64,000 bases of DNA. It comes from a virus. The stretch is from the IMG/VR virus record IMGVR_UViG_3300032240_001667, positions 1-64,000 of that record; one strand, written 5' to 3'. Below, piece after piece: positions 1 through 64,000 of the stretch. The stretch's first letter is position 1. Every line of letters begins with the position of its first letter. The position numbers were made by a program, and so were the translations under genes. The notes under the pieces were generated by a model. It did not search any database. It had not been told where the DNA came from and worked only from the letters and a program-made list of their open reading frames with translations.

Positions 1-112
1 GGTCTAAAAATCCATTTGTTTTTGCCATTTGATAATCGAACCATCGAACGGCTTCATCTTGATCGCCTGCTTCTACTTCGATCTCTGTATAAAAAATATA
101 TTTGCTAGTCAT
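1..112 (-). CDS. hypothetical protein, N-terminal fragment (cut by left edge)
   Basis: Read on the minus strand from an ATG at 112, this frame stays open for 37 codons to the window edge and begins MTSKYIFYTEIEVEAGDQ. Its ATG overlaps the last codons of the upstream gene (that gene stops at 105), an arrangement typical of translational coupling. The fragment is acidic with aromatic residues and shows no recognisable motif. The product is unknown and its C-terminus lies outside the window. Confidence 0.6.
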   Translation of the reverse strand, partial: MTSKYIFYTEIEVEAGDQDEAVRWFDYQMAKTNGFLD

Positions 113-332
113 TTAATTCACTATCCAATCCTACATAAACTGTTGTCCAAAAATCCTCTGGAATAAATCTATGTCTTTCGGGATTATAGGTAGGGCGAAC
201 CTTGCAAGCAAACGCAAGATAACCTTCGGGTGTAGAGTGTCGCATATCCTTACGGAAATCTGCATATTGGATTATGCCTTGTCCTTTTGAGGACTTTACA
301 TATTTGCCTTCTAAGGCTTCTGAGATTAGCAT
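105..332 (-). CDS. hypothetical early protein, 75 aa
   Basis: This small soluble protein starts at an ATG with an AGAAGG ribosome binding site about 8 nt upstream. Two tandem sigma-70-like promoters (371-399 and 454-482) point into it, so it is probably expressed early. It contains a central stretch rich in Arg and aromatic residues (KDMRHSTPEGYLAFACKVRP) but no family I recognise. The next gene to the left starts inside its last codons. Function unknown. Confidence 0.75.
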   Translation of the reverse strand: MLISEALEGKYVKSSKGQGIIQYADFRKDMRHSTPEGYLAFACKVRPTYNPERHRFIPEDFWTTVYVGLDSELND

Positions 333-370
333 ATTTGCTACCTTCTTTCTTTATTTAACTTGATACTAGT

Positions 371-399
371 ATCCTATCAGATACCACCGACATTATCAA
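371..399 (-). promoter_or_regulatory. sigma-70-like early promoter
   Basis: On the minus strand TTGATA (399-394) and TAGGAT (376-371) are separated by exactly 17 nt and point to the 75-aa gene at 332. The spacer shares ATGTCGGTG and CTGATA with the region upstream of the gene starting at 1472. A CGACACGCC element lies 2 nt upstream of the -35 box. Confidence 0.65.
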
Positions 400-400
400 C

Positions 401-412
401 ACGACACGCCGT
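401..412. promoter_or_regulatory. CGACACGCC operator-like repeat, copy 1
   Basis: The sequence ACGACACGCCGT abuts the -35 box of the minus-strand promoter at 394-399. It is one of five copies of the CGACACGCC core in the first 2.3 kb, four of them directly upstream of a promoter. The flanking ACG/CGT give partial dyad symmetry, as expected for a protein-binding site. Confidence 0.55.
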
Positions 413-453
413 AACCGATAGAACTTTCTTTATTTAATTTTTCTTACTCTGTA

Positions 454-482
454 AGTCTATCCTATTAGTCTAAAAATATCAA
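454..482 (-). promoter_or_regulatory. sigma-70-like early promoter (distal of a tandem pair)
   Basis: On the minus strand TTGATA (482-477), a 17-nt spacer and TAGACT (459-454) form a promoter. Its surroundings (about 420-545) are an inverted copy of the plus-strand promoter region at about 2412-2530, sharing GAGCGTCT, CTAGTAAG, TTGATATTTTT and TAGACTTAC. It lies upstream of the promoter at 371-399, making a tandem pair for the gene at 332. Confidence 0.65.
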
Positions 483-523
483 CTTACTAGCGAGTAGTCT
501 TAAATAATGAGACGCTCAACCTG

Positions 524-539
524 TGTGATAAAAATCATA
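524..539. promoter_or_regulatory. CRP/GlxR-like operator
   Basis: The sequence TGTGA-TAAAAA-TCATA matches the TGTGA-N6-TCACA consensus with one mismatch. Its centre (531.5) lies about 84.5 bp upstream of the start inferred for the promoter at 454-482. The inverted partner site at 2412-2427 stands at the same distance from its own promoter. Confidence 0.5.
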
Positions 540-543
540 GTGT

Positions 544-554
544 GGCGACACGCC
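544..554. promoter_or_regulatory. CGACACGCC operator-like repeat, copy 2
   Basis: The sequence GGCGACACGCC is a perfect GGCG-N3-CGCC inverted repeat. Unlike the other copies it lies beyond the CRP-like site, not against a -35 box. A perfect 10-bp palindrome, GCGACGTCGC, follows at 560-569. Confidence 0.45.
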
Positions 555-569
555 CGAGTGCGACGTCGC

Positions 570-597
570 AAAAATGAGCAGTTTTTATTCTTGCTCA
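570..597 (-). terminator. intrinsic terminator of the 610-1472 operon
   Basis: Read on the minus strand, TGAGCA (597-592), an 11-nt loop and TGCTCA (580-575) are followed by TTTTT (574-570). The hairpin sits directly after the last gene of the leftward operon, which ends at 610. Confidence 0.6.
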
Positions 598-609
598 GGA
601 ATTTTATTT

Positions 610-732
610 TTATTTAATTTGTGAATTTAAATTTTTATATTCTGTTTTGATATCAACATACATCCAATGTAGTCCAATCATTGCAGGAACAAACAAAATT
701 ATTTGCACGAGTGAAGTTATTAGTCTAATCAT
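610..732 (-). CDS. small membrane protein, 40 aa
   Basis: This ORF starts at an ATG at 732 that shares one base with the stop codon of the upstream gene (TAATG). A strong GGAGGA site lies just before it, inside the upstream gene. The protein begins MIRLITSLVQIILFVPAMIG, a single hydrophobic helix of about 20 residues, followed by a short polar tail ending NLNSQIK. It is the last gene of a five-gene leftward operon and is followed by a terminator. Function is unknown; a small membrane-active early peptide is plausible. A plus-strand frame across this stretch is only a shadow. Confidence 0.65.
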   Translation of the reverse strand: MIRLITSLVQIILFVPAMIGLHWMYVDIKTEYKNLNSQIK

Positions 733-923
733 TATTTTACATCTCCTCCTTCATCATTTCCCCAGCAAGCCAACTCAAAACGATTTGGCGAGAAGTTCTT
801 ATTATCTGCAAAAAAGAAATCTGAGAAGTCAATTACTAGATCGTGAAATACATCTGAGTCAATTCGATTTCGATTTTCATTTAGAATATCTGCTACGCTT
901 ACATAGTCTTTACGGCTCATCAT
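732..923 (-). CDS. conserved small phage protein, 63 aa
   Basis: The protein begins MMSRKDYVSVADILNENRNR and ends with the Asp/Phe-rich part FHDLVIDFSDFFFADNK followed by a FELACWGN segment. Small proteins of this style are common in early regions of actinobacterial phages, so it is probably real and conserved, but no function is known to me. Its start overlaps the stop of the upstream gene (TAATG at 923). The second ATG at 920 could also be used. Confidence 0.75.
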   Translation of the reverse strand: MMSRKDYVSVADILNENRNRIDSDVFHDLVIDFSDFFFADNKNFSPNRFELACWGNDEGGDVK

Positions 924-1090
924 TAGGCGTTTACCTCTTTCATCATTTCGATATTATTTTTAATCATTAGGTAAGCAGTTGCACAAGTGTAGCAATACTT
1001 TTCTGTCGGGATACCACCTAGCATAAAGGCATCTGTGCCACTATAAACTAAGTTTGTGTTTTCGCAATTTATTACTGAGCAGGTTTTCAT
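923..1090 (-). CDS. small Cys-rich (zinc-ribbon-like) protein, 55 aa
   Basis: The frame runs from an ATG at 1090, overlapping the upstream stop by one base, to TAA at 923. It begins MKTCSVINCENTNLVYSG and carries Cys4, Cys9 and a CYTC pair at residues 33-36, a spacing that could bind zinc. One-base overlaps on both sides show that it belongs to the leftward operon. It is probably a nucleic-acid- or protein-binding zinc ribbon; the exact role is unknown. Confidence 0.65.
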   Translation of the reverse strand: MKTCSVINCENTNLVYSGTDAFMLGGIPTEKYCYTCATAYLMIKNNIEMMKEVNA

Positions 1091-1281
1091 TATTCTAGTT
1101 CCACCTTTGCAAAAGTATTATTTTGATTTAATTTATTAAAGATATCCTCATTAAGAAGAAAAGACTCAAAAATCTTTGCAAGAAATTTCTCGGGATTTTC
1201 TAACGCAAGAATTTGTTTAGAAGTGCGATGGTTTTCGTCAAGGGTAGTAACGAGATTTATAGAGTGTTTAATTTGTACCAT
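1090..1281 (-). CDS. hypothetical early protein, 63 aa
   Basis: This is the second gene of the leftward operon. Its ATG at 1281 overlaps the stop of the preceding gene and its own stop overlaps the next ATG at 1090. The sequence looks helical, with Lys, Glu and Asn throughout (for example TLDENHRTSKQILALENPEK). No motif was recognised. Unbroken one-base overlaps support it as a genuine gene. Confidence 0.7.
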   Translation of the reverse strand: MVQIKHSINLVTTLDENHRTSKQILALENPEKFLAKIFESFLLNEDIFNKLNQNNTFAKVELE

Positions 1282-1472
1282 TAGTTAGACACCAACGCCT
1301 TTCCGTGAAGAATACCCGATACGCCTAGAGCGTCGCAAGATACACGGACTGAAATACCTACTGGCAACTTAGTAGGATACTGGCTAATGAACTGAGCCAC
1401 AGCACCCTTAGAGGGTAGAGGGATACGGGTTTCTGTTCCCGAGAAGTTTTCGATTTTTATAGTGTAAGTCAT
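1281..1472 (-). CDS. hypothetical early protein, 63 aa, first gene of the 5-gene operon
   Basis: I chose the ATG at 1472 over an upstream in-frame start because AGGAAG stands 6-8 nt before it, and the extra upstream residues (IILIKKLRK) look like translated leader. The protein begins MTYTIKIENFSGTETRIPLP and has the look of a small beta-rich domain. The region upstream (1515-1535) shares ATGTCGGTG and CTGATA with the promoter at 371-399 but lacks a good -35 box. Function unknown. Confidence 0.7.
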   Translation of the reverse strand: MTYTIKIENFSGTETRIPLPSKGAVAQFISQYPTKLPVGISVRVSCDALGVSGILHGKALVSN

Positions 1473-1546
1473 TTTGACTTCCTTTCTTAGTTTTTTTATT
1501 AGGATTATTTTATCAGTTAGCACCGACATTGGGCGGGGAATCTAGA

Positions 1547-1741
1547 TTACTTACCTAGAGTCCATTTAGAATAGACAGTACCTCTATCCTCATCATAGAA
1601 CGAGAACGATTTGATATTCTGTTCACATACTTCACAGAAGGTAAAGTAATCGGCAGAATAGAAGTCGTGTGCTACTACTGAGATAGCAGACTCATTAGGA
1701 ATATGCTTTTCGCATACTGTATTTTTTGTTAGTGTAGTCAT
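1547..1741 (-). CDS. small putative zinc-binding early protein, 64 aa
   Basis: The start at 1741 is preferred over a GTG at 1750 because the AAAGGTGG ribosome binding site overlaps the GTG. The protein has a CEKH motif near residue 10 and a FCEVCEQ motif in the middle, suggesting a C/H-C-C metal site. It is driven by the promoter at 1797-1825, which has both a CGACACGCC element and a CRP-like site upstream. Function unknown. Confidence 0.7.
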   Translation of the reverse strand: MTTLTKNTVCEKHIPNESAISVVAHDFYSADYFTFCEVCEQNIKSFSFYDEDRGTVYSKWTLGK

Positions 1742-1796
1742 TTTGACCACCTTTCTTTAGTTAGTTATTTATTCTTATTTAATTGTTATGACTGTA

Positions 1797-1825
1797 AGTC
1801 TAGCATAGATACCCTGAAAAGTCAA
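1797..1825 (-). promoter_or_regulatory. sigma-70-like early promoter
   Basis: On the minus strand TTGACT (1825-1820) and TAGACT (1802-1797) are separated by 17 nt and point to the gene starting at 1741. Going upstream, the promoter is followed by the GGCGACACGCC repeat and a perfect TGTGA-N6-TCACA site centred about 64.5 bp before the inferred start. Confidence 0.7.
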
Positions 1826-1836
1826 GGCGACACGCC
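1826..1836. promoter_or_regulatory. CGACACGCC operator-like repeat, copy 3
   Basis: GGCGACACGCC is a perfect GGCG-N3-CGCC inverted repeat and touches the -35 box of the promoter at 1797-1825. It lies between that box and the CRP-like site. Confidence 0.55.
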
Positions 1837-1846
1837 GTATCTAGAA

Positions 1847-1862
1847 TGTGATTTAGATCACA
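1847..1862. promoter_or_regulatory. perfect CRP/GlxR-type operator
   Basis: TGTGA-TTTAGA-TCACA is an exact match to the CRP/GlxR half-site consensus. It overlaps the 3-prime end of the gene at 1853-2086. Its centre is about 64.5 bp upstream of the start inferred for the promoter at 1797-1825, close to the class I activator position. Confidence 0.6.
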
Positions 1863-2086
1863 CCTAGAACCTTTAAGCGGAAGAAGTTATCCACATCTCT
1901 GAGGGTAACTGAGGACATATCCTGACAATTCGGACATCCAAATTGAATAGGTAGATCAGTGAGCGAGAACTCTAGATCAGTTTCTATGCTTACCTTACAG
2001 GTAGAGCAGATGGCAGATTCTAAATAGAATCCGTTAGGGCAATCAGTGTGAACTTCACACTTACCCATCTTTATTACTAGTGACAT
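1853..2086 (-). CDS. zinc-ribbon early protein, 77 aa
   Basis: The start at 2086 has AAAGGAC about 6 nt upstream. The protein carries CEVHTDC near residue 10, an ICSTC pair near residue 29 and a GCPNCQD pair near residue 52, so two CxxC knuckles can bind zinc. It is driven by the promoter at 2137-2165. A perfect DnaA box (1887-1895) and a CRP-like operator lie within its 3-prime part, so this stretch is both coding and regulatory. Specific function unknown. Confidence 0.75.
   Translation of the reverse strand: MSLVIKMGKCEVHTDCPNGFYLESAICSTCKVSIETDLEFSLTDLPIQFGCPNCQDMSSVTLRDVDNFFRLKVLGVI
1887..1895 (+). promoter_or_regulatory. perfect DnaA box TTATCCACA
   Basis: This 9-mer is identical to the consensus DnaA box. 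A second identical copy in the same orientation lies at 2218-2226. Together they flank the point of divergent transcription and may mark a replication origin or a site for host DnaA. Confidence 0.5.
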
Positions 2087-2136
2087 TTTATTGTCCTTTC
2101 TTGTTAATAACCTTTATTAACTTTCTTTATACTAGA

Positions 2137-2165
2137 ATAATAACACATTAAATCCCAAAAGTCAA
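2137..2165 (-). promoter_or_regulatory. sigma-70-like early promoter
   Basis: On the minus strand TTGACT (2165-2160) and TATTAT (2142-2137) are 17 nt apart and point to the zinc-ribbon gene starting at 2086. The CGACACGCC element directly abuts the -35 box. No CRP-like site is seen at the distance found for its sister promoters. Confidence 0.7.
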
Positions 2166-2177
2166 ACGACACGCCGT
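2166..2177. promoter_or_regulatory. CGACACGCC operator-like repeat, copy 4
   Basis: ACGACACGCCGT is identical over 12 bases to copy 1 (401-412) and sits against the -35 box of the minus-strand promoter at 2137-2165. Confidence 0.55.
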
Positions 2178-2184
2178 ATTTCGC

Positions 2185-2204
2185 AGATGAACAGAAGATG
2201 AACA
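2185..2204. repeat. 9-bp direct repeat AGATGAACA x2
   Basis: AGATGAACA occurs at 2185-2193 and 2196-2204, spaced 11 bp apart, about one helical turn. It lies between the divergent promoters and next to a DnaA box, so it could be iteron-like. Two copies alone are weak evidence. Confidence 0.35.
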
Positions 2205-2217
2205 ACAATGCACATAG

Positions 2218-2226
2218 TTATCCACA
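2218..2226 (+). promoter_or_regulatory. perfect DnaA box TTATCCACA (second copy)
   Basis: This copy lies in the divergent intergenic region between the promoters at 2137-2165 and 2299-2327, with the 9-bp direct repeats just to its left. Confidence 0.5.
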
Positions 2227-2261
2227 GGCGACGTGCAATGTCCGATTTGTACTATATGTCT

Positions 2262-2277
2262 TGTGGTATAGATCACA
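2262..2277. promoter_or_regulatory. CRP/GlxR-like operator
   Basis: TGTGG-TATAGA-TCACA matches the consensus with one mismatch. Its centre (2269.5) lies about 64.5 bp upstream of the start inferred for the promoter at 2299-2327, the same distance as the perfect site at 1847-1862. Confidence 0.55.
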
Positions 2278-2278
2278 T

Positions 2279-2290
2279 GCGACACGCCGT
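2279..2290. promoter_or_regulatory. CGACACGCC operator-like repeat, copy 5
   Basis: GCGACACGCCGT lies between the CRP-like site and the -35 box of the plus-strand promoter at 2299-2327. Relative to the direction of transcription it is inverted compared with the copies at the leftward promoters, and it is 8 nt from the -35 box. Confidence 0.5.
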
Positions 2291-2298
2291 TCTAGGAC

Positions 2299-2327
2299 TT
2301 GACTTTTTGACTAATGTATGTTAGTAT
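2299..2327 (+). promoter_or_regulatory. sigma-70-like rightward early promoter
   Basis: TTGACT (2299-2304), a 17-nt spacer and TAGTAT (2322-2327) drive the rightward early cluster. It is the first of a tandem pair with the promoter at 2469-2497, and each of the two is followed by a copy of the same leader element. Confidence 0.7.
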
Positions 2328-2361
2328 TACTACTATAAGAATTAAATATAGATAAAGGTTA

Positions 2362-2412
2362 TTGAGCCTACCAAATAAATCGAACAGATGTTCGAGTGAG
2401 CGTAGCAAATAA
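2362..2412 (+). ncRNA. structured leader element, copy 1 (candidate)
   Basis: This element runs GAGCCTACCAAATAA, then a hairpin CGAAC-AGAT-GTTCG, then GAGCGTAGCAAATAA. A second copy at 2541-2586 keeps the flanks almost unchanged, but its hairpin is CCGA-TTA-TCGG, so pairing is conserved while the sequence differs. It starts about 28 nt after the start inferred for the promoter at 2299. Conserved flanks and compensatory change in the stem suggest a functional RNA structure of unknown type. Confidence 0.45.
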
Positions 2413-2427
2413 GTGACCTAAATCACA
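2412..2427. promoter_or_regulatory. CRP/GlxR-like operator
   Basis: AGTGA-CCTAAA-TCACA matches the consensus with one mismatch. Its centre (2419.5) lies about 84.5 bp upstream of the start inferred for the promoter at 2469-2497, as for the inverted counterpart at 524-539. Confidence 0.5.
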
Positions 2428-2468
2428 TAGTCTGAGCGTCTTAGATTATGAGATTACTAGTAAGTAAC

Positions 2469-2497
2469 TTGATATTTTTGAGATATTCTGTTAGACT
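2469..2497 (+). promoter_or_regulatory. sigma-70-like rightward promoter (proximal of a tandem pair)
   Basis: TTGATA (2469-2474), 17 nt and TAGACT (2492-2497) form a promoter for the genes from 2659. The surrounding 110 bp are an inverted copy of the region at 420-545. Confidence 0.65.
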
Positions 2498-2540
2498 TAC
2501 GAAGTAAGAAAAATTAAATATAGAAATCCTAGTGAGCCTG

Positions 2541-2586
2541 TTGAGCCTACCAAATAAACCGATTATCGGGTGAGCGTAGCAAATAA
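2541..2586 (+). ncRNA. structured leader element, copy 2 (candidate)
   Basis: The same layout as 2362-2412: GAGCCTACCAAATAA, a hairpin with the different stem CCGA-TTA-TCGG, then GAGCGTAGCAAATAA. It begins about 37 nt after the start inferred for the promoter at 2469. Within each copy the two 15-mers themselves differ at only two positions. Confidence 0.45.
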
Positions 2587-2614
2587 ACAGCAAATAACCT
2601 AGGCAAGGAAAAGC

Positions 2615-2633
2615 GGTAGACAAAGTGTCTATC
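2615..2633 (+). promoter_or_regulatory. hairpin upstream of the 2659 start
   Basis: GGTAGACA, the loop AAG and TGTCTATC form an 8-bp stem with one G-U pair, ending about 10 nt before the AAAGGTGG ribosome binding site. There is no T-run, so it is not a terminator. It may stabilise the mRNA or tune translation. Confidence 0.35.
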
Positions 2634-2658
2634 TATTACAAAGAAAGGTGGTTCACAA

Positions 2659-2886
2659 ATGAACTACACTACATACTACAATGAAATCCGTAGCGATATT
2701 GCTAAGGAGTTTGGTCTAGAGGCTGCTGGTTATGCTCCTGCTCCTACTATGCTACCAATTAGAATTGCTCAACGCATTACTAACAAATATCCTAGCATAG
2801 ACAATGGTTCTCGCTGGGGTGCAACTAACCCTAAAGCGGTTCTAATCGCTAAGCGTTATATGTCCCTAGTGATGGGGGTTAAGTAA
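2659..2886 (+). CDS. hypothetical early protein, 75 aa
   Basis: This is the first gene of the rightward early cluster, preceded by AAAGGTGG. The protein begins MNYTTYYNEIRSDIAKEFGL and contains an Ala/Pro patch (AAGYAPAPTMLP) and a basic C-terminal half (NPKAVLIAKRYMSLV). It looks helical and could be a small DNA- or protein-binding factor, but no family was recognised. It is expressed from the tandem promoters at 2299 and 2469, and the next gene starts directly after its stop. Confidence 0.7.
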   Translation: MNYTTYYNEIRSDIAKEFGLEAAGYAPAPTMLPIRIAQRITNKYPSIDNGSRWGATNPKAVLIAKRYMSLVMGVK

Positions 2887-3045
2887 ATGAATAAGATTAT
2901 TATTACTATTGCTATATCATTATTACCATTAGCAATCGTTACACCTAACGCTCACGCTAAGTCATGTGGTATTTACTATACATATCACACAAGCCATGTG
3001 TCGGGGCATACAACAATGCGACATGTCTATCGTTGTTCTAAATAA
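2887..3045 (+). CDS. small secreted peptide, 52 aa with signal peptide
   Basis: The ATG follows the previous stop without a gap. The protein opens with a basic MNK, then a hydrophobic stretch, then TPNAHA, a textbook signal peptidase I site after residue 24. The mature part would be about 28 residues, Tyr/His-rich, with two Cys (KSCGIYYTY and VYRCSK) that could form a disulfide. Export from an early phage operon suggests a role at or outside the cell envelope, for example superinfection exclusion. That role is a guess. Confidence 0.65.
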   Translation: MNKIIITIAISLLPLAIVTPNAHAKSCGIYYTYHTSHVSGHTTMRHVYRCSK

Positions 3046-3057
3046 GGAGAATTAAAT

Positions 3058-3171
3058 ATGATTAACTCAATGTATGTTCACAAATGCGAATCATGTGGAG
3101 ACACTGGTCTAGTTTATTTTGGTGACAAGGAAATCCATATCGATCCATGTGCATGTCCACCAATTCAGTAG
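3058..3171 (+). CDS. small zinc-ribbon protein, 37 aa
   Basis: The start has a clear TAAGGAG about 9 nt upstream. The protein carries KCESCGD near residue 10 and DPCACPP near the end, so the CxxC and CxC pairs could form a minimal zinc ribbon. It is the last gene of the rightward early cluster and is followed by an intrinsic terminator at 3193. Partner and function unknown. Confidence 0.6.
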   Translation: MINSMYVHKCESCGDTGLVYFGDKEIHIDPCACPPIQ

Positions 3172-3192
3172 GTGGGTACTAGATAAATCTAA

Positions 3193-3227
3193 TGAGCACT
3201 CGATAAAAAAGTGCTCACTATTTTTTT
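3193..3227 (+). terminator. intrinsic terminator of the rightward early cluster
   Basis: TGAGCACT (3193-3200) pairs with AGTGCTCA (3210-3217), followed within 4 nt by seven T residues (3221-3227). Confidence 0.8.
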
Positions 3228-3319
3228 GGTTTTTATTTTTTAAATATGTGTATCATACATCTGGTAAAAATATTCAGATTTTCACAAAACCCAATTTTTA
3301 ATTTTTTTCAGATTTGAGG

Positions 3320-3325
3320 TATAAT
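3320..3325 (+). promoter_or_regulatory. -10 box for a leaderless gene at 3332
   Basis: TATAAT ends 6 nt before the ATG at 3332, so the inferred start falls on or next to the ATG. It is preceded by GG without a full TGN. No -35 box is visible. Confidence 0.55.
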
Positions 3326-3331
3326 AAACAT

Positions 3332-3472
3332 ATGGGAATATTAGACAATTTAGAAAACTCAAATTTCGACTGGGACAAAGAATTAAACTTTGAATCCAAA
3401 CCTATTCAAGTAACAGATGCTATGGGTAGAGAAATTTTTTGGGAAGATCTAGGAAGACCTACTCAGCAATAA
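3332..3472 (+). CDS. hypothetical protein, 46 aa
   Basis: The frame opens at an ATG just after a TATAAT box and ends in TAA at 3472, overlapping tail-to-tail with the minus-strand gene at 3459. The protein begins MGILDNLENSNFDWDKELNF and is acidic and rich in Asn. It has no recognised domain. The promoter and good codon structure support it; function unknown. Confidence 0.55.
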   Translation: MGILDNLENSNFDWDKELNFESKPIQVTDAMGREIFWEDLGRPTQQ

Positions 3473-3680
3473 TTTCTTCTTCAACAACTTCATCAACAAC
3501 AATAACGCCATTGATTCTTAGTGTTTCATACATAATGTTATTAACAATATCCATTTGAGGGGTTGTTCCTTCAATCATTTGAGCAATCTCTTCATCTGAG
3601 ATATTTGCTTGCTTAGCCAAACCAACATTAAGATCAACAATTGTCTTTGTCATTAATGCAATTACTTCTTCTTTCTTCAT
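3459..3680 (-). CDS. hypothetical acidic protein, 73 aa
   Basis: This helical acidic protein ends in a run of Val and Glu (VVDEVVEEEIIAE). Its ATG comes directly after the stop of the upstream gene (which ends at 3684), with TGGTGA serving as a weak ribosome binding site. It is the last of three leftward genes (4676 to 3459). No domain recognised. Confidence 0.65.
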   Translation of the reverse strand: MKKEEVIALMTKTIVDLNVGLAKQANISDEEIAQMIEGTTPQMDIVNNIMYETLRINGVIVVDEVVEEEIIAE

Positions 3681-3683
3681 TTT

Positions 3684-3896
3684 TCACCATTTCTCTATTG
3701 GGCATTTAGCCTGTGCTAGGGTTGATTTAAGTTTCATAAAACAACCACATTGTCTACATTTTGCTAATCGTTTATTAAACCATTCGCATTCATTACATAT
3801 TTTCAAACGGGATTCAATTAACTCTTGATCACTTCTTGGCTGATTAGGATCAAACAAATCAAAAAATGTAACATCTCTAGGTTTATCTTGATTCAT
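3684..3896 (-). CDS. phage zinc-ribbon protein, 70 aa (paralog of 10310-10516)
   Basis: The protein has CNECEWF followed by CRQCGCFMKLK and ends AKCPIEKW. This C-x2-C ... C-x2-C-G-C-F-M-K layout with a terminal CP-x-x-KW is a small zinc-binding family found in many phages. A second copy lies at 10310-10516 with the same motif order and a similar N-terminus (FDLFDPNQPR against WDLLNPNVPR). Function is not established. It sits in a leftward operon with the DHH-like gene. Confidence 0.75.
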   Translation of the reverse strand: MNQDKPRDVTFFDLFDPNQPRSDQELIESRLKICNECEWFNKRLAKCRQCGCFMKLKSTLAQAKCPIEKW

Positions 3897-3905
3897 CAGC
3901 CATAC

Positions 3906-4676
3906 CTACTTCCACTCTATCTCCTGCTTATATGTAATAGAGTACTCACCTGTGAATATCTCTGCATATGAAAGTATATCAGATATATACCTCTTGACGG
4001 TATTTACACCTACTTTGTCTGACAAATATTTTTTACCGTCGATAATTGGTTTATGTACAATACCCTCAGAAATAAATGCATCATTAAGTGTTTGAATATA
4101 TCTTTCTTTGCCGAACCTTTTAGATGCAAACTCTTGTCGCAAATATTTTTCACGCATAGTGTTATCTAATTTTATAATTTCTTCCGTATTGGACAAAATA
4201 TAGGAAACACAATCATGCTCCATCCTAAGAGACCAATTTCGCATATTGTCTCCGTACTTTTGCATGTTTTGCAAAGTAGAGTCGGAGAAAGCCATGCGTA
4301 TTTTGTCATCAGGAGATGTTGGAACCTCTGTTGCAAACGAAATTAAAAACGCCGTTGCATATGGAAACTTTTCATAATACTTATCGACTTTATAGTGTTG
4401 ATTTGGATTAAAAGATTCTAATGAATTGTTATCTTCCAGTAATCGCATATGATTTCCAATTGAAACATATTCCGAACAATTCATATCTACATCGACGAAC
4501 AAACACTCTTCTGGATTTACCCCGTTGGCGAGACATAAAAGATTTTTATCATAAGTTCCAACTACTATCGAACCATTAAAGCGGTTAAGTAATTTTGCCG
4601 AAGTAAAACCATCCATATCTGGAGATATTATAATGTTTTTAGAAAACTCTAACGTATCTAATATTTCTGTTTTCAT
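3906..4676 (-). CDS. degenerate DHH phosphoesterase-like protein, 256 aa
   Basis: AGGAG lies upstream of the ATG. The N-terminal part resembles DHH-family nucleotidyl phosphoesterases (RecJ/NrnA type). IIISPDMDGFTSAKLL at about residues 15-30 matches the DxDG motif, VGTYDKNLL follows, and FVDVDMN at about 60-66 matches the second Asp motif. The position of the DHH triad holds GNHM instead, so metal binding is probably altered. The remaining 180 residues show no motif. Assignment rests on motif order only; an inactive or diverged enzyme, or another fold, is possible. Confidence 0.45.
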   Translation of the reverse strand: MKTEILDTLEFSKNIIISPDMDGFTSAKLLNRFNGSIVVGTYDKNLLCLANGVNPEECLFVDVDMNCSEYVSIGNHMRLLEDNNSLESFNPNQHYKVDKYYEKFPYATAFLISFATEVPTSPDDKIRMAFSDSTLQNMQKYGDNMRNWSLRMEHDCVSYILSNTEEIIKLDNTMREKYLRQEFASKRFGKERYIQTLNDAFISEGIVHKPIIDGKKYLSDKVGVNTVKRYISDILSYAEIFTGEYSITYKQEIEWK

Positions 4677-4691
4677 TTTTTAAAAACTCCT

Positions 4692-4720
4692 TGTATAATA
4701 ATACAGTTATGAATACTCAA
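4692..4720 (-). promoter_or_regulatory. possible promoter for the 4676-3459 operon
   Basis: On the minus strand TTGAGT (4720-4715), 17 nt and TATACA (4697-4692) precede the DHH-like gene. It overlaps the -10 box of the opposing gene at 4709. Confidence 0.4.
4694..4699 (+). promoter_or_regulatory. -10 box for a near-leaderless gene at 4709
   Basis: TATAAT lies 9 nt before the ATG at 4709. It is one of the family of start-proximal -10 boxes in this genome. Confidence 0.45.
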
Positions 4721-4996
4721 GACTGGCTTGGTGTAATACTTACTACACTATCAATTGTAGCACTAGTATGTGGAGCAATCAAGTGGTATATTGGAACCCA
4801 AGTAAAACCAGTTATAGAAGCAATTGAAGATATTCGTTCTGAAACAAAAACAAATGGCGGATCTTCAATGCGTGATGAAATTAGATCAATTAAAAAACAA
4901 CAAGAAATTGATTGTGTAATTAGACAAGATCAAAAAAATAAATTAGATCATATGTACGATATTCTTTTAGAATATATTTCTAAAAATTCTAAATAG
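4709..4996 (+). CDS. one-TM membrane protein with coiled-coil tail, possible holin, 95 aa
   Basis: I chose the ATG at 4709 because a TATAAT box ends just before it; an upstream TTG would lie inside the promoter. Residues about 6-28 (WLGVILTTLSIVALVCGAIK) form one transmembrane helix. The rest is charged and helical, with SIKKQQEIDCVIRQDQKNK likely a coiled coil. Small phage proteins with this layout are often annotated as holins or holin-associated. The only muralytic gene in the window is 8 kb away, so this remains a suggestion. Confidence 0.6.
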   Translation: MNTQDWLGVILTTLSIVALVCGAIKWYIGTQVKPVIEAIEDIRSETKTNGGSSMRDEIRSIKKQQEIDCVIRQDQKNKLDHMYDILLEYISKNSK

Positions 4997-5232
4997 TTTT
5001 TACTATATATAATATATAAGATATAAACACTTTAAAGATAGTTCTTTTTTCTTATATATATTAAAGTATACACCATTGATTTTTATGCTTATTAATACAA
5101 AAGTATATAAAATGGACAAAAGGTATTGTAACAATTAGGTAAACTTTTTAAAAACAATAAAATTATGTCCGTTTTATACTGATATAGTATATATTTATTA
5201 ATATTTTAATAGGTGGTATAATAATTTGTATT
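4997..5232. other. AT-rich non-coding gap with an imperfect dyad
   Basis: No gene was found in these 236 nt. AGTATATAAAATGGACA (5102-5118) and TGTCCGTTTTATACT (5166-5180) are imperfect inverted repeats separated by about 47 nt. No T-run follows, so it is not a typical terminator. A -10 box for the next gene lies at the right end. Confidence 0.4.
5214..5222 (+). promoter_or_regulatory. extended -10 promoter TGGTATAAT
   Basis: The -10 box ends 10 nt before the ATG at 5233. No ribosome binding site fits between, so the transcript would be nearly leaderless. Confidence 0.6.
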
Positions 5233-5619
5233 ATGACTAACTGTTGTGGACCTGAAGTTTTTGGTGCTGATCCCATTCACATTAAATGGAATGTTGTTAG
5301 AGGAGATAAAGCATCTATTCGTGTTGAATTTCTTGATAATGATGAAGTAACTTATTTTTCTATTGTTGATTGGACTTTTCAATCTTTTGCCTATGATCCA
5401 AAAGGAGATATCATTGATGAGTTATCTGTTATTCCTGGAAATGGTTATGTAGATATTGTTGCACCTTCTGATTTAACACAATATTGGGGAACTGGTTATA
5501 CTTCAGTTGTTGCAGAATTAACTTTTGATCTTCAAGTAACACTTGCAGACTCTACTGTATGGACACCAATTATAGGTGCTATAAGGGTCTTAGGAGATGT
5601 TTCAGGAGCAGGTCTATAA
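5233..5619 (+). CDS. BppU-like baseplate/fibre protein, 128 aa
   Basis: The sequence has the pattern WNVVRGDKASIRVEF ... IVDWTFQSF ... TVWTPIIGAIRVLGDV, seen again in the protein at 14074 (WTVVRGDTSGFKVYA, IPDWEIAMK, RVWTVCQGSMKILEDV) and more loosely at 6478. It fits the N-terminal domain of phage baseplate upper proteins, a beta-sandwich used to attach receptor-binding fibres. A small gene follows directly, as also happens after the paralog at 14074. It begins the first fibre block. Confidence 0.6.
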   Translation: MTNCCGPEVFGADPIHIKWNVVRGDKASIRVEFLDNDEVTYFSIVDWTFQSFAYDPKGDIIDELSVIPGNGYVDIVAPSDLTQYWGTGYTSVVAELTFDLQVTLADSTVWTPIIGAIRVLGDVSGAGL

Positions 5620-5706
5620 GTGGCTGTCATAAAAGTTTCCAACACCCCTAAACCTCTTCCAGCAATTATTCGTATTGGCAAAAAAGTATTTAAAATAAAT
5701 AAATAG
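5620..5706 (+). CDS. possible 28-aa peptide
   Basis: A GTG directly after the upstream stop opens a frame beginning MAVIKVSNTPKPLPAIIRIG and ending in TAG at 5706. The segment PLPAIIRIG resembles PAIPLQVIG near the end of the 73-aa protein at 14478, which also directly follows a BppU-like gene. The matching context makes a real short gene plausible, but it could be the remnant of a longer one. Confidence 0.45.
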   Translation: MAVIKVSNTPKPLPAIIRIGKKVFKINK

Positions 5707-5711
5707 TATGA

Positions 5712-5717
5712 GATAAT
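5712..5717 (+). promoter_or_regulatory. -10 box GATAAT preceded by TGA, leaderless gene at 5724
   Basis: The box ends exactly 6 nt before the ATG at 5724, matching the spacing of the other leaderless starts. It has one mismatch to TATAAT. Confidence 0.5.
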
Positions 5718-5723
5718 ACATCT

Positions 5724-6470
5724 ATGGCTGTTTCTAAATCTATGGAGTTCCCTGGTGTTCAAAAATCAAGTTATGCAGCACAAGTTCAACAAAGTCAGCC
5801 AAGTGATTATCAAGAAAACACCTTATCTTTTTTACCCGTACCTGGACCAGTAGGACCACAAGGCCCATCAGGCAGAGACGGTAAAGATGGTAAAGATGGA
5901 GTTCCTGGAGAAAAAGGACCAGAAGGACCACAAGGCAAACAAGGTCCAAAAGGAGAAAAAGGTGCTAATGGAAAAGATGGAGTCAGTTCATTATCTTCTG
6001 CTGGTCAACAAGCAGGTTGGGCATCTTATTTTAATAAATTAAAAAACATAACAAAACTTGGAGTTACTCAAGGTGATGACGGATGGGTTACAGTTTATAT
6101 AAATTCTGAAGGATCTGAAAATGAAACTTACTTACCAAAAGATACAGTAAGTCTATGGAATAACCATGCAAGAATGTTAAATTTTAAAGGCCTTAAAGAA
6201 GGTTCTCAAGTATTTATTACATATAATTTTGAGTTGACAACCTATACAAGTAATACTGAAGTTTGGATAAGAACACTTTTTGCAAATTCAAATAGAGAAA
6301 TCTCTCAATTTGTTGCATCACTTAAATATCAACATACGTATCCAATTTCTGTAACTCAACAGATATTTATTGAAGATCAAAAGATGTGGGGTAATGGGGC
6401 ATATCCACAAATTAGAACAGATTATGACTCTTCTGTTATTATGAATTCTATATATGTCAGCGTGGTATAA
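5724..6470 (+). CDS. collagen-like tail fibre protein, 248 aa
   Basis: Residues about 39-85 are an uninterrupted Gly-X-Y run of some 15 triplets (GPVGPQGPSGRDGKDGKDG and onwards) that should form a collagen-type triple helix. It separates a short Gln/Ser-rich N-terminal attachment part from a C-terminal beta-rich domain ending YVSVV. That C-terminal domain is the likely receptor- or glycan-binding tip. The stop codon lies inside the -10 box of the next gene. The run could be a substrate of the prolyl-hydroxylase-like protein at 11307, though most of its Pro are in the X position. Confidence 0.75.
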   Translation: MAVSKSMEFPGVQKSSYAAQVQQSQPSDYQENTLSFLPVPGPVGPQGPSGRDGKDGKDGVPGEKGPEGPQGKQGPKGEKGANGKDGVSSLSSAGQQAGWASYFNKLKNITKLGVTQGDDGWVTVYINSEGSENETYLPKDTVSLWNNHARMLNFKGLKEGSQVFITYNFELTTYTSNTEVWIRTLFANSNREISQFVASLKYQHTYPISVTQQIFIEDQKMWGNGAYPQIRTDYDSSVIMNSIYVSVV

Positions 6471-6471
6471 T
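6463..6471 (+). promoter_or_regulatory. extended -10 promoter TGGTATAAT containing a stop codon
   Basis: The box ends 6 nt before the ATG at 6478, so transcription should start at the ATG. The TAA of the preceding gene (6468-6470) is part of the box. Confidence 0.65.
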
Positions 6472-6477
6472 AAAACC

Positions 6478-6843
6478 ATGGCTTTTCCAGGAGAATTAAA
6501 TTTAAATTATTATAAGGGCGATACCCAAGAATTTGCTATTTATCCAAAACAAAATGATGGATCAGCATTTAATATGACTGGGTTTACTATTAAGTTTGCT
6601 ATTGCAGAAACTAGAGGAGCAACCTCATTAATTGAATGCTATGCAAGTATTGATTCCCAAGACCCATCTATTGGAAGATGTGCAATTACTCCAGCAAATG
6701 GTGCAAGTTTGATTGCTGGAAAACAATATGTTTACGATGTTCAAATTTCAAAACCCTCAACGCCATATCCTCTAGTTTATACAATTTTAACAGGAACGGT
6801 TTCTGTAACTGATCAAGTTGTTCGGTTTACCCCAGGTGCATAA
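6478..6843 (+). CDS. BppU-like baseplate/fibre protein, 121 aa
   Basis: I chose the ATG at 6478 because the promoter box at 6466-6471 places the transcript start there; an in-frame ATG at 6454 would lie upstream of the transcript. The sequence (YYKGDTQEFAIYPKQNDG, then FTIKFAIAETRG) shows the beta-sandwich pattern of the BppU-like proteins at 5233 and 14074. It is probably a structural adaptor of the fibre complex. The next gene starts at its stop codon. Confidence 0.55.
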   Translation: MAFPGELNLNYYKGDTQEFAIYPKQNDGSAFNMTGFTIKFAIAETRGATSLIECYASIDSQDPSIGRCAITPANGASLIAGKQYVYDVQISKPSTPYPLVYTILTGTVSVTDQVVRFTPGA

Positions 6844-7421
6844 TGACAAATTTATTATCTGTTGATCAAATAACTGTTTTAGGTGGTCCATCAACAATAG
6901 ATGTAAATTTAGATTTTGGTCCAACTGGTCAAAGAGGTAGTTTTTGGTTTGTTGGCAATGGAAATCCAAATTCACCATCAACAACAATTGGTCAAACACC
7001 CAAAATATTTGACATGTATATTAATTTAGATAATGCAGATACAGAATATTTGTCTTTGTATCAATATCAAAATGGTGTTGGATCTAATAGTTGGGTAAAA
7101 TTGGTTAATCTTATACCAAATATTTTTAGTAAAAATCTTGCTGTTGAATTTAATGCTGGTAATACATCTATAAAAATTCCTTTAATCAGTATCCTTCCAG
7201 AACAAATGGTTGGGTCTGCGGTAGTAACTAATTTTAATGTACAGCACTCAATTGTAAATTCAGTAAACCCAATCTCATCAACTTTAAATATTCTTAACAT
7301 TATAGAAGACAATGGAGTACTTTCTTTAAATATTAGTTTATCTGCAATTCAATATAATGGGTCATCATGGGAAAATCTAACAGGACAAAGAACAGTTCAT
7401 TTGTTTATTTCTGTGGTATAA
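6843..7421 (+). CDS. tail fibre/baseplate protein, 192 aa
   Basis: The start overlaps the previous stop by one base. The protein is beta-rich and Asn/Ser-rich. An early segment (VNLDFGPTGQRGSFWFVGNG) has the look of a short GxxG fibre attachment. It ends LFISVV, like the collagen-like fibre, and its stop also sits inside the next promoter box. No enzymatic motif is seen. A virion fibre role is inferred from context and composition. Confidence 0.5.
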   Translation: MTNLLSVDQITVLGGPSTIDVNLDFGPTGQRGSFWFVGNGNPNSPSTTIGQTPKIFDMYINLDNADTEYLSLYQYQNGVGSNSWVKLVNLIPNIFSKNLAVEFNAGNTSIKIPLISILPEQMVGSAVVTNFNVQHSIVNSVNPISSTLNILNIIEDNGVLSLNISLSAIQYNGSSWENLTGQRTVHLFISVV

Positions 7422-7422
7422 T
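7414..7422 (+). promoter_or_regulatory. extended -10 promoter TGGTATAAT containing a stop codon
   Basis: The TAA ending the gene at 6843 (7419-7421) lies within the box. The next ATG is at 7440 with GGGAG before it, so this transcript would have an 11-nt leader. Confidence 0.6.
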
Positions 7423-7439
7423 TTTGTGGGAGATAAATA

Positions 7440-7868
7440 ATGGCTGATGATATTAATTTAAATGGACCCTATAATACAAAGGTTCCAAGTTATAGTGAAA
7501 CTGCTGATATTCAGCAAGCATTAAAGTTATTTTTATATGGATCTTTAACTCTGCCAGCAAATCAATCTGAAATATCTTCTTCTTCCATTGCTGGTCATTT
7601 AAAGTATTTGCAAAATCAATTAGATATTTTAAATTCTGAAGGAATTGGATCTTCTATTTCAAATACAAGACCAACAGGTGTTGTAAGCGGACATATTTGG
7701 GTAGATGCAACTTCATCTGTTACTTCAACCCCTCTATATTCTGCTGCAACTTATAGATCATATGCACCAAATAGTCCAACTACGGGAACTTTGTGGGTTG
7801 ATTCAGACAGTTCTCCTTTAGCAATTTACGTGTGGTCAGGTACAGCATGGAGAAAAATAGGATTATGA
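7440..7868 (+). CDS. tail fibre protein, 142 aa
   Basis: The C-terminal half has two copies of a fibre motif: RPTGVVSGHIWVDATS and NSPTTGTLWVDSDSS, followed by YVWSGTAWRKIGL. The pattern P-x-x-G-x-LWVD ... W-x-x-I-G is widespread in phage tail fibre tips. The N-terminal part (ETADIQQALKLFLYG) is probably helical. It starts with a fair GGGAG site and overlaps the next small gene by ATGA. Confidence 0.6.
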   Translation: MADDINLNGPYNTKVPSYSETADIQQALKLFLYGSLTLPANQSEISSSSIAGHLKYLQNQLDILNSEGIGSSISNTRPTGVVSGHIWVDATSSVTSTPLYSAATYRSYAPNSPTTGTLWVDSDSSPLAIYVWSGTAWRKIGL

Positions 7869-7993
7869 TTACTGATAACAATGTTGAAGAACAAAAACTG
7901 CGTGAAAGTGGTATTGCTAAATTAATTGCTACTACTGAAATTACAGAGGCAGAATTAAGAGCATTGGGGATAGTATCAAATGACAACAACTAA
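7865..7993 (+). CDS. small helical protein between fibre genes, 42 aa
   Basis: The ATG overlaps the previous stop (ATGA at 7865-7868). The frame runs to TAA at 7993, overlapping the next gene that starts at 7980. It begins MITDNNVEEQKLRESGIAKL and continues with a second helix-like stretch. Overlaps on both sides indicate translational coupling. It may be a small linker or chaperone for the neighbouring fibres. Confidence 0.6.
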   Translation: MITDNNVEEQKLRESGIAKLIATTEITEAELRALGIVSNDNN

Positions 7994-8609
7994 CTCAGAT
8001 GGAAAACTTGCATATGTTTATAATCAAGCAAACGACACTTGGTATGCATTAGGTGCTGCAGTAAATACTGCTGCTTCATATACATGGAGTGCAGATCAAC
8101 ATTTTAATACAGCAGTAACTTTTGATTCAGTAATCAATGCAAAAGCAGGAATTAATAATTTTCAAAATCCAACTGCACGGACAGCAGCAATACCATCACC
8201 AACTAATGGCATCGTTTGTTTTATAAGACAAAAAGATGATGGAACAGTTATTAACCAACTTCAATATTATTCTAATGGTGAATGGAGATTCATCAATGAC
8301 TCAACAACTTTTCTTTTAAAAACAGGAAGTTATACAATAGCAAAAGAAGATGCTGGAAAAACAATTTATGTAACATCTTCTTCAGACTCATTAATAACAA
8401 TTCCAGCAAATAGTACAACACCATTTGTTATTGGACAAAAAATTGAAGTAATTAGAAATGGTTCTGGAAATGTTTCATTTGTTGGTGATGTAGGTGTAAC
8501 CATTAATAGTAAATTTTCTAATAAAAAAATTGCAGCACAATATTCTGGTGCAGTAATCGCAAAAATAGATACCAATACTTGGATTCTTATTGGCGATTTG
8601 ACGGCGTAG
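7980..8609 (+). CDS. tail fibre protein with shared C-terminal domain, 209 aa
   Basis: The last 95 residues (from FLLKTGSYTIAKEDAGKTIY to NTWILIGDLTA) resemble the C-terminus of the large fibre at 19966 (VQKTASYTLSALTERDS to DTWVLYGDLSA). This beta-helix-like tip domain is common in phage fibres. The N-terminal half contains a VYNQANDTWYALGAA motif and a second W-containing repeat. It probably contributes to a receptor-binding complex; sharing of the tip suggests domain shuffling. Confidence 0.6.
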   Translation: MTTTNSDGKLAYVYNQANDTWYALGAAVNTAASYTWSADQHFNTAVTFDSVINAKAGINNFQNPTARTAAIPSPTNGIVCFIRQKDDGTVINQLQYYSNGEWRFINDSTTFLLKTGSYTIAKEDAGKTIYVTSSSDSLITIPANSTTPFVIGQKIEVIRNGSGNVSFVGDVGVTINSKFSNKKIAAQYSGAVIAKIDTNTWILIGDLTA

Positions 8610-8616
8610 GTTTAAA

Positions 8617-10269
8617 ATGTTAAATTTTGGATCTTGGTCTTCAAAAGGAATGGTAAAGGTTCCAAATGTTTTTGGAATGTCAAGATCCGATGCCGTAGCA
8701 TTAATATCAAGTTTGGGTTTAATAGCATCAGATGGTGTTTCAACAAATACAAATATTCCATCTCTTGCAAATAAAATTTCTTCTCAGTTTCCAAATCCAG
8801 ATGATTTAGTTTACTATGAATCTACTGTTAGTTTAATTTATTATAATTATGTTCCAACTCCCACTCCTACTCCAACTACCCCCACCCCTACACCGACTAC
8901 CCCAACGCCAACTACACCAACTACACCAACTCCAACACTAACTCTTCCAACTCCAACTCTTTCAGTATCAGCAATGGGGTATTCTACATACCCACAAATG
9001 TATGCAAATATTACTGTAGGAAACTATAACTACTTAAATACATACTCTTCATCACTAGGAAGTCAAAATCAAGAATTTAAAGAAGAGTGGAACTTAAGTG
9101 GATTAACATTGGGACAATCTTATACAGTAACAATAACTTCTTCAAGAAATGGATATGCTTCTTCAAGTGCAACTATTACATTTGTTGCATCAACTTCACC
9201 AACGCCAACCCCAACGCCAACTCCTTTACCTACTCCATCTAACCCTATTTGGTATTGTTCTGGATTAGATTACATTGATGGTAATTTTCAATCAACAATA
9301 CAATCAGCAACAAATCCATCAACTAGTGTTTGCAATTCTTATATCATAAATTGTTCAACTTCTGGATATCCATCTTATCCTGTTACAATTCCATCATGTA
9401 CTCCAACACCAACTGCTACTCCAACACCAACTGCTACTCCAACACCAACTGCTACTCCAACACCAACTGCTACTCCAACACCTTGTGTTGCAAATTGTCA
9501 ACCAATAGCAGATTCAGCATATTGCCTTAATGTAAATGCACAAGGATATGGTGATGTTTATGAAAGACAAGAAGATGTTAATTATTGTGGAGGAACTTGT
9601 CCAGATCTATATCTAGGAAGATCATTCTGTGGTATTCCAGCAACTCCAACACCAACTGCCACGCCAACTCCTTCTGCAACACCTACACCATCTACGCCAA
9701 CACCTACAGATTCTCCTTCTCCATATAACTTTGCTGTTTATGGACAACCAGGATTTAAGTTTTCTGCTTCAATAAATGCAAATACTGAAATTTTAATGTC
9801 TACAGTTGCTGGTCAACCAGAAACACTAAAACGTGCAATAGATTTAAAGGTTGGAGATAAATTAACAGCATTAGACCTTGGGCCAACACCAGAAAATGGT
9901 GATTGGAGAACTTGGTCTATGGCAAACAGTATGAGTATATTAGATGCCAAAGTTGTTGAAACAGAAATTGTAAGTATAGACATTGTCCCAGAAACAACAT
10001 TTATTTATATTGATGGAGATTTGTTCTCACAAACTCACTGGATTTTAACTAAAAAAGATGGCATAGTTAAATTTACCAAGGCTACAGAAATAGATAATAC
10101 TTATCAAAGATATCACTATAAAGATAATGATTTTGTAGACATTATTCTTGTAGAAACTCTAGAATTACAAATGGATAAAGTTTCAATTAATTGTGAACCA
10201 TATGACAATTTCTTTACACAACAAATGCTTGTTAAGGACTACTACCAAAACAAAAAACCAATAGTTTAA
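8617..10269 (+). CDS. modular Thr-Pro-rich virion protein: PASTA, Fn3-like, Hint-like, 550 aa
   Basis: Residues about 12-78 form a PASTA-like domain (VPNVFGMSRSDAVALISSLG). A Thr-Pro linker follows, then an Fn3-like domain (about 111-190). Next come more TP linkers, including four exact 18-bp repeats encoding TPTPTA, between two Cys-rich segments. The last 180 residues form a Hint-like domain. SINANTEI occupies the usual Cys-initiated motif position, VGDKL follows, SQTHWIL resembles the TxxH block, and CEPYDNFF stands near the end. The same C-terminal domain ends the protein at 21757. PASTA suggests peptidoglycan binding. The TP linkers are plausible glycosylation targets of the cassette just downstream. 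Confidence 0.65.
   Translation: MLNFGSWSSKGMVKVPNVFGMSRSDAVALISSLGLIASDGVSTNTNIPSLANKISSQFPNPDDLVYYESTVSLIYYNYVPTPTPTPTTPTPTPTTPTPTTPTTPTPTLTLPTPTLSVSAMGYSTYPQMYANITVGNYNYLNTYSSSLGSQNQEFKEEWNLSGLTLGQSYTVTITSSRNGYASSSATITFVASTSPTPTPTPTPLPTPSNPIWYCSGLDYIDGNFQSTIQSATNPSTSVCNSYIINCSTSGYPSYPVTIPSCTPTPTATPTPTATPTPTATPTPTATPTPCVANCQPIADSAYCLNVNAQGYGDVYERQEDVNYCGGTCPDLYLGRSFCGIPATPTPTATPTPSATPTPSTPTPTDSPSPYNFAVYGQPGFKFSASINANTEILMSTVAGQPETLKRAIDLKVGDKLTALDLGPTPENGDWRTWSMANSMSILDAKVVETEIVSIDIVPETTFIYIDGDLFSQTHWILTKKDGIVKFTKATEIDNTYQRYHYKDNDFVDIILVETLELQMDKVSINCEPYDNFFTQQMLVKDYYQNKKPIV
9400..9482 (+). repeat. 18-bp tandem repeat encoding TPTPTA, about 4.6 copies
   Basis: ACTCCAACACCAACTGCT is repeated four times exactly, followed by an 11-nt partial copy. 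It keeps frame, so slippage would change linker length without disrupting the gene. Confidence 0.9.
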
Positions 10270-10278
10270 TTTTTTTTA

Positions 10279-10287
10279 TGATATAAT
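10279..10287 (+). promoter_or_regulatory. extended -10 promoter TGATATAAT
   Basis: The box lies 22 nt before the ATG at 10310 and would drive the modification cassette (10310-12814). Confidence 0.55.
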
Positions 10288-10309
10288 TTTTATAAAGAAA
10301 TGAGAAAAT

Positions 10310-10516
10310 ATGTCTAATGATAATCAAGTGAGGCCTTGGGATTTATTAAATCCAAATGTTCCAAGAGCAAGTGAAGACTTAGCAAATGAAAGGTATTCAA
10401 TTTGTAAAACTTGTCCAGAATTAATTAAACTAACATATCAATGCAAAAAATGCGGTTGTTTTATGAAAGCAAAAACAACACTTCAACAAGCAACATGTCC
10501 TTTAGGCAAATGGTAA
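10310..10516 (+). CDS. phage zinc-ribbon protein, 68 aa (paralog of 3684-3896)
   Basis: Key features are CKTCPEL, CKKCGCFMKAK and a terminal ATCPLGKW, the same family as the minus-strand gene at 3684. It is the first gene after the promoter at 10279 and is directly followed by the sulfotransferase, so it may be part of the modification cassette. Biochemical role unknown. Confidence 0.7.
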   Translation: MSNDNQVRPWDLLNPNVPRASEDLANERYSICKTCPELIKLTYQCKKCGCFMKAKTTLQQATCPLGKW

Positions 10517-11314
10517 ATGAAAAATAATAAACAACTTTATTTTTTACATATTCCTAAAACTGGAGGAACTTCGGTTAATGATCAAATAGAAAAATCATTA
10601 ATTGAAAACAATATAAAAATATATCCACCAACAAGTCCACCACATAAAAACAATATTAATGAGTACAACTATATAAAAGGTCATTTTGCAAGGTATCCAA
10701 TTAAAGAAATAAAAGATTTAGATGTTGCTTGTTTATTTAGAAACCCTATAGATAGAGCAATAAGCACCTTTTTATTCATATACGACAAAACTCTATATGC
10801 AAATCCTGAATACAAAAAAATACCAAACTTTGTTGATAAGTTAAGATATTATTTATTTGAAGATGATTATTATGTTAATCATAGAAATATACAATCTAAG
10901 TTTGTTTGCACTGAGCCAACAATAATAAAAATAAACAACGAAAGTAATAGTTGGTATAAAAAAATAAATAATAGTTGGGGCCTTGAAAATAATGAAATAA
11001 CTTTTGATTTAGCAAAAACTTTTGTTGACGAATTTAAAATAATAGGAATTACAGAAAATCATAAAGAATTTATGTATAAAATAAAAAAATGGTTTTTATT
11101 AAACTATAACATTAATATATTTGAAAATTTTAATAATATTGTGTCTAATAAATCTTTTGTTATATATGATAAAATTGAATATACAAGCAATACAATAAAA
11201 AACATGTTAACAGAAAATGATTTACAAAAATTTAAAAATAACAATTTAATTGATTTAGAACTTTATGAATATATATGTCAAAAATTAAAAATGGAGAAAA
11301 TAAAAAATGCGTAA
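10517..11314 (+). CDS. sulfotransferase family protein, 265 aa
   Basis: The N-terminus has FLHIPKTGGTSV (residues 9-20), the PAPS 5-prime-phosphosulfate loop of the sulfotransferase families that modify glycans. KGHF (54-57) and CLFRNPIDRAIS (72-83) match the conserved GH and 3-prime-phosphate RxPxxRxxS motifs. It would transfer sulfate from PAPS to a hydroxyl, probably on a glycan. It starts directly after the zinc-ribbon stop and overlaps the hydroxylase gene by 8 nt, so the three enzymes are probably made together. The acceptor is inferred from context to be a virion glycan. Confidence 0.75.
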   Translation: MKNNKQLYFLHIPKTGGTSVNDQIEKSLIENNIKIYPPTSPPHKNNINEYNYIKGHFARYPIKEIKDLDVACLFRNPIDRAISTFLFIYDKTLYANPEYKKIPNFVDKLRYYLFEDDYYVNHRNIQSKFVCTEPTIIKINNESNSWYKKINNSWGLENNEITFDLAKTFVDEFKIIGITENHKEFMYKIKKWFLLNYNINIFENFNNIVSNKSFVIYDKIEYTSNTIKNMLTENDLQKFKNNNLIDLELYEYICQKLKMEKIKNA

Positions 11315-11891
11315 AATGGAATTAGCACCAGGAATAGTGGTTTATTCTGATGTACTTAGTAATTCAGAAGATCTTATTAATGACATTGAAGAAGGAATTG
11401 TTTCTGCACAATTAAAATGGTATTCAGCAGGAGTAAATGGTGGAGAAAATAAACAAATAAGAGATACAGACTCTATTGCAATTCCTTATATTGACCATAT
11501 TGATGAAAATTTTTTAGACCTTAAAGATACATTTAAAAAAACACTGTCTAATATTTTTTATTCAGAAATAGGACCTTTAGAAAAAGATTACATGATGTTT
11601 TATGGAGTTAATGCTTTAGAGCATGACTCCTATGAAATTTTAAGATATGGAAAAGGTCAACATTTTCTAAATCATATAGATGATGGCCCCATTTACCATA
11701 GAAGAATTTCTACAGTTTATTATTTAAATGATAATTACGAAGGTGGAGAAATTAATTTTCCAAGATTTAATATTTTTTATAAACCAAAAGCAAATGAGTT
11801 GCTTATATTTCCATCAACCTATGTATATCTACACTCAGTTTCTGAAGTGACAAGTGGAATAAGATATGCTGTTGTAAGTTGGATTAAATAA
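11307..11891 (+). CDS. 2-oxoglutarate/Fe(II) dioxygenase, prolyl-hydroxylase-like, 194 aa
   Basis: The C-terminal half has the complete facial triad of the P4H type. HID (H123, D125) lies in GQHFLNHIDDG, the distal His is in VYLHSVSEV (H176) and the 2OG-binding Arg is in SGIRYAVVSW (R186). YYLNDNYEGGEINFPRF is the typical strand pair between them. It would hydroxylate a peptide side chain, using 2OG, O2 and Fe(II). Its gene overlaps the sulfotransferase on one side and the glycosyltransferase by one base on the other. A GlcNAc-transferase partner argues for prolyl hydroxylation, but the substrate is not shown by sequence. Confidence 0.8.
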   Translation: MRKMELAPGIVVYSDVLSNSEDLINDIEEGIVSAQLKWYSAGVNGGENKQIRDTDSIAIPYIDHIDENFLDLKDTFKKTLSNIFYSEIGPLEKDYMMFYGVNALEHDSYEILRYGKGQHFLNHIDDGPIYHRRISTVYYLNDNYEGGEINFPRFNIFYKPKANELLIFPSTYVYLHSVSEVTSGIRYAVVSWIK

Positions 11892-12814
11892 TGGAAAAAA
11901 TATTTATTAATATTCCATGTTATCAAGATCCAGAAATTTGGGAAACAATTTCTAGTTTTTTAAATAATGCAGAACATCCAGAAAGAGTTTATTTTGGAAT
12001 AACAAATCAAACAAACAATTTTAAACTACATGAAGAAGTTTTAGAACGCTTTCCAAATGTTCAGATGCATCTTTTAGTTCCTGGAAGTTTGGCAGGTTGT
12101 CAACCAGCAAGACTCAAATCTCATGAGTTTTATAAAGAAGAAGAATATTATTTAAATATGGACTCCCACATGAGAGCAATTAAAAAATGGGATACTTTAA
12201 TTATAAAAGAATTAAATGACATTGATAAAGAATATGGTCCATCAGTTTTAACTGGTTATGTTGCAGCATACAATAAAGATAGTGAAGGAAATGATGTCGT
12301 AGAGAATGTAGACTATACAACAGTTTTTCATATGAATGAAAAAAATATAGAGCATTTTAAAAAAAATAATATTCCACAATTTATCTCGTATACTCATAAA
12401 ACAGACAAACCAATACCATCTCCATATATTTCTGGTCATTTTTTCTTTACAACAGGACAAGCATTAAAAGATGCACCATTTGTTAAAGATATATTATTTA
12501 CTGAAGAAGAAATTTTTATGGCTGTAAGATTTTTTACTGCTGGCTACAATTTATTTCAACCAACAAAAACTTATGTTTATCATAGATATGGAAGAAATGG
12601 AAGAAATTTGTTTTGGGAAGATTTTCCAGAAAATTGGTATAAAAAAAATGAAGAATCAAAAAATTTTGTAAATTATGTTTTTTTAAATGAAATAATAAAT
12701 AAAGAAAATGGACTGTTAAATAAAAGAACATTAACTGAATTTGAAGAATACTCTGGCATAAACTTTAGAAAAAATACATTATCAGAAGATGTTATTAAAG
12801 GTAAAATAAAATAA
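11891..12814 (+). CDS. GlcNAc-type glycosyltransferase (Skp1 GnT1-like family), 307 aa
   Basis: The opening FINIPCYQDPEIWETISSFL and FGITNQ (36-40), the motif GSLAGCQPAR (about 65-74) and NMDSHMRAIKKWD (89-101) match the family that includes the Dictyostelium Skp1 hydroxyproline GlcNAc transferase; DSH is the metal-binding DxD-like motif. SGHFFFTTGQA and FTEEEIFMAVRFFTAGY continue the pattern. It should use UDP-GlcNAc. Fusion of its start to the dioxygenase stop (TAATG) suggests that the two act in sequence: hydroxylate, then glycosylate. It ends just before a terminator. Confidence 0.75.
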   Translation: MEKIFINIPCYQDPEIWETISSFLNNAEHPERVYFGITNQTNNFKLHEEVLERFPNVQMHLLVPGSLAGCQPARLKSHEFYKEEEYYLNMDSHMRAIKKWDTLIIKELNDIDKEYGPSVLTGYVAAYNKDSEGNDVVENVDYTTVFHMNEKNIEHFKKNNIPQFISYTHKTDKPIPSPYISGHFFFTTGQALKDAPFVKDILFTEEEIFMAVRFFTAGYNLFQPTKTYVYHRYGRNGRNLFWEDFPENWYKKNEESKNFVNYVFLNEIINKENGLLNKRTLTEFEEYSGINFRKNTLSEDVIKGKIK

Positions 12815-12848
12815 CCCCAAGATAATGTCTTGAGGTCACTTTATTATT
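12815..12848. terminator. bidirectional terminator between convergent genes
   Basis: CCCCAAGA (12815-12822) pairs with TCTTGAGG (12828-12835) with one mismatch. T-rich tracts lie on both sides, fitting the convergent ends of the glycosyltransferase and the lysozyme-like gene. Confidence 0.6.
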
Positions 12849-12855
12849 TTTATAA

Positions 12856-13428
12856 TTATTTAGGAAATTTTTTCATCCATTTTTTTGTTTCGGCAGTTAA
12901 TCCATGCCAAGAAGACCAGTTTTTACCACCATCACTCATATAGTACGCTATTTGTGAATTTAATACGGGGTTTAAAAGATCAGCATTAAAATTAAGTCCA
13001 AAGAACTTTCTTCTGTCTGGACCTAAATCTCTAATCATATTAATTTGAAATAGTCCAAAAGATGAATCTCCTGTTTTGCCATTACCATTAAATGCCAATG
13101 GATTACCATGAGTTTCTTTTTTTGCTATAGCCCAAGCCTGAACTAAATGTGTTCCACTAAAGCCAACAGCCTTAAGAAGTTCTTTTAATTGTATATCTGT
13201 TAATTTTGTTGAATTCTGATACTTTAATAAAGTACCAGCATTTTTTGTTAAATGTGCAATATTTTTTGGTCTAGAAACCAAAAAAACCGCCTTAGCGGTT
13301 GTTGTAGCAGAAACACTAGTAATACTAAGATTATTTTCACTAGATAAAGCATTTGCTCTATTCATAATCATAGTAGCACCAAGTACAAATGCGAGTACCC
13401 CTATTAGAAACTTTTGATCATTTTTCAT
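12856..13428 (-). CDS. secreted lysozyme/transglycosylase-like muralytic enzyme, 190 aa
   Basis: I chose the ATG at 13428 because AAGGAGG stands 5 nt upstream; a longer frame exists but lacks a site. The N-terminus (MKNDQKFLIGVLAFVLGATM) is a signal peptide or anchor, with ANA near residue 27 as a possible cleavage site. The core AIAKKETHGNPLAFN places a catalytic Glu at 105. SSFGLFQIN (122-130) is the signature of SLT/lysozyme-fold enzymes. It would cleave peptidoglycan for lysis or entry. It is alone on the minus strand within late genes and has its own promoter. Confidence 0.75.
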   Translation of the reverse strand: MKNDQKFLIGVLAFVLGATMIMNRANALSSENNLSITSVSATTTAKAVFLVSRPKNIAHLTKNAGTLLKYQNSTKLTDIQLKELLKAVGFSGTHLVQAWAIAKKETHGNPLAFNGNGKTGDSSFGLFQINMIRDLGPDRRKFFGLNFNADLLNPVLNSQIAYYMSDGGKNWSSWHGLTAETKKWMKKFPK

Positions 13429-13476
13429 AGTTTCCTCCTTAGAAAACAATAACACCCTGGTAGGTGTCTACTGACA

Positions 13477-13506
13477 AGTATAACACAATTTATTTTTAAA
13501 AGTCAA
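13477..13506 (-). promoter_or_regulatory. sigma-70-like promoter for the lysozyme-like gene
   Basis: On the minus strand TTGACT (13506-13501), an 18-nt spacer and TATACT (13482-13477). A small hairpin ACACC-N6-GGTGT follows in the leader, before the AAGGAGG site. Confidence 0.65.
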
Positions 13507-13516
13507 GTTACGATGA

Positions 13517-13525
13517 TGGTATAAT
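13517..13525 (+). promoter_or_regulatory. extended -10 promoter TGGTATAAT
   Basis: The box ends 8 nt before the ATG at 13534. It is divergent from the lysozyme promoter and less than 15 bp from its -35 box. Confidence 0.6.
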
Positions 13526-13533
13526 AAAGTATT

Positions 13534-14055
13534 ATGGCTACAGGAAATACTTCAGATGGATTGCTTAATCTTCCATACCCACTTTCAAATGATCCAGTTA
13601 ATGTTCATGGAGACATTGAGCAATTAGTATCAAGGTTGTTATTAATTTTACCACCTCTAGGTTTATCTCAATTTCATTTATCAGTTTTAAATAATAGTGG
13701 TCAATCTTTGCCTGCAGGAACACCAGTATATGCAACAGGATATAGTTCACAGTCATCAAAAACAACTATTGCAAAATCGCTTCCAAATACACAACATCCA
13801 ATTTTAGGTCTTTTAAAAACTTCTATGGAAAATAATACAGAAGGAGTAGTTGTTGTTGCTGGAGTTATGGATCACATAAATACATCAGGTTTTAATAATG
13901 GAGATGTTTTATATGTTGGTTCTGCTGGCGGTTTGTCTAATTTACAAAGCGGTGGAGCAGTTGGAATTGTTGCACATTCTTCACAAGATGGGGTAATTAT
14001 TGTCGCAGCAAAAGGAAATGGAACTTGGGGGGCACTTAAGGCTGGATTAGCCTAA
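13534..14055 (+). CDS. tail/baseplate structural protein, 173 aa
   Basis: The first half is helical (DIEQLVSRLLLILPPLG). The second half resembles beta-rich domains of phage decoration and fibre proteins, with NSGQSLPAGTPVYATGY and NNGDVLYVGSAGGLSN. It opens the second fibre block and probably acts as a virion adaptor. No catalytic motif. The near-leaderless start after a TGGTATAAT box fixes the ATG. Confidence 0.5.
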   Translation: MATGNTSDGLLNLPYPLSNDPVNVHGDIEQLVSRLLLILPPLGLSQFHLSVLNNSGQSLPAGTPVYATGYSSQSSKTTIAKSLPNTQHPILGLLKTSMENNTEGVVVVAGVMDHINTSGFNNGDVLYVGSAGGLSNLQSGGAVGIVAHSSQDGVIIVAAKGNGTWGALKAGLA

Positions 14056-14058
14056 TAG

Positions 14059-14067
14059 TGATATAAT
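14059..14067 (+). promoter_or_regulatory. extended -10 promoter TGATATAAT, leaderless gene at 14074
   Basis: The box ends exactly 6 nt before the ATG at 14074; the inferred start coincides with the A of the ATG. Confidence 0.65.
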
Positions 14068-14073
14068 TATATA

Positions 14074-14478
14074 ATGGCAACTACAAGAGGTTCTCAATCA
14101 TCATACGATATAGGAAATAAACCACCCACTGTTCTTTGGACTGTTGTTCGTGGAGATACCTCTGGCTTTAAAGTATATGCAACTGATGATGCAAAACAAC
14201 CATTGCATATTCCTGATTGGGAAATTGCTATGAAAATAAAAAGACCAAATAGCCCTGCCAATCTTGGTATTATAACAGATGATGCCACAGTAATTATGCA
14301 TTTACATCCAAGACCAGATGATAATGATTTAATTGGTGAATTTACTGTTTGGCTTACTGCAGCAGAATCTGTACAACTTCAAACAGGAGACATTTTTGAT
14401 ATTCAGTTATCTGACTCAACAAGAGTTTGGACTGTTTGCCAGGGTAGCATGAAAATCCTTGAAGATGTAACAGATTAA
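14074..14478 (+). CDS. BppU-like baseplate/fibre protein, 134 aa
   Basis: It shares WTVVRGDTSGFKVYA, HIPDWEIAMKIK and RVWTVCQGSMKILEDV with the protein at 5233, giving a beta-sandwich of the baseplate upper protein type. The start is fixed by the leaderless promoter box. A small gene follows with a one-base overlap, the same order as after 5233, so the pair was probably duplicated as a unit. Confidence 0.6.
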   Translation: MATTRGSQSSYDIGNKPPTVLWTVVRGDTSGFKVYATDDAKQPLHIPDWEIAMKIKRPNSPANLGIITDDATVIMHLHPRPDDNDLIGEFTVWLTAAESVQLQTGDIFDIQLSDSTRVWTVCQGSMKILEDVTD

Positions 14479-14699
14479 TGGCAACAGCAATAATAATAAA
14501 TGAATTAAATCATAAAACTAAATTAATAAAATCATTTGACTATTCAATAACAACAATAAAAGATCCTCAAAGATTTGTTGAAATAAAAGAAATTCTTCCA
14601 TTTCGTGTAAAGTTTTCATCAGTTCAAATTCAAGATGTTCGTGGAATGATTCCAGCAATTCCATTGCAAGTTATTGGATATAGCAACTATATTCTTTAA
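14478..14699 (+). CDS. small protein following BppU-like gene, 73 aa
   Basis: Its ATG overlaps the preceding stop by one base (TAATG). The protein is basic and Ile-rich. Its end (GMIPAIPLQVIGYSNYIL) resembles the 28-aa peptide at 5620, which likewise follows a BppU-like gene. No domain recognised. It may be a small subunit or stabiliser of the baseplate attachment. Confidence 0.6.
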   Translation: MATAIIINELNHKTKLIKSFDYSITTIKDPQRFVEIKEILPFRVKFSSVQIQDVRGMIPAIPLQVIGYSNYIL

Positions 14700-14718
14700 C
14701 TAAATAAATAAAAAGGGG

Positions 14719-14727
14719 TGTTATAAT
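14719..14727 (+). promoter_or_regulatory. extended -10 promoter TGTTATAAT, leaderless gene at 14734
   Basis: The box ends exactly 6 nt before the ATG at 14734. Confidence 0.65.
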
Positions 14728-14733
14728 TACCAC

Positions 14734-15180
14734 ATGACTAAAATATCCGTTCCCGCAGTAAAAAGTCTATTTCAAACAGGTGATAGACCAACTCAAGGAA
14801 ATTACGAAGATTTAATTGATACACTGTCAGCCCAATCAACTGATTTGGGAACATCAGGAAATAATGAAAATACAATCAATGGTATAGAAAATTTAACTGT
14901 CGTTGATAATTTTGACGCTACAGTTTGGCGTATGGTTAAGTATATTGTTTCAATATCAAAAACCTCTGCAGGGGACAATAAATTCTATGCTACAGAGTTA
15001 ACAATTTTGGTTGATGGACAAAATGTGTCTGTCAGCGAATACGGCACTATCGACAATGATGGGAATATTGGCACCATTAATGTCTCTCGCACTGGAAATA
15101 CCGTGGCCTTAACAGTCACTCCAGACCCTGCGATCAAGCCAGTCACTGTACGTTTTGCACGTATGGGACTTAAGGCATAA
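14734..15180 (+). CDS. tail fibre protein with shared C-terminal domain, 148 aa
   Basis: The N-terminal part (VPAVKSLFQTGDRPTQGNYE) resembles attachment segments of phage fibres. The C-terminal 85 residues (MVKYIVSISKTSAGDNKFY, then LTILVDGQNVSVSEYGTI) are the same tip domain that ends the 750-aa fibre at 15197 (YLVKVAYGTHTEISKVLL, NIAITEYGIVG). This fold is common in fibres of other phages. Probably a short fibre sharing its tip with its neighbour. Confidence 0.6.
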   Translation: MTKISVPAVKSLFQTGDRPTQGNYEDLIDTLSAQSTDLGTSGNNENTINGIENLTVVDNFDATVWRMVKYIVSISKTSAGDNKFYATELTILVDGQNVSVSEYGTIDNDGNIGTINVSRTGNTVALTVTPDPAIKPVTVRFARMGLKA

Positions 15181-15196
15181 ACAAGGAGATAAAAAA

Positions 15197-17449
15197 ATGG
15201 CAACAGTAAATAAAGATTTTAAAATTAAGAGTGGGCTTATCGTTGAAGGTACAACAGCGACAGTTAACGGATTTGACATTCTTACAAAAAAGCAGGGAGA
15301 CCAAGATTACATTGTTAATCTTATTGGTGGAACTGCTACATCAGCAAATACTCCAGATACCGTCGTAAAGCGTGATGAACTCGGTAACTTTGCTGCTGAA
15401 AATGTAACAGTAAATACACTTTATGTTGGTGGTTCAACAGAAAACGGTATTGATGTTGTTAATGGAGATACAGAGATTGGTTCTAATAATGGCATCCTTC
15501 TTTCTGCATCAGATGACATTTCACTTAACTCAGGCAATGGAGACATTGTTCTTAATCCAGATGGAACAGCATACTATGGTTCAAAGTCATCAGCAAATAT
15601 TATTGCAACACGCTCATATGCAGATGGAGTAGCAAACGATGCAACATCTTCTGCTAATACATACACAGATGCAAAAATTTCAGGAGAAGTTGCAGATAGA
15701 AATGATGCAATTGGTTATGCAATATCAAGCGAAGTTACAAGAAGCAATGATGCGATTTCAACTGCCAAGGTTGAGGCAATTGCTTCATCAAATAATTACA
15801 CAGATGGTGAAATTACAACAGCACTTTCAACCGCATCTTCTGATGCAACTACAAAGGCTAATGGTGCAAAAACCTATGCTGATGGATTAATTTCAACAGA
15901 AATCTCAAATCGTAACTCTGCAATTGCAACCGCAAAGGGCGAAGCAATTTCAGAAGCAGAAGGATATACAGATTCTGCAATCTCAACTGAAGTTTCAAAT
16001 CGCAACTCAGCAATTTCTTCTGCAATTACAGCATTAGATCTTTCAAATACATATGATGCAAAGGGTGCAGCAGCACAGGCTCTTGCTGATGCTAATACAT
16101 ACACAGATGGCGAGATCGCTGCTCTTGTAGATTCAGCACCAGAACTTCTTAATACACTTAATGAATTGGCTGCAGCAATTGCAAACAATCCAAATTATGC
16201 AACAGATGTTGCTTCTGCTGTTTCTGGTAGAGTAGCCAAGTCTGGCGACACAATGACTGGATTCTTAACACTTTCTGGTGCTCCAACACTAGATCTTCAT
16301 GCAGCAACCAAAGGTTATGTAGATACAACTGCAGCAACTGCTCAGGGTAATGCAGAAGATTATGCAGATGGAGAAATCACTACTGCTCTTTCAACAGCAC
16401 AAGGTTATGCTACAACTGCTCAAACAAATGCAGAATCTTATGCAGACGGAGTAGGAACAGCAGCAGTAACAACTGCTAACTCTTACACAGATGGTGAAAT
16501 CACTACAGCACTTTCTACAGCACAAGGATATGCAGATTCAGTAGCATCAGATCTTTCAGATCACGAAGCACTTTCTTCTGGAGTACATGGAGTAACTGGT
16601 TCAGTAGTAGGTACAACTGATTCACAAGATCTTTCAAATAAACGTTTTATTGATACAACATACTTTACAGATGGTGTAACAATTTCAAATGAAGGACAAA
16701 TTGCTGTTAATTCACCAAGTCATGAATTTGAAATTAAAGCAAATGTTGGTCCACTTGGACTTAAGTCTTACAATGATGACATTGTTCTTACACCAGGCTA
16801 TGGCAAGGATGTTAAATGGGGTGCAGATGTTTTGGCAACTCAGACTTATGTTGATAACCAAACAACATCTGATATAGAAGAAGGAACAAACCAGTACTTC
16901 ACAGATGCTCGTGCTAAGACTTCAGCAGCAGATCTTTTGACTGGTGCAAATCTTACAAATATTACAATTACAGGAACAGGTGCAGGACTCACTATTACCG
17001 CAGAAAATGGTGTAGCAGATTCTACAACTGATGATCTTGATGAAGGTACAACAAATAAATACTTTACACCACAAAGAGCAGTAGATGCTCTTGAAGCAGT
17101 TGTTCCAAACTTTACAGCAGTTGAGTTAAACTCAGTTGCTAAGCAAGTTGCAGCAACTTTATCAGCACCAACAGCAGGAATTCAGGTAGCACATTCTTTT
17201 GCAAAGGCTGACTACCGTTCAGCAGAATATCTTGTAAAGGTTGCTTACGGAACACACACTGAAATTTCAAAGGTTCTTTTGACACTTGATACTTCAGATA
17301 ATATTGCAATTACTGAATATGGAATTGTTGGAACCAATGGCTCAGCATCATCAATTTCAGCAGGTATTTCAGGATCAAATGTAGAACTTCAAGTAACAAC
17401 CTCTAACAATAACTCAACAGTTACTGTTGTTGGAACATTACTTGCTTAA
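15197..17449 (+). CDS. long tail fibre protein, 750 aa
   Basis: I chose the ATG at 15197, preceded by AAGGAGAT; an upstream start would overlap the previous gene out of keeping with the site. The N-terminus MATVNKDFKIKSGLIVEG matches that of the gene at 17485. The middle is a long Ala/Ser/Thr-rich repeat region (variants of YTDGEITTALSTA and RNSAIATAKGEAIS), probably a trimeric coiled coil or shaft. It includes the LPTLDLHAATKGYVD-like collar motif (PTLDLHAATKGYVDT). The end is a beta-rich tip domain also found at 14734. This is a probable long receptor-contacting fibre. Confidence 0.7.
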   Translation: MATVNKDFKIKSGLIVEGTTATVNGFDILTKKQGDQDYIVNLIGGTATSANTPDTVVKRDELGNFAAENVTVNTLYVGGSTENGIDVVNGDTEIGSNNGILLSASDDISLNSGNGDIVLNPDGTAYYGSKSSANIIATRSYADGVANDATSSANTYTDAKISGEVADRNDAIGYAISSEVTRSNDAISTAKVEAIASSNNYTDGEITTALSTASSDATTKANGAKTYADGLISTEISNRNSAIATAKGEAISEAEGYTDSAISTEVSNRNSAISSAITALDLSNTYDAKGAAAQALADANTYTDGEIAALVDSAPELLNTLNELAAAIANNPNYATDVASAVSGRVAKSGDTMTGFLTLSGAPTLDLHAATKGYVDTTAATAQGNAEDYADGEITTALSTAQGYATTAQTNAESYADGVGTAAVTTANSYTDGEITTALSTAQGYADSVASDLSDHEALSSGVHGVTGSVVGTTDSQDLSNKRFIDTTYFTDGVTISNEGQIAVNSPSHEFEIKANVGPLGLKSYNDDIVLTPGYGKDVKWGADVLATQTYVDNQTTSDIEEGTNQYFTDARAKTSAADLLTGANLTNITITGTGAGLTITAENGVADSTTDDLDEGTTNKYFTPQRAVDALEAVVPNFTAVELNSVAKQVAATLSAPTAGIQVAHSFAKADYRSAEYLVKVAYGTHTEISKVLLTLDTSDNIAITEYGIVGTNGSASSISAGISGSNVELQVTTSNNNSTVTVVGTLLA

Positions 17450-17484
17450 TAAAAAATAAAAATAGTTGGAAGAGGGAGTAGTAA

Positions 17485-17934
17485 ATGGCAACAGTCGATA
17501 AAGACTTCAAGGTTAAGAATGGATTAGTCGTTGCAAACGGCGGTACATTCGGAGATGCAGTAACAGTAGGAGCACCAACTCTTGCTTCACATGCAGCAAC
17601 TAAAGACTATGTTGACTCAAGATCAATGGCTGTAGGCGTTAATGCTCCTTCTTCACCAACTAATGGAACACAATGGTTAGATACCTTAACAAATAGAGTT
17701 AATTTTTATTATGAAGGTTCTTGGTACACACAAGCAACTCTTGATGATACACATAATATTCCACAGCATATTCACGATACAGCAATTGATGGTACAGGCC
17801 TTATTGTAAGCATGTATGTTGAATCTGGTTTTCCAGATAGCCCAATGACATCTACTACTGATTCTGGAAATGCATTGGATACAGTTTTTACTTCTACCAT
17901 AGATGGTGGAATAGCAATAGATAATTTCAACTAA
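17485..17934 (+). CDS. short tail fibre protein, 149 aa
   Basis: It has the N-terminal motif MATVDKDFKVKNGLVV shared with the 750-aa fibre, then APTLASHAATKDYVDSRS. NAPSSPTNGTQWLDTLTNRV leads to YYEGSWYTQ, the P-x-x-G-x-xWLD ... W fibre motif. The C-terminal end is Asp/Thr-rich. AGAGGGAG precedes the ATG. It may be a short relative that shares the attachment point of the larger fibre. Confidence 0.6.
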   Translation: MATVDKDFKVKNGLVVANGGTFGDAVTVGAPTLASHAATKDYVDSRSMAVGVNAPSSPTNGTQWLDTLTNRVNFYYEGSWYTQATLDDTHNIPQHIHDTAIDGTGLIVSMYVESGFPDSPMTSTTDSGNALDTVFTSTIDGGIAIDNFN

Positions 17935-17940
17935 AATTGA

Positions 17941-17949
17941 TGTTATAAT
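17941..17949 (+). promoter_or_regulatory. extended -10 promoter TGTTATAAT
   Basis: It drives the fibre gene at 17987 with a leader of about 30 nt carrying AAGGGGGAA as ribosome binding site. Confidence 0.6.
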
Positions 17950-17986
17950 AAGATACATATGGGCAGCACCCATAAGGGGGAAATAA

Positions 17987-19903
17987 ATGGCAGTTAGACA
18001 ACAACAACGTAGAGGTACCGCAGCACAGTGGACCTCAGCAAATCCAATTCTTTCAGCAGCAGAAATCGGTGTTGAAATTGATACAAGTAAATTTAAGATT
18101 GGTGATGGAACTAATCGTTGGGCAGATCTAACTTATTTTACAACAGATGCTGCAACAGCAGTTACTGCAGAAGTTCAAACCGCAATTAATAATTTAATTG
18201 GTGGTGCACCAGGAATTCTAGATACCCTTAAAGAATTAGCAGACTCAATTGGAAATGATGGAAACTTTGTTGGCACCATCACATCCGATCTTGCTGCAAA
18301 AGCACCATTAGCAAGCCCAACCTTTACAGGAACTGTATCTGGCGTAACAAAATCAATGGTTGGTCTTGGAAATGTAGATAATACCTCAGACGCTAACAAG
18401 CCAGTGTCAACAGCAACTCAAACTGCCCTTGACCTTAAGGCCAACACAGCAGATATTACAGAACTTTCACAAGATGCTGTTAACTCAGCACTTACTGCGG
18501 GATCAGGTATTACAAAGACCTATAATGATTCAGCAAATACAATTACAGTTGCAGTAGACTCAACAATTGCAACAAAGACATATGCAGATGGTAAAGCATC
18601 TGACGCACAGACTGCAGCAGCAGCAGATGCAACCACTAAGGCTAATAATGCTAAATCAGGTGCAGAAACTACAGCAGCAACTGCTCTTGCTTCACATGAA
18701 GCAGATACAACAAATATTCATGGTATTGCAGATACTTCTGCTCTTGCAACAAAAACATATGCTGATAATGCAGCATCTAATGCAGTTTCAGGTCTTTTAA
18801 ATAATGCACCCGCAGCATTTGATACTCTAAAGGAAATAGCAGATGCTTTAACTGCAGACGAATCAGCAGCAGCAACACTTGCTACTTTGGTAGGAACTAA
18901 AGCCCCTATTGCTTCCCCAACATTTACTGGTACAGTTTCAGGTATTACAAAGTCAATGGTGGGATTAGGAAATGTTGATAACACAACAGATACAGCAAAA
19001 CCTGTTTCAACTGCACAACAAACAGCATTAGACCTTAAGGCTAATATTGCAAGTCCTACTTTTACAGGAACAGTTTCAGGAATTAGCAAATCTATGGTTG
19101 GACTTGGTTCTGTAGATAATACTTCAGATGTTAATAAACCTGTTTCAACTGCGACACAGACTGCTTTAGATCTTGAAGTTACAAACCGTAATTCAGCAAT
19201 AACTTCAGCAATTAATACAGAGGTTACAAACCGTAACTCTGCTATTGCGACAGCAAAATCTCAGGCAATTTCAACTTCTGAGGGGTATACAGATACAGCA
19301 ATTGCTAATCTTGTAAATTCTGCACCTTCTACACTAGATACACTTAAAGAACTTGCTGATGCATTAACCGCAGACGAAAGTACTGCAACAACTCTTGCAA
19401 CAACTGTTGGAACCAAGGCTCCTTCTGCTAATCCAACATTTACTGGAACAGTAGTATTACCTTCAACAACATCAATTGGAAATGTTTCGGCAACTGAAAT
19501 TGGGTATGTTGATGGTGTAACTTCATCAATTCAGACACAGTTAGATTCTAAGGCTCCAACCGCTTCCCCAACATTTACAGGAACGGTATCTGGAATAACT
19601 AAGTCTATGGTTGGATTAACAAACGTAGATAACACTTCCGATGCTAACAAGCCAGTATCATCAGCAACGCAAACAGCATTAGATGCTAAACTATCTACTT
19701 CAGTTGCAACATCAACTTATGAAACAATTTCAAATGTTTCATTAAAAGCACCACTATTATCACCAACATTTACTGGTACACCATTAGCACCAACTGCATC
19801 ATCTACAACTAATAACACTCAAATTGCTACAACAGCATTTGTAAAGTCTCAAATTACAAATATTTCAGACTTTAACTTAGTACTTGATGGTGGTGGAGTA
19901 TAA
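17987..19903 (+). CDS. tail fibre with Mtd-like N-terminus and PTFTGT repeats, 638 aa
   Basis: The N-terminus (RRGTAAQWTSANPILSAAEI, then KFKIGDGTNRWADLTYF) matches the N-terminal domain of major-tropism-determinant-type fibres. Several imperfect repeats follow, of the form SPTFTGTVSGITKSMVGLGN plus VDNTSDANKPVSTATQTALD, interspersed with Ala-rich helices. The ending NNTQIATTAFV is a known fibre collar motif. The stop codon lies in the -10 box of the next gene. Repeats shared with the gene at 19966 invite recombination. No reverse transcriptase of a diversity-generating element is nearby. Confidence 0.7.
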   Translation: MAVRQQQRRGTAAQWTSANPILSAAEIGVEIDTSKFKIGDGTNRWADLTYFTTDAATAVTAEVQTAINNLIGGAPGILDTLKELADSIGNDGNFVGTITSDLAAKAPLASPTFTGTVSGVTKSMVGLGNVDNTSDANKPVSTATQTALDLKANTADITELSQDAVNSALTAGSGITKTYNDSANTITVAVDSTIATKTYADGKASDAQTAAAADATTKANNAKSGAETTAATALASHEADTTNIHGIADTSALATKTYADNAASNAVSGLLNNAPAAFDTLKEIADALTADESAAATLATLVGTKAPIASPTFTGTVSGITKSMVGLGNVDNTTDTAKPVSTAQQTALDLKANIASPTFTGTVSGISKSMVGLGSVDNTSDVNKPVSTATQTALDLEVTNRNSAITSAINTEVTNRNSAIATAKSQAISTSEGYTDTAIANLVNSAPSTLDTLKELADALTADESTATTLATTVGTKAPSANPTFTGTVVLPSTTSIGNVSATEIGYVDGVTSSIQTQLDSKAPTASPTFTGTVSGITKSMVGLTNVDNTSDANKPVSSATQTALDAKLSTSVATSTYETISNVSLKAPLLSPTFTGTPLAPTASSTTNNTQIATTAFVKSQITNISDFNLVLDGGGV

Positions 19904-19904
19904 T
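19899..19904 (+). promoter_or_regulatory. -10 box TATAAT containing a stop codon
   Basis: The TAA of the gene at 17987 (19901-19903) is part of the box. The next ATG is at 19966 with AGAGGAGAA upstream, so the leader would be about 55 nt. Confidence 0.45.
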
Positions 19905-19965
19905 AGTGTTAGGCATTAAAAATACAATGAATAATAAGTACGCAGCCCGTACAGAGGAGAAATAA

Positions 19966-21726
19966 ATGACAACAAGAATGCAACAACGTAGAGGAACTTC
20001 TACACAATGGACAGCAACAGATCCAATCCTTGCTGCTGGTGAAATTGGATTCGAATTAGACTCTGGTCAGTTTAAAATGGGCGATGGCGTAAATCATTGG
20101 TCAGATTTAGCATACTTTAAAGATATAAGTGATTTGGGTGCAAACTTAGATTCTTATCTATTAACAACAACTAGAGGTGCAGCAAATGGTGTTGCCTCAC
20201 TTGACGCAAGTGGTCAAGTTCCAATGTCTCAACTTACAAACTTAACCGCTGGTGCACCAGCAGCACTAGATACATTAAACGAACTTGCTGCTGCACTTGA
20301 TAATGATGCAAGTTTTTCTACTAAGGTGCTTGCATCTTTAGCAACAAAGGCTGCATCTACTGCACTTGTTTCACATGTAAACACAACAACTTCAGTTCAT
20401 GGAATTGCAGATACTGCAGAACTAGCAACAAAAACTTATGCTTCTAGTGTTGCAACAAATGCTCAAACTGCTGCAATTTCAAATGCTGCAACTGATGCAA
20501 CTAACAAAGTTTCTAATCACAACTCAACAACAACTTCGGTTCATGGTATTTCAGATACATCTGTATTAGAAACAGTAACTGGATCACAAGCAAAAGCAAA
20601 CTCTGCATCTGCTACAGCAGTAAGTAATCACAATTCCGCAACAACCAGTGTACATGGCATTGCTGACACATCAGCACTTGCTACAAAAACCTATGCTGAT
20701 TCAGCAGCAACAACTGCTGCAGCAGGAGTAACAAAATCATCTCTTGGTCTTGAAAACGTAACAAATACATCAGATGCCAATAAACCTGTATCAACAGCAC
20801 AACAAACTGCTTTAGATCTAAAGGCCAATTTGGCTTCTCCTACCTTTACTGGTACCGTTGGTGGTATTACAAAGGCCATGGTTGGTCTTGGTAACGTAGA
20901 TAACACTGCAGATACAGCAAAGCCAGTATCTACTGCACAGCAGACAGCACTTGATCTTAAAGAAACAGTAGTAAATGTTGCTCTTAAGGCACCACTTGCT
21001 TCACCAGCACTTACTGGTGTACCAACTGCTCCAACAGCAGCAGCAGCAACTAACACAACACAAATTGCAACTACTGCTTTTGTTAGAGGAGAAGTAACTG
21101 CTCTTGTAAATGGAGCAACTGCTGCACTAGATACTTTGGGAGAATTAGCAGCAGCACTTACTGCTGACGAAGCAACCGCAGCAACACTTGCTACTTTGGT
21201 AGGAACAAAAGCACCACTTGCTTCACCAACATTTACAGGAACAGTAACAATTCCTGCAGGTGCAAGCATATCAGGTTTTGCTCCACTTGCTTCACCAACA
21301 TTTACAGGTACAAATACTGTAGCAGCACTTACAGTATCTGGTTCTGGATTAATAACAGCATCTTCTGCTGGTATAGCATTTACAGACGGTACACAAACAA
21401 AGGAAGGCGTAGTCTCACGAACACCAATTGTTCAAAAAACAGCATCTTATACACTTTCAGCACTTACAGAAAGAGACTCTCTTATTGAAGTAGCCTCTGC
21501 ATCTGCAGTAACAATAACAGTACCAACAAATGCCACAGTAGCATATCCAGTAGGAACATCTATTGACATTCTTCAAACTGGTGCTGGACAAATTACTGTA
21601 GCAGGTGCTGGTGGAGTTACCGTTAACGCAACACCAGGATTAAAGTTAAGAACACAGTGGTCTGGAGCAACACTCTTTAAGAGAGCAACAGATACTTGGG
21701 TTCTTTATGGCGATCTTTCAGCATAA
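19966..21726 (+). CDS. tail fibre with Mtd-like N-terminus, 586 aa
   Basis: The N-terminus (QQRRGTSTQWTATDPILAAG, then QFKMGDGVNHWSDLAYF) is paralogous to the gene at 17987. The middle carries LASPTFTGTVGGITKAMVGL and VDNTADTAKPVSTAQQTALD repeats and a TTQIATTAFVRGEV collar. The C-terminal 100 residues (TPIVQKTASYTLSALTERDS to DTWVLYGDLSA) are the tip domain also found at 7980. Good AGAGGAGAA site. It looks like a mosaic of modules exchanged among fibre genes. Confidence 0.7.
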   Translation: MTTRMQQRRGTSTQWTATDPILAAGEIGFELDSGQFKMGDGVNHWSDLAYFKDISDLGANLDSYLLTTTRGAANGVASLDASGQVPMSQLTNLTAGAPAALDTLNELAAALDNDASFSTKVLASLATKAASTALVSHVNTTTSVHGIADTAELATKTYASSVATNAQTAAISNAATDATNKVSNHNSTTTSVHGISDTSVLETVTGSQAKANSASATAVSNHNSATTSVHGIADTSALATKTYADSAATTAAAGVTKSSLGLENVTNTSDANKPVSTAQQTALDLKANLASPTFTGTVGGITKAMVGLGNVDNTADTAKPVSTAQQTALDLKETVVNVALKAPLASPALTGVPTAPTAAAATNTTQIATTAFVRGEVTALVNGATAALDTLGELAAALTADEATAATLATLVGTKAPLASPTFTGTVTIPAGASISGFAPLASPTFTGTNTVAALTVSGSGLITASSAGIAFTDGTQTKEGVVSRTPIVQKTASYTLSALTERDSLIEVASASAVTITVPTNATVAYPVGTSIDILQTGAGQITVAGAGGVTVNATPGLKLRTQWSGATLFKRATDTWVLYGDLSA

Positions 21727-21756
21727 AAATTTAAATTAAAAAAGGAGAAGAAAATT

Positions 21757-23298
21757 ATGGCAGTAAATAAGAAAATGGGTGGTCACGCACAAGGTGCTAA
21801 TGACTCACTAATGCCTTTTGCACCAACAATCGGAACAGCCACAAACGTAGGTTCTGGAAGAAATTATAATGATGGTCGAGCAGACATAACATTTACTGCT
21901 GCAGGTCCTTATGCAGCAACATCTTATACTGTAACTTCTTCTCCTGGTGGCTATACCGCTACAGGTGCCTCTTCTCCTTTAACAGTAACAGGTCTTCAGT
22001 CTGGCACTGCTTATACATTTACTGTAACTGCTACAAATTCATATGGAACTTCTGTTGCATCATCAGCATCTAATTCAATTACTGCAACAACTTTGCCACA
22101 AGCACCAACAATGGTTTCTGCAACAAACCAAGGTTCTAGTCGTCCATATAACCAGGGACAGGTTGCAATTGCTTTTTCTGCAAATGCTACTGGAGGTTCA
22201 GCACTTGATTCATATGCGGTAAATGCTTTTGATACAAATGGAAATTATTTAGCACAAGTAACAGGTTCAAGTTCTCCTTTAACCTTTACAACACTTTCAT
22301 CTGGAGGAGTTTATAAATTTGCTGCTTATTCTCATAACGCAAATGGTTATTCTGCAGCAAGTGCTTTTTCTGGAAATGTAACTGTTACTACTGTTCCAGC
22401 GACACCATCAGCACCATCAGCATCATCTCCTTCAGCAGGAACTGATACGGTTTCATGGTCTGCACCAGCAAATGGAGGATCTGCTATTACATCTTATTAC
22501 TTATACGATAATGGTGCAGCAGTTGGAAACGTTGGAAATGTTACATCTTACAATATTGGAGAAACACAAGGTTCAAATCACTATTTCCAAGTTGCAGCAA
22601 TTAATGCAAATGGACAAAGTGGAACATCTGCTGCTAGTGGAACTGTAACTACAACATTTTCATTTGCACCTTTTGGAGCATTTGGTGCTTTTAATTTCTT
22701 TGGAGCATTTGGTGCTTTTGGTGCTTTTGGTGCTTTTGGTGCTTTTGGTGCGTATAACTTTGCTGTTTATGGACAACCAGGATTTAAATTTTCTTCTTCA
22801 ATTAACGTAAACACAGAAATTATAATGTATTCAGTAGCAGGACAACCAGAATCAGTAAAGCCTGCTGGTCAACTTCAGGTTGGAGATAAATTGCTTGCAT
22901 TGGATCTTGGTCCAAAACCAACTAATGGTGACTGGAGATCTTGGCAATTACCTACAGGAACAGATATTTCAAATGCTAATTTAGTTGAAACAGAAATTGT
23001 TGACATTCAAATTGTTCCAGAAAATAAATTTATTTATATTGATGGAGATTTGTTCTCAGAAACTCACTGGATTTTAACTAAAAAAGATGGTCTGGTTAAA
23101 TTTATTAAATCAACAGATATAGATACAACATATCAAAGATATTCTTATAATAATAATGAATTTGTTGACATTATTTTAGTTGAATCATTAGACTTAGTAA
23201 TGGATAAAGTTTCTATTAACTGCGAACCTTATGATAACTTCTTTACTAGACAAATGCTTGTAAAAGATTTCTATGATAACAAACATCCATTAGTTTAA
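21757..23298 (+). CDS. Fn3-repeat virion protein with Gly-Ala-Phe linker and Hint-like C-terminus, 513 aa
   Basis: Three Fn3-type domains (about 25-115, 116-210 and 211-300) are recognised by APTMVSATNQGSSRPYNQGQ, GGSAITSYYLYDNG and similar. An unusual linker of repeated FGA units follows (about 305-332). The last 180 residues are nearly the same Hint-like domain as in the protein at 8617: SINVNTEII, VGDKLLALD, SETHWILTKKDG, CEPYDNFFTRQMLVKDF. It has Ser instead of Cys at the Hint start. A surface-exposed virion protein is likely. AAAGGAGAAG precedes the ATG. Confidence 0.65.
   Translation: MAVNKKMGGHAQGANDSLMPFAPTIGTATNVGSGRNYNDGRADITFTAAGPYAATSYTVTSSPGGYTATGASSPLTVTGLQSGTAYTFTVTATNSYGTSVASSASNSITATTLPQAPTMVSATNQGSSRPYNQGQVAIAFSANATGGSALDSYAVNAFDTNGNYLAQVTGSSSPLTFTTLSSGGVYKFAAYSHNANGYSAASAFSGNVTVTTVPATPSAPSASSPSAGTDTVSWSAPANGGSAITSYYLYDNGAAVGNVGNVTSYNIGETQGSNHYFQVAAINANGQSGTSAASGTVTTTFSFAPFGAFGAFNFFGAFGAFGAFGAFGAFGAYNFAVYGQPGFKFSSSINVNTEIIMYSVAGQPESVKPAGQLQVGDKLLALDLGPKPTNGDWRSWQLPTGTDISNANLVETEIVDIQIVPENKFIYIDGDLFSETHWILTKKDGLVKFIKSTDIDTTYQRYSYNNNEFVDIILVESLDLVMDKVSINCEPYDNFFTRQMLVKDFYDNKHPLV
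22711..22746 (+). repeat. 9-bp tandem repeat GGTGCTTTT, 4 exact copies
   Basis: Four exact GGTGCTTTT units, with variant copies on both sides, encode the GAF-GAF linker of the protein at 21757. The unit is a multiple of three, so copy number can change in frame. Confidence 0.85.
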
Positions 23299-23320
23299 TA
23301 TTTAAACTATCAATAGAAAG

Positions 23321-23329
23321 TGATATACT
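23321..23329 (+). promoter_or_regulatory. extended -10 promoter TGATATACT, leaderless gene at 23336
   Basis: The box ends exactly 6 nt before the ATG at 23336. Confidence 0.6.
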
Positions 23330-23335
23330 GATTTT

Positions 23336-24082
23336 ATGAAAAAAAACAAACCTTCAAAGGTAACTTTTATAAACACGCTTCCAAAAATGAAAAATATTTT
23401 TCCTCAACCCGAACCATCTTTTAAAAATATTCCAAATTGGTATAAAAAATTAGAAAGTTTTTATGAAGGAGATCCAACTCCAGAAAATGGAAATCAAAAG
23501 TTAACTGCAAAAAGGTGTGTTGCGTTTTTAGATATTTTATCTAGTGGTTATATATTAAAATGCCCGTTTGATATTTATATTGATACCACTGAAGGAAAAC
23601 AAATATTTGATATTCCAGCAGCATTAAAACCTTTAACAGATATTGGAAGTAAACAATTTATTGGAAGTCATGATATAAAACAAGTTCAAGGGTACCCTTT
23701 TGATACAAATCAATATATAGAGTATTTATTTAGAATAAACATGGTATGGGTAGTAAAAACAGAACCAGGATATAGCACCCTTTATTTACCACTTCAACAC
23801 CATGAGATATCTCCTTTGTTTCCAATATCAGCAGTAATTGATTCAGATGAGTATCCATCAAATGGTTTATTATCATTTTTAGTTAAAAAAGATTTTAAAG
23901 GTTTTATTGCAAAAGGAACTCCATTAGTTCAAGTAATTCCTTTTAAAAGACAAGATTTTATTTCAGAGCATCTTGAAACACAAGAAGAGGTTGATAAGTT
24001 AAATTATATAGGTGCAAAGATTAGAACTGTTTTTAATTCAGGTTATAAAAAATTATTATGGCATAAAAAGTCTTATAGATAA
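23336..24082 (+). CDS. conserved phage protein of unknown function, 248 aa
   Basis: The protein has the pattern FKNIPNWYKKLESFYEGDP, KRCVAFLDILSSGYILKCPF and IYIDTTEGK, followed by a beta-rich core with GYSTLYLPLQHHE. Proteins with this arrangement occur in marine and freshwater phages, to my knowledge without a function. It stands between the fibre block and the ribonucleotide reductase, has its own leaderless promoter and is followed by a terminator. No catalytic motif can be pointed to with confidence. Confidence 0.65.
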   Translation: MKKNKPSKVTFINTLPKMKNIFPQPEPSFKNIPNWYKKLESFYEGDPTPENGNQKLTAKRCVAFLDILSSGYILKCPFDIYIDTTEGKQIFDIPAALKPLTDIGSKQFIGSHDIKQVQGYPFDTNQYIEYLFRINMVWVVKTEPGYSTLYLPLQHHEISPLFPISAVIDSDEYPSNGLLSFLVKKDFKGFIAKGTPLVQVIPFKRQDFISEHLETQEEVDKLNYIGAKIRTVFNSGYKKLLWHKKSYR

Positions 24083-24091
24083 AGAATTTAA

Positions 24092-24130
24092 AAAACTCTC
24101 ATCTATAACTTTACATAGAGTTTTGTTTTT
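24092..24130 (+). terminator. intrinsic terminator with alternative third arm
   Basis: AAAACTCT (24092-24099) pairs with AGAGTTTT (24117-24124), followed by GTTTTTT. A second AAAACTCT (24134-24141) could pair with the same middle arm instead and would place the T-run in a loop. Confidence 0.65.
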
Positions 24131-24140
24131 TATAAAACTC

Positions 24141-24149
24141 TGTTATACT
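24141..24149 (+). promoter_or_regulatory. extended -10 promoter TGTTATACT for the reductase gene
   Basis: The box lies 33 nt before the ATG at 24183, with GAAAGGACG as ribosome binding site. It overlaps the third arm of the upstream hairpin system. Confidence 0.55.
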
Positions 24150-24182
24150 TAGTACTATTCCGTTTTTGAAAGGACGATACAC

Positions 24183-26213
24183 ATGTCAGATTTTTTTAGT
24201 TTTAAACTTCCAGAAGATTTTGTAGAAAATTACAAAAACAAAGAAAATCCATTTGGTTTTAAAGATGCAGCAGAAAACTCACTTGGAGAAATTACTTTTA
24301 TTCGCACCTATTCTCGTGTAAAGGAAGATGGAACTAAAGAGCGTTGGCATGAAGTTTGTCGTCGTGTAATTGAGGGTATGTATTCAGTTCAGAAGAATCA
24401 TGCTAAAGAAAATCGTTTGCCATGGAATGATTACAAGGCTCAAAAATCAGCACAAGAAGCATTTCAAAGAATGTTTGAACTTAAGTGGACTCCGCCAGGA
24501 AGAGGTATGTGGACATTTGGAACTCCAATGACCATGGAAAAAAGAAATTCTGCAGCACTTCAAAATTGTGCCATGGTTTCTACCAAAGATCTTGACAAAA
24601 ATGATCCAGGAGCATTATTTGCTTGGGTTATGGATGCTCTTATGCTTGGCATTGGTGTTGGTTTTGATACAGTAGGACAGGAAAAGAATTTCTTAATCTA
24701 TACTCCCACAGAACCAGCAGCGATCTTTGATATTCCAGACACTCGTGAAGGTTGGGTAGAATCAGTTCGTATTTTGTTAAACTCTTATCTTCGTCAAAAT
24801 CAATCAATTCAAAAGTTTAACTATGACCTTATCCGTCCTCTAGGAGCACCAATTAAAGGCTTTGGAGGGGTCGCCAGCGGTCCAGCACCACTCATGCAAC
24901 TCCATGCACAGATCGAGAAAGTAATTGGCGGTAGAGCGGGAGAGACCCTAGATAGTCGTGCCATTACAGATATTATTAATCTTATTGGTACCTGTGTGGT
25001 ATCAGGAAATGTTCGTCGTTCTGCAACACTTGCTTTGGGTGCAGCAGGAGATGAAGATTTTATTAATCTTAAAAATGCTGAAGTATTCCCAGATCGTAAC
25101 TCATTTGATCCAGAAAACCCAGGATGGGCTTGGATGTCAAATAACTCAATTTCTGCAACAGTTGGAATGGACTATGAAAAGTACACCGATCTAATTGTTA
25201 ATAACGGAGAGCCAGGATTTATTTGGCTTGATGTTGCTCGTAACCATGGTCGTTTAGCAGATCCTGCAGATGGAAAAGACTACCGTGTTATGGGCTTCAA
25301 TCCTTGTGCGGAGCAGCCATTGGAGTCGTATGAACTTTGTACTCTTGTAGAAGTTCACTTAAATCGACATGAATCCAAGGAGGACTTCCTCAAGACATTG
25401 AAGTTTGCTTATCTTTATGGCAAGACTGTCACATTGCTTCCAACACATTGGCAGCAAACAAACGGTATTATGCAAAGAAATCGTAGAATTGGTACATCTC
25501 TTACAGGTATTGCATCATTTGCAGATCAAAAAGGTCTTCCAGCAGTCCGTGAGTGGATGGATGAAGGCTATCAAACAATTCGTAAATACGATCACTCTTA
25601 TTCTGAATGGCTATGTGTTCGTGAATCAATTCGAGTAACAACGGTTAAGCCATCGGGATCTGTTTCAATTCTTTCTGGTGCAACACCTGGAGTTCACTGG
25701 GGACCTGGAGGAGAATTCTTCCTACGTGCTGTAAGATTTGGTGATACAGATCCAATGCTACATTTGTTTAGAGCAGCCAACTATAATGTTGAAAAAGATG
25801 TTGTTTCAGCAAATACATCTGTTGTTTATTTTCCAATTAAGTCTGGACAAAAGCGTTCTGAAAAAGATGTAACATTATTTGAAAAAATTGCTCTTGCAGC
25901 AACTGCTCAAAAATACTGGTCAGATAATGGTGTTTCTGTAACACTTTCATTTGACAAGGAAACAGAGTCTAAGCATGTTGCTCCAGCACTTCACATGTAT
26001 GAAGGGCAACTAAAGGCTGTTTCATTCTTACCAATGGGAAATACTGTTTATCCGCAGCAACCATATACTCAAATTACTGAAGATCAATATACAAGTTATA
26101 TTGGTAAACTTAAGCACATTGACTTTAGTGCAATTTACGATGGTGTAGATAATTTGGAAGGATCTGGTGAAGCCTATTGCACTACAGATTATTGCGAAAT
26201 TAAAATTGGCTAG
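24183..26213 (+). CDS. nrdJ: adenosylcobalamin-dependent ribonucleoside-triphosphate reductase (class II, monomeric), 676 aa
   Basis: This enzyme makes dNTPs from NTPs using adenosylcobalamin and no oxygen-dependent subunit. TPPGRGMWTFGTP precedes NCAMVS (C129). FNPCAEQPLESYELC places C375 and C386 eleven residues apart, and YCTTDYC gives C666 and C671 five residues apart. These spacings are those of the radical-site, redox and C-terminal shuttle cysteines of the Lactobacillus-type monomeric enzyme (739 residues). VKPSGSVSILSGATPGVHWG is the nucleotide-binding region. All key cysteines are present, so it should be active. Codon use is less AT-biased than in the neighbouring fibres. Confidence 0.93.
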   Translation: MSDFFSFKLPEDFVENYKNKENPFGFKDAAENSLGEITFIRTYSRVKEDGTKERWHEVCRRVIEGMYSVQKNHAKENRLPWNDYKAQKSAQEAFQRMFELKWTPPGRGMWTFGTPMTMEKRNSAALQNCAMVSTKDLDKNDPGALFAWVMDALMLGIGVGFDTVGQEKNFLIYTPTEPAAIFDIPDTREGWVESVRILLNSYLRQNQSIQKFNYDLIRPLGAPIKGFGGVASGPAPLMQLHAQIEKVIGGRAGETLDSRAITDIINLIGTCVVSGNVRRSATLALGAAGDEDFINLKNAEVFPDRNSFDPENPGWAWMSNNSISATVGMDYEKYTDLIVNNGEPGFIWLDVARNHGRLADPADGKDYRVMGFNPCAEQPLESYELCTLVEVHLNRHESKEDFLKTLKFAYLYGKTVTLLPTHWQQTNGIMQRNRRIGTSLTGIASFADQKGLPAVREWMDEGYQTIRKYDHSYSEWLCVRESIRVTTVKPSGSVSILSGATPGVHWGPGGEFFLRAVRFGDTDPMLHLFRAANYNVEKDVVSANTSVVYFPIKSGQKRSEKDVTLFEKIALAATAQKYWSDNGVSVTLSFDKETESKHVAPALHMYEGQLKAVSFLPMGNTVYPQQPYTQITEDQYTSYIGKLKHIDFSAIYDGVDNLEGSGEAYCTTDYCEIKIG

Positions 26214-26217
26214 TTTA

Positions 26218-26226
26218 TGGTAAAAT
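26218..26226 (+). promoter_or_regulatory. extended -10-like TGGTAAAAT
   Basis: It ends 9 nt before the ATG at 26236, with one mismatch to TATAAT. Confidence 0.45.
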
Positions 26227-26235
26227 AGAGTTATA

Positions 26236-29200
26236 ATGTCTACTCCATCTAACCTATATGCAGAAAAAGTTTTTTCCGAGCATCCAACTTCTTTGTGGGC
26301 TTTAGATGATGTAGCAGACTACATTTCTATTATATCTGAAGAGCAAAGATCTTTTGCAAGTTGGAATATTATCGGGGCAACAAAATCTATAATAAATTCA
26401 GATAGTAGTCCATTTTTAAATAGTGTAACAAATCAATTAACTGCAATTAAACCAGTTGGAGAAATTGGTCAAATAACTTGTGTAAGTCCAGATATTGTCA
26501 ATTTCTCTGATTTAAATCATTCTCTTAAAACATTTTCAATAGGAGGATATTTTTATTCTAATACTGCAGCAATTTCTAGTTTTGAAATTGGTTACGAGTA
26601 CTACGATGTTACTACAGGAACAGTTGTTCAAAAACTTAATCTTTTTAATTTGCCAATAAATAAAAAATGGGTGTTTCTTTCCGAAACTTTTGAAATTCCA
26701 AAAGATAATACAACAGCCAGAGTTGTTTTAAAAGTTAATTATTTTTATTCAGAAAACACTGAAGATGCGTATACATTTAACATAAATGGAATTACTTTTG
26801 GTCAGTGGTCAGAGGAATTTAATTCAACTTCTTTGGGTGTTCAAAAAACTTTAATACCAACTGGTATAGTATCAAATAGTAGTGAGTATGGAATACCAGC
26901 AGTTTCTTATGGACTTCAACAAAGCGTTGGCTATTATTTAGTTAACAACAATTCACTTGTTGCAAAAAATACTGGCATTCCATTGGTATATGGTGCATCT
27001 AGTATTACAAAACTTTCTCCAAATAATGGCAAGCCTTCTCTAATTATTCCTGGTCATGGTTTTTTACATGAAAATGGAAAATACAACAATTACACATTTG
27101 AAATGTGGCTAAGAGTAAATAATGACTCTTCAACCCCTAAAAGAATTTTTGGACCAATAGGATCTGAAAATGGAATTTATTTAGATGGACCATCTATTAT
27201 TTTAAAAATAGATAAATACATTGGAACATATTATGTTGGCGAATGGGGTAAGCCAATGCTGTTAAATATTATATATGGTAGCAATGGTGCAAGCATAGTA
27301 TTAAATGGAGAAAAGGTTTTATCTTTGCCATTTAATAGTTCTGACATATCTTTCACCTCAAACGCTATTGACTGGCTAGGGTTTTGGTCATATGAAGATG
27401 TTTCACCAATTGAGGTTGACTCTGTTGCAATTTATTCATATCAAGTTCCAGAAATAGTATCAAAAAGAAGATTTGTTTATGGACAAGGGGTGGAGTTTCC
27501 AGAAAATATTAATACTTCTTATAGTGGCTCTTCTGTTTTTATAGATTATCAATATGCAAATTATACAAACAACTATACATATCCAGATATTGGAAAATGG
27601 AATCAAGGTATAAAAAATAATTTAATTATTAAAAACAATATTCTATCAACTCCAGAATACACATTGCCATCTTTGATTTTGGAATCAGGAGACCCATCTG
27701 ATTTAACAAATATAATTTTTAATGATTCAGTGCAAACAGAAAAAGAAACATTTTTTACTTTTAAACCAAATAATTCTTGGACAAAAAATGGTTATCTTGT
27801 TTTTGATAATTTTAATTTTTTACAAGAGGAAATTAAAGCATTTTATGCCGTTATTAAAACATCAAAAGTTACAACTTCAGATGAAGTTTTGTTATACATA
27901 GAATCTCAAAGCACATCAAATTATTTTTCTATAGTTTTAAACGGTTCAAATATTGAATATAGATTGCATTATGGAAATAAAGATTATGTTGTTTATACTG
28001 CTACTGGTGTTACAGTTGGAGGAATTTTTCCAATAGGTTTGGATATTAATAAATTTGCAAATTATTTTGGACAAAATATTTTATCATTTTTTGGAAATAG
28101 AATAGATTTAAAGTTTTATATTGGTGGAAATAAAAAGTTTGATAAAAGTTTTCATGGAAAGTTTTATAAAGTAGGATTTTGTAATGCATCCAATCTTTCA
28201 GAAATACAAACATTTTTTAATGAAAGAGGTTGTGTTTTAGAATATGAAGATGTATTTTATTCTTACTTTGTTGAATCATTTTTTGATGCTGGACAATATA
28301 CAGGAATAAGTTCAAGTTATTGGTCGTCTACTCTGGATGGCGGTTCCCCATCTGAAATACAATCTACTAATCTTTTACAACATACATCAAGTTATACACT
28401 AATTACTAAAAAATATTTTAACTCATACTACTTTGATATTGCGGTAAAGTCTTCTTGGAAAGATTATTTGCCACTTACTTATTTTTCTGAATTAGTAAAA
28501 GATACAAATGGCGACTATTATTCGGACCTTGATTTTATTCAATTTAATATAGACTATCCATCGCCATCAAAATTTTTAGAAAAATCAACAAACCCTGTTC
28601 CGTGGAAATACGGAAGTCCAACTATTTTAGAAAATGGAGAAATTTTACCATCTTTGCTTGAAGAATACTCAAATCCAACACAAAAAACTTATTCTAATTT
28701 AGATAATAAACTTTATACAAAATTTAATAATTATGAAGATTTAAAAAATAAATCATTAAAATCTTATGTTTTTGATACATCAAATTCTTATGTTAAATCA
28801 TATGTTACTTTTGAATATATTTCAAATGGATCAAACTCAAATGATTTATATTTTACAAACATTGAAGCACCATCAAAAAATGGAATTGTGGATCCAAAAT
28901 TAAACTGGATAAACACAAAATATGAAGTAGTTGATAACATGATTATTTATCCACCATCTGATGACATAAAAGAATTATCTTTAGTTACAAGACTTGAATT
29001 TTTGGTAGATGGAATATTAACTCATAAAGTAAATGTTAAAACGCTAGAGTATGCCTCTCAAGCATTCAATGATTCATCACCTAATCCTGTTGGAACAAAG
29101 TTTGGAACTCCTATATATCCATATAAAAAATCTGGATACTATTACAACTATAAAGACAAAAACCCTTTTACAATTTATAAAAAAAGCACTCCTTATTTAT

Positions 29201-29946
29201 TTTTAAGCAGGTTTAGTGGTATAACTTTAAGGGGAGAGGAAAGTCAATCAGTAGATCGTGGACTTATGATTCCTATAAATCAAACATTGGCAGAAAATTA
29301 TAAAGTAATGGCAATGCAGGCAGCAATAAGATATGACCAAGATTTCTTTCCTTATGATCCAATTAAAATTTTTGAAATTGAATCAAAAGATCAGCATATA
29401 AAATTTTATTCTATTGCAAATAGTTCTGATGGAAATAGAGCAAAAATTTATGCAATAAATGCAAAAACTGGAAAACTTGAAAATGGCATTGCATTTTATT
29501 GGAATGGCAAACTAGTAAAAGAACCAATCATAACAATAAAAGAGTGGGGCTTTTTGGGAATATCTTTTTCTAATATTCTTGATTTTAAATATACAACAGG
29601 ATCTATTAAGATAACTGGACCAATTACATTTAATACAATTTCTTATTATCAAACTACAACTTTACAAGAAGTTCAACAAATAACAACTAGACCTTGGTTT
29701 AAGATTAAATATCAAGATTTTAATCCTTTAAATTGGAATTTTTGGAGTCCAGCATATAACTGGCAAAATGTTTTGGTTATATCTACAAAAAGTTATTATG
29801 GGGTAGAGCCAGACACTATTTATAATAGTTATGTAGGAACCAACAAAATTATCATTGATGACAGTAAAGTGTTTAAACTTGGTGGTTATGAGTACAACTT
29901 TTATCAAGATGCGTCATGGCAACAAAATACCGTAAGTGCTATCTAA
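26236..29946 (+). CDS. large LamG-like virion protein, 1236 aa
   Basis: Residues about 285-408 form a LamG/concanavalin-like jelly roll: NNYTFEMWLRVNND, then IIYGSNGASIVLNGEKV. Jelly-roll-like stretches also appear early (FSIGGYFYSNTAAISSFEIG) and around 545-640. The rest is Asn/Ser/Tyr-rich and beta-like, with no protease or lyase motif. The protein is probably a large surface or minor tail protein that binds carbohydrate. It stands between the reductase and the head genes, away from the fibre block, and has its own near-leaderless promoter. No frameshift was noticed. Confidence 0.6.
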   Translation: MSTPSNLYAEKVFSEHPTSLWALDDVADYISIISEEQRSFASWNIIGATKSIINSDSSPFLNSVTNQLTAIKPVGEIGQITCVSPDIVNFSDLNHSLKTFSIGGYFYSNTAAISSFEIGYEYYDVTTGTVVQKLNLFNLPINKKWVFLSETFEIPKDNTTARVVLKVNYFYSENTEDAYTFNINGITFGQWSEEFNSTSLGVQKTLIPTGIVSNSSEYGIPAVSYGLQQSVGYYLVNNNSLVAKNTGIPLVYGASSITKLSPNNGKPSLIIPGHGFLHENGKYNNYTFEMWLRVNNDSSTPKRIFGPIGSENGIYLDGPSIILKIDKYIGTYYVGEWGKPMLLNIIYGSNGASIVLNGEKVLSLPFNSSDISFTSNAIDWLGFWSYEDVSPIEVDSVAIYSYQVPEIVSKRRFVYGQGVEFPENINTSYSGSSVFIDYQYANYTNNYTYPDIGKWNQGIKNNLIIKNNILSTPEYTLPSLILESGDPSDLTNIIFNDSVQTEKETFFTFKPNNSWTKNGYLVFDNFNFLQEEIKAFYAVIKTSKVTTSDEVLLYIESQSTSNYFSIVLNGSNIEYRLHYGNKDYVVYTATGVTVGGIFPIGLDINKFANYFGQNILSFFGNRIDLKFYIGGNKKFDKSFHGKFYKVGFCNASNLSEIQTFFNERGCVLEYEDVFYSYFVESFFDAGQYTGISSSYWSSTLDGGSPSEIQSTNLLQHTSSYTLITKKYFNSYYFDIAVKSSWKDYLPLTYFSELVKDTNGDYYSDLDFIQFNIDYPSPSKFLEKSTNPVPWKYGSPTILENGEILPSLLEEYSNPTQKTYSNLDNKLYTKFNNYEDLKNKSLKSYVFDTSNSYVKSYVTFEYISNGSNSNDLYFTNIEAPSKNGIVDPKLNWINTKYEVVDNMIIYPPSDDIKELSLVTRLEFLVDGILTHKVNVKTLEYASQAFNDSSPNPVGTKFGTPIYPYKKSGYYYNYKDKNPFTIYKKSTPYLFLSRFSGITLRGEESQSVDRGLMIPINQTLAENYKVMAMQAAIRYDQDFFPYDPIKIFEIESKDQHIKFYSIANSSDGNRAKIYAINAKTGKLENGIAFYWNGKLVKEPIITIKEWGFLGISFSNILDFKYTTGSIKITGPITFNTISYYQTTTLQEVQQITTRPWFKIKYQDFNPLNWNFWSPAYNWQNVLVISTKSYYGVEPDTIYNSYVGTNKIIIDDSKVFKLGGYEYNFYQDASWQQNTVSAI

Positions 29947-29948
29947 TA

Positions 29949-29957
29949 TGGTATACT
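29949..29957 (+). promoter_or_regulatory. extended -10 promoter TGGTATACT, leaderless gene at 29965
   Basis: The box ends 7 nt before the ATG at 29965, which argues for that ATG over the GTG at 29959. It heads the head-gene cluster. Confidence 0.6.
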
Positions 29958-29964
29958 GGTGGTT

Positions 29965-30369
29965 ATGAATATAGAAAATACAAAGAAAAACAGTAAACCG
30001 CTTCCCAAAATGAAAGGGCAAGTTGGTGAGTCCCGTGCAAAGATTATTGAAAAGCATTATGACTGGGGTCTATACGTTTATAAAAAGTCTAATGGAAAAT
30101 GGTTTACAGATGGAACTGGGTCAGTTTTAAACATCGAGTCCATGAAGGGTGATATTTTACAGATTGCAAAATTAAAACAAGCAGCAAAATATTATGGTGA
30201 TGAAGGCGATGGAGAATGTGTATTTGTTCCAGGACTTACAAGAATTACAGAAGAAGAATATTCAGAACAAAAAGAAAGACTTGCAGAAGGACTTATCCCA
30301 TCAATGAATGATCTTGGTGCTTGGAAGGCTGCACAGGATACATATAAGAAATATGGAAGTGATGAATAA
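29965..30369 (+). CDS. conserved hypothetical protein upstream of portal, 134 aa
   Basis: The start is set by the promoter box just upstream. The protein has a basic N-terminus, HYDWGLYVYKKSNGKWFTDG in the middle and a charged helical end. It overlaps the portal start by one base (TAATG). The position next to the portal often holds a terminase subunit or head-associated factor, but no ATPase motif is present. Function unknown. Confidence 0.6.
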   Translation: MNIENTKKNSKPLPKMKGQVGESRAKIIEKHYDWGLYVYKKSNGKWFTDGTGSVLNIESMKGDILQIAKLKQAAKYYGDEGDGECVFVPGLTRITEEEYSEQKERLAEGLIPSMNDLGAWKAAQDTYKKYGSDE

Positions 30370-31985
30370 TGTCAGTTGATAAAGAATACAGGGTTCCAGC
30401 AAGAATTGATGATTTACCAGAAATAGATGATACCTTTATTAAACAAGACCCTTTTAATAAAAGTTGGGATGATTTAAAAACATTTGAAGGTTTGGAAAAT
30501 AACTTTAAAAGAAGAGCAGCAAGAATGTCTAAGGTTGATGCCCCTCAATCATACATTGATAATGCTAGGGCAGAAAGCACTGGTATTGGTGGAGCAAAAT
30601 CAAAAGAGATTAATCCAGGCTTAATCTATAGAAATGGTTACGGCTTATTTGATGTTATAACTCCTCCATGGAATTTATATGAACTTGCAAATTATTATGA
30701 TACATCTTTTGCAAATCATGCTGCAATCGATGCTAAGGTAGAAAACATTGTTGGGTTAGGTTATGACTTTGAGGTTTCTTCAAGAACCATGTTAAAACTA
30801 GAATCATCATCTGATACAAATGCAGTTGATCGTGCTAGAAAAAGAATTGAAAGAGCAAAAATAGAAGTGCGTGATTGGTTAGAATCTTTAAACCAAGAAG
30901 ATTCTTTTACTGCTTCTATGGAAAAAGTTTTTACAGATTTACAGGCAACTGGTAATGGGTATTTAGAAATTGGAAGAACTATTAAGGGCGACATTGGATA
31001 TGTTGGACATATACCGTCAACAACAATAAGAGTTCGAAGATTGCGTGACGGCTTTGTTCAAGTTATTGCAAATAAGGTTGTTTACTTTAGAAATTTTGGG
31101 GCAACTAATGCAAACCCATTAGGAACAGATAATAGACCAAACGAACTTATTCATTTCAAATCATATTCACCATTAAATACATTTTATGGAGTTCCAGATA
31201 TTTTATCTGCAATAAATTCACTTTATGGCGATGCTCTTGCTTCACAATACAACATTGATTATTTTAGCAATAAAGCAGTTCCAAGATATGTTGTAACACT
31301 CAAGGGTGCCACCTTATCACAACAAGCAGAAGATAAACTTTTTAGATTCTTGCAAACTGGTTTAAAGGGGCAAAATCATAGAACTCTTTATATTCCTCTA
31401 CCTGCAGACAACGATACTAACAAAGTAGAATTTGATATGAAGCCAATTGAAAATGGAATTCAAGAAGGATCATTTAAAGAATATCGTAAACAAAATCGTG
31501 ATGATATTTTGGTTGCTCATCAAGTTCCTCTTTCAAAATTAGGTGGATCAGATTCTGCTGCAATAGCAGCAGCACTTGCACAAGATAGAACATTTAAAGA
31601 ACAAGTTGCAAGACCAGCACAAGATAAAATGAATAAAATAATTAATAAAATTATTCGTGAAAAAACAGATATATTAGATTTTAAATTTAATGAACTTACA
31701 CTTACTGATGAAATTGCTCAATCTCAAATTCTGGAACGCTATGTTAAAAATCAAATAATGTTGCCAAACGAAGCAAGAACTATTTTGGGCATGCCACAAA
31801 GAGAAGGCGGAGATCAACCATTAACTGTAAAACCAGAAAATACAAATAATGATGCTAATCGTGCCAGAGATGGGCAAAGATTAAATAATCAATCCGATGG
31901 GCCTGCAACACTTGCAGGAAGAAATCCAAAAGGAGAAGGAAGAAAATATGATGAAGTTGACAGTATTGCCGAATTGTCCGAATAG
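30369..31985 (+). CDS. portal protein, 538 aa
   Basis: The dodecameric portal ring sits at one capsid vertex, through which DNA is packaged. Evidence is length, position before protease and capsid, and family features: NYYDTSFANHAAIDAKVENI near the N-terminus, GNGYLEIGR and IGYVGHIPSTTIRVRR in the middle, ELIHFKSYSPLNTFYGVPDI and the helical DILVAHQVPLSKLGGSDSAA. The pattern fits the phage portal families of HK97-type phages. It overlaps the upstream gene by one base. Confidence 0.85.
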   Translation: MSVDKEYRVPARIDDLPEIDDTFIKQDPFNKSWDDLKTFEGLENNFKRRAARMSKVDAPQSYIDNARAESTGIGGAKSKEINPGLIYRNGYGLFDVITPPWNLYELANYYDTSFANHAAIDAKVENIVGLGYDFEVSSRTMLKLESSSDTNAVDRARKRIERAKIEVRDWLESLNQEDSFTASMEKVFTDLQATGNGYLEIGRTIKGDIGYVGHIPSTTIRVRRLRDGFVQVIANKVVYFRNFGATNANPLGTDNRPNELIHFKSYSPLNTFYGVPDILSAINSLYGDALASQYNIDYFSNKAVPRYVVTLKGATLSQQAEDKLFRFLQTGLKGQNHRTLYIPLPADNDTNKVEFDMKPIENGIQEGSFKEYRKQNRDDILVAHQVPLSKLGGSDSAAIAAALAQDRTFKEQVARPAQDKMNKIINKIIREKTDILDFKFNELTLTDEIAQSQILERYVKNQIMLPNEARTILGMPQREGGDQPLTVKPENTNNDANRARDGQRLNNQSDGPATLAGRNPKGEGRKYDEVDSIAELSE

Positions 31986-32008
31986 TGATACTTTTGTAAA
32001 AAAGGGCT

Positions 32009-32014
32009 TATAAT
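32009..32014 (+). promoter_or_regulatory. -10 box TATAAT for the protease/scaffold gene
   Basis: It lies 10 nt before the ATG at 32025; a second overlapping TATAAT follows at 32016-32021. No TGN extension. Confidence 0.45.
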
Positions 32015-32024
32015 ATATAATACG

Positions 32025-33461
32025 ATGACTATATCAAAAGCCCATTGGAATTCAGAGGGTGAGAACCTTCGTCTTTCCATGCCATTTAGCAAGGTAGATA
32101 AAGAAAGACGCACAGTCTCAGGTTTTGCGTCCCTAGATAATTTAGACAAGCAAATGGATATTGTCACAGCAGAAGCGTCTATGCAAGCATTTGCAAAGTT
32201 CCGTGGAAATATTAGAGAAATGCATCAACCATCAGCAGTTGGCAAAATGGTTAATTTTAAAGAAGATAAGTATTTTGATCCAGAAGCAAAAAAGTTTTAT
32301 AAGGGTGTTTATGTTTCTGCTTATATTTCAAAGGGTGCACAAGATGCATGGGAAAAAGTTTTAGATGGAACTTACACTGGTTTTTCAATCGGTGGAAAAA
32401 TGAATAAGTGGGATGACGCATATGATGAAAAGTCAGATTCACAAATTAGAATTATTAAAGAATATGATTTGGTAGAGTTGAGTCTTGTAGATTCACCAGC
32501 AAATCAATTTGCAAACATTGTTTCAGTAGAAAAGGTAGATGGTGTTGATATGGTTAAAGGCGATCAAACTGTTATAGAAAATGTTTTTTGGGATAAGCAG
32601 TCAGGAATTGTAACGGTATCAGAAAATGAATCAGAAATTAGTCCAGTATCTGGTGAACTAATGCAAAATATAGGGTTCGTTGAAAAAACGGATAGCGAAA
32701 AAATAAACATGATAAAATTCTTAGTTGATAGTGCTAAAGGCATTAATACTTCTAAGATTAACAAGGAGGTTAGTCCTATGACAGAAAATACAAATACAGT
32801 TGCGGAAGCAACAAAGTCAGAAGTCGCTCCAAAGGCAGATAACACTAATGAGGTTTTGAAGGCTTCAACATGTCCAGATTGTGGAATGTCTATGGACGCC
32901 TGCAAGTGCGATATGAAGGCTATGAAAAGCCCAGTAAAGGATGAAGCAGAATCTGCTGCTATGGCAGCAAAAGAAACTCCAGCAGACGAAGAAGCAGAAG
33001 CAAAAAAGGCTATGAAGCCAGTTGCAGATGAACAAGAGTCCGCTGCAGAAGCCGCTGCAGAAACCCCAGCAGATGAAGAAGCAGAGGCTAAGAAAAAGCC
33101 AATGTCTTCAAAATCAGACGAAGTAATTGTTGAGTCACTTGCTGAAATCAAGAATACTCTAACATCAGCCTTTAGCGATTTAGTATCAACAGTAAAGTCC
33201 CTACAAGCCGAAGTGGAATCACTTAAGGTTTCTAAGGTAGACGTAGATACAGTAAAAAGTTCATTTGATGCAGTTGCAAAAGATATTGCAGCAGTATCAA
33301 CTGGATTTAATGAGTTTGGAAAGAGAGTAGATGCTGTGGAAGCAGATACCGCTTTTCGAAAGTCTGGCGATCTCGGCGAGATTGTACAGGATCAGCCTGA
33401 AATGGTTGAAAAATCCCTATGGGGCGGTAGTTTCCTCAAAACAGCCGATCTATTAAATTAG
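32025..33461 (+). CDS. prohead protease fused to scaffold-like region, 478 aa
   Basis: Residues about 20-180 match XkdF-type prohead serine proteases: RRTVSGFASLDNLDKQMDIV, REMHQPSAVGKMV, GTYTGFSIGGKM, YDLVELSLVDSPANQF. These proteases trim capsid parts during maturation. A Thr/Asn-rich linker leads to a four-Cys cluster (TCPDCGMSMDACKCDMK) that could bind zinc. Two copies of an acidic AETPADEEAEAKK repeat and a long C-terminal coiled coil follow, which resembles a scaffolding protein. A single ORF thus seems to supply both protease and scaffold. Confidence 0.75.
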   Translation: MTISKAHWNSEGENLRLSMPFSKVDKERRTVSGFASLDNLDKQMDIVTAEASMQAFAKFRGNIREMHQPSAVGKMVNFKEDKYFDPEAKKFYKGVYVSAYISKGAQDAWEKVLDGTYTGFSIGGKMNKWDDAYDEKSDSQIRIIKEYDLVELSLVDSPANQFANIVSVEKVDGVDMVKGDQTVIENVFWDKQSGIVTVSENESEISPVSGELMQNIGFVEKTDSEKINMIKFLVDSAKGINTSKINKEVSPMTENTNTVAEATKSEVAPKADNTNEVLKASTCPDCGMSMDACKCDMKAMKSPVKDEAESAAMAAKETPADEEAEAKKAMKPVADEQESAAEAAAETPADEEAEAKKKPMSSKSDEVIVESLAEIKNTLTSAFSDLVSTVKSLQAEVESLKVSKVDVDTVKSSFDAVAKDIAAVSTGFNEFGKRVDAVEADTAFRKSGDLGEIVQDQPEMVEKSLWGGSFLKTADLLN

Positions 33462-33483
33462 AAAATCACTAGGAGGTGACAAT

Positions 33484-34644
33484 ATGTCGGAACAAAATAC
33501 AGAAATCGTAAAGAACCAACCAGGTACCACAGGTACAGGGCACATTGGAGGAACTGAGCCAGGACTCTACCAGGGTCAAGGTGCATTTGCTTCAGGTTCT
33601 AATGCAGGAGTAAACGTACCAGGTAACTACCTTAACGGTGCAGTACTCGGAAACATCCCTGCAGCAAATCTAGGTCTAACAGATGGACCAAACGCAGTAA
33701 ATCCTTCAGGTGAGGCTGGAAGCGGAATTCTTCGCCCAGAGCAGGCACGTCGTTTTATTGACTACGTGTGGGATGCTACAATCCTCGCCCAAGATGGCCG
33801 TCGTGTTACTATGAGAGCCAATACAATGGAACTCGAAAAGGTAAACGTCGGAGAGCGTGTTATCCGTGCAGCAGCACAAGCACTCGGAGATTACACAAAC
33901 GCAGGAGCAACATTTTCAAAGGTTGAATTGACTACCAAGAAGATTCGTCTTGATTGGGAAGTTTCTGCAGAAGCACTAGAAGATAATATCGAAGGTGCAG
34001 CACTTGAAGATCACATCGTACGTTTAATGACAAATGCTTTCGGTAATGATATCGAAGATCTTGCTATTAACGGAGATGGAGCAACAGGTAACTTCTTGTC
34101 AATCATGAATGGTTTCGTAAACCATGTTAAGACTGACGGAAATGCTCACGAAGCAGTAGTTACAGTTACAAATAGCAACTGGACAACTGATGCAATGCAG
34201 AAGATCATTCTTGCAATGCCACGTAAGTATCGTGCACTTAAGAACAACCTAAAGTTCTATGCTGGTACAGATGCATTCCAAGGAATTGTTAAGAACAACG
34301 GTACTCTTGCAGACGCAATTGCAGAGTCTTTTGGTCAATTAATTCCAGGAAGCACACAAGCAAACCGTCAACAATATCTTGACGGAACTGCACAGACATT
34401 CGGTGGAGCACGTACAACTCGTGTTCTCGGAATTGACGTACAAGAAGTTCCTTACTATCCTGCAGGTTATGTAGATCTTACATTCCCTCAGAACCGTGTA
34501 TGGGGCTTCCAGCGTGACATCACTGTTAACCGTGAGTACAAGCCAAAGAAGGACACTGTAGAATATACAGTCTTCGTTCGCTTCGGTATTCAATGGGAAG
34601 AACAAGATGCAATTGCTTGGGCCGATGCTGCAGCAGATGCATAA
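33484..34644 (+). CDS. major capsid protein (HK97-like), 386 aa
   Basis: A perfect AGGAGGTG site stands 6 nt before the ATG, the strongest in the window, as expected for the most abundant virion protein. The N-terminal 70 residues are Gly-rich and flexible. The core has ARRFIDYVWDATILAQDGRR, KKIRLDWEVSAEALEDNIEG and NDIEDLAINGDG, typical of HK97-fold capsids. EVPYYPAGYVDLTFPQNRVW follows. A long hairpin comes after the gene. Codon use is more GC-rich than in the neighbours, in line with high expression. Confidence 0.85.
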   Translation: MSEQNTEIVKNQPGTTGTGHIGGTEPGLYQGQGAFASGSNAGVNVPGNYLNGAVLGNIPAANLGLTDGPNAVNPSGEAGSGILRPEQARRFIDYVWDATILAQDGRRVTMRANTMELEKVNVGERVIRAAAQALGDYTNAGATFSKVELTTKKIRLDWEVSAEALEDNIEGAALEDHIVRLMTNAFGNDIEDLAINGDGATGNFLSIMNGFVNHVKTDGNAHEAVVTVTNSNWTTDAMQKIILAMPRKYRALKNNLKFYAGTDAFQGIVKNNGTLADAIAESFGQLIPGSTQANRQQYLDGTAQTFGGARTTRVLGIDVQEVPYYPAGYVDLTFPQNRVWGFQRDITVNREYKPKKDTVEYTVFVRFGIQWEEQDAIAWADAAADA

Positions 34645-34665
34645 TCTGTAAACAGTAAAATTTAG

Positions 34666-34695
34666 GGGGAGTAGGAGTTAATTCTCCTGCTCCCC
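34666..34695 (+). terminator. strong hairpin after the capsid gene
   Basis: GGGGAGTAGGAG pairs with CTCCTGCTCCCC (12 bp with one G-U pair) around a TTAATT loop. Only a weak T-rich tract follows, so it may stop or stabilise the capsid mRNA. Confidence 0.65.
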
Positions 34696-34708
34696 TTATC
34701 ACTTATAA

Positions 34709-34717
34709 TGATATAAT
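34709..34717 (+). promoter_or_regulatory. extended -10 promoter TGATATAAT
   Basis: The box ends 17 nt before the ATG at 34735; the short leader holds a full AAGGAGGT site. Confidence 0.6.
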
Positions 34718-34734
34718 ACTACAAGGAGGTAATT

Positions 34735-35205
34735 ATGGAAAATTTAAACAATCCAATTGAAGAAAAAAATGATGTTTTAATTGTTGAAGAAACTCCAGCA
34801 ACACCAGTTGTTGAAGAGGTACCAGTTGCAGAAACACCAGTAGTTGCAGCAACACCAGTTGTTGAAACAACACCAAATACAGAGTCTGCAGCAGAACCAA
34901 CAGCAATCAAAACATCAGATTTTGGTCGTTCAGTTTCAGAAAAACAACAAGTAGGTACAGTAGCAAACGGTGCTATTGGAGTTGCTCCAGCAGCCCCAGT
35001 CGCCCCAAAAAAGCCTACGACCAATAAAACCGAGAAGAAAGAAACTGTAGCAATACATTCTACAAAAAATGTAACTTGGGATGGTGTTGGAAAAGTCTAC
35101 ACTGGCTACAATATTGTTGAAAAGAAAGCAGCAGATAAATGGCTTACTCGTTCACATGTACGCCTTGCCACACCTGAAGAAGTTGCTAAGGAATTTGGTA
35201 AGTAA
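34735..35205 (+). CDS. Pro/Val/Thr-rich head-associated protein, 156 aa
   Basis: The first half is low complexity with repeats of the ETPVVAATPVVETTP type. The last 60 residues look folded: NVTWDGVGKVYTGYNIVEKK, then WLTRSHVRLATPEEVAKEFG. Placed directly after the capsid and its hairpin, it may be a head decoration or connector-associated protein. No family assigned. A full ribosome binding site suggests high expression. Confidence 0.6.
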   Translation: MENLNNPIEEKNDVLIVEETPATPVVEEVPVAETPVVAATPVVETTPNTESAAEPTAIKTSDFGRSVSEKQQVGTVANGAIGVAPAAPVAPKKPTTNKTEKKETVAIHSTKNVTWDGVGKVYTGYNIVEKKAADKWLTRSHVRLATPEEVAKEFGK

Positions 35206-35208
35206 AAC

Positions 35209-36117
35209 ATGGAAGTAATGAGGGTTCCACCATATCCTTTAATAACAAAATGGACATTGCCTACTCCAAATTATGAGTATATTGTCTATGTTGAAGATTT
35301 GGTGGACCACTCAGTAACTGAAACAAATATTTTTTCAGATGAGAACGGCATTCTTGTTTATCAATTGCCATTATCTCAAGTTGAGTATGATCGCAAGTTT
35401 TTTATTAAGTTCTATGATACAACTCACACATATACAATTTATGAAGACAACTTAGATATTGTTCGACCTTATGTAAATATAAATGATTTAGCAACGACTG
35501 CAACAGAACTTACAGAATATAAAATGCATGAATTGCTTGCAAGATCAATAATTGACACATTAATGAATGGTGGATTTTATAACTATAAACAACTAGTTCA
35601 ATGTGTTGGTCAAGGAACTGATTATTTACCGTTATGGATTGATTGTTACAGGGTATTAAAAGTTTATGAAAACAATGTTTTAGTTTATGATGTTGAAACT
35701 CCAGAATCAAATGTTTATGACTACAGAATTACTTTAGATAACTCAGCAATCCAAAGAACTATTTCTGGAGAATATGATAGAAGCGAAATTGTTCCACCAA
35801 ATCTTCCAGTTGGTCGTGGAGATCTTGGTTATTATGGTTATAGATCTGTTGCATTTCCAAACGGATATGACTATACTTTAATTTTAGATGCTGGTGATAA
35901 AACAGTTCCAGCAGATGTAGAATATGCAACTAAACTTTTAATAGATGATATAAAATGTGGAAAACTAGACTATTTTACTAGATACGTAAAGTCATATCAA
36001 ACTGATCAATATACAATTCAATTTGATAAATCTGGTTTAGTAGGAAGTGGAAATATGTTAGTCGATAAAATACTTGGAAAGTATTTAAATACAATGACTA
36101 AACCTGGTATTTTATAA
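35209..36117 (+). CDS. probable head-tail connector/neck protein, 302 aa
   Basis: It lies three bases after the previous gene and overlaps the next. The N-terminal 90 residues are beta-rich (PPYPLITKWTLPTPNYEYIV). The helical core (ELTEYKMHELLARSIIDTLM) followed by YRVLKVYENNVLVYD resembles adaptor proteins of siphoviruses. The call rests mainly on position between capsid and the other neck genes. Confidence 0.5.
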   Translation: MEVMRVPPYPLITKWTLPTPNYEYIVYVEDLVDHSVTETNIFSDENGILVYQLPLSQVEYDRKFFIKFYDTTHTYTIYEDNLDIVRPYVNINDLATTATELTEYKMHELLARSIIDTLMNGGFYNYKQLVQCVGQGTDYLPLWIDCYRVLKVYENNVLVYDVETPESNVYDYRITLDNSAIQRTISGEYDRSEIVPPNLPVGRGDLGYYGYRSVAFPNGYDYTLILDAGDKTVPADVEYATKLLIDDIKCGKLDYFTRYVKSYQTDQYTIQFDKSGLVGSGNMLVDKILGKYLNTMTKPGIL

Positions 36118-36569
36118 TGATTTGCGAACAACCAGACTTTACCTTTCCAATGCAAGCAGATATTTTTTATCCTATCGTTGATCAAGGTGTTTATGGAAAT
36201 GTAAAGAAACAATGGGTTGTTGACAGAACCATCATTGGTAATTTTACTCCGCCGTCAAGAGTAAGTAAGGGCAGAGAAGAAATTACTCCAGATGTTAATA
36301 TTACACAAAAAGGAATTCTTATTGGAAGAGTAAAAAATGATATACGTATTTCTAGTAAAGAAAATGATAACTCAATAACAAACATAATAATTTCAAACAT
36401 TAAAGATAGATATTCTAATGAAGTATATATAGAAACTTCTGGACCAAGAAAAGGTAAATCAACTATTTATGAAGTTGCTACACAAGAACCATATATGGGT
36501 CCTTTTGGAAAAATTGAATATTATAATATTGTTTTAAGAAGATCAGAAAATCAGGCGGTGGATGCATGA
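36117..36569 (+). CDS. probable head closure/neck protein, 150 aa
   Basis: The ATG overlaps the preceding stop (TAATGA). The beta-rich sequence (QWVVDRTIIGNFTPPSR, KGILIGRVKNDIRIS, GPFGKIEYYNIVLRR) has the look of a small head-closure barrel. Order after the adaptor supports this. It overlaps the next gene by 4 nt. Confidence 0.5.
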   Translation: MICEQPDFTFPMQADIFYPIVDQGVYGNVKKQWVVDRTIIGNFTPPSRVSKGREEITPDVNITQKGILIGRVKNDIRISSKENDNSITNIIISNIKDRYSNEVYIETSGPRKGKSTIYEVATQEPYMGPFGKIEYYNIVLRRSENQAVDA

Positions 36570-37240
36570 TTTCTTTAAGTTTTGATGCTATTGAATTTAA
36601 CAAAGAAATGAAAAATTTAATTGATTATTCTGTTGGATTTTTAGAGGGAATACCAGCAGGCAAAAAAGAATTATTTGATAACCTTGGACCATCAATTGCA
36701 GAGTATGCTTCTGAATTTATTGACTCTAATGCAAGGGTAGATCCACAAACACTTCATCATATTTATGAATGGTATCATGTTGGAGATGTAGATAATAGAC
36801 TATTTCAAATTACCTATCATGTAACTAATATAGGTTTATCTTTTAATTCTAACTTTTCTCAATCAAAAAGCATAAAAATGGGATCTACGGTTCCTTTCTA
36901 TGATAAAGCACAAATAATGGAGCAAGGTTCTTCAGTAATAATAAATCCAGTTAAATCAGATGTATTAAGGTTTGAAGTTGGAAATGAAGTTGTTTATACA
37001 AGAAAACCAGTTATAGTTTCAAATCCAGGTGGAAATACAAAAGGACAATTTGCACAAGTCTTTGATACATTTTTTAGCAAATATTTTACACAAGCATTTA
37101 TGAGATCAAGTGGGTTAAATAAATATTTTAATAACCCAACTGTTTACAAAGAAAATTTAAAGGCAGGTTTATCTACAGGAAAGTCTAAAGGTTATTCTAC
37201 TGGATACAACTGGGTAGCAAACGCTGGGAAGTTGATATAA
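36566..37240 (+). CDS. probable neck protein (HK97 gp10-like position), 224 aa
   Basis: Starts with an ATGA overlap. It has a helical N-terminus (FNKEMKNLIDYSVGFLEGIP) and a beta-rich middle with VPFYDKAQIMEQGSSVIIN, followed by a Lys/Tyr-rich C-terminus. The order adaptor, closure, this protein, terminator is common in siphovirus necks. Assignment by synteny. Confidence 0.45.
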   Translation: MISLSFDAIEFNKEMKNLIDYSVGFLEGIPAGKKELFDNLGPSIAEYASEFIDSNARVDPQTLHHIYEWYHVGDVDNRLFQITYHVTNIGLSFNSNFSQSKSIKMGSTVPFYDKAQIMEQGSSVIINPVKSDVLRFEVGNEVVYTRKPVIVSNPGGNTKGQFAQVFDTFFSKYFTQAFMRSSGLNKYFNNPTVYKENLKAGLSTGKSKGYSTGYNWVANAGKLI

Positions 37241-37758
37241 TGTCAGAGTCTTTATTTAATACGCCAATGCTGTGGATCAACACATATTTAAAACAAAAGT
37301 TAGAATCAGATTTAGGATTTGATGCAATTCCGTTTTTTCCAGCAACTCCTTCTACCTTGGATGAATTAACTCAATTATTTCCAGATTCACAAATAATGTG
37401 TACTTGGGATAGAATGTTTAGAATGAGATCTAGACCATTTCCACATATAAAATCTGAACAAGCAATTTATTACTTTTATGCAAAAGGCGATGACCCAATT
37501 TTAAGAATGATTAGATTGCAAGAAAATGTTTTGCGTTTGTTAGATCGTGAAGATGAATCGGCAGAAGAGTTAAATAATTGGGCAAAAGGTAGAGTTATTG
37601 ATGGAATGACCTGTCAATTTTATTTTCATAGATTTAGGGTATTTCAACTTCAAGAGGTAAAAGATATTATTAATTTTGGAACTGCAAGAACTTACGCTGG
37701 AAATAAAGTAATTATTGATTTTGACTATCATCAATCTAATGCCATAGTAAATGGTTAG
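37240..37758 (+). CDS. probable tail terminator/completion protein, 172 aa
   Basis: Overlaps the previous stop by one base. LFNTPMLWINTYLKQKLESD and IKSEQAIYYFYAKGDDPI, then MIRLQENVLRLLDREDESAE, have the alternating helix-strand pattern of tail terminator proteins. It lies directly before the tail tube gene, the usual place. Confidence 0.5.
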   Translation: MSESLFNTPMLWINTYLKQKLESDLGFDAIPFFPATPSTLDELTQLFPDSQIMCTWDRMFRMRSRPFPHIKSEQAIYYFYAKGDDPILRMIRLQENVLRLLDREDESAEELNNWAKGRVIDGMTCQFYFHRFRVFQLQEVKDIINFGTARTYAGNKVIIDFDYHQSNAIVNG

Positions 37759-37792
37759 TCAGCATTTTACCATAAAAAATAACTAAAAAGGC

Positions 37793-37801
37793 TGTTATAC
37801 T
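37793..37801 (+). promoter_or_regulatory. extended -10 promoter TGTTATACT
   Basis: It precedes the tail tube gene with a leader of about 50 nt. Confidence 0.5.
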
Positions 37802-37857
37802 TATGATTGAGGAAACACGCCTACAATTTCAATACAAAGAAAAAAGAGGTGAAATAT

Positions 37858-38481
37858 ATGGCATATACACGAGGTAGTAACGCTAACATTATCGTTGGTG
37901 CAGCAGCCCTCTTCACATACGAAGGTGGCACACTATCAGATACAGATCTTCCAGCATACGTTTCAGGAACATCCTTCAAGGATACCCTAACAGCAGATGC
38001 TGACTATCGCAATGTCGGTTATACAACTAATGGTTTGGAAATAGATTTCCAGCCAACATTTGGTGAAGTAACCGTCGATCAGGTATTAGACGTAGCAAAG
38101 TTGTTTAAGCAAGGCATGAAGGTCGAACTTAAGACAACATTCGTTGAGTCAACACTTGAAAATCTCCTGTTTTCATTAGCAGGTAAGAGTTCAGATCTAT
38201 CAATAATTGCTAACAACCCTACACTTAGACTTTCTGCTGGAGACATTGGCGAATGCCCAGTCGAACGTGGATTAGTTGCAGTTGGTCCAGGAACTGGCGA
38301 TTGTGCAGTAGGTTCAGAATTAGAAAGAGTTTATGTCGCATACCGTGCGTTGTCAATTAACAACGTTCAGGTAATGGCAAAGCGTGATGCAGCAACAGAG
38401 TTTGCTGTAACATTTAGACTTCTTCCAAATGACCATGCTTCATATGGTAAGATCGTAGATCGTACCGTTCCAGCAATGTAA
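37858..38481 (+). CDS. major tail (tube) protein, 207 aa
   Basis: I chose the ATG at 37858 with AGAGGTGA upstream; the longer frame from 37807 lies in the leader. The protein has TRGSNANIIVGAAALFTYEG, NVGYTTNGLEIDFQPTFGEV and DQVLDVAKLFKQGMKVELKT, then AVTFRLLPNDHASYGKIVDR. This is the beta-sandwich pattern of tail tube subunits. Codon use is more GC-rich than in the neighbours, as for the capsid gene, and a strong terminator follows, both fitting an abundant protein. Confidence 0.75.
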   Translation: MAYTRGSNANIIVGAAALFTYEGGTLSDTDLPAYVSGTSFKDTLTADADYRNVGYTTNGLEIDFQPTFGEVTVDQVLDVAKLFKQGMKVELKTTFVESTLENLLFSLAGKSSDLSIIANNPTLRLSAGDIGECPVERGLVAVGPGTGDCAVGSELERVYVAYRALSINNVQVMAKRDAATEFAVTFRLLPNDHASYGKIVDRTVPAM

Positions 38482-38500
38482 TAAAACTTAATATGAGAAG

Positions 38501-38527
38501 CCCAATCCTTTAGGGGATTGGGTTTTT
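38501..38527 (+). terminator. intrinsic terminator after the tail tube gene
   Basis: CCCAATCC (38501-38508) pairs with GGATTGGG (38515-38522), followed by TTTTT. Confidence 0.85.
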
Positions 38528-38532
38528 CTTTT

Positions 38533-38541
38533 TGGTATACT
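38533..38541 (+). promoter_or_regulatory. extended -10 promoter TGGTATACT, leaderless gene at 38548
   Basis: The box starts 6 nt after the terminator T-run and ends exactly 6 nt before the ATG at 38548. Confidence 0.65.
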
Positions 38542-38547
38542 TATATA

Positions 38548-39231
38548 ATGGCAACAGAAATATATGAAACAAAAACTATAAAACTAATTGATGGAACAGA
38601 ATTAGAAATTTCACCATTAAAAATAAAGTATCTTAGACTTTTTATGGAAAAGTTTAAAAATGTTAAAATAGCAAAAGATGACTATGAAGCCATATCTGCT
38701 CTTGCTGAATGTGCAAGGGTATGTATGAAACAGTTTAAAACAGAACTATCAGTATCAATTGAGGCATTAGAAGATGCTATAGATCTTAAAACTATTTATG
38801 ATATTTTAGATATAGCAACAGGAATTAAAGTTAATGAAAAATCAGAAGAATCAGTAAAGAAACAGGCAGTTGATAGTGGATCTTCATGGGAAGATTTAGA
38901 TCTAGTTAAATTAGAATCAGAAGCATTTTTATTGGGAATATGGAAAGACTATGATGAACTAGAAAGATCTTTATGTATGCAAGAACTTACAGCGGTATTA
39001 AATATAAAAAGAGAAGAAGAGTACAATAATAAAAAGTTTCTTGCAGCAATGCAAGGAGTAGATTTAGATGAAAACAAAAAAGAAAATAATGCTTGGGAAC
39101 AAATGAAAGCCAGAGTTTTTAGCGGTGGACAAACAGATGATCCAAATGATATAGTTGCACTACAAGGACAAAATGCAGTTAATGCTGGATTTGGCATTGG
39201 ACTAGGCTTAACATATGAAAAAGTAGATTAA
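38548..39231 (+). CDS. tail assembly chaperone, long form, 227 aa
   Basis: The ATG at 38548 matches the leaderless promoter; the longer frame begins inside the terminator. The N-terminal 95 residues (TIKLIDGTELEISPLKIKYL, ALEDAIDLKTIYDILDIATG) are paralogous to the short gene at 39284. The C-terminal part (WEDLDLVKLESEAFLLGIWK, MQELTAVLNIKREEEYNNKK) resembles the distal domain normally produced by a programmed frameshift in siphoviruses. It should bind the tape measure during tail assembly. Confidence 0.7.
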   Translation: MATEIYETKTIKLIDGTELEISPLKIKYLRLFMEKFKNVKIAKDDYEAISALAECARVCMKQFKTELSVSIEALEDAIDLKTIYDILDIATGIKVNEKSEESVKKQAVDSGSSWEDLDLVKLESEAFLLGIWKDYDELERSLCMQELTAVLNIKREEEYNNKKFLAAMQGVDLDENKKENNAWEQMKARVFSGGQTDDPNDIVALQGQNAVNAGFGIGLGLTYEKVD

Positions 39232-39246
39232 AAAATAAGCCTGTTA

Positions 39247-39255
39247 TGGTATAAT
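39247..39255 (+). promoter_or_regulatory. extended -10 promoter TGGTATAAT
   Basis: It precedes the short chaperone gene at 39284 by 28 nt, with TTGGAGGAA as ribosome binding site. Confidence 0.6.
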
Positions 39256-39283
39256 TAACTAACAAAACCTATTGGAGGAAATA

Positions 39284-39601
39284 ATGTCAGAAAAGACAAA
39301 GGTAAAAAGCATCACATTATTGGACGGAACTTCTGTTGAAGTTAAGCCATTAAAGATTTCACTACTAAAGCCATTTATGAAAAGATTTCAAGATTTGGCA
39401 TCAGTAGCAGAAAACAATGATGCATCTATGGATGTTCTTTTAGATTGTGTAGAAATTGCATTTAAACAATACAAGCCAGAACTTGCAGAATCTCGTGAAG
39501 CACTAGAAGACAACATTGATTTGCCAACAGTTTATGAAGTCATTGACGCAGCATCAGGTATTCAACTTACTGATACTTCTTCGTTATTAACAACAAGATA
39601 A
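39284..39601 (+). CDS. tail assembly chaperone, short form, 105 aa
   Basis: The ATG at 39284 follows GGAGGAA. VKSITLLDGTSVEVKPLKIS and SREALEDNIDLPTVYEVIDA align with the N-terminal domain of the long form at 38548. The protein ends soon after that domain. Having separate genes for a short and a long form, long first, may replace the usual frameshift. It lies directly upstream of the tape measure. Confidence 0.7.
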   Translation: MSEKTKVKSITLLDGTSVEVKPLKISLLKPFMKRFQDLASVAENNDASMDVLLDCVEIAFKQYKPELAESREALEDNIDLPTVYEVIDAASGIQLTDTSSLLTTR

Positions 39602-39626
39602 AAAAGAAAATGGGGTGTTATGAAAA

Positions 39627-42600
39627 GTGTCAGATGTAAATGCTAATATTGGTATACATTTTGATACTGCCAACGCCCTTGCACAATTAAGACAGTTACA
39701 GGCTGGTCTTAGTAAGTTTAATCAATCCCTTACAGAGGGAAACATTGCTGCTGCAAATGCACAAAAAGGAATAAATGCACAACTAGTTCAGTCTATAAAT
39801 TCTACTGGACAGTTTGTAGCATCACAAAAATCAATTGCATCAAGTACTGCCTCTTTTACTGATGCACTTGAAAAAAATAAACTTAGCATGGGGCAATACT
39901 TTAGGTATACCTCTGCAGCAGCAACACTTAATAGCAATTCTCTTCAAGGCTTTTTTACAAAAGAAAAAGAAATTTTAACTCGTGCAAGTAAAGATAGAGT
40001 TAAAGCATTACAAAGTCAATACATTCAATTAAATAATGCAAATGGTGAATTTGTAAAAGTATTACAAGTTATGCCAAAACATCTTGCAACCGTAAATGGT
40101 CAATATGCAGACTATGCAACAAGAGTTCAGATGGCTGCACAACGCCAACAAATGCTTAATCAATTAATTCAACAAGGATCAACACAACTTCTTAATTTTG
40201 GTAAAAATACACAATGGGCTGGAAGACAGTTGATGGTTGGTTTGACTGTTCCACTTACAATCCTTGGCTCTACTGCAGCAAAAACATTTAGGGACATGGA
40301 ACAGGCAACTGTAGATTTCCAAAGAGTTTACGGAGATATGTTTACCAGCAATGGTGCAACAGATAAAGCAGTTGCAGACATTAGAGCACTAGGAAAAGAA
40401 TTTACAAAATTTGGTGTCGCAGCAACAGATACAATGAAGTTAGCAGCACAAGTTGCTGCAATGGGATTAACTGGTAGTGCATTAAATGCACAAGTTACAG
40501 CAGCAACAAAACTTTCTGTTCTTGGCCAAGTGTCACAACAAGATGCTCTTAACACAACTATTTCTTTGCAAAATGCATTCGGTATATCATCTGACGAACT
40601 TGCTAAAAAAATTGATTATCTAAATGCTGTAGAAAACCAAACAATTTTATCTATTCAAGATATGACTACTGCAATTCCAAAAGCAGCACCAGTTGTAAAA
40701 CAACTTGGTGGAAATGTTGAAGATTTGGCATTCTTCCTTACCGCAATGCGTGAAGGTGGAATTAATGCATCTGAAGGTGCTAACGCCTTAAAGTCATCTC
40801 TTGCATCTATAATTAATCCAAGCAAAAAAGCAACAGAGTTATTGTCGTCATTTGGAATTAGCATAAAGGGAATTGTTGATGCTAATGCTGGAAATCTCAA
40901 GGGAACTGTAATTGGACTTGCAAAAGCCTTAGATACACTAGCACCACTTGATAGAGCAAGAGCAATTGAAACAATGTTTGGTAAATTCCAGTTTGCTCGT
41001 ATTTCTACATTACTTCAAAATATTACTAAATCTGGATCACAAGCAGCAACAGCATTAAGTCTTGCAGGTGCTTCAACTGCGGAACTTGCAATTTTATCTC
41101 AAAGAGAAATGAGCAAAGTAGAAAATGCAGTAGGAGTAAAATTTCAAAAGTCAATTGAAAATATTAAAATTCAATTAATGCCAATTGGAAAAGCATTTTT
41201 ACAAGCAGTTACACCAGTTGTACAATTTGTTGGAAAAATATTGGAAAAGTTTAATAACCTTAGTGACGGTACTAAAAAGTTTGTTATTGGAACCATTGCA
41301 GTTCTTGGTGGAATAGCACCAGTTGTTTTGATGACAGTTGGTTTGATTGCAAACGGTGCAGCAAACCTTATGAAATTTTTTGGAATGCTTCGTGGAAGCA
41401 TGGCAAAGTTAAATGGTCAAAATTCTGTATTGGGTGGCGGTTTTGATTATTTAACACAAGCAGAAATTGAAAACCTTGCACAATCACAAGCATTACATAC
41501 ATCACATAAAGAATTAATATCAACATTTAATGTTGAAGCAGAATCTTTAAACCTTTTAGCAACAGCGTATGCAAATGCTGCATCTCAGGCAAGATCTCTT
41601 GCATCTGGATCACCAGGATTATTTAATGCAAAGCCTGGTGCAGCGGGTGCAGTTTCAAACTTGCCAAGAACTAAATTTGCAAATGGAGGCGTTGTTCCTG
41701 GTAGTGGAAACGAAGATACTGTTCCTGCAATGCTTACACCTGGAGAAGTTGTCCTTACAAAAGATACAGTTAATAATAACTCAGAACTTGTTTCAGCATT
41801 AATAAATGGAAAAATTAAAAAATATAGTCAGGGTCCAGGGAAAAAAACAATTGATGGAAGGCAGTCTCTTGCAGTAAGAGCGGCAACCATTCAAAGTAGC
41901 CTACAAATTCCTGGTGCAGAGGGATGGAATGGAAGAATTGAATCACTTGTTGCAGGAGTTCTTGCCGATGGAGAAAAGGCAACACAAAGAATTGTTCAAT
42001 TTGCAAAAGACTCTGGTAGAGATATTTCAGCAAGCCAACTAACTGCTTTAGAAGAAGAGCGTCATAAAATGCTTGATGCATTAGAGTCAGGTGCATCAGA
42101 AATTCTTAATGATAAAGGCACTGAAAAAGTTAAAAAGGCTAGTGCTAGTGTTGCTAAAAATTGGCTTAAACAAAAGGCTATTGCAGAAGGTGTTCCAGTT
42201 GAAGGAAATACAAATTTATTTAATGCTTTACTTCCACAGGGTAGGCAATCAGAAAATCCACAAGAAGGTCATCAAACATTAGCAAAAATTGTTCCATTAG
42301 ATCAGGTTGCTAAAGATATAAACATAGTTAAAGATGCTGCAGTAAAAGATTTAAATACAACTGTCGATGCACTTAAGGAGGCTGGTTATGGAAAACCAGG
42401 TGGACCTGCAATGCCGTCCACAAGAGTAGTTAGCCTTACAACCGCAGCAGAAACGGGTTCTGTAAATAGGCAACTTGCTGAAACCACACCAGAAGGACAG
42501 CAAGCATATTTAGCAGATTACTCATTAAAGACAGGGAAACAAACATCATCTATGGCAGTGCCATATTTAGAAGATGTTAAAACCCTCGGTCCAGAAAGAT

Positions 42601-45600
42601 GGAAAAATGTAACAAAGGCTATGGGTATTAAATTTGATACTGTAGCACAAGATTTTAAAAAGTTTGATGATGACTATGTTAGAAATGTTGAAGATTGGAT
42701 TTCTAAAAATCCTGGTGGATTTTTTAATGATTCTGTTAAAGAAGAAATTTTGTCTGCAACTCGTGCCAATGCTCCAAAATCTGTTCAAACAATATTAAAT
42801 GCCTCAGATCAAATTTTTGTTGCAATAAGAACATCCCTTGATGAAGTTACAAGAAAAATTATTACCGATTTTGCTAATAAAAATGGTTTAGATGTTCCCT
42901 CTATTGCAAGAGAAGGAGATAACAATCATGCTCGTTTAGGAAAAATTGAAGCAAGAACAGTTGGTTCTGCAGTAGGAAGCGTTGCTGGTACAACTCCATC
43001 TGAAATTAAAAAGAATACAAAGGCTGAAGTAGAAGCAATTATTTCAGCAAAGAAAGCAGGAGCAGAATTAGGATCGGCAGCAACAGATGGAATAAGAGGT
43101 CCATCAGGAACCGATGCAAAATCACCATCTAAAAAGGGCATCAATGCAGGTAAGGAAGTTGGCGATGGCCTTATTGTTGGAATGCAAGAAAAAGAACTTG
43201 AAGTTGCATCTCAAGCAGGCAAACTTGGAAAATCTGCAATACCCACAATGCAAGGCGATAAGGTAGATGTTGGTAATAAAGCATTCTATGATGAAATGAA
43301 TAATCCAGCAGATCGTGAAGAAAGGCAAGTCTTTAAATCAGAAGATAGACAGAGAAGAAAACTTGCAACTATAAGCAGTTCAAAACTATCAAAAATAGTT
43401 GAACAACATACAAAAGATCTTGCAAACTCTACAGAGTCTTCTGTTTTGACTCAACAAGAAATTAATAAGAATCTTAAAGAAAGTGCAATCGCTACAGCAA
43501 AAGCAAAAATAGCAGATCAAAAACTTGCATTGCAAAAAGAAGAGGCTGCATTAATTCCAAATGGATCACAGACTGGAAACATACCATCTACCTATGTAAG
43601 TAATTCTGAAGCACAAGATATTGCAGCAGATATTGCAAGAGACAAAAATGGTCAAATTATTATGGATCCTCAAACCAATTCTCCATATACTAAAAAACAA
43701 CTTAATGAAATTAAGCGGGGAATGCGTAGAGAAAGGGTTGGACAATTTTCTGGTAAAGCAGCAGGAGCATTAGGTGTTGCTACTATGGTATCTGGTGCAA
43801 TGGGAGCACCAGGACAAGTTACTGCTGGACTTGGAATTGCATCCACAGTAGCCTCATTAGCCCCAGCACTTGCAGGTATGGGACCTGTAGGAATAGCAGT
43901 AACATCAATAGCAGCAGCAGGTGCAGCAGCATTATATCTTAAAAATAAATTTGATGAAATGGTATCTGCACAAGTAAAATATGTTGAGTCTGTTTCTGCA
44001 ACAACAGAAAAAATGAAAAAAATTGGCGAAATAACTGGAAAGGTTGGAGCATCTGAACTTTATACAAAGTTAAGAGCAGAAGGGTCTTCAAACGCCTACA
44101 CATCTTCTTTTGAAAGAGGAAAGCAGCAATTTGGAACAGACTTTTTATCATCAGATGTAGGAAAAGCAATAAATAAAGGTTTTGTTTCAGATCTTGCAGT
44201 ATCTGGTTCAAAAAAAGCAGCAGAAACTTTAGCATTACAACTTTCAACATATATTTCTGACGGAGTTCTTAGTGCTGAACAAGCATATAGTGTTGCTAGA
44301 CAAATCGGATTAAATCTTGGAAACATGACACTTGGAACACAAATTCAAGGAAAAATTACAGAACTTGTTGGTCCAGATGGAAAAGATATTTTAAATAATC
44401 CATTAGATGTTAGAGTAAGAATAATTCAAGAAAAACAACAAAATAATGCTGTTACAGAACAATCTGCATTAAAGAGTAAAAATACAAGAACTTGGTGGCA
44501 GTACATACTTGGTCTATCAAATCAAGAGCAAGCACAACAGTTTGCAGCATTAAATGCATCTCAATCACAAACACTAGTTACAATTCAGGCACAAAGAGAT
44601 GCACAAAATAAAATGTATGATGATCAAGTCAGAGCACTTGAAGCACAAAAGGCTGCAACAACAGATAAAGCAAAACAACTTGAAATAGATAATAAAATTA
44701 AAACTGCAAGAAAACAACAAGCAGATGATGATGCTGTTTTTGCAAAAAAATCTGCAGAGCAAAGAAAGAAAATTTTAAAAGATTATAATTTAGCATTAAA
44801 AGAAGATAATAAAGGTCGTGAATGGGCAGAAATTACAGTAAATGCAAATGCAGTATTGCAAGCATCTGCTGCTTCTGTAAAGGCAAAATTTACTGGAGAT
44901 TCTGCCCCTATTGCAAATGCTCTTTTAGCAAAAACAAAAGACTTAAAATCACAAGCAATTGAGTTGCAAATAAATACTATGGTTGCTGGAGGAGATTTAG
45001 ATCCAACATCAGCAATTGCAATTTTGGATATGTTTGGTAAAGATGAAAAGGGTATGATGAAAACCCTTACAACTGCATTAGAATTACATGACCCAGGTAA
45101 AGTACAAGAATTAATTACATTAACACAGTCACTTGGTGGAAAACTTGGATTAAAAATATTAGTAGATCTTGGTGCAGAAAAAGATCCTGTAAAATTTGCA
45201 AATGAAATGAATACTTTGCAACTACTTTCTCAATTAGATAGCAAAGAAATTAATATAAAAGTATTTTTACAAAAATCAGGAAACCTAGAAAGCCTTAGTT
45301 CATTATTAGATAAAATTGATCAAAAAGTTGGAAAAAATGGAATTACCCTCAAAGTTCTTCAAGATGTTCAAAAGGTTGATCCAAATATGCCTGACCTTAG
45401 TGGGCTTATTGCTGATTGGCAAAAGTATAAAGACCAACCAGCATCTATTCAAAAATCTGTTTTATTAACTTATACCTCTATTTATAAAACAATTGGCACA
45501 GATGAAATTGCTAAATATAGAGCAGCACATCCAGAAATGGGTGATGCGAGTGATGCTGAAATACAAGGTAAAATTGCTGCTGATCTTGTTCCAAATAAAA

Positions 45601-48239
45601 TAACTGCACCAGTTATTTCAAAAGATCAAAAGAATCCACCACAAGACTCTGGAACTAAAAAAGTAGATCAAGCATTAATTGACATAAATAAAAGATTAAG
45701 AGATGTTCGTAACTCATCTATCCTTGCAACAGAAAGTATGGCAGAATTATCTGCAGCCCTTGCAAAAACTGGAAGCAAAGCAGTGCTTGATCGTTTTGAT
45801 GGATTGTCACAAAGACTACTTAAATTAGGAAAAACACAACAGTTTACAGATTTCCTTACAGGTTTGGACGAAACTGAATTAGCAAAATATGGAAAGCGTG
45901 TAGTTAAAAAGGGTGTAAATCCTCTTAATGATACAAAAGATAAAACTCTTGATGTTGGTGCTTTTGTATTAAATGATAGAGGTAAAAAGTTTGAGGCTGG
46001 AATTAATCAATCAATTTCTGGAGACTATAACAAAATACAACTTCAATCTTCTATTTCTCAACAACAAGAATTAGTTGCAAGAAAAAAACTTGTTGCACTT
46101 GGATTCAATCAAAAAGATATTCAAACAATGCTTGCAGATGAAAACTATAGAACTCTTATTGCAACTGGCAAAGTTACCAATGAACAAATTAGACAAAATG
46201 CTGTTTTAACACAACAAAATAGAATAGTTGCATCAATAAACTCTCTTTATCAAAGTCAAGTAGATGCACAAAAAGTTTCGGATAACCAACAAAGAATTCC
46301 AGAAGTTGTTAAAATGTTACAGCAGGCTGGAGTTAATGCAGAAAGTATTAAAGCAGCACTTTCAGATCCACAAATGCTTCAAACTTTAATTGACGGAATG
46401 GATAATTTTGCTACAGCCTCTGCAGAAGTTAGAGATAACTTTAATAAAACATTAGGATATATTGATCAAATTCCAGATAGAAAACTTGTTGAAATTGTTT
46501 ATACACAATCAGATGCAGAAAAAACCATTAATGGTGCAAATGCTGCTATGCAATTATTTGATGCATATAAAAAAATTGATGAAAACTCATTAAAAAATGC
46601 ACAAGGAAATACTTATGCTGGCTTGCAAACTCAAATGGAAAATCTAAATAATCAAGCCAAAATTGCACAAGATGCAATAAATATGACTCAATCAAAAATT
46701 GATACAATGCAACAAGAGGTCGATAAGGCTCAGAGAGATATAGAAACTAATTTTACTAGACCAATTGAAGCAAGACAAAGATCAATAGATTTACTAAATC
46801 GTCAAGTTGAAATAAATTATACAAGACCAATTCAGGCTATACAAGATAGATCAACAATTCTTTCTCATGACCTAGAGGTAATGAATCATGCTGCAGATGC
46901 AATTAATAAAAAATATGACGATCAACAAACAGCCCTTACAAAAATTGCAGAGATTAATAATCAAATTATTCAACAACAGCAACAACAACTTGGTCTTGCC
47001 GATGCCTTAACAAAGGGAGATATTTCTGCTGCTGCAAAGGCTGCCCAAGACATGAGGGCAACAGGTGCAGCAAATTATGCTCAAAACGCACAAGATGCAC
47101 TTCAAAAAGCAAGACAGAATGAAATTGATGCACTACGTGGTGGGATAAGTGGAAAATCAGCAAAAGATATTCAAGAAGAACAATATCAAAATGGATTAAA
47201 AACCTACGATCTAGAACAACAAAAGGCTGTTGTTGATAAACAAATTCTTGGACTTCAAGATGAAATTTATCAGTTAGAACAGTCTAGACTTGCAGCCCAA
47301 GATGCTATTCAAATTAAAACAGATGCAATTGCTAAAATTCAATACGGACTCCTTTTAGATCAACAAAATGCATTAAAGGCAATAAATGATTCTATATTGC
47401 CATTACAACAACAGAGCGATATATTGTTTAATCAAATTTCTATAAATGATCAAAATAGACAAATATCTGGAAAAACAAGAAAAGAATGGGATGATTTATT
47501 GGTTGCAGCAACTGCAACAAAACTACTTGCAGAAGGAGATCTTGCTAGAGCATTAGGTGCAGCAGACTCTGTATCTGGAAGTATAAAGTCAAGTTGGGAT
47601 AGCATATTAGATAGTTATAATAAAATTAAAAGCAAATCAATTGAAATAAAGCAAACAATTATAACTGACTATATAACTGGAACGAAAAAATCTTCTTCTG
47701 GATCTACCGCTCCAACAGGCAAAGCAAATGAACCCGATGCTGCTGGTTTAACATATGACCCTAACGGAGAAAAAGGTAAAACTGCTGAAGAGTTAAAGAA
47801 ATTTGATGATGCTGCAATAGCAAAATATGCAACAGGTGCAGAAGCGGCTGCAGCAGCAGCAAGATTAGCAGAAAAAGCACGACTCGATGCAATCGCAGCC
47901 GATGCAGCAATGTTCCCTGGAGGAAGAAGAGCAGGATATTCAATGGGCGGACTTGTACCTGCTTATTTTGCAACAGGTGGATACGCAATAGGAACTGATA
48001 CCGTTCCAGCAATGCTAACTCCTGGGGAATTTGTAATGAGCAAATATGCTGTAAACCAACATGGTGTTAATACATTAAGAGCAATGAACAACGGCTCTGC
48101 ATCAATAGGAGATTCAGTGTATAATTATAACCTTAACATAAATGTTAGGTCTGATTCAAGTCCAGATGAAATTGCACAAACAGTTATGGCACAAATAAAG
48201 CAAGTAGACTCACAAAGACTTAGGGGAAATAGATTATAA
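39627..48239 (+). CDS. tape measure protein, 2870 aa
   Basis: It starts at a GTG with GGGGTG upstream. The N-terminal region has TP901-type tape measure features: ADIRALGKEFTKFGVAATDT, LAAQVAAMGLTGSALNAQVT, QNAFGISSDELAKKIDYLN. Hydrophobic segments are near residues 555-580 and 1390-1440. FANGGVVPGSGNEDTVPAML (about 690-710) and the related GGYAIGTDTVPAMLTPGEFV near 2790 are repeated PGEF/V motifs common in these proteins. Coiled coils (about 2330-2560) fill much of the C-terminal third. By the usual 0.15 nm per residue, the tail would be about 430 nm long. No lysozyme or peptidase motif was recognised. Confidence 0.9.
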   Translation: MSDVNANIGIHFDTANALAQLRQLQAGLSKFNQSLTEGNIAAANAQKGINAQLVQSINSTGQFVASQKSIASSTASFTDALEKNKLSMGQYFRYTSAAATLNSNSLQGFFTKEKEILTRASKDRVKALQSQYIQLNNANGEFVKVLQVMPKHLATVNGQYADYATRVQMAAQRQQMLNQLIQQGSTQLLNFGKNTQWAGRQLMVGLTVPLTILGSTAAKTFRDMEQATVDFQRVYGDMFTSNGATDKAVADIRALGKEFTKFGVAATDTMKLAAQVAAMGLTGSALNAQVTAATKLSVLGQVSQQDALNTTISLQNAFGISSDELAKKIDYLNAVENQTILSIQDMTTAIPKAAPVVKQLGGNVEDLAFFLTAMREGGINASEGANALKSSLASIINPSKKATELLSSFGISIKGIVDANAGNLKGTVIGLAKALDTLAPLDRARAIETMFGKFQFARISTLLQNITKSGSQAATALSLAGASTAELAILSQREMSKVENAVGVKFQKSIENIKIQLMPIGKAFLQAVTPVVQFVGKILEKFNNLSDGTKKFVIGTIAVLGGIAPVVLMTVGLIANGAANLMKFFGMLRGSMAKLNGQNSVLGGGFDYLTQAEIENLAQSQALHTSHKELISTFNVEAESLNLLATAYANAASQARSLASGSPGLFNAKPGAAGAVSNLPRTKFANGGVVPGSGNEDTVPAMLTPGEVVLTKDTVNNNSELVSALINGKIKKYSQGPGKKTIDGRQSLAVRAATIQSSLQIPGAEGWNGRIESLVAGVLADGEKATQRIVQFAKDSGRDISASQLTALEEERHKMLDALESGASEILNDKGTEKVKKASASVAKNWLKQKAIAEGVPVEGNTNLFNALLPQGRQSENPQEGHQTLAKIVPLDQVAKDINIVKDAAVKDLNTTVDALKEAGYGKPGGPAMPSTRVVSLTTAAETGSVNRQLAETTPEGQQAYLADYSLKTGKQTSSMAVPYLEDVKTLGPERWKNVTKAMGIKFDTVAQDFKKFDDDYVRNVEDWISKNPGGFFNDSVKEEILSATRANAPKSVQTILNASDQIFVAIRTSLDEVTRKIITDFANKNGLDVPSIAREGDNNHARLGKIEARTVGSAVGSVAGTTPSEIKKNTKAEVEAIISAKKAGAELGSAATDGIRGPSGTDAKSPSKKGINAGKEVGDGLIVGMQEKELEVASQAGKLGKSAIPTMQGDKVDVGNKAFYDEMNNPADREERQVFKSEDRQRRKLATISSSKLSKIVEQHTKDLANSTESSVLTQQEINKNLKESAIATAKAKIADQKLALQKEEAALIPNGSQTGNIPSTYVSNSEAQDIAADIARDKNGQIIMDPQTNSPYTKKQLNEIKRGMRRERVGQFSGKAAGALGVATMVSGAMGAPGQVTAGLGIASTVASLAPALAGMGPVGIAVTSIAAAGAAALYLKNKFDEMVSAQVKYVESVSATTEKMKKIGEITGKVGASELYTKLRAEGSSNAYTSSFERGKQQFGTDFLSSDVGKAINKGFVSDLAVSGSKKAAETLALQLSTYISDGVLSAEQAYSVARQIGLNLGNMTLGTQIQGKITELVGPDGKDILNNPLDVRVRIIQEKQQNNAVTEQSALKSKNTRTWWQYILGLSNQEQAQQFAALNASQSQTLVTIQAQRDAQNKMYDDQVRALEAQKAATTDKAKQLEIDNKIKTARKQQADDDAVFAKKSAEQRKKILKDYNLALKEDNKGREWAEITVNANAVLQASAASVKAKFTGDSAPIANALLAKTKDLKSQAIELQINTMVAGGDLDPTSAIAILDMFGKDEKGMMKTLTTALELHDPGKVQELITLTQSLGGKLGLKILVDLGAEKDPVKFANEMNTLQLLSQLDSKEINIKVFLQKSGNLESLSSLLDKIDQKVGKNGITLKVLQDVQKVDPNMPDLSGLIADWQKYKDQPASIQKSVLLTYTSIYKTIGTDEIAKYRAAHPEMGDASDAEIQGKIAADLVPNKITAPVISKDQKNPPQDSGTKKVDQALIDINKRLRDVRNSSILATESMAELSAALAKTGSKAVLDRFDGLSQRLLKLGKTQQFTDFLTGLDETELAKYGKRVVKKGVNPLNDTKDKTLDVGAFVLNDRGKKFEAGINQSISGDYNKIQLQSSISQQQELVARKKLVALGFNQKDIQTMLADENYRTLIATGKVTNEQIRQNAVLTQQNRIVASINSLYQSQVDAQKVSDNQQRIPEVVKMLQQAGVNAESIKAALSDPQMLQTLIDGMDNFATASAEVRDNFNKTLGYIDQIPDRKLVEIVYTQSDAEKTINGANAAMQLFDAYKKIDENSLKNAQGNTYAGLQTQMENLNNQAKIAQDAINMTQSKIDTMQQEVDKAQRDIETNFTRPIEARQRSIDLLNRQVEINYTRPIQAIQDRSTILSHDLEVMNHAADAINKKYDDQQTALTKIAEINNQIIQQQQQQLGLADALTKGDISAAAKAAQDMRATGAANYAQNAQDALQKARQNEIDALRGGISGKSAKDIQEEQYQNGLKTYDLEQQKAVVDKQILGLQDEIYQLEQSRLAAQDAIQIKTDAIAKIQYGLLLDQQNALKAINDSILPLQQQSDILFNQISINDQNRQISGKTRKEWDDLLVAATATKLLAEGDLARALGAADSVSGSIKSSWDSILDSYNKIKSKSIEIKQTIITDYITGTKKSSSGSTAPTGKANEPDAAGLTYDPNGEKGKTAEELKKFDDAAIAKYATGAEAAAAAARLAEKARLDAIAADAAMFPGGRRAGYSMGGLVPAYFATGGYAIGTDTVPAMLTPGEFVMSKYAVNQHGVNTLRAMNNGSASIGDSVYNYNLNINVRSDSSPDEIAQTVMAQIKQVDSQRLRGNRL

Positions 48240-48898
48240 TGGCATCAGCAACATATATGACAGGAAGAAAAAAATATGGAAGACCTCAAGGTATTTTATT
48301 TTCAAATAATCCTGGCACATTAGTAAATGGTCTATATGTTCCAAATGGTCATGAAATAGGACAAGATCCAGGATCAGAAACAGATGCATCTATGCTAGAT
48401 CAGTTTATAATTTTGTCTGATCACAATCGTGGAGAGATAAAAATAGCGGGGCAAAGAATTGAAAAAAGATCAAGAATGATTAATGGAAATATGCGTTCAT
48501 ATCATATTGCAGATAAAGACACATATGACATTCAGTGGAATGCCCTTCCATCACGCTCTTTTAGTTCAAACCCACAGTTCAATGCATCAACTGGTAAAAG
48601 CAGCCTCACAGGCCTTTCTGGGCTACCTACAGGGGTTGATTCTGAGTATACTATAGATGGTGGTGCAGGAGCATCAGAACTATTGAACTGGTATGAAAAT
48701 CACAAAGGTTCATTTTGGATGTTTTTGGCATATGATAAATATAAAAATTTTGGTAACTCTGATTCTGCATATGGGCATTTAAATCAGTACAATCAAATTG
48801 TTGAAGTTTATTTTTCAAAATTTGATTATGGTATTACACAAAGAGGACAAACTACATTTGATCTTTGGAATGTTTCCATGACCTTGGAAGAAGTTTAA
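48239..48898 (+). CDS. probable distal tail protein, 219 aa
   Basis: Overlaps the tape measure stop by one base (TAATG). IKIAGQRIEKRSRMINGNMR and DTYDIQWNALPSRSF, then LLNWYENHKGSFWMFLAYDK, YNQIVEVYFSKFDYGITQRG and FDLWNVSMTLEEV, are beta-rich and typical of the protein after the tape measure that caps the tube. Its stop overlaps the next start by one base. Confidence 0.55.
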   Translation: MASATYMTGRKKYGRPQGILFSNNPGTLVNGLYVPNGHEIGQDPGSETDASMLDQFIILSDHNRGEIKIAGQRIEKRSRMINGNMRSYHIADKDTYDIQWNALPSRSFSSNPQFNASTGKSSLTGLSGLPTGVDSEYTIDGGAGASELLNWYENHKGSFWMFLAYDKYKNFGNSDSAYGHLNQYNQIVEVYFSKFDYGITQRGQTTFDLWNVSMTLEEV

Positions 48899-51800
48899 TG
48901 TTTAACAATTTAGAACTTCAACAACATCTTGAAGAATCTCAAACAATTAAAAGTCAGTCTGCAATTATTGCAGAGTGGAATATGAATATTCCTTCCAATA
49001 TTTTAAAAATTGGAAATTATCGTTATAGACCAACAGATAAAGATTCAAAATTTTATTTACTTCCAAACTCATTTGATAATGTAGATCTTGGTGGTTATTA
49101 TACTGGTGCAACAGATGCAGACATTGTAATTGATGGAGGATTTGATGATTCAGGACTTCCTACATTATTGACTGCAAACAAAGATAAACTTAAAACATTA
49201 TACTCTTTAGAAGATTGTTTTAAACAGTTTAGACCTAGGTCTGGAATTAATAAAGCAAAATATTTATCTGGATCTTTTTTACATCATGCAAATATGTCAA
49301 TGGCAAATAGACCTAGGTATTATATGCCAGACAAAGCAGATATATTTAAATACTGGACTTCTTTTAGAACTGAAAATAATGTTGAGTATGGCATAGCAAA
49401 CAAAACAATAAATAGTGAAAAAGTAATTGAAGATGCTGTTCCGTTTGTTGTTTATAATGAAGTTATTCCAACAAATAGAATTGTTATTAAGATGCAAACT
49501 CAAATTGGAACCGTTGACCTTGGAACATTTTATAATGCCTCAACAACATTTTTAGATCCTTTTTATGGTGATGCAAATAAATCAACACCATCAAAATGGA
49601 AGGTTCAGTGTTTAAAAGGAAATAATTGGGTAGATGCAATATCTTTTACATCACAATCTTTAAAGGCAGATGGTTCTCCATTAATTGGTCCAGATGGATA
49701 TGTTGAACTATCTTATGGATTGAAAGTTCCACAAAGATATAAGAGCAATTTTGCATTTGCAGAAAAACTTTCATCATCAAACTTGTTACCAGAAAAAAAT
49801 ATTGAAGGATATGCTTATTTAATTATTGAAAATCCAAATACAAATGGATTGTTTTATGTTTGGCATAATGGAATTTATGAAACATTTATTCCAGAATATA
49901 CTTGGCAAGTAGCAAATGAAGAAACAGATAGGCTAACAAATTTTGTTACAGATTTAACAAACCCAGACTACTATGGTTTATCAATAGATGGGTCTAAAAA
50001 ATACAGAGAGTTTGATTATATTAAGGGAATTAGAGTAGTAGTAGACTCTATGACTAAAACAAATGCAACATTTGATTTAATAGAATTATCTCCAAGACTT
50101 TCAGTTAATTTAACAGATAAAATTGAAAACTTTTCAATTACAAAAAGTGCTTCTGATTTAGGTCAAAGTGGTTTGCCAGTTGGACAATTATTGGCATCAA
50201 CTGGAAAAATAAAAATGTTTGACTACGATGATTCTTTTAATGAAAATAATAAACAAAGTATTATTTGTAATTATATAACAAGGCATATTCAATTTAAGTT
50301 TTATGAAATACTAGTTGATGTAGGTGGTTATGATTATTTTGTACCCATAAAAACACTTTACTCAGATAGTTTTCCATCTATATCTAATTCAGATAAGACA
50401 GTAGAATTAACCTTAAGAGATATGTTCTTTTATTTGGAATCAACCACAGCACCTCAAATTTTATCTACAAACGTTTCTCTTAGTTCTGCAATTTCTTTAC
50501 TATTAGATTATGTTGGTTTTTCTAATTATACATTTAAAAGAATTGCTGGAGAAACTGAAGTTATTATTCCATACTTTTTTGTTCCACCAGATACAAGCGT
50601 TGCAAAAATATTAGAAGATTTAGCAATATCGACACAGACAGCAATGTTCTTTGATGAATATAACAACTTTGTTATGATGACCAAAAATTATATTATGCCA
50701 TCAGAAACTGAAAGAGCAACAGACTTTGTATTATACGGAACACAAGAAATTGAAAAAAATGGAATTATAGAAAATTATAAAACAAACAAAAAATTATCAA
50801 ATATAGTTGAATTAACAAATCAAAATTCTCAGGTATATAATGATGGATCAATTAATTATAATACAAGATACATTCAGAGATCTATAGGATCTTTAAGGCA
50901 AGCAAGTTTAATTGATAATGAAAGAACTTGGATTTACAAGCCAGTTCTTTTGTGGGAAGTTTCAGGAACACAAAATACAAAATCAATAAATGAAGAAGTA
51001 GGAAATCAATCTTCTTATGTTTTGGCTGCTATTCCATTAAACTTAGATTTATCTAATGATGTTCCTATTGTTAAAAACAATATTTTAATTAACAATACCA
51101 TGAGTTTGGGAGAGGCTGTTTATTGGATAACAAGATATAATGGATATTTTTATGCAAATGGTGAAATTATAAAATTTGATGCAGTTGAATATAATATTTC
51201 TGGAATTGGAAATGTTTGGATATCTAGTGTACAAGAATATCAAAATTATTTTTCAAAATTGCCTTTTAATGGAAAAATTTATCCAACAGGTTCTATAAGA
51301 ATATTTGCAGAACCAAATTATGAAGAAATAGACGGAGTGCTAAAATTAAAAAATGGTCCAGTTGCAAAACATGGAAGAGGACAGTTTGGAACAGATGTTG
51401 TATATCATAATTCAGGATTAAATAATTATTGGTCAGACAATGCAAATATTCGTGGTGTAACAATGAAATCAGATATATTATTTAATACAATGTCTGTAGA
51501 ACTTCCAACATCCTCAGATGGATTATCTGTGGGTGCTGCTGGACAATCTTCATTTATTGACTTAGGTGTTCCTGCTACAGATAACCCACAAACAAGCAAT
51601 GTCATTGCACAAAAAACTACTAGAAACGGAATTATAAAAAACTTTCTTTCTTCTACATCTTTAGATCAGTCGACATTAAATTCATTAAAGAGTACACAAA
51701 CGGGAACAGTTCAATCTTCTGCTTTAGTTATGAATGGTCCATCATTAACAACTTATCCAAAAGCAGCAGATTTTATTTCATATGTTTATAAACCTTTAAC

Positions 51801-53229
51801 AGATAGTTTTAAACATTTTGGAACTAGAATGAGAGTTATTGGCAAAATTGAAAATAATTTAGATAGAGGTCAATCTGCAACGGGTGGAACAACATATTAT
51901 GTAGTTCCTGGAACAACACCAGATCAAAACATAAACATCTCTGCTGGAAGTGGTGGTTTAGCGGTAATGCTAAATTCAGAAACCAATAATGGTTATTATT
52001 TTGAAATAGCAGCACTTGGTTCTACAAGTCTTGCAAATACTGCAACTAGTAATGTAAACAATGTTTTCTTTTATAAATTATTAAAAGATAGTAAGGGTAA
52101 TGCTGTTCCAGTAAAACTTTGGGAAGGCCTATCAAACATAATTGTAGATGATGGAAACTTCACTGGACAATATAGGGTTGCTGCTGAACAAAATCCAACA
52201 GTATATGATTTGTCTGTAGAATATGAAAACATAGGAACATTAAGAAGATTTTATTTATATATTAATGAAACATTAGTTAAGATCGTTGATGACACAAATC
52301 CATTACCAGTTTATAATAATATGGCATTATTTGTTAGAGGCTCTTCAAGAGTAATGTTTGAAAATATTTTTGCACTTACAAATAATTATTCTCAAAATAC
52401 ATCTTTTGCTTTAGATACACCAGTCAATTCAATATTTGATAATAATGAAATAAATGTTAATGATTCTTTTAGAAAATATGCAATGAGTGGAATTATCCAG
52501 GGAACATATCTTAGTGGAATATCTTCAGTAGAACCATCTAAATATAAAATATACTTTGATGAGTTTGGAACAATAATGAGAGAAGCGTCATCATTTAACA
52601 TAAGGTATGATAAAGCCTATCCAGCGTTGTACGCAAAACTATCTCCAACATTTAATAGATTAAAGGGATACACTGTTTCTGGATTTAGAGCAGGTTCCTA
52701 TGGTGCAGAATTTTTAATTTTTAATGCTACGGATACGGCTCTCAGTCTTGATGAAACTACTGGAAACTATTTAAGAATTCAAGGTATTACGTTTACTCAG
52801 CAATCACCAAATGTTTTGCGTGTAGATGATTACTTTACAAAAAATTCAAATCTATCAGATCCTTTAATAAATAAAGATGTAGTAATACAATCACCAATGA
52901 AAATTGCAAAAGACTATGAAGATATTAAAATTAGCAGAATGACTTATGGTAAAAAAGACTTTAGTTTAAATGTTCCATATATTCAAACATCAGATGATGC
53001 AAACGATTTAATGAAATGGATTATATCAAAAATTATGAAACCAAGAAAGTCTTTAGGAATTAAAATTTTTGCTATTCCAACACTGCAACTTGGAGATATA
53101 GTAGAAGTTAAATATACTGAAAACGGTATAGATAAAGCAGGTACCTCTAGGTTTGTTGTATATAATATAGAATATTCAAAAGCCTTAGAAGGTCCAGATA
53201 TGACAATATTTGTAAGTGAGGTAGTGTAA
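48898..53229 (+). CDS. large tail tip/baseplate protein, 1443 aa
   Basis: The ATG at 48898 overlaps the preceding stop; a longer frame reaches back into the upstream gene and is less likely. Residues about 380-640 (IRVVVDSMTKTNATFDLIEL, ENFSITKSASDLGQ, VELTLRDMFFYL, SLSSAISLLLDYVGFSNYTF) resemble tail-associated hub proteins. Residues about 976-1160 form a jelly-roll domain. The end (SLGIKIFAIPTLQLGDIVEV) resembles the closing domain of tip hubs. It is the likely central tip protein contacting the host; no catalytic motif is evident. Confidence 0.6.
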   Translation: MFNNLELQQHLEESQTIKSQSAIIAEWNMNIPSNILKIGNYRYRPTDKDSKFYLLPNSFDNVDLGGYYTGATDADIVIDGGFDDSGLPTLLTANKDKLKTLYSLEDCFKQFRPRSGINKAKYLSGSFLHHANMSMANRPRYYMPDKADIFKYWTSFRTENNVEYGIANKTINSEKVIEDAVPFVVYNEVIPTNRIVIKMQTQIGTVDLGTFYNASTTFLDPFYGDANKSTPSKWKVQCLKGNNWVDAISFTSQSLKADGSPLIGPDGYVELSYGLKVPQRYKSNFAFAEKLSSSNLLPEKNIEGYAYLIIENPNTNGLFYVWHNGIYETFIPEYTWQVANEETDRLTNFVTDLTNPDYYGLSIDGSKKYREFDYIKGIRVVVDSMTKTNATFDLIELSPRLSVNLTDKIENFSITKSASDLGQSGLPVGQLLASTGKIKMFDYDDSFNENNKQSIICNYITRHIQFKFYEILVDVGGYDYFVPIKTLYSDSFPSISNSDKTVELTLRDMFFYLESTTAPQILSTNVSLSSAISLLLDYVGFSNYTFKRIAGETEVIIPYFFVPPDTSVAKILEDLAISTQTAMFFDEYNNFVMMTKNYIMPSETERATDFVLYGTQEIEKNGIIENYKTNKKLSNIVELTNQNSQVYNDGSINYNTRYIQRSIGSLRQASLIDNERTWIYKPVLLWEVSGTQNTKSINEEVGNQSSYVLAAIPLNLDLSNDVPIVKNNILINNTMSLGEAVYWITRYNGYFYANGEIIKFDAVEYNISGIGNVWISSVQEYQNYFSKLPFNGKIYPTGSIRIFAEPNYEEIDGVLKLKNGPVAKHGRGQFGTDVVYHNSGLNNYWSDNANIRGVTMKSDILFNTMSVELPTSSDGLSVGAAGQSSFIDLGVPATDNPQTSNVIAQKTTRNGIIKNFLSSTSLDQSTLNSLKSTQTGTVQSSALVMNGPSLTTYPKAADFISYVYKPLTDSFKHFGTRMRVIGKIENNLDRGQSATGGTTYYVVPGTTPDQNINISAGSGGLAVMLNSETNNGYYFEIAALGSTSLANTATSNVNNVFFYKLLKDSKGNAVPVKLWEGLSNIIVDDGNFTGQYRVAAEQNPTVYDLSVEYENIGTLRRFYLYINETLVKIVDDTNPLPVYNNMALFVRGSSRVMFENIFALTNNYSQNTSFALDTPVNSIFDNNEINVNDSFRKYAMSGIIQGTYLSGISSVEPSKYKIYFDEFGTIMREASSFNIRYDKAYPALYAKLSPTFNRLKGYTVSGFRAGSYGAEFLIFNATDTALSLDETTGNYLRIQGITFTQQSPNVLRVDDYFTKNSNLSDPLINKDVVIQSPMKIAKDYEDIKISRMTYGKKDFSLNVPYIQTSDDANDLMKWIISKIMKPRKSLGIKIFAIPTLQLGDIVEVKYTENGIDKAGTSRFVVYNIEYSKALEGPDMTIFVSEVV

Positions 53230-53726
53230 TGACTGTAGATGCTACAGCAAATCAACCAGCAACTGCTACTGCAAGTACAAGCACTCCAACAGTAAAGATT
53301 GCTACACCCGATCTATTTATTTTTAAAGACAGTGTTGTTCCAATTGAGGTAATGACAGATTTAATTTTTGAAGATATTGGTGGAGAAGAATTAATAAGTA
53401 TATCAAGAAACGATATTATTTCTGGTCAAACAATTTCGTATCAACCAATTAAAAATATTAGTCGTTTATATCTTCAATATAATCCACAAAATATTTTAAA
53501 TTTGCAAGATACATCTGCTACATTCTTTAAAAATTATCCAATTAAATTTGAAAACTGTATACCATCTAAAGGTACTGGTCCAAACGGAGAGATAGTTTAT
53601 CTTGACCCAATAACTGGAGATTTGATTATTAATGTTATCAATTTGGCAACTGATGAACAAGTTGATGTTCAAATTTTAACATCTGGATCAATACTTAATG
53701 GTACAATATATGAGGTGAAAAATTAA
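53229..53726 (+). CDS. tail tip-associated protein, 165 aa
   Basis: Overlaps the previous stop by one base. After an Ala/Thr-rich N-terminus it is beta-rich (DLIFEDIGGEELISISRNDI, NISRLYLQYNPQNILNLQ). It has no enzymatic motif. Strict overlap with genes on both sides places it in the tail tip operon. It probably is a minor structural subunit. Confidence 0.55.
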   Translation: MTVDATANQPATATASTSTPTVKIATPDLFIFKDSVVPIEVMTDLIFEDIGGEELISISRNDIISGQTISYQPIKNISRLYLQYNPQNILNLQDTSATFFKNYPIKFENCIPSKGTGPNGEIVYLDPITGDLIINVINLATDEQVDVQILTSGSILNGTIYEVKN

Positions 53727-54889
53727 TGATAACTAATACTGGAAAAAGCATTATTTCAAAATATTTGATAGGTCAGGCTCCAGCCTATGCCTCATATGTT
53801 GCTGTTGGCTGTGGGGTAAACCCATTAAACTTAACAGACACATTTCCTGACTTTTCTGAAAAAACTGCTTTAGATTTTGAAATGTTTCGTGTTCCTATAG
53901 TTTCTCGTGGATTTGTAAATGAAAACGGAATAAATAAAGTTGTATTAACAGCAGAACTGCCAACAGAAGAAAGATATGAAATTACAGAAATTGGAGTATA
54001 TTCAGCAGGATCAAACCCATCTGCTGGTGCTTATGACAGTAGAGTGCTTTATGCTTTTACACAAAATGAAAATTGGGAATATCATTCAAAAACTGCAGCA
54101 TCTGCAATAAATGCTGTATACACGCCACTAGATGGTTCAAATGAAGATAATATAATTGTTGAACAAGAAAAAGTTTTTCAAACAAATGCAGATAACAGAA
54201 TTTTTACAGATAGTGTAAGACTTAATAGAAATGAAAGATGCAGATTTTTAAATAATATAATTGTTTTATCTGGAGATTTGTCAAAAATAAATGTTTTACA
54301 AAATGAAAAATTAGATGTTGATTTATCTTGGGTGCAACAAGACACTGGAAGATCTTCAGAACATATTCACTTAAACGGTGTTACTGCAGACTTTAACAAG
54401 CAGTCTCCATTAGATGAACTTAAATTGTGTTTTTCTGTTATTAATAAAAATGGTCATGATGGAACAAGGCCAGATAAAATAAGATTAATTTTAGAGTTTG
54501 CAACTGATGATGCTTATAGTCAAGGACAATCTGCAAGATTTGAAGTAAACCTATCTCATATTGCTGGCGATCCAATTAAAGATTTTACATCAAACAGATA
54601 CTTTGTTGTTTCTAAACAACTACAAGAATTAACAAAAACACAAGCATTTTCTTGGGGATCTGCAAATATACTTAAGGTTTATGCGTCAGTAATTGACACA
54701 AGCGGAAATGTTTCTAGCAACTTTTTAGTTTGTCTAGATGCTCTAAGGATTGAAAATACATCTAGTCAAAATCCATTGTATGGACTTACTGGATATTCTG
54801 TTATTAAAAATACAAATGCTAGACCAATTGTTAAATCTGCAAATACCACCAACTTTATTGAATTTAGGTTTAATGTTGGTGTTTCATAA
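53726..54889 (+). CDS. tail tip/baseplate protein, 387 aa
   Basis: The N-terminus (MITNTGKSIISKYLIGQAPA, YVAVGCGVNPL) and RYEITEIGVYS are typical of a family of phage baseplate or fibre-adaptor proteins. Residues about 180-380 form a beta-sandwich-like region (NERCRFLNNIIVLSGDLSKI, FSWGSANILKVYASVIDTSG). One-base overlaps on both sides. A virion role is inferred. Confidence 0.55.
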   Translation: MITNTGKSIISKYLIGQAPAYASYVAVGCGVNPLNLTDTFPDFSEKTALDFEMFRVPIVSRGFVNENGINKVVLTAELPTEERYEITEIGVYSAGSNPSAGAYDSRVLYAFTQNENWEYHSKTAASAINAVYTPLDGSNEDNIIVEQEKVFQTNADNRIFTDSVRLNRNERCRFLNNIIVLSGDLSKINVLQNEKLDVDLSWVQQDTGRSSEHIHLNGVTADFNKQSPLDELKLCFSVINKNGHDGTRPDKIRLILEFATDDAYSQGQSARFEVNLSHIAGDPIKDFTSNRYFVVSKQLQELTKTQAFSWGSANILKVYASVIDTSGNVSSNFLVCLDALRIENTSSQNPLYGLTGYSVIKNTNARPIVKSANTTNFIEFRFNVGVS

Positions 54890-55326
54890 TGTTAAATAAT
54901 ATAAAAAAAGTTGTTATTCCTAAAAATCAATTGCCAGCATTTAATGGAGAAGATCAAACATACATTGTTAGATATAGGATTGTATCTGAAGATAAAAATA
55001 GAACATCTCATTGGTCTCCGCAATATCATCTTGCAGCACCAACATCTCAAACTGTAGAATATGGAATTTCATTAGATCCTACTAAAAAAATAATAACAGT
55101 TGTTTGGACAGCACCCACAAATACTAATAATATTTTTGACATGTATGTTAAATGGGATAATCAGAGTTGGGAATATTTTGGTTCTGTTTCAACAACAATT
55201 TTTGCACTTGTTGCCAAGTCTGGTGCAACATCAGTAAAAGTATCTGCACAAGTTCCAACATTTCCTAAGAAAAAATTTACCAATGCAACAATATTTGAAA
55301 CACCAACAACGAGCCTAGTGGTATAA
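54889..55326 (+). CDS. Fn3-like tail protein, 145 aa
   Basis: QTYIVRYRIVSEDKNRTSHW and ITVVWTAPTNTNNIFDMYVK show the paired-strand pattern of fibronectin type III domains, here about one and a half units. The stop codon (TAA at 55324-55326) is inside the promoter box of the next gene. Fn3 domains on virion surfaces often bind carbohydrates. It overlaps the previous gene by one base. Confidence 0.55.
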   Translation: MLNNIKKVVIPKNQLPAFNGEDQTYIVRYRIVSEDKNRTSHWSPQYHLAAPTSQTVEYGISLDPTKKIITVVWTAPTNTNNIFDMYVKWDNQSWEYFGSVSTTIFALVAKSGATSVKVSAQVPTFPKKKFTNATIFETPTTSLVV

Positions 55327-55327
55327 T
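55319..55327 (+). promoter_or_regulatory. extended -10 promoter TGGTATAAT containing a stop codon
   Basis: The box ends 5 nt before the ATG at 55333, so the transcript is leaderless within one base. It contains the TAA of the preceding gene. Confidence 0.6.
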
Positions 55328-55332
55328 AGATT

Positions 55333-55776
55333 ATGGCAAAAATTCCATTACCAGAGCGTGGTCAACCACTTGATGTATCTTATATTTATCAACTTGCAAA
55401 TGCAGTAAATGAATTATCAACACAGGTATCTCCAGCACTTTACAAATATGTAACAATTGATACTCCTGGTGTTGGTCAACAAAATGTAAAAGCCTCAGAG
55501 GCTAGGATTTTGGGCGGATATGTAGAAATCGTAAACAGTGCTTCAAAAACAAAAGGAGACACAGTTCCATTTTCTTATGCCTTTAGTACAGATTTTAAGT
55601 ATGCACCAATTGCAGTTGCTACGCCAGTAAACATTGGAAACACCCCTGCAGGTAAAAATGTTTCAGTTGTTTTAAAATCTGTAACAACATCAAAAGTAGA
55701 GGGTGTTGTTCTTTTTAATGAAACAGGTGATTTAACTGTAGCGGTAAACCTAGTAGTTATAGGAATACCAAATTAG
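55333..55776 (+). CDS. tail fibre-type protein, 147 aa
   Basis: The helical start (LDVSYIYQLANAVNELSTQ) resembles trimerising stalks. The rest (EARILGGYVEIVNSASKTKG, PFSYAFSTDFKYAPIAVATP) is a beta domain of the H-type or WxxF-type fibre tip often found in minor tail proteins. The stop overlaps the next GTG start. Last gene of the tail module. Confidence 0.55.
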   Translation: MAKIPLPERGQPLDVSYIYQLANAVNELSTQVSPALYKYVTIDTPGVGQQNVKASEARILGGYVEIVNSASKTKGDTVPFSYAFSTDFKYAPIAVATPVNIGNTPAGKNVSVVLKSVTTSKVEGVVLFNETGDLTVAVNLVVIGIPN

Positions 55777-55967
55777 TGATTAAATGCAACAAGTGTAAAA
55801 ACAACATGTTTGTAGATAGACAATATTCATCTGCAATGCATTTAGAAATTTATTGTATTATTTGCGGAAATAGAAAATTTTATAATCCACCACAGAATTC
55901 ATCGGAGGGAAGATGGCTCTTAGAAAAGGAAGCATTGAGAGCGAAGGCTACAATCTCGCCCCTGTAA
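55776..55967 (+). CDS. zinc-ribbon protein, 63 aa
   Basis: Starts at a GTG that overlaps the previous TAG by one base. CNKCKNN near residue 4 and CIICGNRKF near residue 28 form a two-knuckle zinc ribbon. It overlaps the next gene by 55 nt in another frame, unusually long, but both frames show family-like features. It opens the switch from tail to replication genes and may be a DNA- or RNA-associated small factor. Confidence 0.65.
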   Translation: MIKCNKCKNNMFVDRQYSSAMHLEIYCIICGNRKFYNPPQNSSEGRWLLEKEALRAKATISPL

Positions 55968-56455
55968 TACCTGGCAATAAAAAAGTTTGGTTTTTAAATA
56001 AAGATTTGGTTAGGGTTTATCATTTAAATAAATCAAATGGAATAATGTCTGTTTATAACATTACACAAGATAGAATAGAAAGTTGTTTAATTGGTGATTT
56101 TAAAAGTAAAAGAGAACGAGCCTATACTGTTGGAGAGACTGCAATTCTTGTTAATAGACATAAAAAATATATGCCATCTTTAATGAAACGAGGAATTATT
56201 CCTTTTCCAACTGGATCACAAAAAGGTGGTGCAAGAGGTTTTAGAGTTAGATCTTATTATTCAGAATCTCAAGTTAGAGAGATACGTGATATACTTGCTA
56301 CTTACCATATTGGAAGACCAAGAAAAGATAATTTAATAACAAATGATATGACACCCAGCACTCAAGAGTTGACAAGACGCATGGGGGACGGTATACTTAA
56401 ATACGTAAGAACTGAAGATGGAAGATTTGTTCCAGTTTGGAATGAATCCATTTAA
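55913..56455 (+). CDS. putative DNA-binding protein with MerR/excisionase-like HTH, 180 aa
   Basis: The ATG at 55913 has GGAGGGAAG just upstream. Residues about 71-117 (YTVGETAILVNRHKKYMPSL, GIIPFPTGSQKGGARGFRVR) have the pattern of a winged-helix domain of the MerR/excisionase type, followed by YYSESQVREIRDIL. The C-terminus carries TPSTQELTRRMGDGILKYV. It is probably a phage regulator or replication accessory factor. Confidence 0.6.
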   Translation: MALRKGSIESEGYNLAPVIPGNKKVWFLNKDLVRVYHLNKSNGIMSVYNITQDRIESCLIGDFKSKRERAYTVGETAILVNRHKKYMPSLMKRGIIPFPTGSQKGGARGFRVRSYYSESQVREIRDILATYHIGRPRKDNLITNDMTPSTQELTRRMGDGILKYVRTEDGRFVPVWNESI

Positions 56456-56468
56456 CGAAGGGCATAAA

Positions 56469-56672
56469 ATGGAAGAAACAAAGGTATCTGTAACATTAGG
56501 ATATACGCTTAACCTAGGTAATTTTCAATCTTTAAGACTAGATCTTGGAGTTATTGATTCAAAGCGTGAAGGTGAAAATACAGATCAGGCATTTGAGCGT
56601 GTATATAAGTTTGTTGAAGATAAGTTAACTGATAAAATTAAAGAAGCACAGACAGAAGCATCTGAGTCATAA
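56469..56672 (+). CDS. small hypothetical protein, 67 aa
   Basis: I chose the ATG at 56469 with GAAGGG upstream over two in-frame starts within the previous gene. The sequence (KVSVTLGYTLNLGNFQSLRL, DQAFERVYKFVEDKL) looks like a small beta-alpha domain and resembles short proteins common near phage replication genes. It overlaps the next gene by one base. Confidence 0.6.
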   Translation: MEETKVSVTLGYTLNLGNFQSLRLDLGVIDSKREGENTDQAFERVYKFVEDKLTDKIKEAQTEASES

Positions 56673-56980
56673 TGGCTGAACGCAAAGACCGAATGGCTTT
56701 GCTTAGTAGATACAACAAACTGCATTTGCAAAGATACGAGCAAAAGTCTAACATGAATCTTAATGTAGAACAATGGGCTGCGGATGGCTTGGTTGAGTCA
56801 TATGGAATTTCTCAATGTTATGATTTATTAGATTATTATTTTAATATTGCACAAGATCCAAATTGGAATTTCTTTGCATACAATGCAGAAAAAATTCTTA
56901 ATGGTAAAATTGATAAAGAGCAAGATGATAAAGAACGAATAGAGCGTAGGAAAAAAGCAAAGGAGTGGTTAAATCAATAA
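56672..56980 (+). CDS. hypothetical helical protein upstream of helicase, 102 aa
   Basis: Overlaps the previous stop (TAATGG). The protein has GISQCYDLLDYYFNIAQDP and a highly charged C-terminus (KEQDDKERIERRKKAKEWLN). Proteins of this size occur before the replicative helicase in many actinobacterial phages; a helicase-loader-like role is possible but not shown. Its 3-prime end carries AAAGGAGTGG, which may serve the helicase gene. Confidence 0.6.
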   Translation: MAERKDRMALLSRYNKLHLQRYEQKSNMNLNVEQWAADGLVESYGISQCYDLLDYYFNIAQDPNWNFFAYNAEKILNGKIDKEQDDKERIERRKKAKEWLNQ

Positions 56981-57032
56981 TACAGAGGCAAAGTTAATCA
57001 CTGCAGTTTTACAAGATAAACAGGTTCATGTA

Positions 57033-58193
57033 TTGCTACAAGCAAACATTGAAAATTTGCTTAGAACGCATAGTGATATTTGGAATTTTATTAGAAATTA
57101 TTCTGAACACAATGGAACAGTCCCACCAGTATCTTTAGTGGTGGAAAAGTTTAGAGACTTTGTTCCAGTTGAAGGAATTGGTGCAACCAAGCATCATCTT
57201 GATGAGTTGCAAGTTGAATATTTAAACGATAGTCTTAAAGATATTATTAGAAATGCTGCAACTGAGATTCAAGGTGGAGAAGGTTCCAAAGCACTTGAAG
57301 ATTTAATTACAAAAACATCAGAACTCAAAAAAAATACATCTTCAATTCGTGATATTGATGCAACTGATATTGATTCTGCAATTGCATATTTTGAGAATGT
57401 AAAAAAACAACAAGCACTTGGACACATAGGAATTAAAACTGGTTTGCCAGGATTTGATAATTATTTGCCATCTGGAATTATGCCAGGACAGTTGGGCGTA
57501 TTTCTTGCATATCCAGGAATTGGAAAGTCTTGGCTTGCATTGTATTTTGCAGTACAGGCTTGGAAACAAGGAAAGACCCCATTAATTATTTCTCTTGAGA
57601 TGTCCGAAACAGAAGTTCGCAATCGTGCTTTTACAATTATGGGTGAAGGTCTTTGGTCGCATAGGAAATTAAGTAATGGTGAAGTTGAAATGGATATGCT
57701 TAAAAAGTGGCATGCAGACAAACTTCAAGGAAAGCCACACTTTCATATCATTTCAAATGATCAAGGTGGCGAAGTTACCCCCTCAGTTATTCGTGGAAAG
57801 ATTGATCAATATAAACCAGACTTTGTTATCGTGGACTACTTGCAACTTATGAGTCCAAATCAAAAATCAGATAATGAAACAGTACGAATGAAAAATCTTT
57901 CAAGAGAACTAAAACTTATGGCTATTAGTGAAGAGGTGCCGATCATGGCTATTTCCTCTGCAACCCCAGACGATGTAAAAGACTTAAGTACTGTTCCAAC
58001 ATTGGGTCAAACTGCATGGTCAAGGCAGATTGCATATGATGCTGATTGGGTTTTAGCACTTGGTCGTGGAACAAATAGCGATATTATTGAATGTGCGTTT
58101 AGAAAAAATCGTAATGGATTTATGGGTGATTTCTTAGTTCAATGTGATTTTGACAGGGGTTATTATAGATATAAAGATTTTGAAGATAAGTAG
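57033..58193 (+). CDS. DnaB-like replicative helicase, at least 386 aa
   Basis: A RecA-fold hexameric helicase. The N-terminal helical domain is followed by KTGLPGFDNYLPSGIMPGQL and Walker A AYPGIGKS (about 159-166, with Ala in place of the usual first Gly). ISLEMSETEVRNR and the Walker B FVIVDYLQLM follow, then RELKLMAISEEVPIMAISSA. The listed start is a TTG with a poor site. In-frame sequence upstream (from 56973, NNTEAKLITAVLQDKQ) continues the DnaB N-terminal pattern and has a strong AAAGGAGTGG site before an ATC codon. The true protein may therefore be 20 residues longer. Confidence 0.85.
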   Translation: MLQANIENLLRTHSDIWNFIRNYSEHNGTVPPVSLVVEKFRDFVPVEGIGATKHHLDELQVEYLNDSLKDIIRNAATEIQGGEGSKALEDLITKTSELKKNTSSIRDIDATDIDSAIAYFENVKKQQALGHIGIKTGLPGFDNYLPSGIMPGQLGVFLAYPGIGKSWLALYFAVQAWKQGKTPLIISLEMSETEVRNRAFTIMGEGLWSHRKLSNGEVEMDMLKKWHADKLQGKPHFHIISNDQGGEVTPSVIRGKIDQYKPDFVIVDYLQLMSPNQKSDNETVRMKNLSRELKLMAISEEVPIMAISSATPDDVKDLSTVPTLGQTAWSRQIAYDADWVLALGRGTNSDIIECAFRKNRNGFMGDFLVQCDFDRGYYRYKDFEDK

Positions 58194-58194
58194 G

Positions 58195-58200
58195 TATAAT
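58195..58200 (+). promoter_or_regulatory. -10 box TATAAT, leaderless gene at 58208
   Basis: It ends 7 nt before the ATG at 58208, and GG precedes it without a full TGN. It shows that the start-proximal promoter class also serves the replication genes. Confidence 0.5.
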
Positions 58201-58207
58201 ATGAAGT

Positions 58208-58534
58208 ATGACACAGTTTCACCATAGGCAGATTAAACATTTTAATTTAAGTGGTATTATTCACGATGAATCTGCTATTGGAAGACTAAAAAATGAATAT
58301 ATAAGATTAATAACATCAGAAATGAAGTTTGCAGGATATGCTCCAAGGTTTGACTTAGAACCTGATTTTACTGTAGACTATGATGAAAAAAAGAAAATAT
58401 TTGAATTTGAATTAACAATATATGGAATATATGTAGGGAAAAGGAAGGCACAATGGATAGCAGGGGTAGACAGGTACAACGCAATACATATACAAAAGAA
58501 CAAATCAAAAGAGTTCTTACAGGAACAGGCGTAA
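58208..58534 (+). CDS. hypothetical protein upstream of primase, 108 aa
   Basis: The protein has a helical N-terminal half (DESAIGRLKNEYIRLITSEM) and a beta-rich end (FEFELTIYGIYVGKRKAQ). It overlaps the primase start by about 80 nt in another frame. The same gene order is seen in other phages of this kind, but the function is not known to me. Confidence 0.6.
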   Translation: MTQFHHRQIKHFNLSGIIHDESAIGRLKNEYIRLITSEMKFAGYAPRFDLEPDFTVDYDEKKKIFEFELTIYGIYVGKRKAQWIAGVDRYNAIHIQKNKSKEFLQEQA

Positions 58535-59397
58535 CCATAGAGTCAGAAGTTGACTCTGACTATATTATCTTTTGTCCTTATCATAATAACAATAAAACCC
58601 CAGCAGGAGAAATTGATAAGTTTAATGGAACCTTTTTTTGTTTTTCTTGTCATCATATTGCAGATCTTGTAGAGTTTGTAATGCATATGTCAAATAGAAC
58701 TTATTTTGAATCTATAAGATATATTAAAAGCAAAGAAACAGAACAAGACCTAGAAAAAGATATTAATCAAAAACTTATTTCAAAACCAGATTTTATACAA
58801 TATGATGAATTAATTCTTAAAAGATTATATAATAATTTAACAATATCAGATAGAGCAAAAGACTATTTTAAATATAGAAAAATTACAACAAATTCTTGGA
58901 TTAAATTTTCTTTGGGTTATTCAGAAAAACAAGATATGGTTATTGTTCCTGTTCATAGTCCAGATGGTATTGCTGTTGGTTTTGTAGGAAGGTCTATTGA
59001 AGGAAAAGAGTTTAAGAATACTCCAGGTTTGCCAAAAGCAAAAACATTATTTAATTTAAATCGTGTTAAAACAGCAGACAAGGTTTATGTGGTAGAATCA
59101 TCTTTTGACGCTATTCGTTTAGATCAAGTTGGTTTTCCAGCAGTTGCAACCCTTGGTGCAAATGTATCAAACATACAAATAGAATTGCTTCAAAAATATT
59201 TCAATAATATTATTGTTATTGCAGATAATGATGAAGCAGGAGGAAACATGAAGACTAAGATAATTGAAAAACTTGGCTCTCGTGTATCCGTTATACAACT
59301 TAATAAAGAATATAAAGACATAGGCGATATGGATGATAAGTCAATTAAAGAACTAGAGTATCAGTTTGACAAATCAATACTATCCATGCTAAACTAA
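58453..59397 (+). CDS. DnaG-like primase, 314 aa
   Basis: The N-terminal zinc-binding domain has C41-x2-H44 (FCPYHNNN) and C63-x2-C66 (FFCFSCHH). The TOPRIM core follows: VYVVESSFDAIRL with Glu215, and IADNDEAGG with Asp258 and Asp260 as metal ligands. It would make RNA primers and act with the helicase encoded just upstream. At 314 residues it is about half the size of bacterial DnaG and lacks the helicase-binding C-terminal domain. It may touch the helicase in another way. Confidence 0.85.
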   Translation: MDSRGRQVQRNTYTKEQIKRVLTGTGVTIESEVDSDYIIFCPYHNNNKTPAGEIDKFNGTFFCFSCHHIADLVEFVMHMSNRTYFESIRYIKSKETEQDLEKDINQKLISKPDFIQYDELILKRLYNNLTISDRAKDYFKYRKITTNSWIKFSLGYSEKQDMVIVPVHSPDGIAVGFVGRSIEGKEFKNTPGLPKAKTLFNLNRVKTADKVYVVESSFDAIRLDQVGFPAVATLGANVSNIQIELLQKYFNNIIVIADNDEAGGNMKTKIIEKLGSRVSVIQLNKEYKDIGDMDDKSIKELEYQFDKSILSMLN

Positions 59398-59420
59398 CAT
59401 ATACAATAAAAGGAGAAAAA

Positions 59421-60074
59421 ATGAGCATCATTAAAGGACTAAAAGATATCAGTGCAATACTTGACAAGCCAAAGTTTGAAAGTACAGGACAAAAGGTTCG
59501 TTGGGTAAAGTTGGCAGATGGACAATCTGCAAAAATTAGATTTGTAGAAGAGTTGGATCAAGATTCTGCAAATTATAATGAAAGTCGTGGACTTTCTGTT
59601 GTTGTTTCAGAACATACAAACCCAAAAGATTATAAGCGTAAGGCTGCATGCACAATGGAGTCAGAGGGCAGATGCTTTGGTTGTGAAATGGCAAAGAAGG
59701 AACCAAAGTCAGGCTGGCGAGCAAGACTTCGTTTTTATTGCAATGTTCTTATTAATGACGGAACAGAAGATGCATACATTGCTGTTTGGTCACAAGGCAT
59801 TTCAAAGCAATCAGCATTTAACAATATTCGTGAATATGCCCTTGACACAGGAAGCGTATCTAATCTTGAGTGGAAGTTAAAGCGTAATGGTCAGGGAACT
59901 GAAACAAATTACACACTTCTTCCAAGCAAGCCAGATTCAGAACCATTTAATTGGGAAGGTTTTGAATACTTCAACCTAGAAAAGGTTGTTCGTGAAGTTC
60001 CATATCCAGAGCAAGAAGCATTTTACTTTGGATTTGACACTCCATCTGTTACCAGCACAAATATTGACTGGTAA
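59421..60074 (+). CDS. ssDNA-binding protein-like (gp32 type), 217 aa
   Basis: Starts after AAAGGAGAA. The core VRWVKLADGQSAKIRFVEEL and a Cys cluster TMESEGRCFGCEMAKK (preceded by RKAACT) fit a zinc-containing OB-fold like the T4 gp32-type proteins. YCNVLINDGTEDAYIAVWSQ continues the fold. The C-terminus (FGFDTPSVTSTNIDW) is not strongly acidic. Position between primase and polymerase supports a role in coating single-stranded DNA. Confidence 0.65.
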   Translation: MSIIKGLKDISAILDKPKFESTGQKVRWVKLADGQSAKIRFVEELDQDSANYNESRGLSVVVSEHTNPKDYKRKAACTMESEGRCFGCEMAKKEPKSGWRARLRFYCNVLINDGTEDAYIAVWSQGISKQSAFNNIREYALDTGSVSNLEWKLKRNGQGTETNYTLLPSKPDSEPFNWEGFEYFNLEKVVREVPYPEQEAFYFGFDTPSVTSTNIDW

Positions 60075-60077
60075 TTG

Positions 60078-63000
60078 ATGAATTACGTAGGCTTACATGT
60101 ACATACCCATTACTCGTTATTTGACGGGATTGCTACTCCAGAAGAATACATTGACCGTGCAGTTGAGTTAGGGATGCCAGCAATTGCCATCACTGACCAC
60201 GGTACTTTATCTGGGCATAGGGAACTGCACCGTATTGCAAAAGCAAAAGGTATTAAGCCTATACTTGGTGTAGAAGGCTATATGTGTCAAGATAGATTTG
60301 ATACTAGAGATAAGTCTGAAAGAGACGGAGATCTAGATTTAATCTATAACCATATAGTCCTTCTCGCCAAGAACCAAATTGGTTTGGAAAATCTAAATAA
60401 GATTAATGAGATTGCATGGACAGAAGGATATTTTAAGAAGCCAAGGTTTGACTTTGAGATTCTTGAAAAGTATTCAGAAGGAATCATGGTTACTTCTGCT
60501 TGCCCAAGTAGTGTACTTGTAAAAGCACTTGAAAATAATGAATTTGCTATTGCTAAAAAACACATTGAATGGTTTAAGCGAGTCTTTAACGATGACTACT
60601 ATATTGAGGTAATGCCACATAACCCAGCAGAAATCAACAAACAACTAATTCAATTAGCAGATGAGTTTGCTGTACAAGTTGTTGTTACCCCAGACTGCCA
60701 TCACAGTTCAACTGATCAAAAAGAAATTCAAGAGTTTAAACTTCTGCTTAACACCCATGTAAAAATTGATAAAGAACATACTTTTGAAAAATCTAAAAAA
60801 CATACAGATATGATGAAGCGTCTTGATTATCTATACGGAGAAGATCGTCAGATTACTTTTAATAAGTTTGACATTCACCTTCTTTCTTATGAAGAGATGA
60901 AGACTGCCATGGAAGCACAAGGCATTGATCGTCCAGACATTTATTCCAATACATTACTTGTGGCTGACAAAGTTAAAGATTATGGAATTCAAGAAGGACT
61001 AGACCTCCTCCCAGTTCAATACAAAAACCCAGATGAAGAATTAAGGTCTTTGGCATTAGAAGGTCTTGTGTCTAGAGGCATTGAAGGAAAAAAAGAATAT
61101 CTAGATAGATTAGATGAAGAATTAAATGTTATAAAAGATAAAAAGTTTGCTCCATACTTTCTTGTTGTTCGAAGTATGATTAATTGGGCAAAAAAAGAAG
61201 ACATCATGGTTGGTCCAGGCCGAGGATCTGCTGCAGGTTCTTTACTGTGTTATGCACTTAACATAACGGATATTGATCCTATACAACATGGATTATTGTT
61301 TTTCCGTTTTATTAACCCAGAGCGAAATGACTTTCCAGATATTGATACCGATATTCAAGATTCTCGTAGAGAAGAAGTAAAAGATTATTTAGTTAGACAG
61401 TATCGACATGTTGCATCCATTGCTACATTTTTATCTTTTAAAGATAAAGGCGTAGTCAGAGATGTTGCAAGAGTTTTAAATATTCCTCTAACAGATGTAA
61501 ATAAAGTTCTTAAACTTGTGGACACCTGGGATGAATACTGTACATCAAAAACAACTCAAGAGTTTCGTGATAAATATCCAGAAGTAGAAATTTATGGAGA
61601 ACAACTTCGTGGAAGAATCAGAGGAACGGGTATTCATGCTGCTGGAGTTGTAACCAGTAAAGATCCAATTTTTAGATTTGCTCCAATGGAAACTAGATCT
61701 ATAACTGGTCAAGATGGAAGAATTCCAGTCGTAGCGGTTGACATGGAAGAAGCAGAGAGAATTGGATTAATTAAGATTGATGCTCTTGGACTTAAAACTT
61801 TATCGGTTTTAAAAGATGCATTAGACATAATTGAAGAACGAGATGGAAAAGTTATTGACCCATTAAAAATTCCAATGGATGATCCAAATGTATACGCAAT
61901 GCTTTCTGACGGATATACAAAGGGAGTGTTTCAGTGTGAAGCAGCACCATATACAAATTTATTAATAAAGATGCGTGTTAAGAGTCTTGAAGAACTTTCA
62001 GCATCAAATGCTTTAGTTCGACCAGGAGCAATGAATACAATTGGAAAAGATTATATTGCTATTAAACATGGTCGTCAAAATCCAGATTATAAACATCAAG
62101 TTATTAAATCATTTACGGAGGAAACCTATGGTTGTATTCTTTACCAAGAGCAAGTTATGCAAGCATGCGTACAACTTGGCGGTATGTCCATGTCGGAAGC
62201 AGATAAAGTTAGAAAGATCATTGGTAAGAAAAAAGATGCTAAAGAATTTGATGTATTTAAAGATAAGTTTGTTAAGGGTGCCTCTCAATACATTTCGCCG
62301 AATCAAGCCTTAGATTTATGGCATGATTTTGAGGCTCATGCAGGTTATTCTTTTAATAAATCTCATGCGGTTGCTTATTCTACATTATCATATTGGACAG
62401 CATGGTTAAAATATCATTATCCACTAGAGTTTATGTACTCATTATTAAAAAATGAAAAGGACAAAGATGCAAGAACTGAGTATCTTATTGAAGCAAAAAG
62501 AATGGGGATTAGCATTAAACTACCTCACATTAACGATTCCGATATTGATTTTAAAATTGAGGGTAAAGGCATTAGGTTTGGTTTATCGGGTATTAAGTTC
62601 ATTTCCGATAAGATTGCAGAAAGATATATTTCTGCTAGGCCTTTTAGTTCGTATTCTCAACTTGAAGAATTTACTTTTACAAAAGGAAATGGAGTTAACA
62701 GTCGTGCTTTACAAGCATTACGAGTTGTTGGTGCAGCAACATTTAATGATAATCCAAGAAATGAACAAGAGATTAAAGAAAACTTATACGAGTATTTAAA
62801 TTTGCCAGAGTTTAATATTTCTGTACCATCACACTATTATGCTTTTATTAATGATATTAATGACTTTGAAGAAAAGGGGTCATACATATTAATGGGAATG
62901 GTAAAATCTATTAAAAGAGGAACTGGTTGGTCTAGAGTAGAAGTTTTAGATAAAACTGGTAGTGTTGGAATTTTTGACGAAGAGCAGACTACAATTGAAA

Positions 63001-63350
63001 CAGGTTCTTCCTATATTATTCTTGCAAATGATAATAGAATTTTATCTGCAGTTCCAATTGATGAAATAAAAACATCTGGTACTGGCTTGGTTAAGTTTTT
63101 AAGTTATAAGCAATTACCATACAAAGATGAAGAAATGATGGTTGTTTCTTTTAAGCCAAGGACAACAAAGGCTGGCAAAAAGATGGCATCACTAACACTT
63201 GCAGACTCATCAAGAGATTTACATTCAGTAACCGTTTTTCCAACTCATTTTGCAAAAGCATATATGCATTTAGAAGAAGGAAAGGCTTATAAATTTTCTT
63301 TTGGTAAAACAAAAGATGGAACAATTACATTGGAGGATATAAATGCTTGA
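60078..63350 (+). CDS. dnaE: DNA polymerase III alpha subunit (DnaE-like) with PHP domain, 1090 aa
   Basis: I chose the ATG at 60078 over the TTG directly before it. The N-terminal PHP domain keeps its metal ligands (LHVHTHYSLFDG, ITDHGTLSG), so a proofreading nuclease activity is possible. The palm has VGPGRGSAAGSLLCYALN and FPDIDTDIQDSRR, the catalytic Asp motif. GTGIHAAGVV, EEQVMQACVQLGGMS and HAGYSFNKSHAVAYS are typical of DnaE. An OB-fold ends the protein (YILMGMVKSIKRGTGWSRVE). This is a complete phage-encoded C-family replicase. Confidence 0.92.
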   Translation: MNYVGLHVHTHYSLFDGIATPEEYIDRAVELGMPAIAITDHGTLSGHRELHRIAKAKGIKPILGVEGYMCQDRFDTRDKSERDGDLDLIYNHIVLLAKNQIGLENLNKINEIAWTEGYFKKPRFDFEILEKYSEGIMVTSACPSSVLVKALENNEFAIAKKHIEWFKRVFNDDYYIEVMPHNPAEINKQLIQLADEFAVQVVVTPDCHHSSTDQKEIQEFKLLLNTHVKIDKEHTFEKSKKHTDMMKRLDYLYGEDRQITFNKFDIHLLSYEEMKTAMEAQGIDRPDIYSNTLLVADKVKDYGIQEGLDLLPVQYKNPDEELRSLALEGLVSRGIEGKKEYLDRLDEELNVIKDKKFAPYFLVVRSMINWAKKEDIMVGPGRGSAAGSLLCYALNITDIDPIQHGLLFFRFINPERNDFPDIDTDIQDSRREEVKDYLVRQYRHVASIATFLSFKDKGVVRDVARVLNIPLTDVNKVLKLVDTWDEYCTSKTTQEFRDKYPEVEIYGEQLRGRIRGTGIHAAGVVTSKDPIFRFAPMETRSITGQDGRIPVVAVDMEEAERIGLIKIDALGLKTLSVLKDALDIIEERDGKVIDPLKIPMDDPNVYAMLSDGYTKGVFQCEAAPYTNLLIKMRVKSLEELSASNALVRPGAMNTIGKDYIAIKHGRQNPDYKHQVIKSFTEETYGCILYQEQVMQACVQLGGMSMSEADKVRKIIGKKKDAKEFDVFKDKFVKGASQYISPNQALDLWHDFEAHAGYSFNKSHAVAYSTLSYWTAWLKYHYPLEFMYSLLKNEKDKDARTEYLIEAKRMGISIKLPHINDSDIDFKIEGKGIRFGLSGIKFISDKIAERYISARPFSSYSQLEEFTFTKGNGVNSRALQALRVVGAATFNDNPRNEQEIKENLYEYLNLPEFNISVPSHYYAFINDINDFEEKGSYILMGMVKSIKRGTGWSRVEVLDKTGSVGIFDEEQTTIETGSSYIILANDNRILSAVPIDEIKTSGTGLVKFLSYKQLPYKDEEMMVVSFKPRTTKAGKKMASLTLADSSRDLHSVTVFPTHFAKAYMHLEEGKAYKFSFGKTKDGTITLEDINA

Positions 63351-63660
63351 TGATTTAGCAATGCAGTTGCATGCTGTTGCAGTAGAAAAAGGTTTTTGGC
63401 CTGAAGAAGTAGATGATATTTTTATTGCTAAGCAATGCATGATGATTGTTTCTGAAGTTACAGAAACTATGGAAGCAATTAGAAAAGATAAAGGCGAAGA
63501 AGAAATAACAAAAGAGGTTGCAGATATCTTAATTCGAACTTTGGATTTGTATGCAGGATTAGTTGAAGCAGGGTATACTAAGTTATCACTTGATTATTCA
63601 CTTGAGGAAAAAACGCAGTTTAATAAAACTAGACCAGAGAAGCATGGAGTAAGATTCTAA
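63343..63660 (+). CDS. MazG-like nucleotide pyrophosphohydrolase, 105 aa
   Basis: The all-helical sequence has VSEVTETMEAIR and KEVADILIRTLDL, matching the ExxE...ExxD metal motif of MazG-type enzymes. It ends KTQFNKTRPEKHG, common in this family. It would hydrolyse NTPs or an alarmone to monophosphates, cleaning the nucleotide pool. It overlaps the polymerase end by 8 nt and the next start by one base. Confidence 0.75.
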   Translation: MLDDLAMQLHAVAVEKGFWPEEVDDIFIAKQCMMIVSEVTETMEAIRKDKGEEEITKEVADILIRTLDLYAGLVEAGYTKLSLDYSLEEKTQFNKTRPEKHGVRF

Positions 63661-64000
63661 TGACAGTAACAGTAGAAGAGGCATTAGCACAACTAGATCC
63701 AAAACTAAGAAAAAAGTTGGGTAACGGGGTTGGAGTAAATTATGAGTATCAACCAACACCTAGTTATGGTTTAAATCGTGCATTAGGCGGTGGGTTGCCA
63801 TATGGCAGACAGGTTCTTATATGGGGTTCAAAGTCATCCGCAAAGTCCTCTATGTGCCTTCAAATGATTGCTCTAGCACAAGCCGAAGGAAAGTTGTGTG
63901 CTTGGATTGATTCAGAAATGTCTTATTCAGAAGATTGGGCCAGAACTCTTGGGGTAGATCCAGAAAAATTAATTTATTCACAGGCAAGAACTATTAGTGA
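63660..64000 (+). CDS. RecA/UvsX-like recombinase, N-terminal fragment
   Basis: The ATG overlaps the previous stop (TAATGA), and the frame is open to the right edge (113 codons). TPSYGLNRALGGGLPYGR leads to the Walker A region WGSKSSAKSSM (residues 55-65), where the canonical Gly before Lys is Ala. AWIDSEMSYSEDWARTLGVD follows, as in RecA/UvsX (IDAE-type motif). It would mediate strand exchange in phage recombination. The C-terminus is outside the window. Confidence 0.8.
   Translation, partial: MTVTVEEALAQLDPKLRKKLGNGVGVNYEYQPTPSYGLNRALGGGLPYGRQVLIWGSKSSAKSSMCLQMIALAQAEGKLCAWIDSEMSYSEDWARTLGVDPEKLIYSQARTIS

Follow-up and report, generated by a model that had tools for sequence, protein, structure and literature searches.

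A phage gene cassette that probably decorates tail linkers much like plant hydroxyproline-rich cell-wall proteins

Organization of the cassette and its neighbouring genes

We analysed a 64,000-nucleotide stretch of DNA (the window) from the 79-kb record of a freshwater virus infecting bacteria. A cassette of modification-type genes (10310-12814) is located directly 3' of a gene encoding a protein with Thr-Pro linkers (Table 1). The genes of the cassette are tightly packed: the first two abut (10516/10517) and the next two junctions overlap by 8 and 1 bases. A first-pass annotation had described this arrangement accurately, apart from omitting the first gene of the cassette, which encodes a DUF6171 protein, and the terminal regions of the linker protein described below. 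The order DUF6171-dioxygenase is seen again in most of approximately 80 loci, much more often than expected by chance. DUF6171 occurs at almost every related dioxygenase locus and also at some loci without an oxygenase, and is a conserved marker of the locus. The lytic-transglycosylase-like gene marks, in relatives, where the variable cassette ends on its 3' side and is outside the modification kit itself; its position in the gene order is kept in related loci. The genes between the dioxygenase and this border are swappable glycosylation genes, counted by locus as PF11397 (38), sugar epimerase (33) and GT61 (28), and relatives carry further glycosyltransferases that are GT8-like or O-FucT-like.

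Table 1. Features of the window at and around the cassette.
Feature	Position	Strand	Match or remark
Collagen-like fibre gene	5724-6470		~4 kb upstream of cassette
Tail protein	7980..8609	+	phrog_8780 minor tail protein, E 7.6e-19
Thr-Pro linker protein, 550 aa	8617..10269	+	presumed substrate, tail-associated
DUF6171 small Cys-rich protein, 68 aa	10310..10516	+	PF19668, E 1.7e-7
Sulfotransferase-like protein, 265 aa	10517..11314	+	phrog_3347, E 6.3e-8; HIPKTGGTS, RNPIDRAIS
2OG-Fe(II) dioxygenase, prolyl-4-hydroxylase type, 194 aa	11307..11891	+	PF13640, E 4.5e-17
GT-A glycosyltransferase, PF11397 (Skp1 GnT1 family), 307 aa	11891..12814	+	E 2.2e-50
Lytic-transglycosylase-like gene	12856..13455	-	PF18896, E 4e-14

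The linker protein is the sole non-collagen Pro-repeat protein within the record. It has four Thr-Pro blocks (e.g., TPTPTPTT..., TATPTP...; T30=17, P30=12), an N-terminus resembling PASTA domains (PF03793, sub-cutoff at E 1.9e-4) and a C-terminus similar to the Hint/intein-like ends found in related linker proteins, and it matches the virion structural protein phrog_38766 (E 4.7e-4). Many relatives encode the linker as a fusion with a homologue of the neighbouring tail protein, which then forms the N-terminus of one polypeptide (L003, L005, L006, L012, L018, and L020).

The sulfotransferase-like protein carries two motifs (Table 1) which we take to be PAPS-binding motifs, and its match to phrog_3347 ('Galactose-3-O-sulfotransferase') covers residues 1-95 only. 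Searches of Pfam gave no match for this protein, and NCBIfam and PDB searches gave no useful one. Homologues were found at L014 and L071 (42-45% identical) and, partially, at L060; the L071 homologue matches PF03567 (Sulfotransfer_2) just below the cutoff (E 5.4e-4). The assignment as a putative PAPS sulfotransferase is based on the motifs and partial profile matches, and it is the weakest identification of the three enzymes. Sulfation had been proposed as a core step. This was rejected, as the gene is seen in the window and at three other loci only, near this site among the dioxygenase-anchored loci; the sulfotransferase is a rare, optional component.

The dioxygenase and proline repeats in related loci

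The HxD...H...R motif of the dioxygenase is intact (H123xD125...H176...R186), as had been noted before. Among 34 aligned sequences, H123, D125 and H176 never vary, and at least 90% retain R186. The protein matches phrog_61 (E 1.8e-31) and, among PDB sequences, the prolyl 4-hydroxylase (P4H) of Bacillus anthracis (E 5e-5). The AF2 model (pLDDT 93.3) was closest to protein prolyl hydroxylases in a fold search, with the Dictyostelium PHD (6t8m, E 1.5e-10) as best match, followed by Chlamydomonas P4H (2jig/3gze, 2.5e-10), including its complex with (Ser-Pro)5 (E 6.5e-10), and PHD2. The viral collagen hydroxylase vCPH of PBCV-1 (5c5t) is also among the matches. TM-scores to the P4Hs are moderate (0.53-0.74), and the PKHD-type structure 3dkq ranks below the prolyl hydroxylases; NCBIfam matches to PKHD/Fe2+-dioxygenases are sub-threshold. 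Prolyl hydroxylases are the closest solved structures by both sequence and predicted fold, and these comparisons, together with PF13640, point to an enzyme of the protein-prolyl-hydroxylase type. Matches of the dioxygenase to profiles that PHROG labels as 'ferrochelatase' or 'DNA endonuclease' were treated as misannotation, because those profiles align over the oxygenase region. Bacterial genomes contained just two distant relatives of the dioxygenase, neither with a long Pro-repeat neighbour.

The gene neighbourhood was surveyed in approximately 240 related viral loci, including control loci which were anchored on other genes and picked regardless of the dioxygenase. The dioxygenase-anchored set comprised 66 loci with at least 1.5 kb of upstream sequence. 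At 65 of these, a non-collagen Pro-repeat ORF ends at most 3 kb upstream of the dioxygenase, and 244 of the 245 Pro-repeat tracts at dioxygenase loci sit 0-3 kb upstream. Of the 56 dioxygenase clusters formed at 90% identity, 52 had an upstream Pro-repeat partner. Two related loci (L178 and L181), in which the neighbour of a divergent dioxygenase (39% identity) is poor in Pro, speak against the link, as does L058, in which the Pro tract is located elsewhere.

Each of the 18 control loci that contain T/A/V/S-Pro tracts carries an oxygenase or oxygenase-like gene no more than 1.5 kb away, which in two cases was identified from weaker matches of 104 and 44 bits, and 65 of the 67 control loci without tracts lack both main oxygenase families. 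The corresponding Fisher value (2.8e-13) overstates independence, since the loci are mutually related and some contigs are present twice in the set. With control for the tree, 6.3 of 7 independent pairs change in the same direction and 0 in the opposite direction (median p 0.031); a stricter linker-based test is weaker, with 5.2 pairs in the same direction and 0.5 in the opposite one for proline to oxygenase (median p 0.125). If only the main dioxygenase is counted, seven Pro-repeat loci lack it, and all seven carry another oxygenase-like gene in its place. A second oxygenase family has an HxD...H pattern, weak PF13532 matches (E 0.003-0.01) and PHROG overlap, on which its putative 2OG identity rests. 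Direct profile comparison with the first family gave no significant match, and a PDB sequence search nothing useful.

The repeat units and the proteins that carry them differ across relatives while the oxygenase persists, indicating that the link of the oxygenase is to the repeat itself. The survey, in which the partner of the dioxygenase is consistently Pro-rich, supports the core idea of the first-pass annotation and links the oxygenase with Pro-repeat proteins of virion type.

The glycosyltransferase, threonine repeats and the proposed decoration of tail linkers

The glycosyltransferase belongs to the PF11397 'GlcNAc' family (172.5 bits against a cutoff of 21), in agreement with the earlier reading. 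D91 and H93 of its DxH motif (D91-S-H93) are invariant across 26 relatives. The AF2 model (pLDDT 95) predicts a GT-A fold with a DxH metal motif, as in ppGalNAc-transferases: these enzymes make up the 25 best PDB folds, at approximately 13-16% identity to GT27 chains in structure alignments. At the sequence level the best Pfam family is PF11397 and not GT27, and a PDB sequence search gave nothing useful.

We consider it likely that the dioxygenase is a phage prolyl hydroxylase for the neighbouring linker and that the PF11397 enzyme O-glycosylates the same linkers. This explanation is based on gene content, catalytic motifs, predicted folds and the co-occurrence of oxygenase and Pro repeats in independent lineages. 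The dioxygenase would convert linker prolines, presumably those of the Pro-repeat linker of the 8617-10269 protein, to hydroxyproline using Fe(II), O2, and 2-oxoglutarate. The glycosyltransferase would add a HexNAc-type sugar to linker threonines, to the new hydroxyproline or to both, and in this phage the sulfotransferase-like protein may cap the glycan. These steps would yield a glycosylated spacer, stiff and extended, that separates the tail from receptor-binding or exposed domains in the manner of a mucin stalk or a plant arabinogalactan-protein. We infer the substrate, the position of the hydroxyl, the sugar, the acceptor residue and sulfation, as well as the benefit, which may be reach, stiffness, protease resistance or masking.

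Regarding how the two activities relate to each other, Pro hydroxylation and direct O-glycosylation of Thr may be independent decorations of one linker, a reading to which we give slightly less than an even chance. Among approximately 100 relatives, the hydroxylase goes with proline repeats and the PF11397 transferase with threonine repeats, which makes decoration of tail linkers probable. The oxygenase is associated with linker Pro (p 0.002) and not with linker Thr (p 0.88), whereas PF11397 is associated with linker Thr (p 9e-6), although before tree control it correlates with Pro too (p 0.0017). The tree-controlled directions concur: in addition to the linker-based test above, Thr to glycosyltransferase gives 3.7 same and 0.1 opposite, and glycosyltransferase to oxygenase 1.6 same and 1.7 opposite, so that the two genes vary independently. 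The individual tests are, however, based on few pairs (median p 0.125), and the other glycosyltransferases of the cassettes (GT61, GT8-like and O-FucT-like) could still act on hydroxyproline. The predicted fold, shared with mucin-type GalNAc-transferases that act on Thr/Ser, fits independent decoration as well.

A strictly sequential route had been proposed, in which Pro is hydroxylated first and PF11397 adds GlcNAc to hydroxyproline only, as on Dictyostelium Skp1. The family of the transferase, which is that of Skp1 GnT1, the Dictyostelium PHD as best fold match of the dioxygenase, and the adjoining position of both genes in the window and in close relatives having both are in line with this route. 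Nevertheless, PF11397 occurs without a detected oxygenase beside (TTTTAAP)n and (TTG)n linkers (L103 and L204), and PF11397 is missing from the four oxygenase-bearing loci whose linkers contain almost no Thr, an absence which alone is not significant given the background rate (26/79). As PF11397 tracks Thr over Pro and exists without an oxygenase, parallel modification fits at least as well as strict Hyp-O-GlcNAc formation; the data do not support an obligatory order, and we regard the sequential route as rather unlikely.

We judge it improbable that the enzymes modify a polysaccharide or receptor of the host, in superinfection exclusion or serotype conversion, with the tail site acting as a hot spot for variable genes. 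The cassette is indeed highly variable, cyanophage 2OG genes occur without Pro repeats, and phage glycosyltransferases alter host surfaces in other systems (PMC12619734). A hot spot, however, predicts neither the tracking of Pro by the oxygenase nor that of Thr by the glycosyltransferase in independent lineages, and the predicted folds are those of protein-modifying enzymes. The collagen-like fibre, also suggested previously, is a very improbable substrate despite its position upstream of the cassette and the PBCV-1 fold match, as its gene is present in 60 of the 67 oxygenase-negative control loci, is lacking at 6 of the 18 oxygenase-positive ones and shows no association in independent tree pairs.

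On balance we lean towards a picture in which hydroxyproline- and Thr-glycosylated tail stalks are made by a large group of phages akin to the Streptomyces BE-cluster phages, as a phage equivalent of mucins and of the arabinogalactan proteins of plants. Repeats and enzymes would evolve together in pairs that can be exchanged, Pro repeats being matched with the oxygenase and Thr repeats with PF11397, within cassettes of GT61, epimerase and an occasional sulfotransferase.

Comparison with known systems

2OG oxygenases are common and mostly unexplained genes of aquatic phages. They were found in 14 of 16 genomes in a 2010 survey of cyanophages (PMC3037559), and prolyl-hydroxylase-like (EGLN3-like) folds are widespread in phages of marine bacteria (PMC12774648). 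The locus offers a concrete candidate substrate for one large clade, namely Pro-repeat tail linkers. Literature searches revealed no phage P4H-linker system, an absence which is not proof. If true, our explanation would make this the first phage, within the literature searched, to have hydroxyproline in one of its virion proteins. It would also add tail stalks to the sites of phage virion glycosylation and yield small enzymes for hydroxyproline-rich glycopeptides made in bacteria.

The cyanophage 2OG-Fe(II) oxygenases (phrog_61, phrog_3531) are members of the superfamily of the dioxygenase, with 24-33% identity along most of its length, and their genes are mostly among or near tail genes. No Pro-repeat neighbour was found for them, and the fold alone therefore does not imply a linker substrate. 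The vCPH of PBCV-1, an algal virus, is a virus-encoded P4H with a solved structure. It is named for collagen, which at the phage loci is not the correlated partner. The phage glycosyltransferase shares with mucin-type O-glycosylation (GT27) the predicted fold, the DxH motif, Thr/Pro-rich acceptor stretches and the dependence on Thr, but it differs in its length (307 aa), low structural identity and Pfam family. Mycobacteriophages likewise place glycans on their own proteins, namely those of the capsid and the tail tube (Freeman 2023, cited in PMC12619734). The glycans are located at the C-termini of the subunits, and neither a prolyl hydroxylase nor a partner with Pro repeats is known to us from this system.

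The Skp1 pathway of Dictyostelium and Toxoplasma, in which the prolyl hydroxylase PhyA is followed by GnT1, has both enzyme classes in common with the phage locus. It modifies one Pro of Skp1, while the presumed phage substrate is a repetitive virion linker; the phage enzymes do not seem to be obligatorily coupled, and no role in signalling or O2 sensing is suggested for them. Plant and algal hydroxyproline-rich glycoproteins (HRGPs), such as arabinogalactan proteins, share dipeptides with the phage linkers. HRGP-type AP/SP/TP/VP repeats and their association with a P4H-type gene are both seen in the phage loci, and Chlamydomonas P4H-1 (3gze) ranks among the best fold matches. Unlike plant HRGPs, the phage proteins belong to a virion, have no secretion route and are accompanied by other glycosyltransferases. 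Type II arabinogalactan on Hyp, the secretion signal and the GPI anchor of the plant pathway (PMC9854139) are eukaryote-specific and are not claimed for the phage. Dictyostelium is the nearest structural analogy, but the repeat chemistry looks more like that of plant arabinogalactan-protein backbones.

The tail locus and its predicted enzymes

The viral record comprises 79,103 bases, 64 kb of which are covered by the window, and the GC content of the phage sequence is 34%. The DNA polymerase and the capsid protease are most similar (~54% and ~51% identity, respectively) to those of BE-cluster phages that infect Streptomyces (BillNye and Annadreamy, for example), and the host is presumably a freshwater actinobacterium. 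Related contigs were taken from environmental samples in IMG/VR. Open reading frames and family matches bear out the first-pass annotation of this locus (see table).

Features of the window and loci with PFFPPFFPP-class repeats
Feature	Position	Remark
Collagen-like fibre protein	5724-6470	kept in most relatives with or without oxygenase
Tail protein	7980-8609	tail-gene region
Thr-Pro linker protein	8617-10269	tail-gene region
DUF6171, small, Cys-rich	10310-10516	tail-gene region
Sulfotransferase-like protein	10517-11314	tail-gene region
Dioxygenase	11307-11891	tail-gene region
Glycosyltransferase	11891-12814	tail-gene region
Lytic-transglycosylase-like gene	12856-13455	tail-gene region, opposite strand
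PFFPPFFPP-class locus	L163 14883-15839	
PFFPPFFPP-class locus	L139 15515-16324	
PFFPPFFPP-class locus	L145 15331-16653	
PFFPPFFPP-class locus	L112 14698-15543	

The dioxygenase retains its three iron ligands together with the Arg that binds 2OG, and its closest solved structures by sequence are prolyl 4-hydroxylases. Its AlphaFold2 model is confident (pLDDT 93.3) and first matches the folds of Dictyostelium PHD and Chlamydomonas P4H-1, including the (Ser-Pro)5-bound form, followed by PHD2, Pseudomonas P4H and chlorella-virus P4H. The glycosyltransferase belongs to PF11397 with an invariant DxH, and the first 25 fold matches of its model (pLDDT 95) are all polypeptide GalNAc-transferases. PF11397-like relatives (24-26% identity) occur in the jumbo phages Xanthomonas phage XacN1 and Stenotrophomonas phages CM1 and RAS14. 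Family matches of the sulfotransferase-like protein are partial; it carries HIPKTGGTS and RNPIDRAIS, presumably PAPS-binding motifs.

DUF6171 is a marker of the locus, found beside nearly every dioxygenase relative and also at some oxygenase-free loci, and its product is perhaps an adaptor. The end of the window linker protein (9760-10269) resembles a Hint/intein-like domain in which the usual N-terminal Cys is seemingly missing. Such C-terminal domains, which could mediate self-processing of the virion protein, are found on linker proteins of several phages (related loci L056 6540-7268 and L044 5190-5678), with sub-threshold matches to PF13403 (E 2.3e-5) and PF14890.

Proline repeats beside the oxygenase

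A neighbourhood survey, proposed as a check in the first-pass annotation, was performed with dioxygenase relatives from viral contigs, of which 66 loci had enough upstream sequence. A Pro-repeat ORF ended within 3 kb upstream of the dioxygenase in 65/66 loci, and 244/245 Pro tracts were located inside this 3-kb zone. Both the repeat units [(TP)n, (VTP)n, (AVTP)n, (APTPV)n, (AP)n, (PAPI)n, PPFF] and their carriers (PASTA type, fused tail-protein type, proteins >1000 aa) vary; the constant element is the repeat adjoining the oxygenase. Exceptions to the overall association are L058, with a Pro tract 7 kb from the dioxygenase, and L178 and L181, with a Pro-poor neighbour protein. Pro repeats were not found beside cyanophage relatives of the dioxygenase. 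The number of APTP units differs in otherwise near-identical phages (10, 8, 8 and 12 in L003, L004, L005 and L006), suggesting that linker length may change rapidly, with assembly error as the alternative. PFFPPFFPP, a second repeat class, is found in different tail proteins at a distance of 5-10 kb. These repeats mostly precede paralogous dioxygenases (~110 bits), and an oxygenase lies no more than 4 kb from 41/54 PFF tracts.

Control loci were fetched via two other genes, blind to the dioxygenase, and 85 of them span the site. T/A/V/S-Pro tracts were present in 18/85, and an oxygenase or oxygenase-like gene was located within 1.5 kb downstream in 18/18, including weaker matches in L156 (104 bits) and L221 (44 bits), while 65/67 tract-free loci contained neither main oxygenase family. 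With L156 and L221 scored as lacking an oxygenase (16/2/2/65), Fisher's test gave 2.8e-13, a value that is too small because the contigs share ancestry and a few entered the set twice. Of 7 independent pairs on a tree built from two flanking proteins, 6.3 agreed in direction and 0 were opposite (median p 0.031); scoring only the linker adjoining DUF6171 gave a weaker result of unchanged sign (5.2 vs 0.5). The collagen-like fibre, put forward earlier as an alternative partner, can be set aside, as collagen-like proteins showed no association with the oxygenase in control loci or independent pairs.

A probable second oxygenase family and a swappable cassette

In five tract-positive loci without the main dioxygenase, its place is occupied by a second family (~190 aa, HxD...H pattern), which at 43 further loci follows the main enzyme. 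It matches PF13532 only weakly, and profile comparison with the main dioxygenase family yielded no match; it is likely of the 2OG class. Both families match segments of PHROG 3531, which suggests natural fusions. The 'ferrochelatase' label in PHROG (phrog_2954/3531) of the ~190-aa, HxDDN...H family (L016 8588-9172, L106 5430-6011 and many other loci) is probably wrong, as these proteins look like a second 2OG oxygenase. In the window phage itself, a region outside the window and distant from the tail locus (L257 1604-2311, record ~65,100-65,810) weakly matches the second family (49.5 bits).

Genes 3' of the oxygenase form a swappable set comprising PF11397 (38 loci), an epimerase (33) and GT61 (28), together with GT8-like and O-FucT-like genes assigned by weak matches. 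The GT61-family transferase recurs in L087 (2036-3682), where it is cupin-fused, and in 27 other loci.

Probable modification of the linker and known systems

The first-pass annotation had proposed that Pro is hydroxylated and the hydroxyproline then receives GlcNAc. The enzyme pair is indeed located near the repeats; an obligatory order is not supported, as PF11397 tracks Thr and varies independently of the oxygenase. When each linker in 47 control loci was scored for Pro and Thr density, the oxygenase was associated with Pro (p 0.002) and not with Thr (p 0.88), whereas PF11397 was associated above all with Thr (p 9e-6) and to a lesser degree with Pro (p 0.0017). On the tree, Thr was associated with the glycosyltransferase (3.7 vs 0.1), Pro was unrelated to it (2.8 vs 1.8), and glycosyltransferase and oxygenase were independent (1.6 same, 1.7 opposite). 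PF11397 without oxygenase accompanies mucin-like linkers in L103 [2514-3677, (TTTTAAP)n] and L204 [4044-6119, (TTG)n]. Four loci with nearly Thr-free linkers (L041, L082, L086, L206) have two oxygenases each and lack PF11397, an absence that is not significant alone given 26/79 elsewhere. Together, the Pro and Thr scores and the tree results favour two decorations of one linker, for which glycosylation of hydroxyproline is possible and unnecessary.

The genes, motifs, predicted folds and associations are shown by the analysis. We infer from them that the linker is the substrate, as well as the chemistry, the sugar and the sulfation; the decorated linker might act as a stiff extension, resist proteases or serve in masking. 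In mycobacteriophages, capsid and tail tube are reported to be glycosylated (Freeman 2023, as cited in PMC12619734), and EGLN3-like folds in many phages are mentioned in PMC12774648, in a passage that names no substrate. No description of a phage P4H linked to Pro-repeat tail linkers was found in the open-access literature. The locus turns a long-standing substrate question into a directly testable one. The closest structural parallel is the Skp1 pathway of Dictyostelium, which has the same enzyme pair as the phage, but the target there is a single Pro, Pro143 of Skp1 (PMC9485057).
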